This document shows, in pieces, positions 1 through 38,866 of a stretch of DNA of 38,866 nucleotides. The stretch is taken from positions 1-38,866 of the IMG/VR virus record IMGVR_UViG_3300021957_000110. One strand, given 5' to 3'. The notes under the pieces are model-generated. The model did no database searches and was not told the DNA's origin. It worked only from the letters and a program-made list of their open reading frames with translations. Origin of the DNA: a virus. The first letter of the stretch is position 1. Each line of letters opens with the position of its first letter. The translations under genes were made by a program, and so were the position numbers.

Positions 1-231
1 TCTACTAGTTATAACCCAATTTTTGGTTAAATCGCTATATGATTGTATATATCTTTTGCCAGAAGGTGATTCCATTAAACGTAACCAGACGCCTGGGTTT
101 TTAGGATCTCCTATAATAACCTCATCAATCTTTTTTAAATCAAGATCAAAACCCAACGCTTTTTTCGAATTTTGAGCAGGAGTTTTCTTCAATGTATTTT
201 TTGATTTTGAAGTTCTTTTTGAGTTTGCCAT
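1..231 (-). CDS. Partial hypothetical protein, runs off left edge
   Basis: A frame open from an ATG at 231 to the window edge (77 codons) has a good Shine-Dalgarno (AGGAAAT) just upstream. The product starts with a Lys/Ser-rich stretch (MANSKRTSKSKNTLKK) and continues with DEVIIGDPKNPGVWLRLM, which has ordinary protein composition. I do not recognise a family. It overlaps the 3' end of the HExxH gene by 86 bases, long for this genome, so a start further in (for example a TTG near 156) is possible. The C-terminus lies outside the window. Confidence 0.55.
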   Translation of the reverse strand, partial: MANSKRTSKSKNTLKKTPAQNSKKALGFDLDLKKIDEVIIGDPKNPGVWLRLMESPSGKRYIQSYSDLTKNWVITSR

Positions 232-655
232 ATATTTCCTTTTCTAAGGCATGTGCCTCGATTTCCCAAGGGCGATCATCATATTCGATTTCTTGAGTGT
301 TGTAGTGTTCCTTTCCCCATGCTACAGCATAAGAACCAGAAAGGCACCTCATCCGACGTTGAGCATATTGAGCAACATGAACAAGTTCGTGACATAGTGT
401 GCTGATAAGAACATTGAATGATTTTTTACCAGAGTAATTTAACTCGATGGTAAAAAATTTAGGAGATGCTGCGTCATCTTCAAGACCACAGTTTCCAAGA
501 TTGCCAGTTTTCTTATATAGATCCTTTGTTATCTCTATAGTAATATCAAGAGAATTTGCCATGCGCTTTGAAACAAGAGAATCCAAAGCAATAGCAGCAG
601 CCTCTTTAATAAGAGCCTGCTGTTTATAACTGATATGATAACCTTCGATTATCAT
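146..655 (-). CDS. SprT-like zinc metallopeptidase-type protein
   Basis: 169 aa. The core is LCHELVHVAQYAQ near residues 87-99, an HExxH zinc-binding motif of the SprT/WSS1-like type. A downstream acidic segment (DDRPWEIEAHALE) can supply the third ligand. SprT-like domains act on DNA-protein crosslinks or other substrates in the cytoplasm; the substrate here is unknown. The ATG at 655 was chosen because the frame further upstream lies inside the neighbouring 81-aa gene and has no protein-like character. The gene starts 1 base after the stop of that gene, so the two are probably co-translated. Its C-terminus overlaps the partial gene at the left edge. Confidence 0.75.
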   Translation of the reverse strand: MIIEGYHISYKQQALIKEAAAIALDSLVSKRMANSLDITIEITKDLYKKTGNLGNCGLEDDAASPKFFTIELNYSGKKSFNVLISTLCHELVHVAQYAQRRMRCLSGSYAVAWGKEHYNTQEIEYDDRPWEIEAHALEKEIYGKLKKNFKIKKYIEENSCSKFEKSVGF

Positions 656-656
656 T

Positions 657-902
657 TTATTTACCTGCAAACAAGGGTTGCATTTTGTTGAATACAACGT
701 TGAAGGCGTTAACCTCATAGATCCAAGTGTCATAGAAGTCATCATCTTCATCTTCATTGAAACAATGCTCGTTCCACATGTTGTCCATATACTCAAGACC
801 ATCAAGCAGACTCTGGCTTTTTACGCCAAGACGTGAGATAATTGATTTTGCCTCCTCAAAAGTCATTTCGGACATTAGGTTGTGTGCTGGGATTCTAAAC
901 AT
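657..902 (-). CDS. Small acidic hypothetical protein
   Basis: 81 aa, acidic towards the C-terminus (NEDEDDDFYD). No family is recognised. The ATG at 902 follows GAGGAG with good spacing, and a consensus promoter (928-956) lies just upstream. It is therefore the first gene of an early-type transcript that continues into the HExxH gene. The opposite side of this promoter region carries a plus-strand promoter and the first of the palindromic repeats. Confidence 0.7.
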   Translation of the reverse strand: MFRIPAHNLMSEMTFEEAKSIISRLGVKSQSLLDGLEYMDNMWNEHCFNEDEDDDFYDTWIYEVNAFNVVFNKMQPLFAGK

Positions 903-927
903 GATATTCTCCTCATTTGATATATAG

Positions 928-956
928 AATATACCACAAACAGAGATGTATGTAAA
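928..956 (-). promoter_or_regulatory. Sigma70-type promoter
   Basis: TTTACA (951-956) and TATATT (928-933) are separated by 17 bases. The -35 is preceded on the transcript strand by AGGGG and an A/T-rich run (AAAAAAGTTTTAAAAAGTG), a pattern repeated at other promoters of this window. It drives the 81-aa gene. Confidence 0.85.
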
Positions 957-1001
957 CCCCTAAAATACACTTTTTAAAACTTTTTTCTAAAAAAGGCGTA
1001 A

Positions 1002-1021
1002 GTGTAACATTTATGATACAT
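1002..1021. repeat. Palindromic repeat, copy 1 (putative operator)
   Basis: GTGTAACATTTATGATACAT, an imperfect inverted repeat (GTGTA.CAT..ATG.TACA[C/T]). It lies between the divergent promoters 928-956 (minus) and 1034-1062 (plus). Near-identical copies occur at 19068, 26287 and 27626. A binding site for a regulator is inferred from the symmetry and the repeated promoter context. Confidence 0.65.
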
Positions 1022-1033
1022 ACATTTTAGGGG

Positions 1034-1062
1034 TTTACAAAACCAGAAAAGTGTGGTATAAT
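1034..1062 (+). promoter_or_regulatory. Sigma70-type promoter, plus strand
   Basis: TTTACA (1034-1039), a 17-base spacer and a perfect TATAAT (1057-1062), with GGGG before the -35. It is 30 bases upstream of the plus-strand gene at 1092 and divergent from the minus-strand promoter at 928-956. Confidence 0.88.
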
Positions 1063-1091
1063 AAAGAGTATAGGTTTGAGGATAGGGATAT

Positions 1092-1532
1092 ATGGAATAC
1101 TTTATTAATGGTACAAGAAGAGGTCTTGGAAAGTATTGGATTAATCGGTACCCTAATGAGTGCGTTGCTACTTTAGATGATTGTGAAGTATTTATTAACA
1201 ATAAACATGATGGGTATCTACAAGTACATCGTCTATATCAGGCTGCAGAACAAGGTAAGAGAATCATTAACATTGGTTCTGCTGGATCTGATTGGACTAA
1301 GGGGTATAAAGACAACTTCCGATATGGTCTAGAAAAGAAACAATTGAGAGATGCCAATGATGCTCTATTCTGGCAAAACGTGAACACAACCATTATCAAC
1401 TTTGGCTATTTCGATACAGAGAGATCTGCACATAAGGATGTTCCAAAGATGAGTCTTAATTATGTCCACGATGTAATTATATGGGTACTAGATCAGCCCC
1501 ATCGCATTAAAGAAATTACTGTTACTCCCTAA
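1092..1532 (+). CDS. Miniature short-chain dehydrogenase (SDR)-like protein
   Basis: 146 aa against about 250 for a normal SDR, yet the SDR landmarks appear in order. FINGTRRGLGKYW resembles the TGxxxGIG cofactor loop. VFINNKHDG resembles the NNAG motif. IINIGSAGSDW supplies the catalytic Ser, YGLEK is the YxxxK motif, INFGYFDTE matches the PGxVxT region, and the protein ends IKEITVTP. Several Rossmann elements between the cofactor loop and NNAG are missing. Known SDRs are NAD(P)-dependent oxidoreductases; the substrate cannot be read here. This is one of only two plus-strand genes in the window. It has its own strong promoter, and its stop overlaps that of the converging gene at 1529. Confidence 0.7.
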   Translation: MEYFINGTRRGLGKYWINRYPNECVATLDDCEVFINNKHDGYLQVHRLYQAAEQGKRIINIGSAGSDWTKGYKDNFRYGLEKKQLRDANDALFWQNVNTTIINFGYFDTERSAHKDVPKMSLNYVHDVIIWVLDQPHRIKEITVTP

Positions 1533-1699
1533 CTTGCTGTTTTGTGTTCTTGCATCTCAAATATTTGATCATCTAGGAATTTTTGCTTTTTGAGCACCTT
1601 ATACATTCGGTCTGTCTTACCTTGCTTCTTATATCTTTCAGCGTAGTAACCGAGTTGCTTTGAATCTTTTTTTAGACGATCTATTTGGATTGATAGCAT
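1529..1699 (-). CDS. Small basic hypothetical protein
   Basis: 56 aa, rich in Lys, Gln and Tyr (KKDSKQLGYYAERYKKQGK), predicted helical, of unknown family. The ATG at 1699 follows AAGGATACTAATAT, so the ribosome site is 10 bases away and only fair. Its TAG overlaps the TAA of the converging plus-strand SDR-like gene by 2 bases. A strong terminator at 1730-1761 lies between it and the upstream DUF6433-type gene, so it depends on readthrough or on an unseen promoter. Confidence 0.6.
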   Translation of the reverse strand: MLSIQIDRLKKDSKQLGYYAERYKKQGKTDRMYKVLKKQKFLDDQIFEMQEHKTAS

Positions 1700-1729
1700 A
1701 TATTAGTATCCTTAATGTTAATAGAAATG

Positions 1730-1761
1730 AAAAAGGGACGAGCCACAAAGTGACACGCCCC
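1730..1761 (-). terminator. Rho-independent terminator
   Basis: On the minus strand GGGGCGTGTCAC-TTT-GTGGCTCGTCCC forms a 12-position stem (one T/T mismatch, two G-T pairs) followed by TTTTTCATTTC. It sits 37 bases after the stop of the 138-aa gene and ends the RNase H / DUF6433 transcript. Confidence 0.85.
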
Positions 1762-1797
1762 GAAACTAAAAGTATTATCCTTTTTTCCTAGTTGTAC

Positions 1798-2214
1798 TCA
1801 TATAAGATTTGGAAATACCTCCTTTACAAGTTTGGGTGTTAGTCCTGTTGCTAGGGTCTTGTCCTTATTGATCATCTTGACCACTAGCTTTGCATCTTCG
1901 GGATGAACTGATTCCAGTATCCCCAAGAAGATCTTTTCTCTTTTATAGGCTGGCATTTTAGTGCCTGGACCACCTGGGACAAAGAACTTCAACTGCTTGT
2001 GCTGCCTCTTCCAGTTGGAAGGTGCGTTGTGTTCTTCGCATGCGGTGTATGGAACCTCGCCTTTTGGTAAGAGAAACTCAAGTGAGTCATCGAAGGTTCC
2101 TTTGAGAAGATCCTTCATTGCCCATTCATCTTTATTTTCTAGCAAAATATCTTTCTTAGCGGCTCTTGTTTTAGCCTTGCTCACTGCTTCAAATATTTCA
2201 TATACGTATTTCAT
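1798..2214 (-). CDS. Conserved T4-like phage protein (DUF6433-like)
   Basis: 138 aa. The pattern MKYVYEIFEAVSKAKTRAAK, then FDDSLEFLLPKGEVPYT, EEHNAPSNW and MPAYKREKIFLGILESVHPEDA, is one I know from a conserved T4-like phage family annotated as DUF6433, of unknown function. Placement directly behind the 5'-3' exonuclease gene (1-base overlap at 2214) suggests a role in phage DNA metabolism, by context only. The gene is followed by a strong terminator. Confidence 0.75.
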   Translation of the reverse strand: MKYVYEIFEAVSKAKTRAAKKDILLENKDEWAMKDLLKGTFDDSLEFLLPKGEVPYTACEEHNAPSNWKRQHKQLKFFVPGGPGTKMPAYKREKIFLGILESVHPEDAKLVVKMINKDKTLATGLTPKLVKEVFPNLI

Positions 2215-3074
2215 TAAAAAAATTCCTCAACACTACTTATCAATAGTTTACATCGTTTTGCAACAAGATAGGGAAAGATCATTCCCTTTTTATCGTGTCG
2301 ACCACTCTGGGATTCAAAGGTATTTATAATCTCAGAACGTGTGGATTCGGGTAAATCGTGTTTTTTGTCTGTAAGTGAAACTAATTTCTCGTTACGTAGA
2401 TAGTTCCGATATATTGTTTCTCCGAGAGCCTTAGGGTCCTCTAGTAAAGCATTGCGCTTTTTCTTGGATAAAGGTGTTTGCCGTTTGGATTCATTAATAA
2501 ATGTATCATCATCTGATAGCACATTAGGTACTCCATCACCGGAACAACCTTTTAGAATATGCTCCATACGGTAACCCTCACCAGAAGGTTCTGCTTTTAC
2601 AAATTTCTTAGTCACAGGCGAAAACTGTTTTACATTATCATAGACTTGTAGTTGTTTAAAGTCATGATCACCTGATACAATCATAACAGGTTCATACTTA
2701 CCAAACTCTTGTGTTTCTTGACACAGTGTAGCAATAACATCGTCTGCTTCACATCCCCATTGGTGAATAACACGCCAGTGAAAATTTTCTTGAATCTCCT
2801 CACGTACCATATGTATGATACGGAAAACCTCTGTCCAATCAATTGTTGAATCATCCCGGTTCTTTTTACGTGCTGCTTTATATTCAGGAAATACATCTTT
2901 ACGCCAGTTACCACCAGCATCTGATGCAATAACCATTTCACCATATTCCTTAAATTTGTGTTTATACATACGGAGCGAATTAAGAATCATGTGCCTAAGA
3001 AGGTTTTCATCAGGAGCTAGTTTCTGTACAACGAAGTTACCTATAGCAATAGCGTTGTAGTCTACAATAATCAT
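2214..3074 (-). CDS. rnh: RNase H / 5'-3' exonuclease (T4 rnh, FEN-like)
   Basis: 286 aa, close to T4 RNase H (305 aa). Metal-binding motifs of the FEN/RNase H family are present in order: IVDYNAIAI at the N-terminus, ASDAGGNWRKDVFPEYKAARK, GCEADDVIATL and VSGDHDFKQLQ. A later SGDGVPNV/SDDD segment fits the H3TH-proximal metal site. The enzyme removes RNA primers and flaps during lagging-strand synthesis, in concert with the replisome proteins encoded near 29-35 kb. It starts at ATG 3074 behind a consensus promoter (3101-3129) and heads a two-gene transcript. Confidence 0.93.
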   Translation of the reverse strand: MIIVDYNAIAIGNFVVQKLAPDENLLRHMILNSLRMYKHKFKEYGEMVIASDAGGNWRKDVFPEYKAARKKNRDDSTIDWTEVFRIIHMVREEIQENFHWRVIHQWGCEADDVIATLCQETQEFGKYEPVMIVSGDHDFKQLQVYDNVKQFSPVTKKFVKAEPSGEGYRMEHILKGCSGDGVPNVLSDDDTFINESKRQTPLSKKKRNALLEDPKALGETIYRNYLRNEKLVSLTDKKHDLPESTRSEIINTFESQSGRHDKKGMIFPYLVAKRCKLLISSVEEFF

Positions 3075-3100
3075 AACATACCTCTTTGTTGTTCGGTATT

Positions 3101-3129
3101 ATTATATCATATAATAAAGTATATGTAAA
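3101..3129 (-). promoter_or_regulatory. Sigma70-type promoter for rnh
   Basis: TTTACA (3124-3129), 17-base spacer, TATAAT (3101-3106), 27 bases before the rnh start codon. Confidence 0.88.
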
Positions 3130-3132
3130 CAA

Positions 3133-3549
3133 CTATTTTAAATTTTTTACATGTGTTCTGTGTATTTTACAATTTATAATGCCGTTATAATATGAATCAT
3201 CTAACAGAACACGTCTATCAAATTGTTCTTTAGCCTCGAGGTAGGACATTTCACCTTTTGCTTTACAGAGATGTAATATTTCACGACTAAAGCTTTTTTC
3301 TCCGTGTTCGAGTAATTGTTGCTTGACCTGATCCGAGGATCCATAATAGTCTTGCCAGTTGGATTCAACGATGCTTCGCCGTTTTCTTGTTTTACCTTTA
3401 AGCGGTGCTCTGGTAACCTTCGACCAAAATCCCTTCTTTCCGACATACTTTTTGTTATTGGTGTTATCGGTAATAACATAAACAAATCCTTGCCATTCTT
3501 TTAGTTCATCTTCAGTTGGCTCATATAGTTTATCTTTATAATACCACAT
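3133..3549 (-). CDS. GIY-YIG nuclease superfamily protein (SegE-like)
   Basis: 138 aa. GFVYVITDNTNNKKYVGKK near residues 21-39 is the GIY-YIG core (VYVI...YVGK). A basic stretch (TRKRRSIVESNWQDYYGSS) and a C-terminal EAKEQFDRRVL follow; the Glu may be the metal-binding acidic residue. Relatives in T4 (Seg proteins) are homing endonucleases, but many marine phages carry stand-alone versions of unknown target. The ATG at 3549 overlaps the upstream stop as TAATG, so I prefer it to a TTG three codons further upstream. Confidence 0.75.
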   Translation of the reverse strand: MWYYKDKLYEPTEDELKEWQGFVYVITDNTNNKKYVGKKGFWSKVTRAPLKGKTRKRRSIVESNWQDYYGSSDQVKQQLLEHGEKSFSREILHLCKAKGEMSYLEAKEQFDRRVLLDDSYYNGIINCKIHRTHVKNLK

Positions 3550-4124
3550 TACACCCAATCCTTTACAACGTCAAGAGCCTTGTCTAACTGTTTCTCTTTT
3601 AAAAACAGAGAACCGACAATCCTATAATCATAAGATTCATTCATCCAACTATGTGGTATTTTTGTGTTTAATATAATAGGTTGATCAAGCGGCACTTTCT
3701 CAAAATCTTTTTCTGTATAACCAAACTGATTGGTCTCCATACCATTCATGGTAACGGATTCTTTCCAATCATAATACTTATATTGTCTGTGATAACCAGA
3801 TAGGAAACAACCTTTTTCTCGATCCACTCTAATAGGAAAGTTTAAGGAATAGTTTCTTGATTTATCTGTGTGTATATTAGATATACCCGAGCGAGGATCT
3901 GATATAAGAAATAAACATTTGTCATATATCAGAGAAGAGTTTATCTCTATTTCTCTCATAAACATTCGAGCATAACCATCACCAACACAGTCAACTTCAT
4001 TCGGTTTTGTACGGATGTCGTCTTCACTAAACTCTGATAAAAACACTTCGATTAAATTGCTAAGAATGTCTACAGGAAACTTAGGTAGATATTGCCATCT
4101 AAAATCACTGGGGGACTCAATCAT
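3549..4124 (-). CDS. 2OG-Fe(II) oxygenase / Asp-Asn hydroxylase-like protein
   Basis: 191 aa. The double-stranded beta-helix signature is visible: NIHTDKSRNYSLNFPIRVD supplies the HxD pair, and IILNTKIPHSWMNESYDYRIV supplies the distal His with a following Arg for 2-oxoglutarate. Family members hydroxylate protein or small-molecule substrates; the target is unknown. The ATG at 4124 has AGGA five bases upstream. An alternative start at 4136 would add MRIG but has a weak ribosome site. It overlaps the Zn-ribbon gene by 8 bases and the GIY-YIG gene by 1 base, so these three form an operon. Confidence 0.68.
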   Translation of the reverse strand: MIESPSDFRWQYLPKFPVDILSNLIEVFLSEFSEDDIRTKPNEVDCVGDGYARMFMREIEINSSLIYDKCLFLISDPRSGISNIHTDKSRNYSLNFPIRVDREKGCFLSGYHRQYKYYDWKESVTMNGMETNQFGYTEKDFEKVPLDQPIILNTKIPHSWMNESYDYRIVGSLFLKEKQLDKALDVVKDWV

Positions 4125-4281
4125 CCCAATCCTCATCGTCCACTAGCGTTGCCGCTGTTGCTTCTCCACACATAGGACAGAAGTCAGGGACATCCCCAAC
4201 TTCTGCTTCACTAAACTTGTGTATAAAACTATCTTCGTTACAGAAACTACAATTTATTTCATAAATAGTTCTAATTGTCAT
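4117..4281 (-). CDS. Small zinc-ribbon protein
   Basis: 54 aa with two CxxC knuckles, CSFC near residues 11-14 and CPMC near residues 36-39, and an acidic tail (DDEDWDD). A rubredoxin-like or zinc-ribbon fold is likely; the partner is unknown. The ATG at 4281 follows GAGAGAGC. It lies between the ribonucleotide reductase gene (17 bases upstream) and the oxygenase gene (8-base overlap), so it is probably expressed with the reductase. Confidence 0.72.
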   Translation of the reverse strand: MTIRTIYEINCSFCNEDSFIHKFSEAEVGDVPDFCPMCGEATAATLVDDEDWDD

Positions 4282-4297
4282 GCTCTCTCCTCAGTTA

Positions 4298-6520
4298 TTA
4301 AAAGGAGATTTCACATGCTCCACCTTGACATGCTATTGCTCCCATTGTATCTATATCAGTAAACGTCTTCTGCGTTAGCTGATTATCAAAATCAATAGGG
4401 TTCAAGTTCTGTTGGATTTTGGTCCACTTGTGTAGTAAGAACACATCTTTCAAACAATACTCTGCCTGTTTCATATCGTTCATAAAATAGTTCTCACTGA
4501 AGTTATTGAACCTACGTACCCACTCTTTTCTCATATCGGAAACCTCACCACCAACAGCATATTGTGCTGCAGATGTTGCTTCCCATAGATCCCTAAACCC
4601 TGCCTTATATGTATCAACAATTAAACCACTGGCAAATAGAGATCCTACACCATATTCTGAAATGATTTCACCTTCTGACTTGACTTCAGTGTTAGGTGCT
4701 TGTGCGAAGTCCTTGTCACCGGATCCAGCAAGGAATGAGATACCAGAGAATGAGTGACGATTATCAAACACATAATCTTCTACCTCTGTCCACATATGCG
4801 GTAGCACTGTAATGGTGTTGGAAACGTTGTGGCGAATGCGTTTGTCTGCGCACTGCTTTTCATTGGTACCAGCTTCTACCCAGTTCTGTTGTACCAGCTT
4901 TACTTTCTCAAGCAAATCAGTGCCCATCAAATCCTCACGATACAGTGAGTTTGCTGGAGTAATCACAGGGAATGCCACACAATAGTCTGTACCATTGTTT
5001 GACCAAACTGATTCATCTACCATGTAAGGGTTAGACTGTGCAATCAACTGAGCAACTTCGGACTCCTTATTCAACTGAATGTGGCGAATATAACGTGGTG
5101 AGTGTTCTGCATGGATACCAGAAGCAGTCTGTAGAAGCACAGATGCGTTGCCGCTTGGTTTTACACAAGTGGTACGTGCCGCTGGATTAATACCGATAAG
5201 TTTAGCAACATCTTTGTTTACTTTCTTTACGATAGCGGCACCTTCACGCTGTACATCAGCATCAAGCAATACGTCTGGGTTATTCATCCAACCTGTAACC
5301 GATACACCAAGCAATGCTTCACGATCAAAGATTTGTTTGGATGTGTCATCAAGGTATTTAAAATCTGTATAACCAGCTTGTAGTGTACCAAGAATAGAAC
5401 CAGCACGACAAGCCTTATGGAACTCCTCTGGAGATGTGCACTTCGAGCCATTGATCTCTGTTAGGTTACAACCTTGCCAACCAGACTTGCCATCAATCTG
5501 TGGATACATACCGATTTCAACACACGGGTTCGTAGTAAAATCTTTATCATCTACAAAGTAGAAACCTGGTTCACCAAACTCTTTAATGGATACCATAATC
5601 TCTTTAAACTGTTCACGTGTGATTTCATCACGCACAATGACAGCAGAGTTGTTAGAACGACCACGCTGTGGATTATCAATGAACCAGTTACCAGTTTTAG
5701 CTTTGGTCATTTCCTCATCATCTGCCGAAAACAAACAAATTGTAGCAGAACGACGAACACCACCAGCAAGCACTGCATCAGCAGCATGCATAGCAATATC
5801 GTATACGTCGATAGGACGCAGACGATCTGCACCACCCAAGATACGAGACTGTACAAGATGTTCGATCTTGTCGAGTGCCTTACGAAGTGGTTCTGGACCT
5901 GGTGCTTTAAATCCACCAGAAATCATAGCACCCTTTGGGCGGATCTGCGATAGGTCAAAATATACACGACGACCTTCGAAGTCTGGGAACTGACCACCAC
6001 CTTCAAAGAATGTAGACAACAACACGCCCAGCGCATCTGCCCAACCTTCGATGGAATCCTCAATAACCCAACCTTTTGCTTGTTTCTTACGATCAGCAAT
6101 GTTTGGCACTTTAGCTACATGGTGTTTCTGTACAGAGAAGCCAGCACCAGCACCACACAATAGGACATAGAACAGTTCGGAAAAGAACCGTGGACGATCT
6201 GCATAGGATGATGTACAGTTGTACATACGCATCATGTGCTTCATAATCTGGTCACCACCAAACTGCAATGCACGTTGAGCACCAAGAACATACTGTAGCT
6301 TGTAGTATGATTCTGCTTCATTGATCAACTGATTCAAGGCAGGTGTCATCTTATCTTTGTAGAAGTTTCTATGCATATCCATAACTCGTGTTACAGATTC
6401 ATCCCATGTTTCGTACCTTTCCTTATCATCATCCCATCGACTGTAGGCTTCATAAAATTTAGTTTGTGACATGATGTTTCGTGTGTCTGTGTCACGGTTA
6501 TTAGGTACGACTTTAAGCAT
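4298..6520 (-). CDS. nrdJ: Class II (adenosylcobalamin-dependent) ribonucleoside-triphosphate reductase
   Basis: 740 aa, matching the monomeric Lactobacillus-type RTPR (739 aa). MYNCTSSYADRPRFFSELFY carries the first redox Cys. NPCVEIGM provides the radical Cys and the CxE active-site pair. QGCNLTEING carries the second redox Cys, and the C-terminal CQGGAC is the swinging cysteine pair. It reduces NTPs to dNTPs using vitamin B12, independently of oxygen, feeding phage DNA synthesis together with ThyX (28544). The ATG at 6520 has GGAG upstream. Two tandem consensus promoters precede it. No B12 riboswitch is visible in the leader, so expression appears phage-timed, although activity needs host B12. 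Confidence 0.95.
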   Translation of the reverse strand: MLKVVPNNRDTDTRNIMSQTKFYEAYSRWDDDKERYETWDESVTRVMDMHRNFYKDKMTPALNQLINEAESYYKLQYVLGAQRALQFGGDQIMKHMMRMYNCTSSYADRPRFFSELFYVLLCGAGAGFSVQKHHVAKVPNIADRKKQAKGWVIEDSIEGWADALGVLLSTFFEGGGQFPDFEGRRVYFDLSQIRPKGAMISGGFKAPGPEPLRKALDKIEHLVQSRILGGADRLRPIDVYDIAMHAADAVLAGGVRRSATICLFSADDEEMTKAKTGNWFIDNPQRGRSNNSAVIVRDEITREQFKEIMVSIKEFGEPGFYFVDDKDFTTNPCVEIGMYPQIDGKSGWQGCNLTEINGSKCTSPEEFHKACRAGSILGTLQAGYTDFKYLDDTSKQIFDREALLGVSVTGWMNNPDVLLDADVQREGAAIVKKVNKDVAKLIGINPAARTTCVKPSGNASVLLQTASGIHAEHSPRYIRHIQLNKESEVAQLIAQSNPYMVDESVWSNNGTDYCVAFPVITPANSLYREDLMGTDLLEKVKLVQQNWVEAGTNEKQCADKRIRHNVSNTITVLPHMWTEVEDYVFDNRHSFSGISFLAGSGDKDFAQAPNTEVKSEGEIISEYGVGSLFASGLIVDTYKAGFRDLWEATSAAQYAVGGEVSDMRKEWVRRFNNFSENYFMNDMKQAEYCLKDVFLLHKWTKIQQNLNPIDFDNQLTQKTFTDIDTMGAIACQGGACEISF

Positions 6521-6619
6521 TTATTATTCTCCAAAGTATGACGCGCAGAAGCATATAGCCGGGATCTGTACCCCGGCTCTTCTTTAGCAAAGTTGTGATT
6601 AATTAGTTTTATTATGTGT

Positions 6620-6648
6620 ATTATATATTACTTTAGGTTTCTTGTAAA
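6620..6648 (-). promoter_or_regulatory. Sigma70-type promoter, proximal, for nrdJ
   Basis: TTTACA (6643-6648), 17-base spacer, TATAAT (6620-6625), with AGGGG before the -35. It predicts a leader of roughly 90 bases that contains the 6557-6578 hairpin. Confidence 0.88.
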
Positions 6649-6765
6649 CCCCTAATACCCACTAAATGTAGAAAAAAAATTAATTAATTTTCTATATGTC
6701 GCATATATGTTACGGGTTATTAGCCTTAGCCGTTTCTGCTTCTAATGTTTTGATTTGTTGGTAGT

Positions 6766-6794
6766 ATTATATATGGTATCTAGCAGTTTGTAAA
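6766..6794 (-). promoter_or_regulatory. Sigma70-type promoter, distal, for nrdJ
   Basis: TTTACA (6789-6794), 17-base spacer, TATAAT (6766-6771), 146 bases upstream of and parallel to the proximal nrdJ promoter. The stretch between them could be a long leader or a small RNA. Confidence 0.85.
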
Positions 6795-6812
6795 TCCCCA
6801 TATATGGTATTT

Positions 6813-7565
6813 TTAATCTTTTTTTTGTAAATAAGATTGTCTAATTGGTCCCATGCGAAGAATCTTATTAATGACCTCGGGCACTTTTTCCTCGTGCACA
6901 AAAAATTGATCTTGCCTTTTCTGATGCATAAACACATAGCCCCAATTTTTCAATACCCTGTGTATTTTTTCACCGAGCTCTATATGGGATTTTGCGACCT
7001 CTAATACTATAGTGGGTCTATTGTAAAGGATCGTGTCTTTCCCGCCTATAATCGCTAGAAGCTCATATCCTTCTACATCAAGTTTTATAAGATCCACTTC
7101 CATAAAATTATAGCTATCAAGGGTTTGAATCTCGAGATCAGGTATTTGCGTAGGGGTAAATCTAGGATCAACGCTGTATCTGCCTCCTGTTTCACCATGG
7201 ACTTCAAATCTGCTTATGCCAGAACTATTTTGGACATACTTAAAGCTTTTTGTTTCACTTTTATCGCCTAACCCAACCATGTGCGCAGTAACGTTCTTGA
7301 CTTCATACTTGTCTAGATTTGGTTGGATGCATTCAAATGCATACGGATTTGGTTCAAAGGATATTACTTCATTGAAATATGGGGAAAATCCTACAGACGT
7401 TTGCCCTAAGTTTGCCCCGCCATCAATACAGATTCTTCTTTTACCAGGAAGAAATACAACTGCAGTAAATTTACAGAAGCGGTCTTGCCAACCTGCAGGT
7501 CCCCATCGTTTAAGAGAGTTAGATTCTTCGTGATCTGGTACCCACCATTTATTCCACTGCTGCAT
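6813..7565 (-). CDS. FkbM-family methyltransferase
   Basis: 250 aa. An SAM-binding Rossmann core is visible: ICIDGGANLGQTSVGF (motif I), VISFEPNPYAFECIQPNL, then LIKLDVEGYELLAIIGG and RPTIVLEV, the usual FkbM pattern. FkbM enzymes O-methylate sugars or other small acceptors, so methylation of a glycan on the virion or host surface is plausible in view of the sugar genes at 35-38 kb. The ATG at 7565 lies inside the 3' end of the outer-spanin gene; a TTG three codons upstream is the alternative. It is the last gene of the late operon. Confidence 0.87.
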   Translation of the reverse strand: MQQWNKWWVPDHEESNSLKRWGPAGWQDRFCKFTAVVFLPGKRRICIDGGANLGQTSVGFSPYFNEVISFEPNPYAFECIQPNLDKYEVKNVTAHMVGLGDKSETKSFKYVQNSSGISRFEVHGETGGRYSVDPRFTPTQIPDLEIQTLDSYNFMEVDLIKLDVEGYELLAIIGGKDTILYNRPTIVLEVAKSHIELGEKIHRVLKNWGYVFMHQKRQDQFFVHEEKVPEVINKILRMGPIRQSYLQKKD

Positions 7566-7968
7566 CTTCGTCAACCGGTTCTTCAGTCACCGCCTTTTCA
7601 TAGTACACTATAATCTCTTTCTGTTGTCCAATATAACGTTTTAGATCACCTATGTTTAATGCTAGGTTTTCATAGTCACGCATAGACAAGGCAACGAATG
7701 CTACCTCTCCATATTGCTCTTTAAAGTCTTTGATAAACTCTTCTAGGTTTTCTTCAGTAACTACCCATACACGGGTGTCATTCAGCTGTACCGGTTTTGG
7801 CTGTGCTACTGTCGGGATTGTCGTTGGAACTATCTTCGTTACTACTTTGATCTCCGTTTCGGGCTTCCTCGACAGGCTGCTGCAACCAGCTAGGAAGAGG
7901 CCTGCTACTACCGTCACTGCTGCCACTTTCGCCCATGATTTCACGCCATAGATTTGCTGTTGCGCCAT
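7549..7968 (-). CDS. Outer-membrane spanin-like lipoprotein (Rz1-type)
   Basis: 139 aa with a signal sequence (WAKVAAVTVVAGLFLAGC) ending in the lipobox LAGC. A Pro/Val/Thr-rich linker (KIVPTTIPTVAQPKPVQL) and a mixed C-terminal domain with an acidic tail follow. The 5' half lies inside the 3' part of the upstream gene in another frame (191-base overlap), the arrangement of lambda Rz/Rz1. In the spanin model the outer lipoprotein joins the inner subunit to fuse the two membranes at lysis. It is larger than lambda Rz1, so the C-terminal part is an extra domain. GGAAAG precedes the ATG at 7968. Confidence 0.72.
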   Translation of the reverse strand: MAQQQIYGVKSWAKVAAVTVVAGLFLAGCSSLSRKPETEIKVVTKIVPTTIPTVAQPKPVQLNDTRVWVVTEENLEEFIKDFKEQYGEVAFVALSMRDYENLALNIGDLKRYIGQQKEIIVYYEKAVTEEPVDEDAAVE

Positions 7969-8293
7969 TCATCTTTCCTTCCAATATCTCACTGTTCCTG
8001 AGTGCTTCTTGAACCAGATTCAGTCTTGAAAATTTGGACCGTAGTTCATCACTATAAGCCTCTGCTGCTTGTAGATCAGTCTGGAGTTGTTTGTTTAATT
8101 TATTTGTTTTCTCTACAGTTGCTTGCATAGTTTCAAGACTCTCTGTAGCAGTATCTAGTGCAACTTCAAGCTTTGCATTGTTGGTTCTCAACGTAGCAAT
8201 AGTGGCTTGTGTGCTAGTATAATAAGCATACGCACCATAACCAGCACCACCTAGGATACCTAGGACGATGAACATTAAATATAGTTTAGCCAT
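7778..8293 (-). CDS. Inner-membrane spanin-like protein (Rz-type)
   Basis: 171 aa. An N-terminal membrane segment (YLMFIVLGILGGAGYGAYAYY) is followed by a long coiled coil (about residues 35-105) and a Ser/Asp/Asn-rich low-complexity tail. ANLWREIMGES lies near residue 113. A single TM plus a periplasmic coiled coil, with an overlapping lipoprotein gene in another frame, is the i-spanin architecture. The Ser/Asn-rich tail coincides with the overlapping coding stretch and probably reflects constraint from the lipoprotein frame. It starts as TAATG with the preceding 68-aa gene. Confidence 0.72.
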   Translation of the reverse strand: MAKLYLMFIVLGILGGAGYGAYAYYTSTQATIATLRTNNAKLEVALDTATESLETMQATVEKTNKLNKQLQTDLQAAEAYSDELRSKFSRLNLVQEALRNSEILEGKMNGATANLWREIMGESGSSDGSSRPLPSWLQQPVEEARNGDQSSNEDSSNDNPDSSTAKTGTAE

Positions 8294-8499
8294 TAATGTG
8301 TTTCCATATATCTTTTAAATCGAGATAGCAACACTGTTTTACCATTCTTATATCTTCGATCAGATACTTGAATTGTCTCATAGCCGTCTTTTTTCTTTTT
8401 CTTTCTTGGCCCCATTGCGGTAACAGCGGGGTTAGGAATAGAACCAGTGTTAACAGCAGGAGCAGCTGCATTTTCTTCTTCGTCTAGTTTCTTGCTCAT
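8293..8499 (-). CDS. Small hypothetical late protein
   Basis: 68 aa. An acidic N-terminus (KKLDEEENAAAPAV) is followed by a basic cluster (GPRKKKKKDG) and a short Tyr/Arg-rich C-terminus. No family is recognised. Its position between a head-type basic protein and the spanins places it in the late operon. The stop overlaps the i-spanin ATG (TAATG). A competing 61-aa frame over the same bases looks less protein-like. Confidence 0.6.
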   Translation of the reverse strand: MSKKLDEEENAAAPAVNTGSIPNPAVTAMGPRKKKKKDGYETIQVSDRRYKNGKTVLLSRFKRYMETH

Positions 8500-8500
8500 T

Positions 8501-9538
8501 CTACCATTTCTCTTTGTCTGCCCAATAGGCGGCCGAGGATTTACCTTTTGCTATATTTTTGGCGTGTCTAGCTTTAAATGATTTACGTTTGGCTTTCATC
8601 TTATCAGACTCGCCTTCTTTAGGATCACCTGCTGTCGATGCGCCTTGTTGCCCAAAGCGAATAGTTTTTGGTTTACCATCCACTTTAGTAACTACTATGT
8701 GACTCTTGGTAGCATGGCCGGGTGTTCTTTTTGGTTTATTAAACCCAGACACTCCTGCTCTTTTAAGTGCAGGATCTTTCTCTTCGTTTTGTGCGTTGAG
8801 AGGTTTTTTCATACCCATGCCCGTGACAGGCTGTACTGTCTTTTTCAAACCTTTTTTAAGTCTGGCAAGGTCAGTTTTAAGTTTACCAACGTCCCGCATT
8901 CTGTGCTTTCGTGCAGTATCCGCTCTGGTCTTCATCATAACTTGGTTGGCTACATCTTTGACAGAGATCTCATCTAAGTCAGTTTCTTCCTTCTTCTTAT
9001 CCACTCGTGATGGTGCTTCCAATGCTTTCTTAGCTGCCGGAGATGCTTTTTTCATTTTGTTGATGAGTTTCATTTTCATCATAGCATTTTCTTTGATGTT
9101 CATATCAATGTCAGTTAGTGTGTCATATACGTCAGTTAACGAGTTGCTAATCTGTTTAAATTCTTTACCTCTGCCAGACTCAGCAATTACTTTTTTACCA
9201 ATTGCAGAGGTTGGGTTTATTACTTTCTGTAATTCTTTTAATTTAACTTGCATCATTCTAACGTATGTTTTTTCGATGCCTTCGTCTAGTTCAACTCCTT
9301 CGTTGCGCAGGGAGGCAAGAGAGCGTTGAGTAGAGGTCATAGTGCGTACTGGTTTCTTACGCCCAGTCTTAGTACGACCCATTGCTTTGTTATGTTCAGC
9401 ATCTTTTGCACGTTGAATTGCAACAGAGTCACCAGTCATCTTAGGCGCACGTTTACGGCGTGGGGCTTCGTCAAGTTCGTTAATTGATGTCTCTCCATCA
9501 AATTTTATATTTTCACGAATTTCGAAAAATGTTTTCAT
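8501..9538 (-). CDS. Basic late protein with CTS-like N-terminus and C-terminal RKSFKARH domain
   Basis: 345 aa, Lys/Arg-rich. The N-terminus MKTFFEIREN resembles the T4 internal-protein capsid-targeting sequence (MKTYQEFIAEA) and contains IRE, a plausible prohead-protease site. The middle is helical. The C-terminus holds KTIRFGQQG, RKSFKARH and SAAYWADKEKW, a pattern I know from a small domain of T4-like marine phages (DUF5872-like). An internal head or DNA-associated virion protein is inferred. The ATG overlaps the stop of the upstream gene (ATGA). Confidence 0.65.
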   Translation of the reverse strand: MKTFFEIRENIKFDGETSINELDEAPRRKRAPKMTGDSVAIQRAKDAEHNKAMGRTKTGRKKPVRTMTSTQRSLASLRNEGVELDEGIEKTYVRMMQVKLKELQKVINPTSAIGKKVIAESGRGKEFKQISNSLTDVYDTLTDIDMNIKENAMMKMKLINKMKKASPAAKKALEAPSRVDKKKEETDLDEISVKDVANQVMMKTRADTARKHRMRDVGKLKTDLARLKKGLKKTVQPVTGMGMKKPLNAQNEEKDPALKRAGVSGFNKPKRTPGHATKSHIVVTKVDGKPKTIRFGQQGASTAGDPKEGESDKMKAKRKSFKARHAKNIAKGKSSAAYWADKEKW

Positions 9539-10116
9539 GTTAACTCCTGAGTCGTAACGTAAATTTTTTGATTGCTTTTAATATGTAATGCTTCGTATAT
9601 ATTTATACCAAAAAGATCCCCAACAGGGAAGCTATCTTCTTCTATTCGAATCTGATCTCTTGGTCTCACGATGTTCTCACCTGTGAGGTTTAGAGCCTTT
9701 TCACCTTTTACTCTATAAACGCCTGGTGATATGGCACCATCCTCTAACAAGAACCACTGGTTATCCTCTACCAAATAATCATCTGGTGTAGCACCAACAC
9801 TTTTTAAACCTTTTCTAATAGCAATCTCTGGTACAGAATAGTGATCCTTTAGAAGGTATAGTGCTGCGGCATATGATCCAAGTTTTCCTGCTGGGATTAA
9901 CTTCTTAATATTAAACACAAGCCTATGGAATTTTGTATAGTAGTTTCTATAGGCCTCTCTATTATCAATTGTATTAAAGGAAAAGTTTTTATTCTTTTTA
10001 CCTTTTTCATCAATAATACCTGCTTCAAAAGCTTTGGTCTTTTCAAACGGCGTAATAAGTAGTGCTAGAAACCTAAATGTATATACGGTATCTGCTGCTG
10101 TTTTTAAAATACCCAT
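9535..10116 (-). CDS. Conserved T4-like phage late protein
   Basis: 193 aa. It opens MGILKTAADTVYTFRFL and continues LITPFEKTKAFEAGIIDEKG, a pattern I associate with conserved proteins of T4-like marine phages of unassigned function. A central RLVFNIKKLIPAGKLGSYAAALYLLK segment and a C-terminal RVKGEKALNLTGENIV follow. No catalytic motif is seen. It is joined by a 1-base overlap to the 120-aa gene upstream and a 4-base overlap to the 345-aa gene downstream, so it is translated with other late proteins. A virion or assembly role is inferred from context. Confidence 0.6.
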   Translation of the reverse strand: MGILKTAADTVYTFRFLALLITPFEKTKAFEAGIIDEKGKKNKNFSFNTIDNREAYRNYYTKFHRLVFNIKKLIPAGKLGSYAAALYLLKDHYSVPEIAIRKGLKSVGATPDDYLVEDNQWFLLEDGAISPGVYRVKGEKALNLTGENIVRPRDQIRIEEDSFPVGDLFGINIYEALHIKSNQKIYVTTQELT

Positions 10117-10478
10117 TATATTTTCCTTAGTATTTCTGCGATATATTCATCTGATTTTATATGAGACAACTGATGAGGTTTCAAATAATTTAAAAATAAT
10201 AAAAATGGCTTTACTGCTGATAGATGGTTTTCATCTAGTTTATTTACAGTAAGCTTTAATCCGGCATATTGCCCAAACACATTAAATATCACAATAAAAT
10301 GATTTAATACCAACCTTTCACTAATTTTACCAGTTTCTGTATAGCGATTTAGTAACCGTTTTACATACTTAAATCTTTTCAAATCATCATAAAATTCTTC
10401 TGGGTCAACTTTACCAGATGGTTTATAATAATTATTCGCTGCAAAGATTATTAGATCACCATCTAAATCTTCGTTCAT
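10116..10478 (-). CDS. Conserved T4-like phage late protein (DUF7207-like)
   Basis: 120 aa. DGDLIIFAANNYYKP, DPEEFYDDLKRFKYVKRLLN and RLVLNHFIVIFNVFG form a helical pattern I have seen in small conserved proteins of marine T4-like phages, function unknown. The spacing to the next gene (TAATG overlap) and their constant pairing here suggest the two work together. No signal peptide is present, and no convincing membrane segment except a weakly hydrophobic VLNHFIVIFNVFG. Confidence 0.58.
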   Translation of the reverse strand: MNEDLDGDLIIFAANNYYKPSGKVDPEEFYDDLKRFKYVKRLLNRYTETGKISERLVLNHFIVIFNVFGQYAGLKLTVNKLDENHLSAVKPFLLFLNYLKPHQLSHIKSDEYIAEILRKI

Positions 10479-10618
10479 TAATCTTCTTTCTTGTTACACT
10501 CACATTCACCTGGTGCACATCCGCACACCTTGCCACATTCTTCACACCAGTTTGGGTCCATCATATCTGGGATGGACTTATCTGGATTTTCTTCAGTCAG
10601 AAAGGTTTTATCTGTCAT
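10478..10618 (-). CDS. Small Cys-rich protein
   Basis: 46 aa from ATG 10618 to TAA 10478. The C-terminal half packs six Cys in the pattern CxxC-x3-C-x-C-x4-C-x-C (WCEECGKVCGCAPGECEC). A metal-binding mini-domain is likely. It overlaps its neighbours by 1 base on each side (start overlapping the stop of the 341-aa gene, stop overlapping the ATG of the 120-aa gene), strong support that this short frame is translated within the late operon. Confidence 0.72.
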   Translation of the reverse strand: MTDKTFLTEENPDKSIPDMMDPNWCEECGKVCGCAPGECECNKKED

Positions 10619-11643
10619 TATTTACCATCATTTTTAGGGGGCGTTTTATCACCTTGTGCATTATCGCCAGAACGCATCGCTGCTTTCTTACCTGATGCAC
10701 GAATAGCATCGAATGTCTTCTTATCTACCACTGGTTCATTTACTGCATCTGGCATAGGCGTTTTCATAGCCATCATCTTTTTACCATTCGGTGTGAGACC
10801 TTCGCCTGCAGGAGAACCGTTATTCATGTTGCCGTGGTTTTTGGATTCTTTCGTAAGCTTATCAGTGGCCATTGCGATACCTTTTCTGCGCTTGAAAGAT
10901 TTACTCCATGAACCTTTTTTTCCTAAAGGATCTCTTGCGCCAAGATTATATGCATTATCTGCTTTGTCAGCGGCAGCTTTTTTAATATATGAACCTAGGG
11001 TCTTTTTTGAAATTTCATCAAGTGCAGCCTCTTGAACTTTAACATCAACAGATTCTCTCTGGTTTGATATGAAATTATATTTCTTGAATAGAATGTCCAG
11101 AACGCCATCAATAAATTCTCTATCAGTAGCAAGACTTTTTTGCTTTGGTGATTTGTTCAAAATACCTTTAATTACTGCAATTTGGTCATAACGGTCTATA
11201 TTTTTCTTATTACCTAATTTTTTAGCAACCATTTTTGCAACATCGTCATCTGACATTAACTTTGCTTCAACTATATTCTGTTTTGATTCTTGAACTTCAG
11301 CTTCAGCATCTTTTTCTGCACTCGATTTTTTCTTAGAAGCCATAGCTATAGCTTTACTAACTGCCTTACGACGTTTGTGCAAGAACTTGTCAGAGGAATC
11401 AACATCACCATCATTGTCGATGTCTTTGTCTTTACGATCTTTATGTTTACCCTTTAATTCTTTTTTATCAACAGGGTCCATAGCTTCACGTGTTCCTACT
11501 CTTTTACCAACTGGCGGTTTACCTTTAGGTTGATTGTATCCACCCTTAGCAGGATTGTAATCCATACCTTCTTCTTTTTTCTTAGCAGCTTCTCTGATAC
11601 CTTTAAGAGCCGTTGCTATATTTTTGATGTCTTGTGTTTTCAT
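10618..11643 (-). CDS. Basic late protein with EF-hand-like loop and CTS-like N-terminus
   Basis: 341 aa, Lys-rich. The N-terminus MKTQDIKNIATALKGIREAA ends in IREA, which fits an (I/L)xE protease site, though it sits further in than in its neighbours. Near residues 73-83, DIDNDGDVDSSD is a Ca-binding EF-hand/dockerin-type loop. The rest is mostly charged and low-complexity. Such proteins are packaged inside heads or associated with DNA in T4-like phages; this is inferred from composition and operon context. No enzyme motif is seen. Confidence 0.6.
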   Translation of the reverse strand: MKTQDIKNIATALKGIREAAKKKEEGMDYNPAKGGYNQPKGKPPVGKRVGTREAMDPVDKKELKGKHKDRKDKDIDNDGDVDSSDKFLHKRRKAVSKAIAMASKKKSSAEKDAEAEVQESKQNIVEAKLMSDDDVAKMVAKKLGNKKNIDRYDQIAVIKGILNKSPKQKSLATDREFIDGVLDILFKKYNFISNQRESVDVKVQEAALDEISKKTLGSYIKKAAADKADNAYNLGARDPLGKKGSWSKSFKRRKGIAMATDKLTKESKNHGNMNNGSPAGEGLTPNGKKMMAMKTPMPDAVNEPVVDKKTFDAIRASGKKAAMRSGDNAQGDKTPPKNDGK

Positions 11644-11656
11644 TTTGGTTGTCCTC

Positions 11657-11935
11657 TTACATCCATATGTTTGTTGCCATAGCGCCGGCTGCCGCTACTA
11701 TTACTGCCCAGAATAGTTTATTTATGGTTGAAACTGTTCTGTGGTTATCATCTACTGCTTTTTCAATTCTATCTAATTTTTCACTAAAACGATTCATTCG
11801 TGCCCAAGATTCATCTCTGTACTTTTCATAATTATCTATCTTGGCTTCTAGTCGAGCCATCTGAACAATGGCCTCGGACATTTTGTCAATTTTTTCTTCT
11901 ATTCGGTTTAACCGTTGATCTGATCCTTGGGTCAT
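11657..11935 (-). CDS. Coiled-coil protein with C-terminal TM (XhlA-like)
   Basis: 92 aa. The N-terminal 65 residues form heptad-like coiled coils (RLNRIEEKIDKMSEAIVQM, RFSEKLDRIEKAVDD). One C-terminal membrane segment follows (LFWAVIVAAAGAMATNIWM). This layout matches haemolysin XhlA-type phage proteins that assist holins. Functional assignment is tentative because it lies among head-type genes. The stop of the upstream gene and this ATG are 14 bases apart from the next gene's start, so it is co-transcribed. Confidence 0.58.
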   Translation of the reverse strand: MTQGSDQRLNRIEEKIDKMSEAIVQMARLEAKIDNYEKYRDESWARMNRFSEKLDRIEKAVDDNHRTVSTINKLFWAVIVAAAGAMATNIWM

Positions 11936-12465
11936 TACTTTTTAACAGCCTTTTTTGCTTTCATAAACATTTGATCATCACCTGTAATCATACCAATAAG
12001 TTCATTTAACATTGTGAAAAGGATCTTTCTTTCAACTTTACCAACAGGTTTGCCTTCCTTTACCATATCAAGGGCACGGATCATGCGCTGTAAATCTTTC
12101 TTATCCATCATACCCATGTTCACAAGCATCTTTAAACGTTGTGTGGTTTGATCCTGTGCTTCATGCAACACAGATTCCTCTACCTTCTTTGATTTAGGAT
12201 CATCATGTGTATAGCTTTTCTTTTTCATTCGCAAATGATCTGACTCTTTTTCTGCTTTATAACCCTTACCTGTTTTAGGATCATACATCATATGCTTTTT
12301 AAAACTATCCATGGTGGATTCCTTTTGGTCATCTTTATCATCTAAATATGCTGCAATAGCCATCTGCTGTTTCTTTTTATCAGACTTGCCCTTAAATTGA
12401 GGAGCCTTTGATTTTCTAAAGTCCTTCACATATGCTCCAGCACCGTCTGATGGTTTAAGTGGCAT
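11935..12465 (-). CDS. Conserved basic late protein
   Basis: 176 aa. It starts MPLKPSDGAGAYVKDFRKSK and continues with PQFKGKSDKKKQQMAIAAYL, a motif I recognise from virion-associated proteins of marine T4-like phages. A Lys/Asp/His-rich centre and a helical C-terminus with Met-rich repeats (LVNMGMMDKKDLQRMIRAL) follow. Unlike its neighbours it lacks a CTS-like start. It overlaps both neighbours by 1 base (TAATG). Function is unknown; packaging or structural use is inferred from the operon. Confidence 0.6.
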   Translation of the reverse strand: MPLKPSDGAGAYVKDFRKSKAPQFKGKSDKKKQQMAIAAYLDDKDDQKESTMDSFKKHMMYDPKTGKGYKAEKESDHLRMKKKSYTHDDPKSKKVEESVLHEAQDQTTQRLKMLVNMGMMDKKDLQRMIRALDMVKEGKPVGKVERKILFTMLNELIGMITGDDQMFMKAKKAVKK

Positions 12466-12713
12466 TATCCTTTTACCTTTGCTGCAAGGTCTTTATCTGC
12501 CTTACCCCATGTACCAGAGGACTTGGTTACAAAAGAATTTACTCTAGCAAATCCCCATTGTTGCGGAGTTGTGCCTGGGCGGTGTCCGGTTTTCCACGCA
12601 GCAACACCACGGTTATAAACCTTTCTAAGGATACCTAAAGGCATACCAGATTTTTCAGCCTTCTTTTTTAGACCTTCTTCTGCTTCCGTAATGTACTGCG
12701 AGAATCTAATCAT
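12465..12713 (-). CDS. DUF5824-like late protein with CTS-like N-terminus
   Basis: 82 aa. The N-terminus MIRFSQYITEAEE matches the pattern of T4 internal-protein targeting peptides, with ITE followed by Ala. The remaining domain (GLKKKAEKSGMPLGILRKVY, AAWKTGHRPGTTPQQWGFAR, SFVTKSSGTWGKADKDLA) is one I know as DUF5824, common in T4-like marine phages and of unknown function. If cut after the Glu at residue 10, nearly the whole protein would be this domain, in effect a packaged DUF5824 module. Confidence 0.72.
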   Translation of the reverse strand: MIRFSQYITEAEEGLKKKAEKSGMPLGILRKVYNRGVAAWKTGHRPGTTPQQWGFARVNSFVTKSSGTWGKADKDLAAKVKG

Positions 12714-14005
12714 TTGCTTTCCTTATTCTTAGCCTTTGTATCTTTTAATCTGGCACGATCCATCATACGATCATGGCGTTTAATGTCTGCTGCTTTTTCT
12801 CTTTCGATACGAGACTTTGCTAAGTCCTGTGCTTCGGATTCACCGAACATTTTCTTGAACCTAAGAGTATGCTTGCTTGTTTTGGTTTTGGCTGTAGCAT
12901 CACCTGGAGCTGGTTTATATGCAGAGTTATCATCGTCAGCTTTTTTACCATGTTTAGCGAAGTGTGCGGCACGTTTTAATTTTGTACCCTTTTTAAGCCC
13001 TTTATAATACCCAGCAGGTTGTGCACCTTTTTTGTGCCCAATTTCTGGATCCTCTGCCTCTTCAATGTCTTCACTTGCACGTTTAATAGAATCTATAGCA
13101 TCTTGTGTGGGTGCGCCAGGAGCACCTTTCTTGCGCATCTTTTCACCACGTGCTCTCTTAGCACGGATGTTTGCCCAAAGACCTTCTTCAATAGGTTCTA
13201 CATCATCTAGCCATTTACGTACAACTTTACCGTCTTGTTTTTCGATGATCAGATAGTTTGCACCGCACTGCTTTACTATAGCAAGCTCTTCAGTTTCTTT
13301 AATTATAATTTGATCATCAATGTTAAATAAATCTCCAGAAACAAATGCTTCACGCATATCAGATACAGGTTCTAGCTGAATGTGTCTCTTAAACTCAGTC
13401 TGTTCTTCCAGACCCATGCCTTTGCGAACCATATTAAAAATCTTTTTAGATTCGGCGTTGTTTACTGTCTTTGGTAGCCCCTGTGAGAACTTAGTGAAAT
13501 TATTACTAGATGCAGCGGCACGCATTTTAGTTGCAGACATGCCAGCGGCACCTTCTGAATCTGGGTCACGATCACCTGCCGATACAACTTTAATATCCAT
13601 AAAGTTATAAAAGCCGTGCACACCTTTTTTACCATTGTACTTTGATAATAGAATATCAAATTCATTAATACGATCAGATCCAACTACCATAATCAGATTA
13701 CGGTAACCTTCTTTGTATAAATCTGTAGCAACTTGAAATATATTTTTAGAATTAGATTTTAATATATTTCTAGCATGTCGAGGGAACATAGTTCTTGCTG
13801 TTTTGAGCTTATCTTTATATACAAGTGGATTCGTTTTATTATCTTGGCTATGTGAAAGATACATCCGGTAAGGATTTTTACCAGCTGTTTTTGCCATAGC
13901 GTCTAACACTTTTCCATGTCCAATTGTTGGGGGATTCATACGCCCAAACGAGAAAACAACTATTTTGTTTTCTTCTACTAAGTATTGTTTAAAAGAGCCA
14001 ACCAT
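12710..14005 (-). CDS. Nucleotidyltransferase-domain late protein with CTS-like N-terminus
   Basis: 431 aa. After the N-terminal MVGSFKQYLVEEN comes a HIGH-type nucleotidyltransferase domain (about residues 14-190): VFSFGRMNPPTIGHGKVL (TxGH, as in PPAT), VVGSDRINEF and MSATKMR, equivalent to the ISxTxxR motif. The C-terminal half (about 270-431) is highly basic with no motif seen. The fusion of an enzyme domain to a packaged-protein-like tail and head-targeting start recalls T4 Alt, an enzyme injected with DNA. The nucleotide and acceptor are unknown. It overlaps the 82-aa gene by 4 bases and the 144-aa gene by 1 base. Confidence 0.78.
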   Translation of the reverse strand: MVGSFKQYLVEENKIVVFSFGRMNPPTIGHGKVLDAMAKTAGKNPYRMYLSHSQDNKTNPLVYKDKLKTARTMFPRHARNILKSNSKNIFQVATDLYKEGYRNLIMVVGSDRINEFDILLSKYNGKKGVHGFYNFMDIKVVSAGDRDPDSEGAAGMSATKMRAAASSNNFTKFSQGLPKTVNNAESKKIFNMVRKGMGLEEQTEFKRHIQLEPVSDMREAFVSGDLFNIDDQIIIKETEELAIVKQCGANYLIIEKQDGKVVRKWLDDVEPIEEGLWANIRAKRARGEKMRKKGAPGAPTQDAIDSIKRASEDIEEAEDPEIGHKKGAQPAGYYKGLKKGTKLKRAAHFAKHGKKADDDNSAYKPAPGDATAKTKTSKHTLRFKKMFGESEAQDLAKSRIEREKAADIKRHDRMMDRARLKDTKAKNKESK

Positions 14006-14439
14006 TATCCACGTGACCCACTTTGTTTACGGTCTCTTTCACGCTTCTTAACATCTTTAATAATTTTTCTTTGTATCTTTTTAACCTTGTTTACCATCAT
14101 TGGTTTGGACATACGTTTTTCAATTTCACTTTTCCGACCAGCCGACATATTGGTTGCGCCTTTAGAAAGTTTAGTATATATTGCTTTATAGGCAGATCTA
14201 CGAGCTCTCTTTTTAAGTGTTTTTAAATCGGCAAACTTCCGAGCAGCTTTTGCTCTACCCATTTTTAGCTTTGCCTTGTTCCGTTTTGCAGAACGAGACT
14301 TTGCTAATCTGGCTGACATAGAAAGTTTTTCGTCAACAGTTTCCTCACCTATGTGGTGACGCCTGCTGGCACGATAGTTAGTAAGCTCGTCCTCTCCTGG
14401 GCGATACTCTACTACATACATATCTTTAAATCTTAACAT
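14005..14439 (-). CDS. Very basic late protein, possibly packaged
   Basis: 144 aa, over a third Lys/Arg (ARLAKSRSAKRNKAKLKMGR and similar). The start MLRFKDMYVVEY has the F-x-x-Y and VVE elements of the neighbouring CTS-like N-termini. The rest is one long charged helical region ending in KKRERDRKQSGSRG. DNA binding inside the capsid is a natural guess from the charge. It belongs to a pattern found in T4-like cyanophages and related phages, function unassigned. The stop overlaps the next ATG (TAATG). Confidence 0.6.
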   Translation of the reverse strand: MLRFKDMYVVEYRPGEDELTNYRASRRHHIGEETVDEKLSMSARLAKSRSAKRNKAKLKMGRAKAARKFADLKTLKKRARRSAYKAIYTKLSKGATNMSAGRKSEIEKRMSKPMMVNKVKKIQRKIIKDVKKRERDRKQSGSRG

Positions 14440-14451
14440 TCGGTTTCCCCA

Positions 14452-15672
14452 TTAACGGCCTTTATCCCAGCCTTTTAAAACATCCGGCGAAAAGTTGTTG
14501 TAAGAAAATTCCATCCTATCAACAATCTTTAACGCATCACCACCAATTTTATCAATAGCCACATAACCTTCAGGTCCTGTGGTAGCATAACCTTTGTTTG
14601 TTTTAACAAAAGTATTAACAGAAGATAATTTATTAAGTTTATTTATAAGGATTAGCTTTGCTAAAACTAATTCTTTTTGTAAATCAAATAACAATTTTAA
14701 ATTATTTTTGTTTTTTGGTGTGAAAAAATCAAGAAGTGCATTTAGTTTTGCCTGCTGAGCTCCCTTACCTCTTTCAGTTTTTCTTGAATCAATTTCTTTT
14801 TGATACTTTTTTGAAATCCAGGTGATGAGACTAGATACATGTCTTGTTGTATTTCCGATGACAGTTCCTGCTCTGACATAGGTATTGTTATGGGTTTCAA
14901 TGTGCTGGGCAAGCGTCGGATTCGCTTCAATTGTCCGAAGAGTTGTCCCAGAAATTTTGTTGAATATTTTACCAGCATTTGAAAGATGTGCATTTACAGC
15001 TCCAGTTTCTTTTTTTGTCATTGTATATTTTGAAAGGTCTCTTAACATTGCATCTTGTGACCAAACAGTTTTCGATTTAAACTTGGAAATATCTACTCCA
15101 TAAGATGCCGACATCGTTTCGAATGATGAGCCTTTGTATGTAGTGTGCCAGACAATCCCCAGTTTCGCTGATGTGATATTCTTCGCCGTTCTGCTATTGC
15201 TTGGAACGGCATAAACAATAGTATTGGGATGAAATGTAACATAGGATTCTCCTTTAATCTTTTTAGTTTTAACGTCACCAGGTCCGTATAAAAAATCACC
15301 TTGAATAACACCTTTAATGCCTATTGTAGGCAATTCTTTAAGAGCAAGTTTTAACTTACTAGCAAGATCACCAGAAGTATCAGCGTCAACATCCGCAGCA
15401 GTCTTATATACTTTAGGGTTCTTGTTAAAGATACCCTTCTTTGCCACAAAAAACTTTCCATCACTAGGGTCAGTACCAGCAAAAATAGCAGGAGCACCGT
15501 CCCACTTAACAGAAACATTTCCATCGTGTTCCCCTTTTAACATATCTCGTACGGATCTTAAAGCCAAAATACTTTCTCGTGCACCATTTACACCACCATA
15601 TATGATAGCATCTTCAATGTGCGTCATATGAGTATTCTTTTGTTCTGTTAATGTTTCTCTGAACGTTTTCAT
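14452..15672 (-). CDS. KWDG-motif (ligase/nucleotidyltransferase-like) late protein
   Basis: 406 aa. The N-terminus MKTFRETLTEQ is CTS-like (LTE). At residues 54-60, SVKWDGA looks like the KxDG nucleotide-accepting motif of DNA/RNA ligases and capping enzymes, and FVAKKGIF follows about 20 residues later. GVIQGDFLYG near residue 121 resembles ligase motif III. Clear motifs IV and V were not found, so catalytic status is open. I believe the family is annotated in phages as DUF6267. The C-terminal part is helical. It lies in the putative packaged-protein operon. Confidence 0.6.
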   Translation of the reverse strand: MKTFRETLTEQKNTHMTHIEDAIIYGGVNGARESILALRSVRDMLKGEHDGNVSVKWDGAPAIFAGTDPSDGKFFVAKKGIFNKNPKVYKTAADVDADTSGDLASKLKLALKELPTIGIKGVIQGDFLYGPGDVKTKKIKGESYVTFHPNTIVYAVPSNSRTAKNITSAKLGIVWHTTYKGSSFETMSASYGVDISKFKSKTVWSQDAMLRDLSKYTMTKKETGAVNAHLSNAGKIFNKISGTTLRTIEANPTLAQHIETHNNTYVRAGTVIGNTTRHVSSLITWISKKYQKEIDSRKTERGKGAQQAKLNALLDFFTPKNKNNLKLLFDLQKELVLAKLILINKLNKLSSVNTFVKTNKGYATTGPEGYVAIDKIGGDALKIVDRMEFSYNNFSPDVLKGWDKGR

Positions 15673-15677
15673 ATTTT

Positions 15678-16406
15678 TTACCTATCAACTCCGTCTATGA
15701 TAATCAAATCAAAGATTGCGCCAATCTCTGATGTAGCTCCAGCTTTAGCACGAACTTCAATGTCTGTTTTCTCTGTAAACTTTATTGGAACAGGATAATC
15801 ATAATTAACTGATGCAGCAAATGTTCCCCATAAACCTTTTGTATTCCAAGCACTTTCTTCACTTTTTCTTGTTCTAATTTGAAACTGGGCTTCTTGATTT
15901 TTAGATAAGGAACCCTGAAACTTGATAAGATATGCTGTCTTATTTGCAGGAACGGTATAGACAGCCATAAGAGTTTGACCTTCATTTGCAGCAATACGAG
16001 CAACATCTGAGGAAGAAATAGATGCAGTAATATTACCTGCATTGATTTCACCTGTGCCAGCACTTGCTACTCTCATTCTAAATACACGAATGAATGTTGC
16101 AGTAGTTGTTACTGCTGACTGCCCATTCATAGTTACAGTTTCTGTTTTTTCTATATAATTTGCATCCAGACCTTGAATTTCTACAGTACGAGCACCAGTT
16201 CCTGCAGAAGTATCTGCTGTAGATGCAGAAACTATAGAAACAACTGCAGCCGATGATGGCAAGTTATTTGTTCCAAGGTCTGTAACAGTTTCATATGAAG
16301 TACCAACTGCGGAGTTGTAACCAAATTTATTAACATGACTAGTGTCTTTTACACGTCCAGCCGAAATTTGAATAAAGTGTTCTGGGGAAAGATACATTGA
16401 AGCCAT
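15678..16406 (-). CDS. Ser/Thr/Ala-rich virion structural protein
   Basis: 242 aa, beta-rich by pattern, with low charge, many Ser, Thr and Ala, and repeated NG/TAxT turns (VEIQGLDANYIEKTETVTMNG, TFIRVFRMRVASAGTGEI). The C-terminal half (AVYTVPANKTAYLIKFQGSL, IEVRAKAGATSEIGAIFDLI) resembles beta-sandwich head-decoration or fibre-type proteins of marine phages. No signal peptide is present. AAGGAGAATTACA precedes the ATG at 16406. Composition differs sharply from the Lys-rich neighbours, which supports a surface structural rather than internal role. Confidence 0.6.
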   Translation of the reverse strand: MASMYLSPEHFIQISAGRVKDTSHVNKFGYNSAVGTSYETVTDLGTNNLPSSAAVVSIVSASTADTSAGTGARTVEIQGLDANYIEKTETVTMNGQSAVTTTATFIRVFRMRVASAGTGEINAGNITASISSSDVARIAANEGQTLMAVYTVPANKTAYLIKFQGSLSKNQEAQFQIRTRKSEESAWNTKGLWGTFAASVNYDYPVPIKFTEKTDIEVRAKAGATSEIGAIFDLIIIDGVDR

Positions 16407-16417
16407 TGTAATTCTCC

Positions 16418-17164
16418 TTAAAAAGTGATCTGTGATCTTGATTTAGATGGTTTATCTGTCACAACAATTCTACCTTTACTATCACCACGTGAAGGAGATT
16501 TACCATATACAGTTGGAATGCCTGCTCTATCTTTTTTAGTGGGATCAAATGTCTGATCTTCTCTACGTGCTCTTAGTCTAAAGAACAAGTCTTTTGAGTT
16601 TGCATATTTCTTAGCATCAGAAATTTTACCATTCAGTGTTAGAATATTTTTCTTCTTGTCAAAACTAGATACAACATCCATAGGGCCGATATACATGTAA
16701 TGAATTGGTCCTCCCATGGAAGTATTACCGATTACAAGTAGGTTCTTATCTTTGTCATTGAGTTTTGCAAATAGGTCTGGTACCTTATCACCAGGTTTTA
16801 AACTCTTTTTATGATGAGCCAAAGCTGCTTTCATAAAATTCATACCAATACCTGGTATCACAAGCTCCATGCCTGCAAGTCCGCCACCAGCAAGAGATGG
16901 TGCAGAATTACCTTTCATTGAAAGATTATATTTTTTATTCTTAGCTGTTGTAATAATAACATCTGTATATGGTTCGGTATTTGCTTTACTTCTTCCAGTA
17001 AATTTTTCTGCCTTTACGATATCACGCACAGTCATATCTTTTGTTTTAACAGTAATACCTTTTTTAGCAAGTTTAAAAGCATCATTGATAGCTTTTACAA
17101 ATCCATTTTCTTGGCGTTCGGCTCCTGCTCCAGCCTCACGTAAATATGTGGTAAACTTAATCAT
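16418..17164 (-). CDS. Late protein with CTS-like N-terminus, possibly nuclease-like
   Basis: 248 aa and first gene of the late operon, 30 bases after a TATAAATA promoter. MIKFTTYLREAGAG matches the CTS pattern (LRE followed by Ala). A segment TEPYTDVIITTAKNKKYNLS followed by MKGNSAPSLAGGGLAGM has a D...(S)xK arrangement that recalls restriction-endonuclease-like folds, but the usual Glu is Ser, so this is weak. The C-terminus is basic with KGRIVVTDKPSKSRSQITF. Function is unknown. Packaging in the head is inferred from the start sequence and operon. Confidence 0.62.
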   Translation of the reverse strand: MIKFTTYLREAGAGAERQENGFVKAINDAFKLAKKGITVKTKDMTVRDIVKAEKFTGRSKANTEPYTDVIITTAKNKKYNLSMKGNSAPSLAGGGLAGMELVIPGIGMNFMKAALAHHKKSLKPGDKVPDLFAKLNDKDKNLLVIGNTSMGGPIHYMYIGPMDVVSSFDKKKNILTLNGKISDAKKYANSKDLFFRLRARREDQTFDPTKKDRAGIPTVYGKSPSRGDSKGRIVVTDKPSKSRSQITF

Positions 17165-17193
17165 CGATGCACTCTTTTATTGTTTGTTTACAC

Positions 17194-17201
17194 TATTTAT
17201 A
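17194..17201 (-). promoter_or_regulatory. T4-type late promoter (TATAAATA)
   Basis: Exact TATAAATA on the minus strand, 30 bases before the start of the 248-aa gene and directly after the T-tract of the terminator at 17203-17228. In T4 this octamer is recognised by gp55 with RNA polymerase. It would drive the late operon 17164 to 6813. Confidence 0.75.
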
Positions 17202-17202
17202 T

Positions 17203-17228
17203 AAAAATAAAAGGGAGCCTAAGCCCCC
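17203..17228 (-). terminator. Rho-independent terminator
   Basis: Minus strand GGGGGC-TTAG-GCTCCC stem-loop followed by TTTTATTTTT. The TAG stop of the 63-aa gene is in the loop. It separates early-type genes from the late operon. Confidence 0.8.
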
Positions 17229-17410
17229 TCTTTTTGTTCTATGTAAACTTTTTTACCTCGTGTTACAACTTCATATTGGTATTTTTCATAGCCTGAATCA
17301 GTTAAGTCTCGATTAAGGGATCCGATCCAACCAATTACTTCTAATGCCTCTCCATCCGAGTCAAGGATCCCCACTAGATGAGGATCCTCCTTGTCATTCA
17401 CTAGTTTCAT
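17219..17410 (-). CDS. Small hypothetical protein
   Basis: 63 aa (MKLVNDKEDPHLVGILDSDG and onward), a short mixed alpha/beta protein ending VYIEQKEGA. No family is recognised. The ATG at 17410 has AGAGGAAC about 9 bases upstream; a GTG two codons earlier is the alternative. It overlaps the 45-aa gene upstream by 17 bases, and its stop codon lies in the loop of the following terminator. Confidence 0.62.
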   Translation of the reverse strand: MKLVNDKEDPHLVGILDSDGEALEVIGWIGSLNRDLTDSGYEKYQYEVVTRGKKVYIEQKEGA

Positions 17411-17531
17411 TCTCACGTTCCTCTTTTAACTTTCTCAATATATATTCATGATAGTGCTCATAGGGTTGGGCCGAGTCCTTAAAAAAGAACTCAAAGAACT
17501 CGATCCAATCTTGATTAATATCATGCCGCAT
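17394..17531 (-). CDS. Small hypothetical protein
   Basis: 45 aa, aromatic and acidic (DWIEFFEFFFKDSAQPYEHY, then EYILRKLKEERENE). Unknown family. It fills the gap between the DUF932 gene (11-base overlap at 17521-17531) and the 63-aa gene (17-base overlap), consistent with a translated link in the operon. The ribosome site is weak, so coupled translation from the DUF932 gene is likely. Confidence 0.52.
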   Translation of the reverse strand: MRHDINQDWIEFFEFFFKDSAQPYEHYHEYILRKLKEERENETSE

Positions 17532-18489
17532 TTGCAAATTCAACTGCTTTCTCAGCCGCTTTTACTTTACGCAACTGGTTAGAACCGAACCACTGATTAA
17601 ACAAACGGGAGTCAGCAGACCGACCCTGTACGTGATCTGTCATATATGTGACAGAATTAAATGCCTGCCACCAGGATCCTTCACCATATTCTGCACCTGG
17701 TTGTGAGTCCAAAACATCGAGTGCTTGTTTTGCTGGACGAGAAAGATTTTCAGCTGTAACAACTTCTTGTTTCTCTCCAGTAGACAATGGGAACACTTCG
17801 TTGTAGTAGTTTAACAGGGACTCAACAGTAAAGCGTTTCGAGCCGAGGTATTGTGCCATGTCTTTGTATGTAGCAAATTTCTCGTGAGCTAGACCCAAAG
17901 TTTCTTTTACACTATCTGGGTTAAATTCGGTACGGTGACCAACTTTAACAGCACGCTGTGCATCTCGGTTAATAGCAAAAGTGAGTGTGTTGTTACATAC
18001 AACACGGATAGGTGTGAACCGTACATCGATTGCCTTACCATACTGATGAGGGTTAGAAAACAACATATATGAGTCAACTTGGTCACCACCAAATACATCA
18101 AAGGATTCTTTGATTTTTGCTAGGGCCCAAACATACTTGCCATCTTTCAAAGAACCTGCTGTATGCATTTCCATATCTCCAGCAAGTACAAACTCATTGA
18201 AAAATTCGAATGCTGTTTCATTCTGGCATGGGTGCCAGTCTTTACCCACATTAGTAAGAATTGAACCATCTGTAGAACGGACAAGAGATTTTTGTCCGGT
18301 AGGGATTTTTTCACCTTGGTGATCAATGTATGATTCAACCTCTTCAACAGTCCAATCAACACCTGCTTTTTCCATCATCATACGAGGGGTGAGTTCGTTG
18401 GACACTTTTGTGCCCAGACCATGCCAAGGTAGATCACCTGCATAGGCCATTTGAGCTTCACCGTTGATAATTTCTAGTTCGTGTGCCAT
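17521..18489 (-). CDS. DUF932 / phage-plasmid-like protein (TIGR03299 type)
   Basis: 322 aa. The N-terminal MAHELEIINGEAQMAYAGDL, then PWHGLG, is the typical start of the DUF932 (TIGR03299) family found in phages and plasmids. SYMLFSNPHQYGKAIDVRFT, then PIRVVCNNTLTFAI, is its conserved core near residues 165-200. Molecular function is not established. I chose the ATG at 18489, with AGAGGAAC upstream, over an ATG 15 codons earlier that lies at the promoter. It is preceded by a consensus promoter (18523-18551), so early-type expression is expected. Confidence 0.85.
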   Translation of the reverse strand: MAHELEIINGEAQMAYAGDLPWHGLGTKVSNELTPRMMMEKAGVDWTVEEVESYIDHQGEKIPTGQKSLVRSTDGSILTNVGKDWHPCQNETAFEFFNEFVLAGDMEMHTAGSLKDGKYVWALAKIKESFDVFGGDQVDSYMLFSNPHQYGKAIDVRFTPIRVVCNNTLTFAINRDAQRAVKVGHRTEFNPDSVKETLGLAHEKFATYKDMAQYLGSKRFTVESLLNYYNEVFPLSTGEKQEVVTAENLSRPAKQALDVLDSQPGAEYGEGSWWQAFNSVTYMTDHVQGRSADSRLFNQWFGSNQLRKVKAAEKAVEFANAA

Positions 18490-18522
18490 TATATAGTTCC
18501 TCTTTTTTGATCTGATGTGTTT

Positions 18523-18551
18523 ATTATAACACATTTTAAAACAGTTGTAAA
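18523..18551 (-). promoter_or_regulatory. Sigma70-type promoter
   Basis: TTTACA (18546-18551), 17-base spacer, TATAAT (18523-18528), with AGGGG and AAAGTTTTAAAAAATGCAC upstream, as at 928-956 and 27563-27591. It drives the DUF932 gene. Confidence 0.88.
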
Positions 18552-18576
18552 CCCCTAAAGTGCATTTTTTAAAACT

Positions 18577-18981
18577 TTATGCGTACTCCTTGAAGGTTAC
18601 GATTGATTTGAGTTTCTTGACTAGGTTACGACCATAGTCAGTAAACAAGATGCCTTTATTCCACACCCAATGTTCTACACACTGGTCATTGTAGAACTTT
18701 TCGTTCTGGGTCATCCACCGCAGAGCGGTCTCACGATCACCAGCACCAAGAGCAATATGCTGGTTGATATCGTACTTAAAGTCCTTGACGCATTCGTCTG
18801 CTATCCGACGTTCCTGAAGTTCGCTATACTCGAACTCTTCGATCAGAGAATCCCAGATGCTCTGCTTTTCTTCGTCAGTGGAAGCATTCCACTGGTTCCA
18901 CCAGTATTCTCCCGGACGGGAACCACGAGCATCTTTGTGAAGGTCGGAAATGGTGTTCTCATCGAAAGTGTAAACAGTCAT
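18577..18981 (-). CDS. Conserved phage hypothetical protein
   Basis: 134 aa, Trp- and acid-rich. MTVYTFDENTISDLHKDARG, followed by RPGEYWWNQWNASTDEEKQS, is an N-terminal pattern I have seen in phage proteins of unknown function. The rest is helical (EFEYSELQERRIADECVKDF). AAAAGGAGAAAAAT precedes the ATG at 18981, and its own promoter lies at 19005-19033. It stands alone between two promoters. Confidence 0.65.
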   Translation of the reverse strand: MTVYTFDENTISDLHKDARGSRPGEYWWNQWNASTDEEKQSIWDSLIEEFEYSELQERRIADECVKDFKYDINQHIALGAGDRETALRWMTQNEKFYNDQCVEHWVWNKGILFTDYGRNLVKKLKSIVTFKEYA

Positions 18982-19004
18982 ATTTTTCTCCTTTTGACTC
19001 TGTT

Positions 19005-19033
19005 ACTATACCACATGTAGGCATAGATGTAAA
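19005..19033 (-). promoter_or_regulatory. Sigma70-type promoter
   Basis: TTTACA (19028-19033), 17-base spacer, TATAGT (19005-19010), with the A/T-rich AAAAAAGTTTTAAAAGGTG upstream. It is divergent from the promoter at 19089-19117. Confidence 0.82.
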
Positions 19034-19067
19034 CACCTTTTAAAACTTTTTTCGAAAAAAGGTGTTT

Positions 19068-19087
19068 GTGTAACATTTATGTAACAG
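19068..19087. repeat. Palindromic repeat, copy 2 (putative operator)
   Basis: GTGTAACATTTATGTAACAG, the most divergent copy. It lies between divergent promoters, abutting the -35 of the plus-strand promoter. Immediately to its left is a separate inverted repeat (AAACACCTTTT ... AAAAAAGGTGTTT, 19031-19067). Confidence 0.6.
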
Positions 19088-19088
19088 G

Positions 19089-19117
19089 TTTACACTTAGC
19101 CAAATACGTGTTATAAT
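19089..19117 (+). promoter_or_regulatory. Sigma70-type promoter, plus strand
   Basis: TTTACA (19089-19094), 17-base spacer, TATAAT (19112-19117), 29 bases before the 28-aa plus-strand gene. Confidence 0.86.
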
Positions 19118-19145
19118 ATATAAACACACTATGAGGGAAGAAGAT

Positions 19146-19232
19146 ATGCCTTTATGCTTTGGACATGACCCCTGCGACGATTGCATTCACTGGCTAAAGT
19201 GGATCAACGAACAGTGGCGTAGAAATCCTTAG
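19146..19232 (+). CDS. Tiny Cys/His protein (28 aa)
   Basis: MPLCFGHDPCDDCIHWLKW and onward, 28 aa, with C-x5-C-x2-C and two His, enough for a minimal metal site, and three Trp. The frame has a strong ribosome site (GAGGGAAGAAGAT) and a consensus promoter. Its TAG overlaps by 2 bases the TAA of the converging hydroxylase-like gene, the same architecture as the SDR-like gene at 1092. It is short, but the signals around it argue that it is expressed. Confidence 0.62.
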   Translation: MPLCFGHDPCDDCIHWLKWINEQWRRNP

Positions 19233-19696
19233 TCGGAAACACAACCAACTATGTGTATGCGGTTGTGTTTTGAACCATTCATTGCTGAGTGGTATTTTCG
19301 AGTATCTACTCTATAGACACTACCCGCTTCCAGATGCATCGCCTCGTTCTCTACGATCATGATGCAACCAGGGTCTGTCTGTATGGGAATGTGTATTCTC
19401 GGTAATCTATCTCGATGCCAACTGAGACACGTCTTCGGATTACTGACAAAGATCCGTGTCCTATGCATATTGTATTTGTTGATATAATGGTTTATAAGAG
19501 GGTAGGCAAATACAGGATATATGAAATCAGTTTCCTTCATATATGTGCCTTTACCAATACCATCTCTCCAAGAGCCATTGTGTTTGTCAGACTGCAAACC
19601 GACTTGTAAAGAGTCACGAGAGGATAATATCTCGTGACATTCTTCTCTGAGTCCATTTAAATCTACACTGTTCGAGATTTTACGAAAAGGCATCAT
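19229..19696 (-). CDS. Aspartyl/asparaginyl beta-hydroxylase-like oxygenase
   Basis: 155 aa. The core LSWHRDRLPRIHIPIQTDPG holds the HxD metal pair and the RIHIPI strand typical of Asp/Asn beta-hydroxylases. HLEAGSVYRVDTRKYHSAMN and KHNRIHIVG supply the distal His and the 2-oxoglutarate Arg. The domain is essentially complete though short. The substrate (protein Asp/Asn or another) is not known. Its ATG overlaps the stop of the 33-aa gene, so the two share the promoter at 19823. Confidence 0.78.
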   Translation of the reverse strand: MMPFRKISNSVDLNGLREECHEILSSRDSLQVGLQSDKHNGSWRDGIGKGTYMKETDFIYPVFAYPLINHYINKYNMHRTRIFVSNPKTCLSWHRDRLPRIHIPIQTDPGCIMIVENEAMHLEAGSVYRVDTRKYHSAMNGSKHNRIHIVGCVSD

Positions 19697-19794
19697 CTTT
19701 TATCTTCTAACCTTTTACCACCAAGGTAATTTACAGGTGGTGATACATTTATTTTCAAAACTTTTATTAGCCAAGTGTTAAATCGTTCTAACAT
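19693..19794 (-). CDS. Small hypothetical protein (33 aa)
   Basis: MLERFNTWLIKVLKINVSPP followed by VNYLGGKRLEDKR, 33 aa, with an amphipathic start. It has a good ribosome site (AGAGG, 6 bases before ATG 19794), lies directly downstream of a consensus promoter, and its TGA overlaps the ATG of the hydroxylase-like gene. It may be a leader or coupling peptide rather than a stable protein. Confidence 0.58.
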   Translation of the reverse strand: MLERFNTWLIKVLKINVSPPVNYLGGKRLEDKR

Positions 19795-19822
19795 AGGTAC
19801 CTCTGTTTTTACATTACTATAT

Positions 19823-19851
19823 ATTATAACATAAAATCACGCATGTGTAAA
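19823..19851 (-). promoter_or_regulatory. Sigma70-type promoter
   Basis: TTTACA (19846-19851), 17-base spacer, TATAAT (19823-19828). The -35 lies just beyond the stop of the 184-aa gene. It drives the 33-aa and hydroxylase-like genes. Confidence 0.87.
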
Positions 19852-19854
19852 CAT

Positions 19855-20409
19855 CTAATCTGCTAATGGATTGTCAAGTGCCTCTTGTAGTATCTCTTTT
19901 AAATCTCTTTCGAGCAATCTCATCTTCTCATCAATACGAGTTTCAGTTGCTCTCATGGTATCACGAACATCTTTCTCGTTTATTCTGCTATTGGCTTCTA
20001 CCTCACGAATGGATGCGGTGACATCTTTCTGCAAAGAGTTCATCTCATTACGCACACCTTCAAGAGTTGTTTCGATGCCATTCTGAGATTCCTTGATACG
20101 GTTCTCTGCCACGTCAACCTTCGCCTCGATCTTATCCACTAGGTCTTCCATTGCCATCACATCGGATCTCAAGTCGTTCTTGATATCTCTTGTGTAGTCG
20201 ATTGCTTCACCAAGCTTTGTTTCAATCACGTCGTTACGTGCCGCAATTGCTTGCGTGTCTATGTTGGCTATGATTTCTTTCATATCCATATAGTCTTTGT
20301 AAAATTCAAAACCACCCCATAGTCCACCGCCAAGTGTACCGAGCAATGGAATCAGAAGCAGCAGCTTTGAGCCACCTACTTTGATTCCTTCATATTCGAT
20401 CTCTGCCAT
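19855..20409 (-). CDS. Membrane-anchored coiled-coil protein
   Basis: 184 aa. An N-terminal EIEYEGIKVGGSKLLLLIPL, then LGTLGGGLWGGF, provides one membrane segment (residues 14-34). About 140 residues of charged coiled coil follow (IEAKVDVAENRIKESQNGIE and similar), ending NPLAD. I recall similar proteins in marine T4-like phages near lysis or membrane genes, function unassigned. The inside/outside orientation is not clear. It is the last gene of the block starting near 22637. Confidence 0.65.
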   Translation of the reverse strand: MAEIEYEGIKVGGSKLLLLIPLLGTLGGGLWGGFEFYKDYMDMKEIIANIDTQAIAARNDVIETKLGEAIDYTRDIKNDLRSDVMAMEDLVDKIEAKVDVAENRIKESQNGIETTLEGVRNEMNSLQKDVTASIREVEANSRINEKDVRDTMRATETRIDEKMRLLERDLKEILQEALDNPLAD

Positions 20410-20709
20410 CTAACAACCTTTCCCACCTAATGTATAAACTCTATTTCTGCCCCAGCACTTATTCAATGGCTTGATTACATTATTTGGTAATGCTTGACCA
20501 GGGTATCTGTAATGGGGATATTTCTTTACGAAATCTGCGAGTTCTTTCTTTTCTATATGACCTTTTGCTTGTAATAGTTCTGCTTGGCAAGCCGCAAGAG
20601 AGTTCCAATCAAGTTGCTCTCCTGCGACTACCTCTTGTTGTTTAACGCAATATTTTGTTATTTCATTAGACTTCATGTCAATCAGAACTTCTAATAATGT
20701 GTCAATCAT
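20410..20709 (-). CDS. Hypothetical protein
   Basis: 99 aa with four Cys (YCVKQQEVV, AACQAELL, NKCWGRNRV, GGKGC) and a helical centre. No membrane segment or signal is seen, and no family recognised. GAGGTAAT precedes the ATG at 20709. It lies between the EF-hand membrane protein and the coiled-coil membrane protein, so a role with that membrane group is likely by context only. Confidence 0.6.
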   Translation of the reverse strand: MIDTLLEVLIDMKSNEITKYCVKQQEVVAGEQLDWNSLAACQAELLQAKGHIEKKELADFVKKYPHYRYPGQALPNNVIKPLNKCWGRNRVYTLGGKGC

Positions 20710-20720
20710 ATTACCTCACT

Positions 20721-21044
20721 TTACTTTTTCTTTGCGTATGCCTGCCCACCAAAGAATGCGGCTACGATTGCTGCAACCGACACAAAGTATGTCGCTGCCA
20801 TATCGCCTAGGATCTTACCTGCTTGGTCTAGACCAATCCACATTGCCAAGACAACAGCAAACGGATAGAGCAACAAACCAGCCAAGGCGAACCAAGTCAT
20901 GTTACGTTGTGCATCTCTCATTGCATCTGCATCTTCGAGTTCTTTACGTTTAAACTCTAGGTACATTGCCTCTTCTTCGGCACTTACTTTTCCGTCACCG
21001 TTACTATCGGCTGGGTGATAAGCTTTTACTTCTTCTTCAGACAT
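20721..21044 (-). CDS. EF-hand membrane protein, holin candidate
   Basis: 107 aa. An N-terminal single EF-hand loop, DSNGDGKVSAEEE (residues 13-25), is followed by a charged helix and two membrane segments (WFALAGLLLYPFAVVLAMWI and YFVSVAAIVAAFFGGQAYA), ending KKK. Two TM segments with a basic tail suit a class II holin, and homologues in marine phages are often called holins. The Ca-binding loop in front is unusual for a holin. Its ATG follows directly on the stop of the 50-aa membrane protein. Confidence 0.65.
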   Translation of the reverse strand: MSEEEVKAYHPADSNGDGKVSAEEEAMYLEFKRKELEDADAMRDAQRNMTWFALAGLLLYPFAVVLAMWIGLDQAGKILGDMAATYFVSVAAIVAAFFGGQAYAKKK

Positions 21045-21197
21045 CTATTGTTTTTTCCAAATTGTAAATGCACCCCAAGCAATCATTGCATAGGCTACAA
21101 GTGAAATCGGCATGAGTATCATTGCTACTCCGCCAGCGATAAGAACCATACCGTCATATGACGTTCGCTCCTTAAGTCTACCTTTTATCCAGTTCAT
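21045..21197 (-). CDS. Small membrane protein (50 aa)
   Basis: MNWIKGRLKERTSYDGM is a basic, amphipathic start. A hydrophobic stretch of about 30 residues follows (VLIAGGVAMILMPISLVAYA, then MIAWGAFTIW), ending KKQ. One or two short membrane passes are predicted. The ATG at 21197 lies in the 3' end of the 92-aa gene, and the TAG abuts the ATG of the EF-hand protein. Size and topology suit a holin partner or antiholin, but this is inferred from position. Confidence 0.66.
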   Translation of the reverse strand: MNWIKGRLKERTSYDGMVLIAGGVAMILMPISLVAYAMIAWGAFTIWKKQ

Positions 21198-21456
21198 CGA
21201 TTCTGTCCTCCAGTTCATCTATTTTTCTGGTTATTTTTGGATATTTTTTCCGCCAAGCATCAGGTGGTTCTTGTAGCCAAGTCCACCCCCACCTGTTAAC
21301 AAGATGATCTAGTAACTGGTCAAACTTTGAGTAACCCCAAATCCCAGCCCTTGTTTCTTTAAACCATGCGAGAAATGCCGCACCGAGTAAAGCACCAGCG
21401 ATAGCCGTCCAAATCCATAGCGTATCGCCAAACATTCTTTCTAACATTTCCATCAT
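21178..21456 (-). CDS. Membrane protein with coiled-coil tail
   Basis: 92 aa. A membrane segment (LWIWTAIAGALLGAAFLAWF, about residues 12-31) precedes a Trp-rich domain (NRWGWTWLQEPPDAWRKKYP) and a C-terminal coiled coil (IDELEDRIDELDKR). I have seen this type near small membrane genes in marine T4-like phages; function unknown. ATGA overlap joins it to the thermonuclease gene upstream, and it overlaps the 50-aa gene by 20 bases. Confidence 0.65.
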   Translation of the reverse strand: MMEMLERMFGDTLWIWTAIAGALLGAAFLAWFKETRAGIWGYSKFDQLLDHLVNRWGWTWLQEPPDAWRKKYPKITRKIDELEDRIDELDKR

Positions 21457-21920
21457 TTCATTAGTTCCTCTGCAGCATCAACATCTGCTTGTGCCACAAC
21501 ACCCTCTGCTAATAGTTTTACCCTATTACTCAGATGTTGCTGCTCTAGTTCTTCTTTAGAACCACCCCAGTAACCAACAGCATGACCTTCTTCAATCATT
21601 ATCTGTGTTACTGTTTTATCACCTACTTGGAAATCTCCTAATACTCTACCAAACTTGCCTTTCATATCCTCGCCTTTTTTATCTTCATGAGTAATAAGAA
21701 TGCATTCACCTTCTAAAATTTCTTTCAGTCTGTTTTTAGCAGCAGTGCCAAAAACTTTTTCTACCTTATTAGATGTACGTGATTCGGGTGTATCAATACC
21801 CATAATCCGTACACGTTCGTTTGTAAGTGTTATACCAAAACCAAGGTTGATATCTACATCGCAAGTATCACCGTCAACTACTTTTATAAGTGTTGCTTCG
21901 TAAAGATTAGTGTCGCCCAT
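21453..21920 (-). CDS. Staphylococcal-nuclease-like (thermonuclease) protein
   Basis: 155 aa, close to the size of an SNase domain. KVVDGDTCDVDINLGFG has the Ca-binding Asp residues, RVRIMGIDTPESR carries the first catalytic Arg and Asp, and GKFGRVLGDF carries the second Arg. The Glu (normally E43) is probably in DTPE. There is no obvious signal peptide, unlike secreted SNases, so it may act in the cytoplasm, for example on host nucleic acid. It lies between the lipase and the membrane-protein group. Confidence 0.85.
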   Translation of the reverse strand: MGDTNLYEATLIKVVDGDTCDVDINLGFGITLTNERVRIMGIDTPESRTSNKVEKVFGTAAKNRLKEILEGECILITHEDKKGEDMKGKFGRVLGDFQVGDKTVTQIMIEEGHAVGYWGGSKEELEQQHLSNRVKLLAEGVVAQADVDAAEELMK

Positions 21921-22637
21921 TTATTTCTCCTCCAGATATTTGACATAATTTTGCATGCCATGATCTCTGGCACCATCAAATGGTTGTTTCTTTTTCCAAG
22001 CTGTTACACGACCTCTCCAACCATCCTTAAATCTTTGCCACTTTGTCATCTTACGGATATTGCCGTAAAAGTTAATGTAGCGCAGATCACCGTGATGTTT
22101 GTAGCCCATAATTGCAAATGGGACTTTCGTAACAATGTCGTTATTGTTTACATGCCTATGATGTTCGCAAGTAATATTGCGCACGAACTTACGTGTGCCA
22201 ACTCTTGGAGATCCATATGTGAAAAGAGCAAGAGGTTTTAGCCTACTTGCACATACTGTAGCCATAGCACCGCCAAGAGAATGACCGCAGATAAAGAGTT
22301 TTTTCTTTTTACCTTTATCTTTCACTAACTCATTAACTTGAGGCCAAACCTTCTCTAGTTCGTTTTGGAATCCGTTATGGACCCAACCACCAACTTGAGC
22401 ACGGTCAGGGAAAGCATTTAGATCAGCAGTAATATCGGAAAATTCGGATGGTTCGGTACCACGGAAACAGATAACCATTTCGCCTTGGTTCCACACTACG
22501 TGCACTTGAGCGCCGTGCACATTATAAAATCTATGGTATGGATATCCCATCTCTTTGAAATCCATCCAAGCTTCCTTGCTCTTGTAAGCAAGTTGAGCCA
22601 TAACAGCCATCTTGTGGCTCTTGTCTATGTAAGGCAT
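21921..22637 (-). CDS. Class 3 lipase-like alpha/beta hydrolase
   Basis: 238 aa. FICGHSLGGAMATVCASRL holds the nucleophile elbow GHSLGG. VICFRGTEPSEFSD forms the oxyanion region, NNNDIVTKVP supplies the likely acidic residue, and the His is probably in GARDHGMQNYVKYL. This order is that of class 3 lipases. Likely substrates are acyl glycerols or phospholipids; a role in host membrane breakdown at lysis is inferred from its holin-like neighbours. No signal peptide is seen. The stop abuts the thermonuclease ATG. Confidence 0.85.
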   Translation of the reverse strand: MPYIDKSHKMAVMAQLAYKSKEAWMDFKEMGYPYHRFYNVHGAQVHVVWNQGEMVICFRGTEPSEFSDITADLNAFPDRAQVGGWVHNGFQNELEKVWPQVNELVKDKGKKKKLFICGHSLGGAMATVCASRLKPLALFTYGSPRVGTRKFVRNITCEHHRHVNNNDIVTKVPFAIMGYKHHGDLRYINFYGNIRKMTKWQRFKDGWRGRVTAWKKKQPFDGARDHGMQNYVKYLEEK

Positions 22638-22702
22638 AGTAAACCCCTTGTAATGTGTTAAACATAGTGTAAATCACACCCAAAAGGGGTAGTAGTAATA
22701 AA

Positions 22703-23104
22703 TCAGTTCTCGAACGAAAGTTCTTGTAGTTTCTTTAATTCAGCCTCTAGTCTCATAAGTTCTAGCTGCTTTTCTCTTATCGCTAACTCGAATAATCTAT
22801 TGCAGTCGATTCTCTTTTTGACCCTTCGACCCAAGGGTATTGTAATTCTAGCAAACACACCAATGTCAGGCTTTTGGTCCATAGTTGATGTGCCAATAGG
22901 CGGATTGCCATCAATGATTCCTGTCACCCCAAACTCTAGGTTCGTTGCCGAGCCTATAGCGTTAGAACAATCTAAATCACCATCTCTAAACTTATCTGAT
23001 TGGTAGTTGCTGGTGCTATTTGGAATTTGTAAGTTCAAAGAACTACTATCCGCATATACTTTACCAGCAAACATAATCAGAAGGAACACATATAGTATTC
23101 TCAT
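22703..23104 (-). CDS. Exported protein, unknown function
   Basis: 133 aa with a clear signal peptide (MRILYVFLLIMFAGKVYA, cut before DSSS). The mature part has two Cys (DLDCSN, RIDCNRL), a beta-rich middle (PDIGVFARITIPLGRRVKKR) and a C-terminal charged helix (REKQLELMRLEAELKKLQEL). No family is recognised. It is the last of six consecutive exported-protein genes. GAGGTGATAT precedes the ATG. Confidence 0.65.
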   Translation of the reverse strand: MRILYVFLLIMFAGKVYADSSSLNLQIPNSTSNYQSDKFRDGDLDCSNAIGSATNLEFGVTGIIDGNPPIGTSTMDQKPDIGVFARITIPLGRRVKKRIDCNRLFELAIREKQLELMRLEAELKKLQELSFEN

Positions 23105-23112
23105 ATATCACC

Positions 23113-23517
23113 TCACTTAATCTTCGAACAAACCCTCGAAGATATGACCGTATTAGCATTATTTTCAGCATTAACAAGTCTGTTTAATTTTGAGACAGTA
23201 CAAACATATACTGCCCTTTTCACGTCCTTTTTCCGTATATACACAGAAAAATTCTTTCTTGACAGATGCGGCAGACTTATAATTCTGTCTGTAGTAGCAA
23301 ATACCATAGGTTCCATATCTTTATCCAATACTTGGATTTCATAGAACCGCACATCTTCCCTTCTATTATATGTCTCCAGTTTTACCACATATACATTTGG
23401 TATATGCGATTCTTTTATCTCTGGATATGTCGGAGTCAGTTCATGTGCTGCCGCATAATAGATGCTACAGCTAGTGAAAACTAAACCCAAGACAATGCAT
23501 AATATGAACGTCCTCAT
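23113..23517 (-). CDS. Exported protein, possible lipoprotein
   Basis: 134 aa. The N-terminus MRTFILCIVLGLVFTSCSIY is hydrophobic. FTSC is a weak lipobox, so a lipoprotein or a cut signal are both possible. A beta-rich domain follows (NVYVVKLETYNRREDVRFYE, NFSVYIRKKDVKRAVYV) with Cys residues near the end. I chose the ATG at 23517, which overlaps the upstream stop as TAATG, over an ATG five codons earlier. Function is unknown; exported-protein block. Confidence 0.63.
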   Translation of the reverse strand: MRTFILCIVLGLVFTSCSIYYAAAHELTPTYPEIKESHIPNVYVVKLETYNRREDVRFYEIQVLDKDMEPMVFATTDRIISLPHLSRKNFSVYIRKKDVKRAVYVCTVSKLNRLVNAENNANTVISSRVCSKIK

Positions 23518-24017
23518 TATTTCGGAATACATTCACTGGTTACAACAGCGGTATATACACCACCTGGAAATGACTTAGTAGAGCCATAAAGGGCAGTAGA
23601 TGTTACCTTGAACCAAGTGCTTCCAGACAGAACTAGGTCAAATTCTGTGTGATTATTATATTCTACTTTGTTTGTTTCATACGAAGACATATTTGCATCA
23701 GATACTGCACTCACTTCTACTTCACCTGTCCATACTACACTATCTGTAAGTGTAGGGCTTGATGAGAATGAATCGGGCCAAGTAATCTTGACCTTATATG
23801 AATCTGCTTGAATAACGTCTACACGAATGATTGGTAGTACACCACTATCAGCGGCAACAGTTGTTAGTTTGTCTGCTGTAGGGTTTCCGTAGACACCAGA
23901 AGTTTCTGTGACAATCGAACAACGTGACTGAACATTCCCTTGAATGTTTGTGTTATTTGCGTATGCTGCACTTGTTCCCATAATAACCAAAGCAGTAGTT
24001 GCTAAGAATTTTTTCAT
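23517..24017 (-). CDS. Secreted beta-rich protein
   Basis: 166 aa with a textbook signal peptide (MKKFLATTALVIMGTSAAYA, cut before NNT). The mature protein is beta-rich, with two Cys (QSRCSIVTETSGVYGNP and TSECIPK) that could form a disulphide joining its ends. The pattern recalls pilin/spore-coat-U-type beta sandwiches, but I am not sure. A TATAAATA late promoter lies 31 bases upstream of its ATG, so it is made late, and it has a strong ribosome site (AAGGAAATACC). Confidence 0.66.
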   Translation of the reverse strand: MKKFLATTALVIMGTSAAYANNTNIQGNVQSRCSIVTETSGVYGNPTADKLTTVAADSGVLPIIRVDVIQADSYKVKITWPDSFSSSPTLTDSVVWTGEVEVSAVSDANMSSYETNKVEYNNHTEFDLVLSGSTWFKVTSTALYGSTKSFPGGVYTAVVTSECIPK

Positions 24018-24046
24018 GGTATTTCCTTCTTTAGTAAGTTTATAGT

Positions 24047-24916
24047 TTATTTATATTGAGAGCGTACTATTTCTCTATGTTTTGTATCACTAGCTAAACT
24101 TCTCAATGCTCTTTTGTTGTCAACAATTACATTATCTTTGAGCGTTATGTTTTCTTTATATTCGCCACCTTGTATGTCTTGCGCATAATATGAGTTAAGT
24201 TTTGGTACTTGACTGAGTGCTAACATCATAGCATTCTGTTCTGCTGCATTAGCAATCTTCTCTGTTGCGCCGCCAACCGCAAGTTGTTCTTGTAAGGTTT
24301 CTTCTTCTTTTTCTTCTTCCTCTGCAATCTCTTCCTTATTGCCATCGGCTTCTTCTTGTTCGGCTTTTCGATCTAACTGCATCTGAACATATTCATCCAA
24401 ATACGGATCTTTTACATCAGGGTCATCAAGCAAACCATTGTCTAACAAATACTGCAAGAGAGCCGATTCATAGTTCGGACACCTTGGATCATTCAATGGA
24501 TCATCACATGTATCATATACATAATCATAATGGATTATAGATTCTGTTATCGTACCATCACCTTCAACAGTAATAGAACCATTCCCTAATAGTTCTCCTG
24601 CTATACTTACTGGATCATAACCAATCTTTGTGGAACCTGGCAGTTGGTTCCAGTTATCAATGTGCAAATATGAGCAACCATTTCCATTCGGATTCTCATT
24701 ACAAATTCTAACCGTAGCATCTGTATTTGGATCTTTCTCAATGGTATAACGGTGATACACCCCATTTACCTTTAAACCCAAGGCTTGAGGTATAACATTT
24801 GTCATAGCCCAGTTTAGCTCTGCCGTAGTGCCTCTTCCGAATATTACTTCAGAGAGCGAGTAGGAGGGCCAAAAGAGCACCAATGCCAAGACTAGCTTTT
24901 GCAGTATCCGAGTCAT
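24047..24916 (-). CDS. Secreted acidic protein, unknown function
   Basis: 289 aa. The signal peptide (MTRILQKLVLALVLFWPSYS, cut near LSE) is encoded within the 3' end of the upstream gene in another frame. The mature part has an N-terminal domain (VIFGRGTTAELNWAMTNVIP, with Cys pairs at RICNENPNGNGCSY and DTCDDPLNDPRC), a Glu-rich linker (EEIAEEEEKEEETLQEQ) and a basic C-terminal tail (HREIVRSQYK). No family name can be given. The stop codon overlaps the late promoter of the next gene. Confidence 0.62.
   Translation of the reverse strand: MTRILQKLVLALVLFWPSYSLSEVIFGRGTTAELNWAMTNVIPQALGLKVNGVYHRYTIEKDPNTDATVRICNENPNGNGCSYLHIDNWNQLPGSTKIGYDPVSIAGELLGNGSITVEGDGTITESIIHYDYVYDTCDDPLNDPRCPNYESALLQYLLDNGLLDDPDVKDPYLDEYVQMQLDRKAEQEEADGNKEEIAEEEEKEEETLQEQLAVGGATEKIANAAEQNAMMLALSQVPKLNSYYAQDIQGGEYKENITLKDNVIVDNKRALRSLASDTKHREIVRSQYK
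24048..24055 (-). promoter_or_regulatory. T4-type late promoter (TATAAATA)
   Basis: Exact TATAAATA on the minus strand, 31 bases before the start of the 166-aa secreted protein and overlapping the stop codon of the gene upstream. Confidence 0.7.
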
Positions 24917-25442
24917 CCTTATCCCAATTTTTAAAAATGTTTAAATCTTTATTTGTATTCTCTTCTTGTTTCTTTGGATCATTTTGCCAAGCATCTTTAG
25001 CCATCTGACCAATCATTCCATCGTAAGGGCATGGAGTCCCAGCATCCATCATTGCATCAAAGATCCTAGTATCTTGGCACATCACAGAAACTGCGGCAAC
25101 CTTCATACCCATATCATATAATGTCTTTGCATTCTTGAGTCTCTCACAGTTAAAATCTCGAACAGTCTTACCAGCACTGATGCCGAGGATCTGCGTCTGT
25201 ACCGCACCTGATACACCAACGGTACAACTATCACTGTTACTTGTGTTAATCGAAGGGCTAATAGCTGATGGAGGGGGAGACTTGACAGTGGTATTACTGT
25301 CTATTGTTTGTTTACCATTTGTAGTAGACTCGGTACAGATATATCCTTCTGGACAAGTAATCGCATCTTCTTGTGCATAACTAACGGTACCCATAATAAT
25401 AAAAAATAATGTTAGTAAAATTCTGTACATATTATATCCCAT
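24849..25442 (-). CDS. Exported Cys-containing protein with C-terminal hydrophobic tail
   Basis: 197 aa. The signal peptide (MYRILLTLFFIIMGTVSYA) is followed by a short Cys pair (CPEGYIC), a Ser/Pro linker, and a core SCTVGVSGAVQTQILGISAG with VAAVSVMCQDTRIFDAMM and TPCPYDGM. It ends in a hydrophobic segment (SLGIGALLALLLAL). I recall related proteins in marine T4-like phages without assigned function. The start may be ATG 25442 or ATG 25430. A TATAAATA promoter lies 25 bases upstream of 25442. Its last 68 bases also encode the signal peptide of the next gene. Confidence 0.62.
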   Translation of the reverse strand: MGYNMYRILLTLFFIIMGTVSYAQEDAITCPEGYICTESTTNGKQTIDSNTTVKSPPPSAISPSINTSNSDSCTVGVSGAVQTQILGISAGKTVRDFNCERLKNAKTLYDMGMKVAAVSVMCQDTRIFDAMMDAGTPCPYDGMIGQMAKDAWQNDPKKQEENTNKDLNIFKNWDKDDSDTAKASLGIGALLALLLAL

Positions 25443-25466
25443 TGCGTAAATATTTCATTCAAACTC

Positions 25467-25474
25467 TATTTATA
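25467..25474 (-). promoter_or_regulatory. T4-type late promoter (TATAAATA)
   Basis: Exact TATAAATA on the minus strand, overlapping the end of the terminator T-tract and 25 bases before the exported 197-aa protein. Confidence 0.72.
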
Positions 25475-25503
25475 AAAAAAGGAACCGCTAGGGTTCCTTT
25501 TTC
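25473..25503. terminator. Bidirectional rho-independent terminator
   Basis: GGAACC-GCTAG-GGTTCC hairpin (25481-25497) with an A-tract on the left and a T-tract on the right, so it can act on both strands. It ends the transcript of the small outer-membrane-like gene and tmRNA. Confidence 0.85.
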
Positions 25504-25526
25504 TGTTTTAAAATGTTTTATTTGGG

Positions 25527-25871
25527 TCAGAACTGAAATCTTACACCCATTTTAAGGTCTTGGTAGTCAAGGTCTTTGTCAGCGGATACTTCGCCAAACA
25601 ATTCTAGGTTATCAGACAAGCCGTATGTGGCTTCTACTTCAACACCGACCATATCAAAGTCCATGTCACCGTCTACGGTAGTCAAGAGTTTCGGGGCAAC
25701 ACCAATGTTTCCCATATCGATTGTGGGACCAACTTCCATAGCGAGGCTTTCGTTTTCAACGCTGTATTCCACTTCACCAGCAGCGCCGATGTGGAACATA
25801 GAAGTTTTTTCTTCTGCGAGTGCGCCAGTGGCAGCAAGAGCAAAAGCAGTTGCGAGAATAGTAGTTTTCAT
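25527..25871 (-). CDS. Small outer-membrane beta-barrel-like protein
   Basis: 114 aa. The signal peptide (MKTTILATAFALAATGALA, cut before EEK) is followed by alternating beta strands (VEVEATYGLSDNLELFGEVS, KMGVRFQF). It ends in Phe, the usual C-terminal signal for BAM-mediated insertion. At about 95 mature residues it is smaller than known barrels (8 strands need about 140), so oligomerisation or a periplasmic role is possible. It follows the tmRNA by a few dozen bases with no terminator seen between, so it may be co-transcribed with it. Confidence 0.66.
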   Translation of the reverse strand: MKTTILATAFALAATGALAEEKTSMFHIGAAGEVEYSVENESLAMEVGPTIDMGNIGVAPKLLTTVDGDMDFDMVGVEVEATYGLSDNLELFGEVSADKDLDYQDLKMGVRFQF

Positions 25872-25894
25872 TGTAGTTTGTTTCCTATTTTTAA

Positions 25895-26222
25895 GATTTT
25901 CATGATAAAGAGGCCCGTTCTGTTGCTAGGTGGAACCCATACCCCCTGTGGTTATGCTGCTAGAGCAAACTCAGATGGTGCAAAGTTATCGTTTGCATTT
26001 AGTAGTTTTGGCTGAATAACGTAGGCCAACACGGTAAACTCCACTTCATTTTCACACCTGTCGATCCTATTTCGACCCCATCAAAGATACACTAGCGAGA
26101 ACAAAGGGAGGATCCTAAGACTGTCCCAGAGACTTATTACTCTCAAAAGACGCTAATGTAGCTATGGTGGAGTCGCTGGGTACCGCCCCCAGGTCCAGAA
26201 TGTGTCCACGTTGCTTCAACGC
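25895..26222 (-). ncRNA. ssrA: tmRNA, circularly permuted two-piece (alphaproteobacterial type)
   Basis: On the minus strand the acceptor piece comes first. It ends CTGGG-GGCGGTA-CCCAG (T-arm-like hairpin) and CGACTCCACCA, with the CCA at 26165-26167. A spacer of 85 bases (26080-26164) follows, then the coding piece beginning GGGGTCG (26073-26079), which pairs with CGACTCC to rebuild the 7-bp acceptor stem. The tag frame GCA...TAA (25996-25952) encodes ANDNFAPSEFALAA, and a TTGGC/GCCAA stem precedes it. This acceptor-spacer-coding order is the known permuted design of alphaproteobacterial tmRNA, which rescues stalled ribosomes with SmpB. The ends are approximate. Confidence 0.95.
25952..25996 (-). 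other. tmRNA proteolysis-tag reading frame
   Basis: Fourteen sense codons plus TAA: ANDNFAPSEFALAA. The ANDN start and ALAA end agree with alphaproteobacterial tags recognised by ClpXP/SspB-type systems. Resume codon GCA. Confidence 0.93.
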
Positions 26223-26234
26223 TTACAAGAGTAT

Positions 26235-26263
26235 ATATTAACATACTCTACTGATAATGTAAA
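26235..26263 (-). promoter_or_regulatory. Sigma70-type promoter for tmRNA
   Basis: TTTACA (26258-26263), 17-base spacer, TAATAT (26235-26240). It predicts a start near 26228, just ahead of the acceptor piece. Confidence 0.8.
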
Positions 26264-26286
26264 CACCCTTACAGTTTATATTTTAG

Positions 26287-26306
26287 GTGTTACATTTATG
26301 ATACAC
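26287..26306. repeat. Palindromic repeat, copy 3 (putative operator)
   Basis: GTGTTACATTTATGATACAC, 24 bases upstream of the tmRNA promoter -35 and after the end of the DUF3310-like gene. Confidence 0.6.
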
Positions 26307-26324
26307 TATGATCTAAATGTTTAA

Positions 26325-26600
26325 TCATAATTCATTATCGTGTATATACAATTGTATTAACGCATAGTGAAGAACCTTTTGTAGATCCTTACGAGCATCT
26401 GCACGAGTTCCTTTGTTTCCATATCGGTTAGAATACTTGTCAATATTGCCCATACAGAAACCAGTTCCATGACCACGTTCAATAATCACTTCAGTGGACT
26501 GAAACTTGTTCTTTGAATAGTGACCAGTATATGTTGAGTCAATATAGTCTTGAAACTCATCAATCAAGTCACCTTCATTAAATTTATAATCAATAGCCAT
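26325..26600 (-). CDS. DUF3310-like small phage protein
   Basis: 91 aa. HYSKNKFQSTEVIIERGHGT, then GFCMGNIDKYSNRYGNKG and RADARKDLQKVLHYALIQL, fit the DUF3310 pattern (HY...E.I...GFCLGN..KY..R...K....DL.KA..YL), a small helical domain common in phages with no proven function. The start overlaps the stop of the cell wall hydrolase gene (TAATG). Confidence 0.72.
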   Translation of the reverse strand: MAIDYKFNEGDLIDEFQDYIDSTYTGHYSKNKFQSTEVIIERGHGTGFCMGNIDKYSNRYGNKGTRADARKDLQKVLHYALIQLYIHDNEL

Positions 26601-27115
26601 TAATGTATATCCTTATTCCAATAAAATATGTGACGACCAATCTTCACTACTTTACGATCCATTTTCTTTGCCCATGCTGGACTTACATAATCAGCATGAT
26701 AGAATGTAGAACCTTCGGTAATATCTTCTATCTGCCCAGTATACACCATTTGAGCAAGTTTGTAAATATCGTTGTATTGTTTTCCAACTAATGGAATATC
26801 ACTCTTTCCATCGTGAGTCCACGAGAACTGTTTATTCTGCCAAACAACTTCACATACAGTATTTGGAAACCACTCAGATTTTACACGATTCATAGTCACA
26901 TTGGCTACTGCGATTTGTCCCGCAACAGGTTCAATCAAACTTTCGAAATAGATGTTGTCTGCAAGACACCGGATCTGTTTAGGTGGTAACTGCACAACTT
27001 CTTTTTGGTTCATATAGTTATAGATGTAGCCATCTTTACTACACGCACTTACTATAGTGGCAATAAATGTTACATTTACTGCTAGTGCCAGTGTTGCCAT
27101 TTTTGTATTTTTCAA
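26600..27115 (-). CDS. SleB-type cell wall hydrolase (endolysin candidate) with lipobox-like signal
   Basis: 171 aa. CLADNIYFESLIEPVAGQIA, with VANVTMNRVKSEWFPNTVCE, is the hydrolase_2/SleB core. The Glu in YFES is the likely catalytic acid, and QFSWTHDGKSD follows. SleB-type enzymes cleave peptidoglycan glycan strands. The N-terminus (MKNTKMATLALAVNVTFIAT, then IVSAC) is a signal with a lipobox-like VSAC, so Sec export, possibly as a lipoprotein, is likely. The TTG at 27115 is favoured by GAGGAAG spacing; ATG 27100 is the alternative. Confidence 0.8.
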   Translation of the reverse strand: MKNTKMATLALAVNVTFIATIVSACSKDGYIYNYMNQKEVVQLPPKQIRCLADNIYFESLIEPVAGQIAVANVTMNRVKSEWFPNTVCEVVWQNKQFSWTHDGKSDIPLVGKQYNDIYKLAQMVYTGQIEDITEGSTFYHADYVSPAWAKKMDRKVVKIGRHIFYWNKDIH

Positions 27116-27116
27116 T

Positions 27117-27305
27117 TTAAACTTCCTCGTTTTCAGACATTTCTGAATCAATTCGATCCACATTCTTTTGTAGATCCTCGATGATCATATCTAGTTCTAC
27201 TAGCATATGTTCTTTAGAATAGTTAAATGTGTTAGAACGACGAACAAAGCTGTTAAGAGCTTTCTGCATTGTAGATGCATCTTGGATATCTTTTAGGATA
27301 ATCAT
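27117..27305 (-). CDS. Small helical hypothetical protein
   Basis: 62 aa, helical and acidic towards the end (ELDMIIEDLQKNVDRIDSEM). No family seen. Its ATG overlaps the stop of the 77-aa gene (ATGA), and its stop is next to the hydrolase start. It belongs to the four-gene transcript from the promoter at 27563. Confidence 0.63.
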   Translation of the reverse strand: MIILKDIQDASTMQKALNSFVRRSNTFNYSKEHMLVELDMIIEDLQKNVDRIDSEMSENEEV

Positions 27306-27535
27306 ACTTCATCTCCATTCACTTTACGGCAACGTACCAAACATTTGGCCAGATCATCTAAAAGAGAATCAAGGGTCGTTATCTGGTCATAGTGATCGCA
27401 TTCATCTTTGTCGAGCGCATCAAACAAATGTGCATTTTTTACAAGTGATTTGAGGTCATATTCCATACGGTTTAGAACCTCTGATTTCATTTGGCGGTTT
27501 GTTAGTTGCAATTGCGCCCATATCTTCTGTTCCAT
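27302..27535 (-). CDS. Small helical hypothetical protein
   Basis: 77 aa, helical, with two Cys (KDECDHYD, AKCLVRCRK has two more). No family is recognised. It is the first gene after the promoter at 27563-27591 with ribosome site GAGAGG. It is similar in size and helical character to the 62-aa neighbour, which may be a distant relative or partner; I see no clear sequence identity. Confidence 0.63.
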   Translation of the reverse strand: MEQKIWAQLQLTNRQMKSEVLNRMEYDLKSLVKNAHLFDALDKDECDHYDQITTLDSLLDDLAKCLVRCRKVNGDEV

Positions 27536-27562
27536 CTTGTACCTCTCTTGATTTGATAATTT

Positions 27563-27591
27563 AATATACCATATGCAGATACAGATGTAAA
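27563..27591 (-). promoter_or_regulatory. Sigma70-type promoter
   Basis: TTTACA (27586-27591), 17-base spacer, TATATT (27563-27568), with AGGGG and AAAAAAGTTTTAAAAAGTGC upstream, nearly identical to the element at 951-990. Confidence 0.88.
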
Positions 27592-27625
27592 CCCCTAATG
27601 TGCACTTTTTAAAACTTTTTTATAA

Positions 27626-27645
27626 GTGTAACATTTATGATACAC
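27626..27645. repeat. Palindromic repeat, copy 4 (putative operator)
   Basis: GTGTAACATTTATGATACAC, the most symmetrical copy (16 of 20 positions). It starts 35 bases above the -35 of the 27563 promoter and touches the stop codon of the 2OG oxygenase gene. It could also form a short hairpin in that transcript, but without a T-run. Confidence 0.65.
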
Positions 27646-28328
27646 TAATAATCCTCTGAAATATCTGCAATAATATCATCACGTAATCGTCTTGCTCGAG
27701 CATCTATTGGATCTTTCAATCCTGTACCATTCACAACTTTGAACGCCAAAGTAATCCGTTCACAGTCAGTATACATCGCATGCCAACAGTGATGGTCTCT
27801 CTCGGATTTATGACCAAAGTAATAGTGTCTACAGTTCCAACCTGGTTTATCTTTTACTGTAACAACTTCTTTAGTTTCTGGATCACGATACTTGAACCAA
27901 CTGTCTCCAGTTTCAGACCAAGAAAACAATATCTGATAGGCATTTGCATTCCAATTAGTATGCCATCCGACATAACCACCTGGTGGGTAGTAGTTGAATA
28001 GAGCATTCGAATGAGCGCCGATGTATGCTGGCAACTCTTTCTTTAATTCAAACATAATACTATGCCATTTATTAGGATCTTGTTTCGCCATATTACCTAG
28101 AGGAGATGCAAAGTGTTCCTCTGGAAATCCACTGTGTTTATCACCAATAGCAAGTTTGTTTTCAACATAGGTATCGCTGGTATAATGTTCTCCAGATTGC
28201 TTACCCACATCAGTTGGACTCCAGACGTGATATTTTGAATCATCTCTACCATCAATGGCTAAAAACTTTTCAAGACCAGAGTTGAGTTTTTCCAGAAGTT
28301 CATTATTTCTGATAGTTACTTCAGACAT
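27645..28328 (-). CDS. 2OG-Fe(II) oxygenase
   Basis: 227 aa. ALFNYYPPGGYVGWHTNWNA contains the first metal His (HTN in place of HxD) and the YPPGG turn common in phage 2OG oxygenases. HHCWHAMYTDCERITLAFKV supplies the distal His and the Arg that binds 2-oxoglutarate. The substrate is unknown. T4-like cyanophages carry relatives of this kind. It is the last gene of the DNA-metabolism operon, with an 8-base overlap to the 76-aa gene. Confidence 0.78.
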   Translation of the reverse strand: MSEVTIRNNELLEKLNSGLEKFLAIDGRDDSKYHVWSPTDVGKQSGEHYTSDTYVENKLAIGDKHSGFPEEHFASPLGNMAKQDPNKWHSIMFELKKELPAYIGAHSNALFNYYPPGGYVGWHTNWNANAYQILFSWSETGDSWFKYRDPETKEVVTVKDKPGWNCRHYYFGHKSERDHHCWHAMYTDCERITLAFKVVNGTGLKDPIDARARRLRDDIIADISEDY

Positions 28329-28551
28329 TTTTATTTTTCTCTAGCTTCTTATAACCCAATGCCCAGTTCTCGGCTGCATCTTCACACCATCGCAATGACT
28401 TGCCTAGATGTTCTGTATCTTCACGAAAATATACTTTATCCTCAGCATTGAAATATTTAATATAGAAACCTTCTTCCCTTGAATTAAATTTAATTTCACA
28501 GTAATGTCCTTTATCAACATCACTCCAGAAGGTTGATATCTTTTTACCCAC
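28321..28551 (-). CDS. Small hypothetical protein
   Basis: 76 aa (KISTFWSDVDKGHYCEIKFN, then a Trp-containing ENWALGYKKLEKNKN end). A compact mixed alpha/beta protein with no known motif. It overlaps ThyX and the oxygenase by 8 bases each, so it is translated as part of the operon. Confidence 0.65.
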   Translation of the reverse strand: MGKKISTFWSDVDKGHYCEIKFNSREEGFYIKYFNAEDKVYFREDTEHLGKSLRWCEDAAENWALGYKKLEKNKNV

Positions 28552-29248
28552 TTATAATCTCCTTAATCAAGGGGAACACTTTAGCAATCTCCAAAGCGCA
28601 TTGTTCTGCTAGTTCAATATGTTCTTTCTGTGTTCCGTTTGCTGTTCTTAGTTCTATATAGTGAACCCAAGACCTTAGTGTTCCGTTTGCAATAACAACA
28701 GACTTGGTATTACCCTCTGGCAATACAGCACGTGCTTGCTCTTTTGCAATCCCATTATCAATAGCCCACTTGTATGCCATCTTAGCTTCAAAAATAATTT
28801 GAGCCTGTTTCATAGCCCATGATTTTGCAAGTTGCTCATCATCTGTCTCTACTGAGTTCTGGCGGTTCTTGGTATCTTGTAGACGTGCTTCACGCAATAC
28901 AAATGTGTCATCCATATCTCTTGGATCTGCATATCGTTGAGAAAACTCTTGAAAAGAGAACGAGCGATGACGTAGAAATTGTCGTGCAATATCACGTGTC
29001 GTAGTAACCTCAAGGGTAACAGATGCCATTTCCAATGGAGACCAGTGCTTGTGCTTTACCAAATATCGGATAAGCTTTTCACTTGTTTCTTTGTTCACCT
29101 GATTTGATGGATTAGATACCCTTGCACAATATGCAATCAAGTCTTGTGCAGTTTCTAGTTCAGATAGTTGACCTAACTGTTCTGCGTCATTTCTCCAATC
29201 TGGCTGGGTAAACCCAACGAGTCTTGCTGATGGTTCACATATGTTCAT
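28544..29248 (-). CDS. thyX: Flavin-dependent thymidylate synthase ThyX
   Basis: 234 aa. The ThyX signature RHRSFSFQEFS (RHRx7S) lies near residues 94-104. ARAVLPEGNTKSVVIANGTL with SWVHYIELR and AQxEI-type residues (THIELAEQ) forms the C-terminal dUMP/FAD site. It converts dUMP to dTMP using methylene-tetrahydrofolate and FAD, complementing the class II reductase in supplying dNTPs. The start overlaps the stop of the helicase gene (ATGA). Confidence 0.95.
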   Translation of the reverse strand: MNICEPSARLVGFTQPDWRNDAEQLGQLSELETAQDLIAYCARVSNPSNQVNKETSEKLIRYLVKHKHWSPLEMASVTLEVTTTRDIARQFLRHRSFSFQEFSQRYADPRDMDDTFVLREARLQDTKNRQNSVETDDEQLAKSWAMKQAQIIFEAKMAYKWAIDNGIAKEQARAVLPEGNTKSVVIANGTLRSWVHYIELRTANGTQKEHIELAEQCALEIAKVFPLIKEIISG

Positions 29249-30612
29249 AGTTTAAAATCCTTAAATCGTTCATTGGTTTCTGTGTTCTCAAATACTGGTA
29301 CATCCTTAACTAGGTTCTGTTCACTATCTTGAACATCATATAACCGCATCTTAGACCGATCAATGCCTACTAGGAATCTCTTGTTCTTGTTTGGGTCATT
29401 GTATCGGTTTTTAAGTTGCTTGACCATGATCTGACCTTGGGCATCCAGTTCTTCTGTAGCAACCAAGGCAAGCATGAGGTCGGCAGTAGCAGGTAGTCCA
29501 AAAGACTCGGAAGTGTCCTCAAGTCCAGGATCTGACGAGCCAAAACCAGAGCGTGTCGTTTGGGTTGCAGAGACAATCGGCAATTTAAATTCAACGGCAA
29601 GTCCTCTTAATTCTTCTGCTATGGATTTAATGTATGTATATGAGTTTACAGATGCGCCCATTTTAATCCTAGAAGATGCACAGATATTGAGATAATCAAT
29701 GAATACAATATCGGGTTCAAAGCCTTTTTTAAGTTTTAATTCATTAAGTAATGCACGAAAGTGATTAGCATTAGCAGCTGATGTTGGATATTCTTTTACA
29801 ACCATCCTGCCGTTAGTTTTTCTTTTTAAACCAGCAACCTTTTCTGTAAACATTTGCAGTGATAATTTATCTATTTGATCAATAGGTATATCAAGTAAGT
29901 TGGCATCAATCCGCTCTGCAATTCTTTCCTCTGACATTTCCATAGAAATATATAATACATTTTTACCAAGGTTTAAGGCACCTGCCGCTATATGACACAT
30001 GGCAAGGGATTTACCCACACCAGTACCAGCAAGAATAATGTTTAAACTCTTGAGAGATAAACCACCCTTGGTAATTTCATTGAGTAGTTCAATATCAAAA
30101 GGGATCTTTTCTTCTTCAGTATGGTAAAAATCATACCGTTCATTTACTTGTTCTAAGTAATCGTGACCGACATTCGTATCAAATGTAACACCAAGAGCCT
30201 TTGTAAGAATATCTGGTAATGCATTCTTTGTAAGAGATTTATGTTTACCATCAATAATAGAGATTGATTCCATAATTGCATTAAACACTGCTCTGTCTTG
30301 ACACCATTTTTCTGTATTCGTTAAAAGCCAAGTTTCATCTATTGGTTCTTTCTTAAATATTTCGGGCAGAATCTCTACTGCATGACGATACTGTTCATCA
30401 GAAAAAGATGTAGCATCATCAAGTTCAATTTTAAATGCTTCTGATGTTGGTAGTTTATTGTATTTGGCTACAAATGCCACAACCTGTTTAAACAAGTTCT
30501 GGTAAACACCTTCAAAATATGCAGGTTGGATAAACGGTATCACCTTGCGCATATACTCCTCATCAGTAAGGAGATTACGTATGATTGTTTGTTCTATATT
30601 CGCATTAATCAT
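29245..30612 (-). CDS. 41: Replicative DNA helicase (T4 gp41 / DnaB-like)
   Basis: 455 aa, the size of T4 gp41 (475). The N-terminal DnaB-type domain (residues 1-150) is followed by a RecA-like motor with Walker A LAGTGVGKSLAM (about residues 195-206), Walker B PDIVFIDYLNICASS and TQTTRSGFG (the motif H3 region). It unwinds ahead of the fork and, with a primase outside this window, forms the primosome. A promoter inside the upstream gene (30804-30832) may drive it separately. It starts 8 bases inside the upstream gene. Confidence 0.93.
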   Translation of the reverse strand: MINANIEQTIIRNLLTDEEYMRKVIPFIQPAYFEGVYQNLFKQVVAFVAKYNKLPTSEAFKIELDDATSFSDEQYRHAVEILPEIFKKEPIDETWLLTNTEKWCQDRAVFNAIMESISIIDGKHKSLTKNALPDILTKALGVTFDTNVGHDYLEQVNERYDFYHTEEEKIPFDIELLNEITKGGLSLKSLNIILAGTGVGKSLAMCHIAAGALNLGKNVLYISMEMSEERIAERIDANLLDIPIDQIDKLSLQMFTEKVAGLKRKTNGRMVVKEYPTSAANANHFRALLNELKLKKGFEPDIVFIDYLNICASSRIKMGASVNSYTYIKSIAEELRGLAVEFKLPIVSATQTTRSGFGSSDPGLEDTSESFGLPATADLMLALVATEELDAQGQIMVKQLKNRYNDPNKNKRFLVGIDRSKMRLYDVQDSEQNLVKDVPVFENTETNERFKDFKL

Positions 30613-31114
30613 TAGGATCTTTCATATAATAATAGTTGCTATCCATTCGGGTACCTTCTGTGTACTCCAAGACACCTTCGGCTCTCATCTTTTCTCTGAT
30701 TTTTGTAGCAGAAATATCGTGGATATCTTTACCTAAATCGTGTTCTGTAAATGTGTAACCGACACCGCGGCCATACGATATGTCCACTATGTTCGGTACT
30801 GCCATTATAACATACTCTGTGCCTCTTGTAAACCCCGCATTGTGTAATCCATCTTCAATAGCATCACAAACATAATCATAACTAAAAGGATTATCATCTT
30901 GTACACCTGTACGTCCTGCACCTGCATCTTTACCTACTATGAAACTTACATTACGTACCATTATACATACTTGCCCTGTAATAGAATAAGCTTTTTTAAA
31001 AAGTTTTGTATGCCCATCGTGCCATGGTTGCCAACGCCCAAGCATCTGTACGGTTGGTTTCTGTAAATCAAATCTGGAGGGAGTGAAAGCATCTATATCA
31101 TCTTGGCTAATCAT
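30605..31114 (-). CDS. HIGH-motif nucleotidyltransferase (NMNAT/cytidylyltransferase-like)
   Basis: 169 aa. QMLGRWQPWHDGHTKLF carries the HxGH motif, and DISATKIREKM is the ISxTxxR motif. Together they define the adenylyl/cytidylyl-transferase superfamily. The close neighbour is an APS-kinase-like protein, and the pair recalls sulfate-activation or NAD-related pairs in other phages; which nucleotide and substrate are used is not decided by sequence alone. A consensus promoter is embedded in the coding sequence. ATGA overlap with the kinase gene. Confidence 0.75.
   Translation of the reverse strand: MISQDDIDAFTPSRFDLQKPTVQMLGRWQPWHDGHTKLFKKAYSITGQVCIMVRNVSFIVGKDAGAGRTGVQDDNPFSYDYVCDAIEDGLHNAGFTRGTEYVIMAVPNIVDISYGRGVGYTFTEHDLGKDIHDISATKIREKMRAEGVLEYTEGTRMDSNYYYMKDPND
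30804..30832 (-). promoter_or_regulatory. Internal sigma70-type promoter ahead of gp41 helicase
   Basis: TTTACA (30827-30832), 17-base spacer, TATAAT (30804-30809), preceded by GGGG, within the nucleotidyltransferase coding region. Confidence 0.7.
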
Positions 31115-31587
31115 GCTTGATTCACCGCATATTCAATAGCAGTCATATTGTTCATCTTTGAATAACGACTTAACACTTCTGCTAAAACCTCATGTGTGTC
31201 ATCAAACCAAGTTGAGACATGGTACTGCACATTTTTTAACCGAGGCTTTTCAAATATTTTATTTGTATTCTCGAAACGCCCTTGTTGAATAGTGTCCATC
31301 CATACTGTGAAATCTGGTTTAAAGTGCTCACGTGTAGCATCAGTCGGACAGACAAAATCAGCAACAACAATTCTACCAGACATAGCTGCACCATCTGCAA
31401 GGTATCGCATTCGGTCAGCTTGTTTCAACCTACCATACCCAGAAAAATCCCATTTGCTTGGATCACGTCCTTCATACTTTGTTCGGATCTGATCAGCATT
31501 CAACCAAACAGCATTGAGTGTTTTAGCAAGAGGTTCTGCCAGAGTAGTCTTTCCACTACCTGGCAAACCACAGATCAAAATCTTCAT
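31111..31587 (-). CDS. P-loop kinase (adenylylsulfate-kinase-like)
   Basis: 158 aa. A Walker A loop, ICGLPGSGKTTLAEPLAK, is followed by VWLNADQIRTKYEGRDPSKW and DFSGYGRLKQADRMRYLADG, which resembles CysC (APS kinase). RIVVADFVCPTDATREHF and VWMDTIQQGRFENTNKIFEK are further CysC-like elements. It would phosphorylate a small nucleotide-type substrate, possibly APS; the substrate is inferred. ATGA overlaps tie it to the genes on both sides. Confidence 0.78.
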   Translation of the reverse strand: MKILICGLPGSGKTTLAEPLAKTLNAVWLNADQIRTKYEGRDPSKWDFSGYGRLKQADRMRYLADGAAMSGRIVVADFVCPTDATREHFKPDFTVWMDTIQQGRFENTNKIFEKPRLKNVQYHVSTWFDDTHEVLAEVLSRYSKMNNMTAIEYAVNQA

Positions 31588-31862
31588 TTTGTTTCCTTCG
31601 GGTTCTTCATATGTGCAGCCGTATCAAGGATGTTCTCCAAGATAAGACCAGCAGTCTCTTGTAGTTCAAAGTTGGTATCTGCATCAAGATCATCAACAGG
31701 ACTTGACACAATATCAAAGTTGAAAGAGAGGTGTTCTCCATCATCAGTAACCTTTAGTGTACTAAATGCAAGAACGGTTTCATTAAACTCGCCTGTAAGA
31801 ATACGAATATCCCAGTTCTCTCCAGTGCCAGTAATCATTTCATAATCTGTATTTTCTTTCAT
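31584..31862 (-). CDS. Conserved hypothetical protein
   Basis: 92 aa, acidic, with a beta-rich centre (WDIRILTGEFNETVLAFSTL) and a helical C-terminus (ETAGLILENILDTAAHMKNP). I have seen similar small proteins next to kinase genes in T4-like phages, function unknown. The start overlaps the oxygenase stop (ATGA). GAGGTATAAGTT precedes the ATG. Confidence 0.65.
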   Translation of the reverse strand: MKENTDYEMITGTGENWDIRILTGEFNETVLAFSTLKVTDDGEHLSFNFDIVSSPVDDLDADTNFELQETAGLILENILDTAAHMKNPKETK

Positions 31863-32491
31863 AACTTATACCTCAAACTTAGTCCTAATTTTGTTCCTTT
31901 AAAATAACTCGTGCAGTGAACACGTTGGTTATCAAATATGATAGCAGACCCTCTAGTAAATGAGTACGCTCGACCTGAGAGACCAAACAAATCCAAACCG
32001 TGATAATGAGGCAAGTAACTACTTTTAAAATCGTAAGGCATTGCCAAACCTGTTTTATTTTCAACAGGGTATTCGTTTGGATTACCCTTTACACCAGTAT
32101 TGGGACAGAAGTCTAAAACTGGGTGATGCATACACCAAGTGACACCATTCCTTCGCCATTTCTGGTCAAACACAACCAAGCTAGGAGAGTGACCCTTTGG
32201 ATATTCAATTTGTAATGGAATCACTACATTTAAGTTGTTATCCAAATGTGAGAACCAATCAGTGTGTGGTAAGTATGGTTTTTCGTGTTGGTAGTAGTTG
32301 CCACTCTTGAACTGGATCTTCTTGCCAATAATATCCTGTACAATGTTTGTAATCTTGCCAACGTGTATACCAGGATCAGCCGTATTCATTACACCAGGAT
32401 GGCGCTTGTCTTTAGAGTTATAATCAACAATACATTCATTAATAATAAAATCAGGTATCGCATTAAACTTTTGGATCGTATCAATAGGCAT
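31859..32491 (-). CDS. 2OG-Fe(II)-oxygenase-like protein
   Basis: 210 aa. HEKPYLPHTDWFSHLDNNLN contains an HxD pair (HTD). NVVIPLQIEYPKGHSPSLVV and AIIFDNQRVHCTSYFKGTKL supply the core strand and distal His, with KLGLSLRYKL giving an Arg. This is the jelly-roll pattern of 2OG oxygenases. The target is unknown. It lies between UvsX (11-base overlap) and the 92-aa gene, so it is made with replication/recombination proteins, and modification of a phage or host nucleic-acid-linked protein is possible. Confidence 0.7.
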   Translation of the reverse strand: MPIDTIQKFNAIPDFIINECIVDYNSKDKRHPGVMNTADPGIHVGKITNIVQDIIGKKIQFKSGNYYQHEKPYLPHTDWFSHLDNNLNVVIPLQIEYPKGHSPSLVVFDQKWRRNGVTWCMHHPVLDFCPNTGVKGNPNEYPVENKTGLAMPYDFKSSYLPHYHGLDLFGLSGRAYSFTRGSAIIFDNQRVHCTSYFKGTKLGLSLRYKL

Positions 32492-33536
32492 CTTCTGCTA
32501 CAATCTCATCCATATCTACTGTTGATTTTTTACCAATCTGATATTGCTCAGTAATAAACTCAGCAAAGTTTGTATTAGCAAAGATAGGATCCCAGAACTC
32601 TTTTTTCTGTGTCGCATCAAGTCGAGCCTTACTAGTAAGGACCTCACCCGTTTCTGGATTTACACCTTCATACCAACCATTGGATGGTTTTCTAGCATAT
32701 TCACCTGCAAGTGCTACATCTAACAAACCAGAATATTCACTCACACCGCCGTCCCAAGTTACACTAATAGGGATCTTGGATTTTTCTTTTACATAACGAG
32801 ATTTTTCTACATTAATTACAAAGTCATATCCAATAATATCGGTACCTTTTTTATTCTGGCGCCGACCAACGATCCAAATATTATCTGAAGAGTAATAGAT
32901 ACCCGTACCACCCGATACGATATCACGAGGGAACAAACCTTGTTCTTTATACGTGTGGTTAATTGCAATCATAGAAATGTTTTTCATTGCAAGGTAAGGA
33001 GTGCACATACGGAACAAACCTTTTAATGCTTTAGCACGAGACATATCTGCTACTGCTTTTTCATTAATAGCATCATCTAGTTCTTTCTTTGATGCAACGT
33101 TGCCGATAGAATCAATTACAACAATAACCTTATCATCACGTGCAAGGCCTTCGAGCTGACCAACAAGATCAAACTTGAGTTCTTCAATATTGGTAATCGG
33201 CGTGTGTAATACACGTTCAGTGTCAATACCAAACTGTTCGAAGTATGATTGTGGTGAACCAAACTCAGAATCATAAAACAACATTACAGCATCTTTTTCT
33301 GCTCTCAGATATGAACCTGCCATGAGTAAAGCAAAAGAAGTTTTAAAGTGTTTAGAAGGTCCGGCAAGTGTAGTCAAACCTGGTAGCAAACCACCATCAA
33401 CAGAGCCAGAGAGTGCCACATTAATCATTGGAACATCAGTTGGTACTGGTTTTCTTTCATTAAAAAATTTAGACTCTGAAAGAACAGAAGTGTGTTTCAA
33501 CTTCGAGTTCTTTTTGAGTTTGTCCATTATTGACAT
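32481..33536 (-). CDS. uvsX: UvsX recombinase (RecA-like)
   Basis: 351 aa, near T4 UvsX (391). Walker A TLAGPSKHFKTSFAL has the T4-type SK(H/S)FK variant rather than bacterial GPESSGKT. VIVVIDSIGN is Walker B, and GLFPRDIVSGGTGIYYSSDN corresponds to the L2 region. It catalyses strand exchange for recombination-dependent replication. Ribosome site GAGAGG. A consensus promoter inside the upstream gene (33569-33597) can drive it independently of the clamp gene. Confidence 0.94.
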   Translation of the reverse strand: MSIMDKLKKNSKLKHTSVLSESKFFNERKPVPTDVPMINVALSGSVDGGLLPGLTTLAGPSKHFKTSFALLMAGSYLRAEKDAVMLFYDSEFGSPQSYFEQFGIDTERVLHTPITNIEELKFDLVGQLEGLARDDKVIVVIDSIGNVASKKELDDAINEKAVADMSRAKALKGLFRMCTPYLAMKNISMIAINHTYKEQGLFPRDIVSGGTGIYYSSDNIWIVGRRQNKKGTDIIGYDFVINVEKSRYVKEKSKIPISVTWDGGVSEYSGLLDVALAGEYARKPSNGWYEGVNPETGEVLTSKARLDATQKKEFWDPIFANTNFAEFITEQYQIGKKSTVDMDEIVAEDAY

Positions 33537-33537
33537 A

Positions 33538-34338
33538 TTAATCCTCTCTATTGGTATATGATGTGTTAATTATATCAAAATTCTCAAGTGTTGTAAACAA
33601 CTCTTTATCCATATTCATTAAATTTTTGATAGCATCAACTCTAATATCTTGAATACCTCTTTTATAATTTCTATTAGGTACTCTGTCATTTGTAAGACCA
33701 GTACTTGGGTGTGAGTTAATATAACTAGAAACAAGATGATAATCACCGCCATACTCGGTCATAAAATCGTGTAGTTGGTTCATAAACATATATTTCATAC
33801 CAGTAATTGCTGAGATTCCTTGTTCAATCATTGCTGCTTCTACTGCCGTTGCCATAACAATGTTTGATACAAGTGCTGTAGATTTACTACGAAGTATATT
33901 ACTCATTGCCATCACAGAGTTTTCTGCTCCACCAAGAATATGAAAGGTTTGATTTTCATCTTTACCTTCATTGAAAAGCATCGGATAATAAACAACCTTA
34001 TCGTTAGTAGCACATAAACGATCAATGATTTCAATTGGAAGTGGTGTACGAATAACAACACCACCAGATGTTTTAGCAAGTAATTGTAGCGTTTCTGATT
34101 CTAATTGTGTTGCAATAACAGCACCTGTCTCATCATCTTTTTCAGTGGGAGTTATAATAATACTTAAATTAGGATCAAAGTTAATTACATCCTCTAAACT
34201 ATTAGATGAACCATAAACCATAATATCATTCATGTTTTTTGTGAACAAGTATTTTAATGTATTAACTTCTTGGTGATTAAAATTTTCCCCACTAGCTACA
34301 ATAGCAATACGGAATGTATCAGCCGCTCTTTTTGGCAT
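33538..34338 (-). CDS. UDP-glucose-dehydrogenase-like pseudoenzyme
   Basis: 266 aa. It aligns along its length with the UDP-glucose dehydrogenase gene at 35101: IIITPTEKDDETG to FIAVPTPFGDNG, VVIRTPLPIEIIDRL to VILKSTVTPDVIDQL, FHILGGAENSV to LHVFGGKKATA, and TAVEAAMIEQGI to TAKEASFVKYGI. The N-terminal GxGxxG has become VASGENFN, and the catalytic Cys segment (GGACFPKD) is replaced by GIQDIRVDA. Both NAD binding and catalysis are therefore probably lost. It lies between clamp and UvsX, suggesting a replication role or structural use. ATG 34338 preferred; 34350 also possible. Confidence 0.72.
   Translation of the reverse strand: MPKRAADTFRIAIVASGENFNHQEVNTLKYLFTKNMNDIMVYGSSNSLEDVINFDPNLSIIITPTEKDDETGAVIATQLESETLQLLAKTSGGVVIRTPLPIEIIDRLCATNDKVVYYPMLFNEGKDENQTFHILGGAENSVMAMSNILRSKSTALVSNIVMATAVEAAMIEQGISAITGMKYMFMNQLHDFMTEYGGDYHLVSSYINSHPSTGLTNDRVPNRNYKRGIQDIRVDAIKNLMNMDKELFTTLENFDIINTSYTNRED
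33569..33597 (-). promoter_or_regulatory. Internal sigma70-type promoter for uvsX
   Basis: TTTACA (33592-33597), 17-base spacer, TATAAT (33569-33574), inside the 3' end of the UDP-glucose-dehydrogenase-like gene and 33 bases before uvsX. Confidence 0.8.
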
Positions 34339-34340
34339 TT

Positions 34341-35030
34341 TTACCCCCATTTAGATGTTCGTTCCAAGGCAATCCAATATTCTAAACCTTGTTGTTCGTT
34401 TACAAGATGCGATACCATTGCTTTTGAAACACTTACTTCGTAATCAAGAGACATGAGTTTTAGATTGCTAATGTTATAAATCATTTCAAAAGGCACAGTA
34501 TCATCCGCAATAAATGTGTGTGGAATTTCAACATTAAATGTATTAGATGTTGCATTGTTTTCATCGAATACTGTAAAGCAAATATTGCCTGCTGTCTCGG
34601 AACGAGTAATTTTTACCTGGTCGTGACCAAGTGCTGTTGCTGCACGTTTGATTTTATCCAGTGTTGCATTATCCAATGTGAATTTAAGTTCTGGATCTGG
34701 CATCTTTACCTGATTTGTAGGCGTTGTAAGAATGTCAATATCAGAATAAAAATATCGGACACGTGAAAGGTTATTTACATCACTAATCATTACTGATTTA
34801 TCATCTGTAAAATCTAAGGTAGGCGAATCAACTAGATTCACAACACTTAGAAATTCCGATAGGTCATAAATTCCAAATTCACGTGGAAATTCTTGTGTAA
34901 GTTTAGCACTTGCCACAACATTCCGTGCTTCTGTCATAGTTTTAATAGTGTTGCCCGTACGCACAACAACGTTGGGATTAATCCCAGCAAAGTTCTGAAG
35001 TGTACTAACGGTATTTGTATTGAGTTCCAT
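34341..35030 (-). CDS. 45: DNA polymerase sliding clamp (gp45-like)
   Basis: 229 aa, the size of T4 gp45 (228). The pattern MELNTNTVSTLQNFAGINPN, FGIYDLSEFLSVVNLVDSPT and a C-terminal YWIALERTSKWG follows the gp45 family (T4: LKNFATIN, AIYDLNGFLGILSLV). As a trimeric ring it tethers the polymerase to DNA and, in T4, activates late transcription with gp55 and gp33, which agrees with the TATAAATA promoters in this window. It is first in its transcript, behind the promoter at 35064. Confidence 0.9.
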   Translation of the reverse strand: MELNTNTVSTLQNFAGINPNVVVRTGNTIKTMTEARNVVASAKLTQEFPREFGIYDLSEFLSVVNLVDSPTLDFTDDKSVMISDVNNLSRVRYFYSDIDILTTPTNQVKMPDPELKFTLDNATLDKIKRAATALGHDQVKITRSETAGNICFTVFDENNATSNTFNVEIPHTFIADDTVPFEMIYNISNLKLMSLDYEVSVSKAMVSHLVNEQQGLEYWIALERTSKWG

Positions 35031-35063
35031 TAAATGGCTCCTGTGTTATTTTCAATTAGTATT

Positions 35064-35092
35064 ATTATATCATATATTTCAGTTAATGTAAA
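35064..35092 (-). promoter_or_regulatory. Sigma70-type promoter for clamp operon
   Basis: TTTACA (35087-35092), 17-base spacer, TATAAT (35064-35069), 34 bases before the clamp start. It heads the operon 35030 to 27645. Confidence 0.88.
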
Positions 35093-35100
35093 CAGAATTA

Positions 35101-35919
35101 TTACCCATAGTTTACATTTTGTTCAAGTTCTCTTTCATCTTTATCATAGGCAGAACGCATGGCATTATTAACAGAGATTGTTTCACGCAGTACAGTAAAT
35201 GATTTATCGAAGTTATAGAAGGCATTTGTGTCTTTAGGGAAACAAGCACCGCCATATCCACGTTTACCATCGAAGCCAGGGACTGATGTATGAGAAGATC
35301 CGATACGCGGATCAGATAACATAGCATTGAGTACCGTGTTAAATTTACCACCATTGTTTTCTACACAATCAAAGAATTGGTTGAACCAAAGTACCTTAGA
35401 TGCAAGGAAGGAATTAATACCATACTTTACAAAAGATGCTTCTTTAGCAGTCATAAATTTAATTGGGCATGGTTTACAGCTTGAATAGTTATGGTACAAC
35501 TCTGCTACAGCCTGTGCGGTTGCTTTCTTACCACCGAAAACATGCAACTCTGGATTCACAAAATCCTCATTTGCTGCTTTCTCGGTAAGAAACTCTGGGT
35601 TATAAACCATACGAGATTTAGCACCAGGTAGAGACATGAGTTGATCAATAACATCTGGTGTGACTGTAGACTTGAGAATAACAGTAGCCTCTGTATTCTT
35701 TAGCATCCAAGCAACAGTTTCTTCTACAATGGTAGAATTAATTTCACCGTTGTCGCCAAACGGAGTGGGTACCGCAATAAAAGCAAAGTCAACATTTTTT
35801 GCATTTTTAATAGGTCTGTCTAGTTTTGGATCAACAATAGTCTGTACAACTTCAGGATGAGAAAAGCCAAAGGAGACTGCCTTACCAACAAATCCATATC
35901 CAATAATTCCAATTTCCAT
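35101..35919 (-). CDS. UDP-glucose 6-dehydrogenase (short form)
   Basis: 272 aa. MEIGIIGYGFVGKAV is the NAD-binding GxGxxG. VPTPFGDNGEI, STVTPDVIDQL and VYNPEFLTEKAA are family motifs, and GGACFPKDTNAF contains the catalytic Cys. Normal enzymes are about 390-430 aa; the C-terminal UDP-binding domain is missing, so activity or partner requirements may differ. It would oxidise UDP-glucose (or a related NDP-sugar) to the uronic acid. Directly downstream of, and probably co-transcribed with, the UDP-glucuronate epimerase gene, which would use the product. Confidence 0.88.
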   Translation of the reverse strand: MEIGIIGYGFVGKAVSFGFSHPEVVQTIVDPKLDRPIKNAKNVDFAFIAVPTPFGDNGEINSTIVEETVAWMLKNTEATVILKSTVTPDVIDQLMSLPGAKSRMVYNPEFLTEKAANEDFVNPELHVFGGKKATAQAVAELYHNYSSCKPCPIKFMTAKEASFVKYGINSFLASKVLWFNQFFDCVENNGGKFNTVLNAMLSDPRIGSSHTSVPGFDGKRGYGGACFPKDTNAFYNFDKSFTVLRETISVNNAMRSAYDKDERELEQNVNYG

Positions 35920-36873
35920 TTAATTTACTCCATAATATGATTTGTACCACTCAATAAACTGAGCAACGCCGTCTTTAACATTAGTGGTTGGTTTATATCC
36001 AAGTGCTTTTAGTTTAGATGTATCTGACCAAGTTGCTTGAGTATCAGCAGGGTGAATTGGTACATATTCTCTAATTGCTTTTCTATCAAGATTTTTCTCA
36101 ATTTCATCCACAAAATCCATTAATTGCACTTGTTCTCCATAACCGATGTTATAGATATCTTTTTCATTGGCTGGCATACGATCAATTAAAATGGATAGAC
36201 CTTGGACAATATCATCGACATAGGTAAAGTCTCGGATCATATTACCATTATTAAATAATTGAATAGGATTACCAGCAATAATATTTTTAGTAAAATCAAA
36301 GAGAGCCATGTCAGGTCGACCCCATGGACCATAGACAGTAAAGAACCGAAGTCCGATAGCTGTATCAAGTTCGGGAGCAGACATCATTTGTGATTCATTA
36401 GTAAATTTACTGTAACCATATGGGTTTAGTTGGTAACCACATTTTTCATCTTCTTTCCAGGGCAGTTCATTTCCTGCCATAACGCAAGATGTAGAAGCAT
36501 ATAGGCAATGCCGAATATCATTTTCTTTCATCGCTTGGATTAAATTATGTGTACCGATAATGTTATTCTGTACATAAGAATCAGGATCTACAAGCGAGTG
36601 TCGAACACCTGCATATGCACCTAAGTGCACTACAATGTCTGGTTTTGTTGATTTTAGATATGAACTAAGTGCAACAGAGTCACACAAATCAACACCAGCA
36701 ATATGAATATTGTGTTCCTTATACAGTTTATCTGATCGTGCCTCTTTTAATGTTGGATCATAATAATCGTTATAGCTATCAAAGCCAGTAACTTTATAGC
36801 CATTAAGCGTTAACTTTTTAGATAGATGATAGGCAATAAACCCAGCACCGCCAGTAATACAAACTTTAGTCAT
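35920..36873 (-). CDS. NAD-dependent sugar epimerase (UDP-glucuronate 4-epimerase-like)
   Basis: 317 aa. VCITGGAGFIAYHLSKKL is the Rossmann motif. FDSYNDYYDPTLKEAR, LGAYAGVRHSLVDP, NPYGYSKFTNE (catalytic YxxxK) and LRFFTVYGPWGRPDMALFDF are landmarks of the GAE/LpsL type of UDP-glucuronate 4-epimerases. It interconverts UDP-GlcA and UDP-GalA. Together with the dehydrogenase next to it (1-base gap) it gives a two-step route from UDP-glucose to UDP-galacturonate for glycan decoration. It has its own promoter at 36900. Confidence 0.9.
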   Translation of the reverse strand: MTKVCITGGAGFIAYHLSKKLTLNGYKVTGFDSYNDYYDPTLKEARSDKLYKEHNIHIAGVDLCDSVALSSYLKSTKPDIVVHLGAYAGVRHSLVDPDSYVQNNIIGTHNLIQAMKENDIRHCLYASTSCVMAGNELPWKEDEKCGYQLNPYGYSKFTNESQMMSAPELDTAIGLRFFTVYGPWGRPDMALFDFTKNIIAGNPIQLFNNGNMIRDFTYVDDIVQGLSILIDRMPANEKDIYNIGYGEQVQLMDFVDEIEKNLDRKAIREYVPIHPADTQATWSDTSKLKALGYKPTTNVKDGVAQFIEWYKSYYGVN

Positions 36874-36899
36874 TTTGGTTTCCTTGTTTAATTATTTAC

Positions 36900-36928
36900 A
36901 TTATATACTATATAGTTAGAAATGTAAA
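36900..36928 (-). promoter_or_regulatory. Sigma70-type promoter for epimerase/dehydrogenase
   Basis: TTTACA (36923-36928), 17-base spacer, TATAAT (36900-36905), 26 bases before the epimerase start. Confidence 0.87.
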
Positions 36929-36931
36929 CAA

Positions 36932-37357
36932 TTATTTTTGGTCAGATACTCTTTTTCTTAGATCAGTAGAACTAAATCTATGAGTTCTGGAGTTAAAATA
37001 GAGTTCAATACCCTTCCGTTTACAGATATCTCTACCTGTAAAGTCCTGGTCTCGATATTCTTCTCCCATAATTTTAACATTAATATCAAACATTTCTAAG
37101 ATATCCTCAACGTCCTGTTCTGTCTGATATGGAATAATTTCATTCACATATGTAAGTGCAGATAGTTGTACATATCTTTCTACCAGTGTTTGGACTGGTT
37201 TATTTTTTTCTTTTGGTCTGTCTATAGTTGGATCAGATTGGATCCCACAGATAAGATAATCACACTGTGACTTGGCTTCTCTTAACATTGCCACGTGACC
37301 TGCATGTAATAAATCAAATGTAGAGAATGTAATACCTATTGTTTTAGAATTTGCCAT
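36932..37357 (-). CDS. Glycerol-3-phosphate-cytidylyltransferase-like (TagD/RfaE-type) protein
   Basis: 141 aa. GITFSTFDLLHAGHVAMLRE contains HxGH, DYLICGIQSDPTID and RFSSTDLRKR are the other motifs of the cytidylyltransferase family, and the size is that of TagD (about 130 aa). It would couple CTP to a phosphorylated polyol or sugar. The ATG at 37357 has GGAAGAA upstream; a TTG four codons earlier is less likely. It overlaps the HAD gene upstream by 22 bases. Confidence 0.82.
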   Translation of the reverse strand: MANSKTIGITFSTFDLLHAGHVAMLREAKSQCDYLICGIQSDPTIDRPKEKNKPVQTLVERYVQLSALTYVNEIIPYQTEQDVEDILEMFDINVKIMGEEYRDQDFTGRDICKRKGIELYFNSRTHRFSSTDLRKRVSDQK

Positions 37358-38025
37358 GTTTCTTCCCAATTTTTCACTTGGTGGACTGTGCCACCTTGAT
37401 GAGCTACTTCTAAAGCCAAGGTATAATCATTACCACCAGGTTCCATTTTATCACCAAAAAAAGTGATTGGTTCAGTTGGACCAAAGTCGTGTATAATTTG
37501 TGCCTTATCATAGCCCTTTTTCATAATATCAATGCCAGTTTCACCTGCAACTTGTATATCATAATCAACCCATACTCTTTGTAGATTTTCTACAAGAAGC
37601 GCGCGTTCATTACTTTTGTTATCAAATTTTACATAATCTGCTCTTTCAGAAAGTGTAGCATTCCTACCCAAGGTACTAAAATTAAATAAGCCAGGTCTCA
37701 CATCAAAGTGGTTTCCAGTCTTATTAGGTGCTAAACTAAGCTCTAAAGCTCTTCCCAGAATAGATTTCCACTCATCTGGCATTGTCATTTCATTACGTTT
37801 AATGTTTTTGGATTGTTCCCAGACATCATTACCAGCGCAGTTATAAACTCTGATACAAGCGTGGTAATGATACCCAACTTGCTCAAGTGTTTTTACCTTA
37901 TCAGATCCAGTAACCATATAGGTAGCGTTATGAGTTTGAAAGTGTTCAAACCAATTAGAAAACTCCTTATTCATTTGACCACGGCTAGGTGTTAAGGTTC
38001 CGTCAACATCAAAAATATAGTGCAT
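37336..38025 (-). CDS. Eukaryotic-type phosphomannomutase-like HAD protein
   Basis: 229 aa, near PMM2 (246). IFDVDGTLTPSRGQ carries the nucleophile Asp pair of HAD enzymes. VTGSDKVKTLEQVG, GNHFDVRPGLFNFSTLGRNA (compare FIEFRNGMLNVSPIGR of PMM2) and ITFFGDKMEPGGNDYTLA (compare FFGDKTxPGGND) match the eukaryotic PMM family closely, unlike bacterial ManB. It would interconvert mannose-6-P and mannose-1-P, supplying NDP-mannose-type sugars, though a phosphatase role is possible. Its stop region overlaps the TagD-like gene. Confidence 0.82.
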   Translation of the reverse strand: MHYIFDVDGTLTPSRGQMNKEFSNWFEHFQTHNATYMVTGSDKVKTLEQVGYHYHACIRVYNCAGNDVWEQSKNIKRNEMTMPDEWKSILGRALELSLAPNKTGNHFDVRPGLFNFSTLGRNATLSERADYVKFDNKSNERALLVENLQRVWVDYDIQVAGETGIDIMKKGYDKAQIIHDFGPTEPITFFGDKMEPGGNDYTLALEVAHQGGTVHQVKNWEETWQILKQ

Positions 38026-38384
38026 CAGTTGTAACCTAACACTGCTACATGATCGTACCGTGCTCCATTAAATACGCAGATGAAATAAGCACCGTATGGT
38101 CCAGCAGTCACCTTGTGAAATACATTATCTTGAATAAGAAAAATATCTCCAGCCACAAACTTATGCTCTACACCGTCAAGTTCCATAATACCATTTCCGC
38201 TTTGGAAGATATACACCTCTTCTTGACCCTCATGTTTATGCCCATTTGTAGCGCAATCTGGATTAAGTCGAGTAGATGAGAGTACAACATCGTTCAGAAT
38301 TGTGTTGTCTGTTACGACGTATCGCTCATCTTCTTTTGCAATCTCACCACCAACATCGTTGATGCTAACCCTCAAGTTGTTCAT
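38025..38384 (-). CDS. Cupin-domain protein (sugar-isomerase-like)
   Basis: 119 aa. GHKHEGQEEVYIFQSGNGIM with ELDGVEHKFVAGDIFLIQDN, then VFHKVTAG, is the two-part cupin core, with His-x-His-x(n)-Glu and a distal His for a metal. It fits mannose-6-phosphate-isomerase or dTDP-sugar cupin types. Next to a PMM-like gene (1-base overlap), it is likely part of the same sugar pathway. Confidence 0.75.
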   Translation of the reverse strand: MNNLRVSINDVGGEIAKEDERYVVTDNTILNDVVLSSTRLNPDCATNGHKHEGQEEVYIFQSGNGIMELDGVEHKFVAGDIFLIQDNVFHKVTAGPYGAYFICVFNGARYDHVAVLGYN

Positions 38385-38724
38385 TCATACCTCCAACAGA
38401 TTCTCGTTTAATGTCATTGTGATTAAATTCTGCCCAATACAGTTCGTATGCTATCCCATCGGCTAGGCATTCAAACTGATGATATACGCCAGGTTTTACT
38501 TTAGTGTAATCGCCAGCAATGAGAATGGTCTCGTCCACTAGGTCATAGTCTTTCTGCCATACACGAACAAGCATGCTACCAGACTCGACATAGAAGCCAT
38601 TCCATTTGAATTCGTGGAGGTGCTTTGAACAAACACCTCCCTTATTCATTTCGATACGATGAAACTCCAAGGCACCATTTGCCTCAATTAGTTCAGTCGT
38701 ACCCCATACTTTACCTGCAAACAT
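38365..38724 (-). CDS. Cupin-domain protein (sugar-isomerase-like)
   Basis: 119 aa. KHLHEFKWNGFYVESGSMLV, a metal-binding cupin start, is followed by LIAGDYTKVKPGVYHQFECL, giving the distal His. It starts MFAGKVWGTTELIEANGALE, as in phage homologues of the mannose-6-phosphate isomerase type. A second cupin in tandem suggests a heteromer or two steps. It overlaps the next cupin by 20 bases. Confidence 0.75.
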   Translation of the reverse strand: MFAGKVWGTTELIEANGALEFHRIEMNKGGVCSKHLHEFKWNGFYVESGSMLVRVWQKDYDLVDETILIAGDYTKVKPGVYHQFECLADGIAYELYWAEFNHNDIKRESVGGMNEQLEG

Positions 38725-38866
38725 TTACTCAGAAGCCTCGTGAGTATGTTCTACTTGTGAGTGCTGATGATTTGCAATGGCATCAGTATTCTGATTTACT
38801 TGCCAAGTAGTAAAGAACAAAGCAACTGCTGTAAGTGGCAAGACAACTCCTACCAAGATTCGTTTA
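38725..38866 (-). CDS. Partial membrane protein, runs off right edge
   Basis: The last 46 residues of a minus-strand gene: a hydrophobic segment (ILVGVVLPLTAVALFFTTW) and a His-rich tail (ANHQHSQVEHTHEASE). The TAA (38725-38727) abuts the ATG of the following cupin gene. The N-terminus is outside the window. Confidence 0.65.
   Translation of the reverse strand, partial: KRILVGVVLPLTAVALFFTTWQVNQNTDAIANHQHSQVEHTHEASE

Follow-up and report, generated by a model that had tools for sequence, protein, structure and literature searches.

A complete circularly permuted tmRNA gene in a marine T4-like phage, and the promoters and intervening segments of its viral relatives

The minus strand of a marine T4-like phage, between positions 26266 and 25909 of the 38,866-nucleotide stretch analysed here (the window), carries a complete circularly permuted, two-piece tmRNA gene. 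The alpha_tmRNA model of Rfam (RF01849, cmscan) matched 25909-26266(-) over its full length (model positions 1-355), with 129.9 bits and an E value of 2.2e-35, and the tmRNA_permuted model (RF04321) scored 118.2 bits (E 1.2e-22); the Rfam cut-offs are 50 and 47 bits, respectively. The only gene that ARAGORN called in the window was a permuted tmRNA (25861-26259, minus strand) with the tag ANDNFAPSEFALAA, and the pieces can be read from the sequence. A first-pass annotation had proposed such a gene in this T4-like genome, at 25895-26263. The gene itself was confirmed, and these coordinates proved close to the modelled ends, 26266 and 25909.

The acceptor piece precedes the coding piece. Located by ARAGORN, Rfam and inspection at 26165..26228 (minus strand, as are all features below), with a 5' end predicted from the promoter, it comprises the T-arm, with its T-stem CTGGG/CCCAG (26192-26188 with 26180-26176), the acceptor strand CGACTCC (26175-26169), the discriminator A (26168) and an encoded CCA (26167-26165). 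An intervening segment of 85 nt (26080..26164), predicted to be removed on maturation, separates it from the coding piece (25909..26079, from ARAGORN and Rfam, the 3' end being that of the Rfam match), which starts with GGGGTCG (26079-26073). The two 7-base ends pair as first proposed: all seven acceptor-stem pairs are formed, with a G-U at pair 3. The tag frame called by ARAGORN (25952..25996; codons 25996-25955, stop TAA 25954-25952) retains the protease-signal end -LAA.

A G-U at the third acceptor pair is an alanine identity element, and the window tmRNA reads as having the features for alanylation, namely G3-U70, the discriminator A and CCA. In all of the 124 viral permuted tmRNAs compared, pair 3 was G-U and the discriminator A, and pairs 4-6 varied with compensating changes. 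The acceptor stem and intervening segment together fold at -38.8 kcal/mol (z -4.4), a value that none of 200 shuffles reached; folding of the whole molecule was no better than shuffles (z -1.0). For the first pseudoknot, ahead of the tag frame, a TTGGC/GCCAA pairing is possible in the window, and G-C to A-T changes were seen by eye in the closest relatives; counts pooled over the relatives failed on differing loop lengths.

This stretch is phage DNA; a join of host sequence to a phage contig is rejected, because a second assembly carries the gene unchanged and the order of the neighbouring genes is kept in related contigs. The second assembly (L346), which comes from the same phage population and is 99.92% identical over 13,972 bp, contains the 421-bp tmRNA stretch without change. 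The order cell-wall hydrolase, tmRNA, w25527, w24849 is common to the window and to contigs L127, L141 and L150. The tmRNA has a DUF3310 protein and the cell-wall hydrolase as neighbours, and UvsX, a DnaB-like helicase and ribonucleotide reductase are encoded elsewhere in the window, together with six TATAAATA late boxes, all on the gene strand. Directly downstream of the tmRNA lies w25527 (25527..25871, minus strand), a small protein with a signal-peptide-like start, MKTTILATAFALAATGALA, found also in L127, L141, L150 and L023, for which Pfam and PHROG gave no family match. With ARAGORN, many related contigs had no tmRNA at this place, partly since the contigs are short fragments; the gene is thus recurrent in the group, neither universal nor essential. 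In L127, UvsX is 95% identical to that of the window, yet the tmRNA has another stem (GGGCCTG) and another tag, ANDNRAPEMAMAA. There, a decayed tmRNA copy (16130-16380) whose acceptor part is that of the window stands directly before the intact gene (16434-16835), as if one allele had been replaced by another.

The comparison set comprised about 200 relatives, with ARAGORN finding permuted tmRNAs in at least 194 viral loci. A tree of 162 mature tmRNAs placed that of the window within an all-viral group of 59 (98/86), with 83% to L149 as its highest identity; an earlier, smaller tree agreed. The sampled alphaproteobacterial genes fell outside this group, and so did the tmRNAs of phages MD18, RcXuper, RcRudolph and Cp1R7A-A1. 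Viral tmRNAs overall are not one clade, since some fall on the host side of the tree, those of MD18, RcXuper and RcRudolph among them. As the first-pass annotation had suggested, the tag was compared with those of possible hosts: no exact match to the tag pattern was obtained in a scan of 85,462 species genomes (GTDB), and no tag was common to 67 distinct viral tags and 68 tags of sampled Alphaproteobacteria. Viral tags often end in [FY]ALAA, and 65 of the 67 end in -AA, which counts for the tag being used, since an unused tag would lose this end.

The same annotation had read the host class from the RNA type. This did not hold, because the window tmRNA groups with viral genes only, and because phage Melnitz, which infects OM43, carries an alpha-type tmRNA. 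The tag gave no host assignment either, as the genome scan had no match. For the acceptor stem, the nearest matches were Caulobacterales genomes and a few contigs of metagenome-assembled genomes (L210, L211, L214) whose tmRNAs group with phages, and no assignment was made. Phage-type tmRNAs were thus seen in bacterial bins (these three, and G018, a Rhodobacteraceae bin), one bin having eight alpha_tmRNA matches above or near the cut-off, a pattern that suggests misbinned phage contigs.

A sigma-70-type promoter, TTTACA-N17-TAATAT with TG before the -10 (26235..26263, minus strand; TTTACA 26263-26258, TAATAT 26240-26235), stands in front of the gene. The first-pass annotation had called it a consensus promoter. 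The hexamers alone are at chance level, with 9 of 12 consensus bases and 4 such sites in the region against 3.6 expected from shuffles. What makes the promoter convincing is only its membership of a set of four in the window that share an upstream palindrome, TGTATCATAAATGTAACA, placed here at 26288..26305 on the minus strand. The exact copies of TGTWWCATWWATGWWACA lie at 1003-1020, 19069-19086, 26288-26305 and 27627-27644, and stand 42, 53, 53 or 64 bp upstream of a TTTACA -35, the tmRNA having the 42-bp version. L127 also has four copies, and all eight precede TTTACA by 42-43, 53 or 64 bp, in steps of about one helical turn. The dispersed repeats of the window proved to be promoter modules. 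The palindrome is probably the binding site of a regulator, and its spacing suggests that a small set of promoters is controlled by a regulator of the phage. Downstream, the transcription unit, which probably includes w25527, seems to end after that gene at a terminator-like hairpin, AAAGGAACC/GGTTCCTTT followed by a T run (25467..25500, minus strand), which overlaps a late box TATAAATA at 25474-25467.

SmpB (PF01668) was searched for in phage records, as had been proposed at first pass, and was found in none of 19 and none of 8 (0/27), while the controls gave matches. Records titled complete genome were included (Melnitz, MD18, RcXuper, Phosso, Cp1R7A-A1, RcRudolph); the window itself is a genome fragment. 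With no SmpB found in these records, this is probably not a self-sufficient rescue system, and we infer that host SmpB is used. We consider it likely that the gene makes a working two-piece tmRNA that performs standard trans-translation with host SmpB in the infected cell. The host-type sigma-70 promoter, with its palindromic upstream site, would drive a transcript of the tmRNA and w25527 ending at the hairpin adjoining the late promoter. In the precursor, the two 7-base ends would pair to form an acceptor stem with the intervening hairpin as its cap, and host RNase P and tRNA 3' processing would free the two pieces, which would remain paired. Host alanyl-tRNA synthetase would then charge the molecule via G3-U70, and host SmpB would bring it to stalled ribosomes, where ANDNFAPSEFALAA would be added and its -LAA end should direct the products to host proteases. 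The benefit would probably be that ribosomes are kept free while the infection breaks down host messages. A phage with its own rescue RNA, apparently without SmpB, lets one ask what tmRNA does during infection.

Other uses of the gene can be imagined. It could mainly change the fate of tagged proteins, a different tag being handled differently by host adaptors and proteases, so that degradation is steered to host proteins or phage proteins are spared. Buchholz et al. (PMC9004378) propose selective degradation, and the absence of the window tag from all scanned genomes, like the disjoint viral and sampled host tag sets with their frequent viral [FY]ALAA ends, is in keeping with it. However, the window tag retains -LAA, and close relatives have unrelated tags, as L127 does, which points to drift or to an exchange of alleles more than to a new signal that has become fixed; the window tag may be a case of simple drift. 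We regard this explanation as rather improbable. Less credible still, and in our view very unlikely, is a decoy role, in which the RNA would sequester host SmpB or compete with the host's tmRNA in the manner of the tag-less DS6A RNA. An RNA of this type is known to inhibit tmRNA (PMC4131195), and the tested records have no phage SmpB, but a decoy needs no tag, and the tag frame is intact in the window and the -AA end nearly constant among the viral tags.

That the gene is passive host DNA, left behind by imprecise excision or joined on during assembly, is the least probable explanation of all and hardly to be entertained. tmRNA genes are common integration sites (PMC9004378), and L127 demonstrates that tmRNA copies can decay. 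Against this stand the intact stem, tag and promoter of the window and the viral-only tree group, as well as the second assembly and the kept gene order, which also answer the concern about a host join raised at first pass. Standard trans-translation with host SmpB is thus the reading we retain.

Phage permuted tmRNA is a known but little-studied trait. Published cases in marine myophages are methylophage Melnitz and pelagimyophage Mosig (Buchholz et al. 2022, PMC9004378), both T4-like with an alpha-type permuted tmRNA, as in the window. Melnitz infects a gammaproteobacterial OM43 strain and yet carries the alpha-type two-piece form (PMC9004378). Its tmRNA also lies near a cell-wall hydrolase gene, and SmpB was not found. 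It differs in its tag (ANDNYVPVDYALAA versus ANDNFAPSEFALAA), and has a predicted glutamine riboswitch (PMC9004378), a TATAAATA promoter and an ORF in the intervening segment, whereas the window has the palindrome-linked promoter and a hairpin segment, and no riboswitch at Rfam's threshold (cmscan). The Caulobacter-type tmRNA of Alphaproteobacteria (RF01849) shares with the window the gene order, acceptor stem, T-arm, tag type and a full-length model match; unlike that of the window, sampled alphaproteobacterial tmRNAs fall outside the viral group and have shorter segments and other tags. The alphaproteobacterial phages DSS3_MAL1, MD18 and RcXuper likewise bear an alpha-type tmRNA. Mycobacteriophage DS6A also carries the tRNA-like domain of tmRNA, but without a tag frame; with its tag frame intact, the window RNA is not of the DS6A type. 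The window tmRNA matched 8 phage records, and in 6 of them nothing is annotated under the match.

The surprising parts are the regulation and the intervening segments of the relatives. The window's own tmRNA promoter has no T4-late box. At the same promoter position, many viral tmRNA genes have TTGACA-N17-TATAAATA, a sigma-70 -35 joined to a T4-type late box, which lies upstream of the acceptor piece at a nearly constant distance (for example L007, L009 and L208). TATAAAT occupied this position in 129 of 218 viral tmRNA genes but in only 1 of the 58 bacterial genes sampled. Of 106 viral genes in a first set, 65 had it, compared with 0.58 in random places; 51 of these 65 had at least 5 of the 6 TTGACA bases, at exactly 17 nt in 47 of the 51. 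Away from tmRNA genes, such a -35 accompanied only 4 of 132 TATAAATA boxes. Tandem forms were observed in L114, L119 and L071. From its two elements, such a promoter would be usable both by host sigma-70 and by the phage late factor, and dual use, if true, would give a more precise account of what the Melnitz paper (PMC9004378) calls an "early promoter". The design is apparently undescribed, as we found no mention of it at viral tmRNA genes in the literature consulted.

Intervening segments are longer in viral than in sampled bacterial genes (median 86 versus 39 nt). Among viral segments 40 nt or longer, 97% have an outer helix of at least 7 bp, compared with 36% for re-paired controls. The window segment forms a hairpin (outer helix 26160-26151 with 26097-26088) and has no ATG ORF with a Shine-Dalgarno sequence. 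Of 110 viral segments with a length of 90 nt or more, 45 carried an ORF of at least 25 codons with ATG and Shine-Dalgarno sequence; dinucleotide shuffles of the same segments gave 4.4 on average and 9 at most. Such ORFs occur in L057, L072, L083, L455 and L486; in L018, L036, L109, L398, L005 and L500; in L027 and L081; L035 and L110; L473 and L428; L382 and L396; in L023, where 27 codons lie in the segment of a contig with at least 7 neighbouring genes common with the window; and, unannotated, in Melnitz (L208). The stop codon of the ORF often overlaps the start of the coding piece. In 12 homologous ORF pairs, synonymous exceeded nonsynonymous change, mostly by far (e.g. 0.76 versus 0.06), the weakest pair having 0.14 versus 0.07; these small ORFs of the excised segment are under purifying selection. 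None of ten peptides matched PHROGs, and two of the ten, searched in a phage collection, were not found there. ORFs in this position are apparently undescribed: we found no mention of them in the literature consulted, including passages of the 2025 tmRNA database paper, which reports a tRNA gene and a repeat within segments of this kind.

On balance, we favour a view of phage permuted tmRNA genes as compound loci shaped by phage evolution, with a lineage apart from the sampled host genes, a promoter that would be readable by host sigma-70 and phage late factor (or operator-linked in the window's clade), and an intervening segment that provides room for small protein genes, nested within it and read from the precursor. 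Both the segment ORFs and the common promoter design are testable. A separate observation concerns L127 and L210, whose intervening segments are nearly identical in tmRNA genes with different acceptor stems and tags, as if the segment could move between genes.
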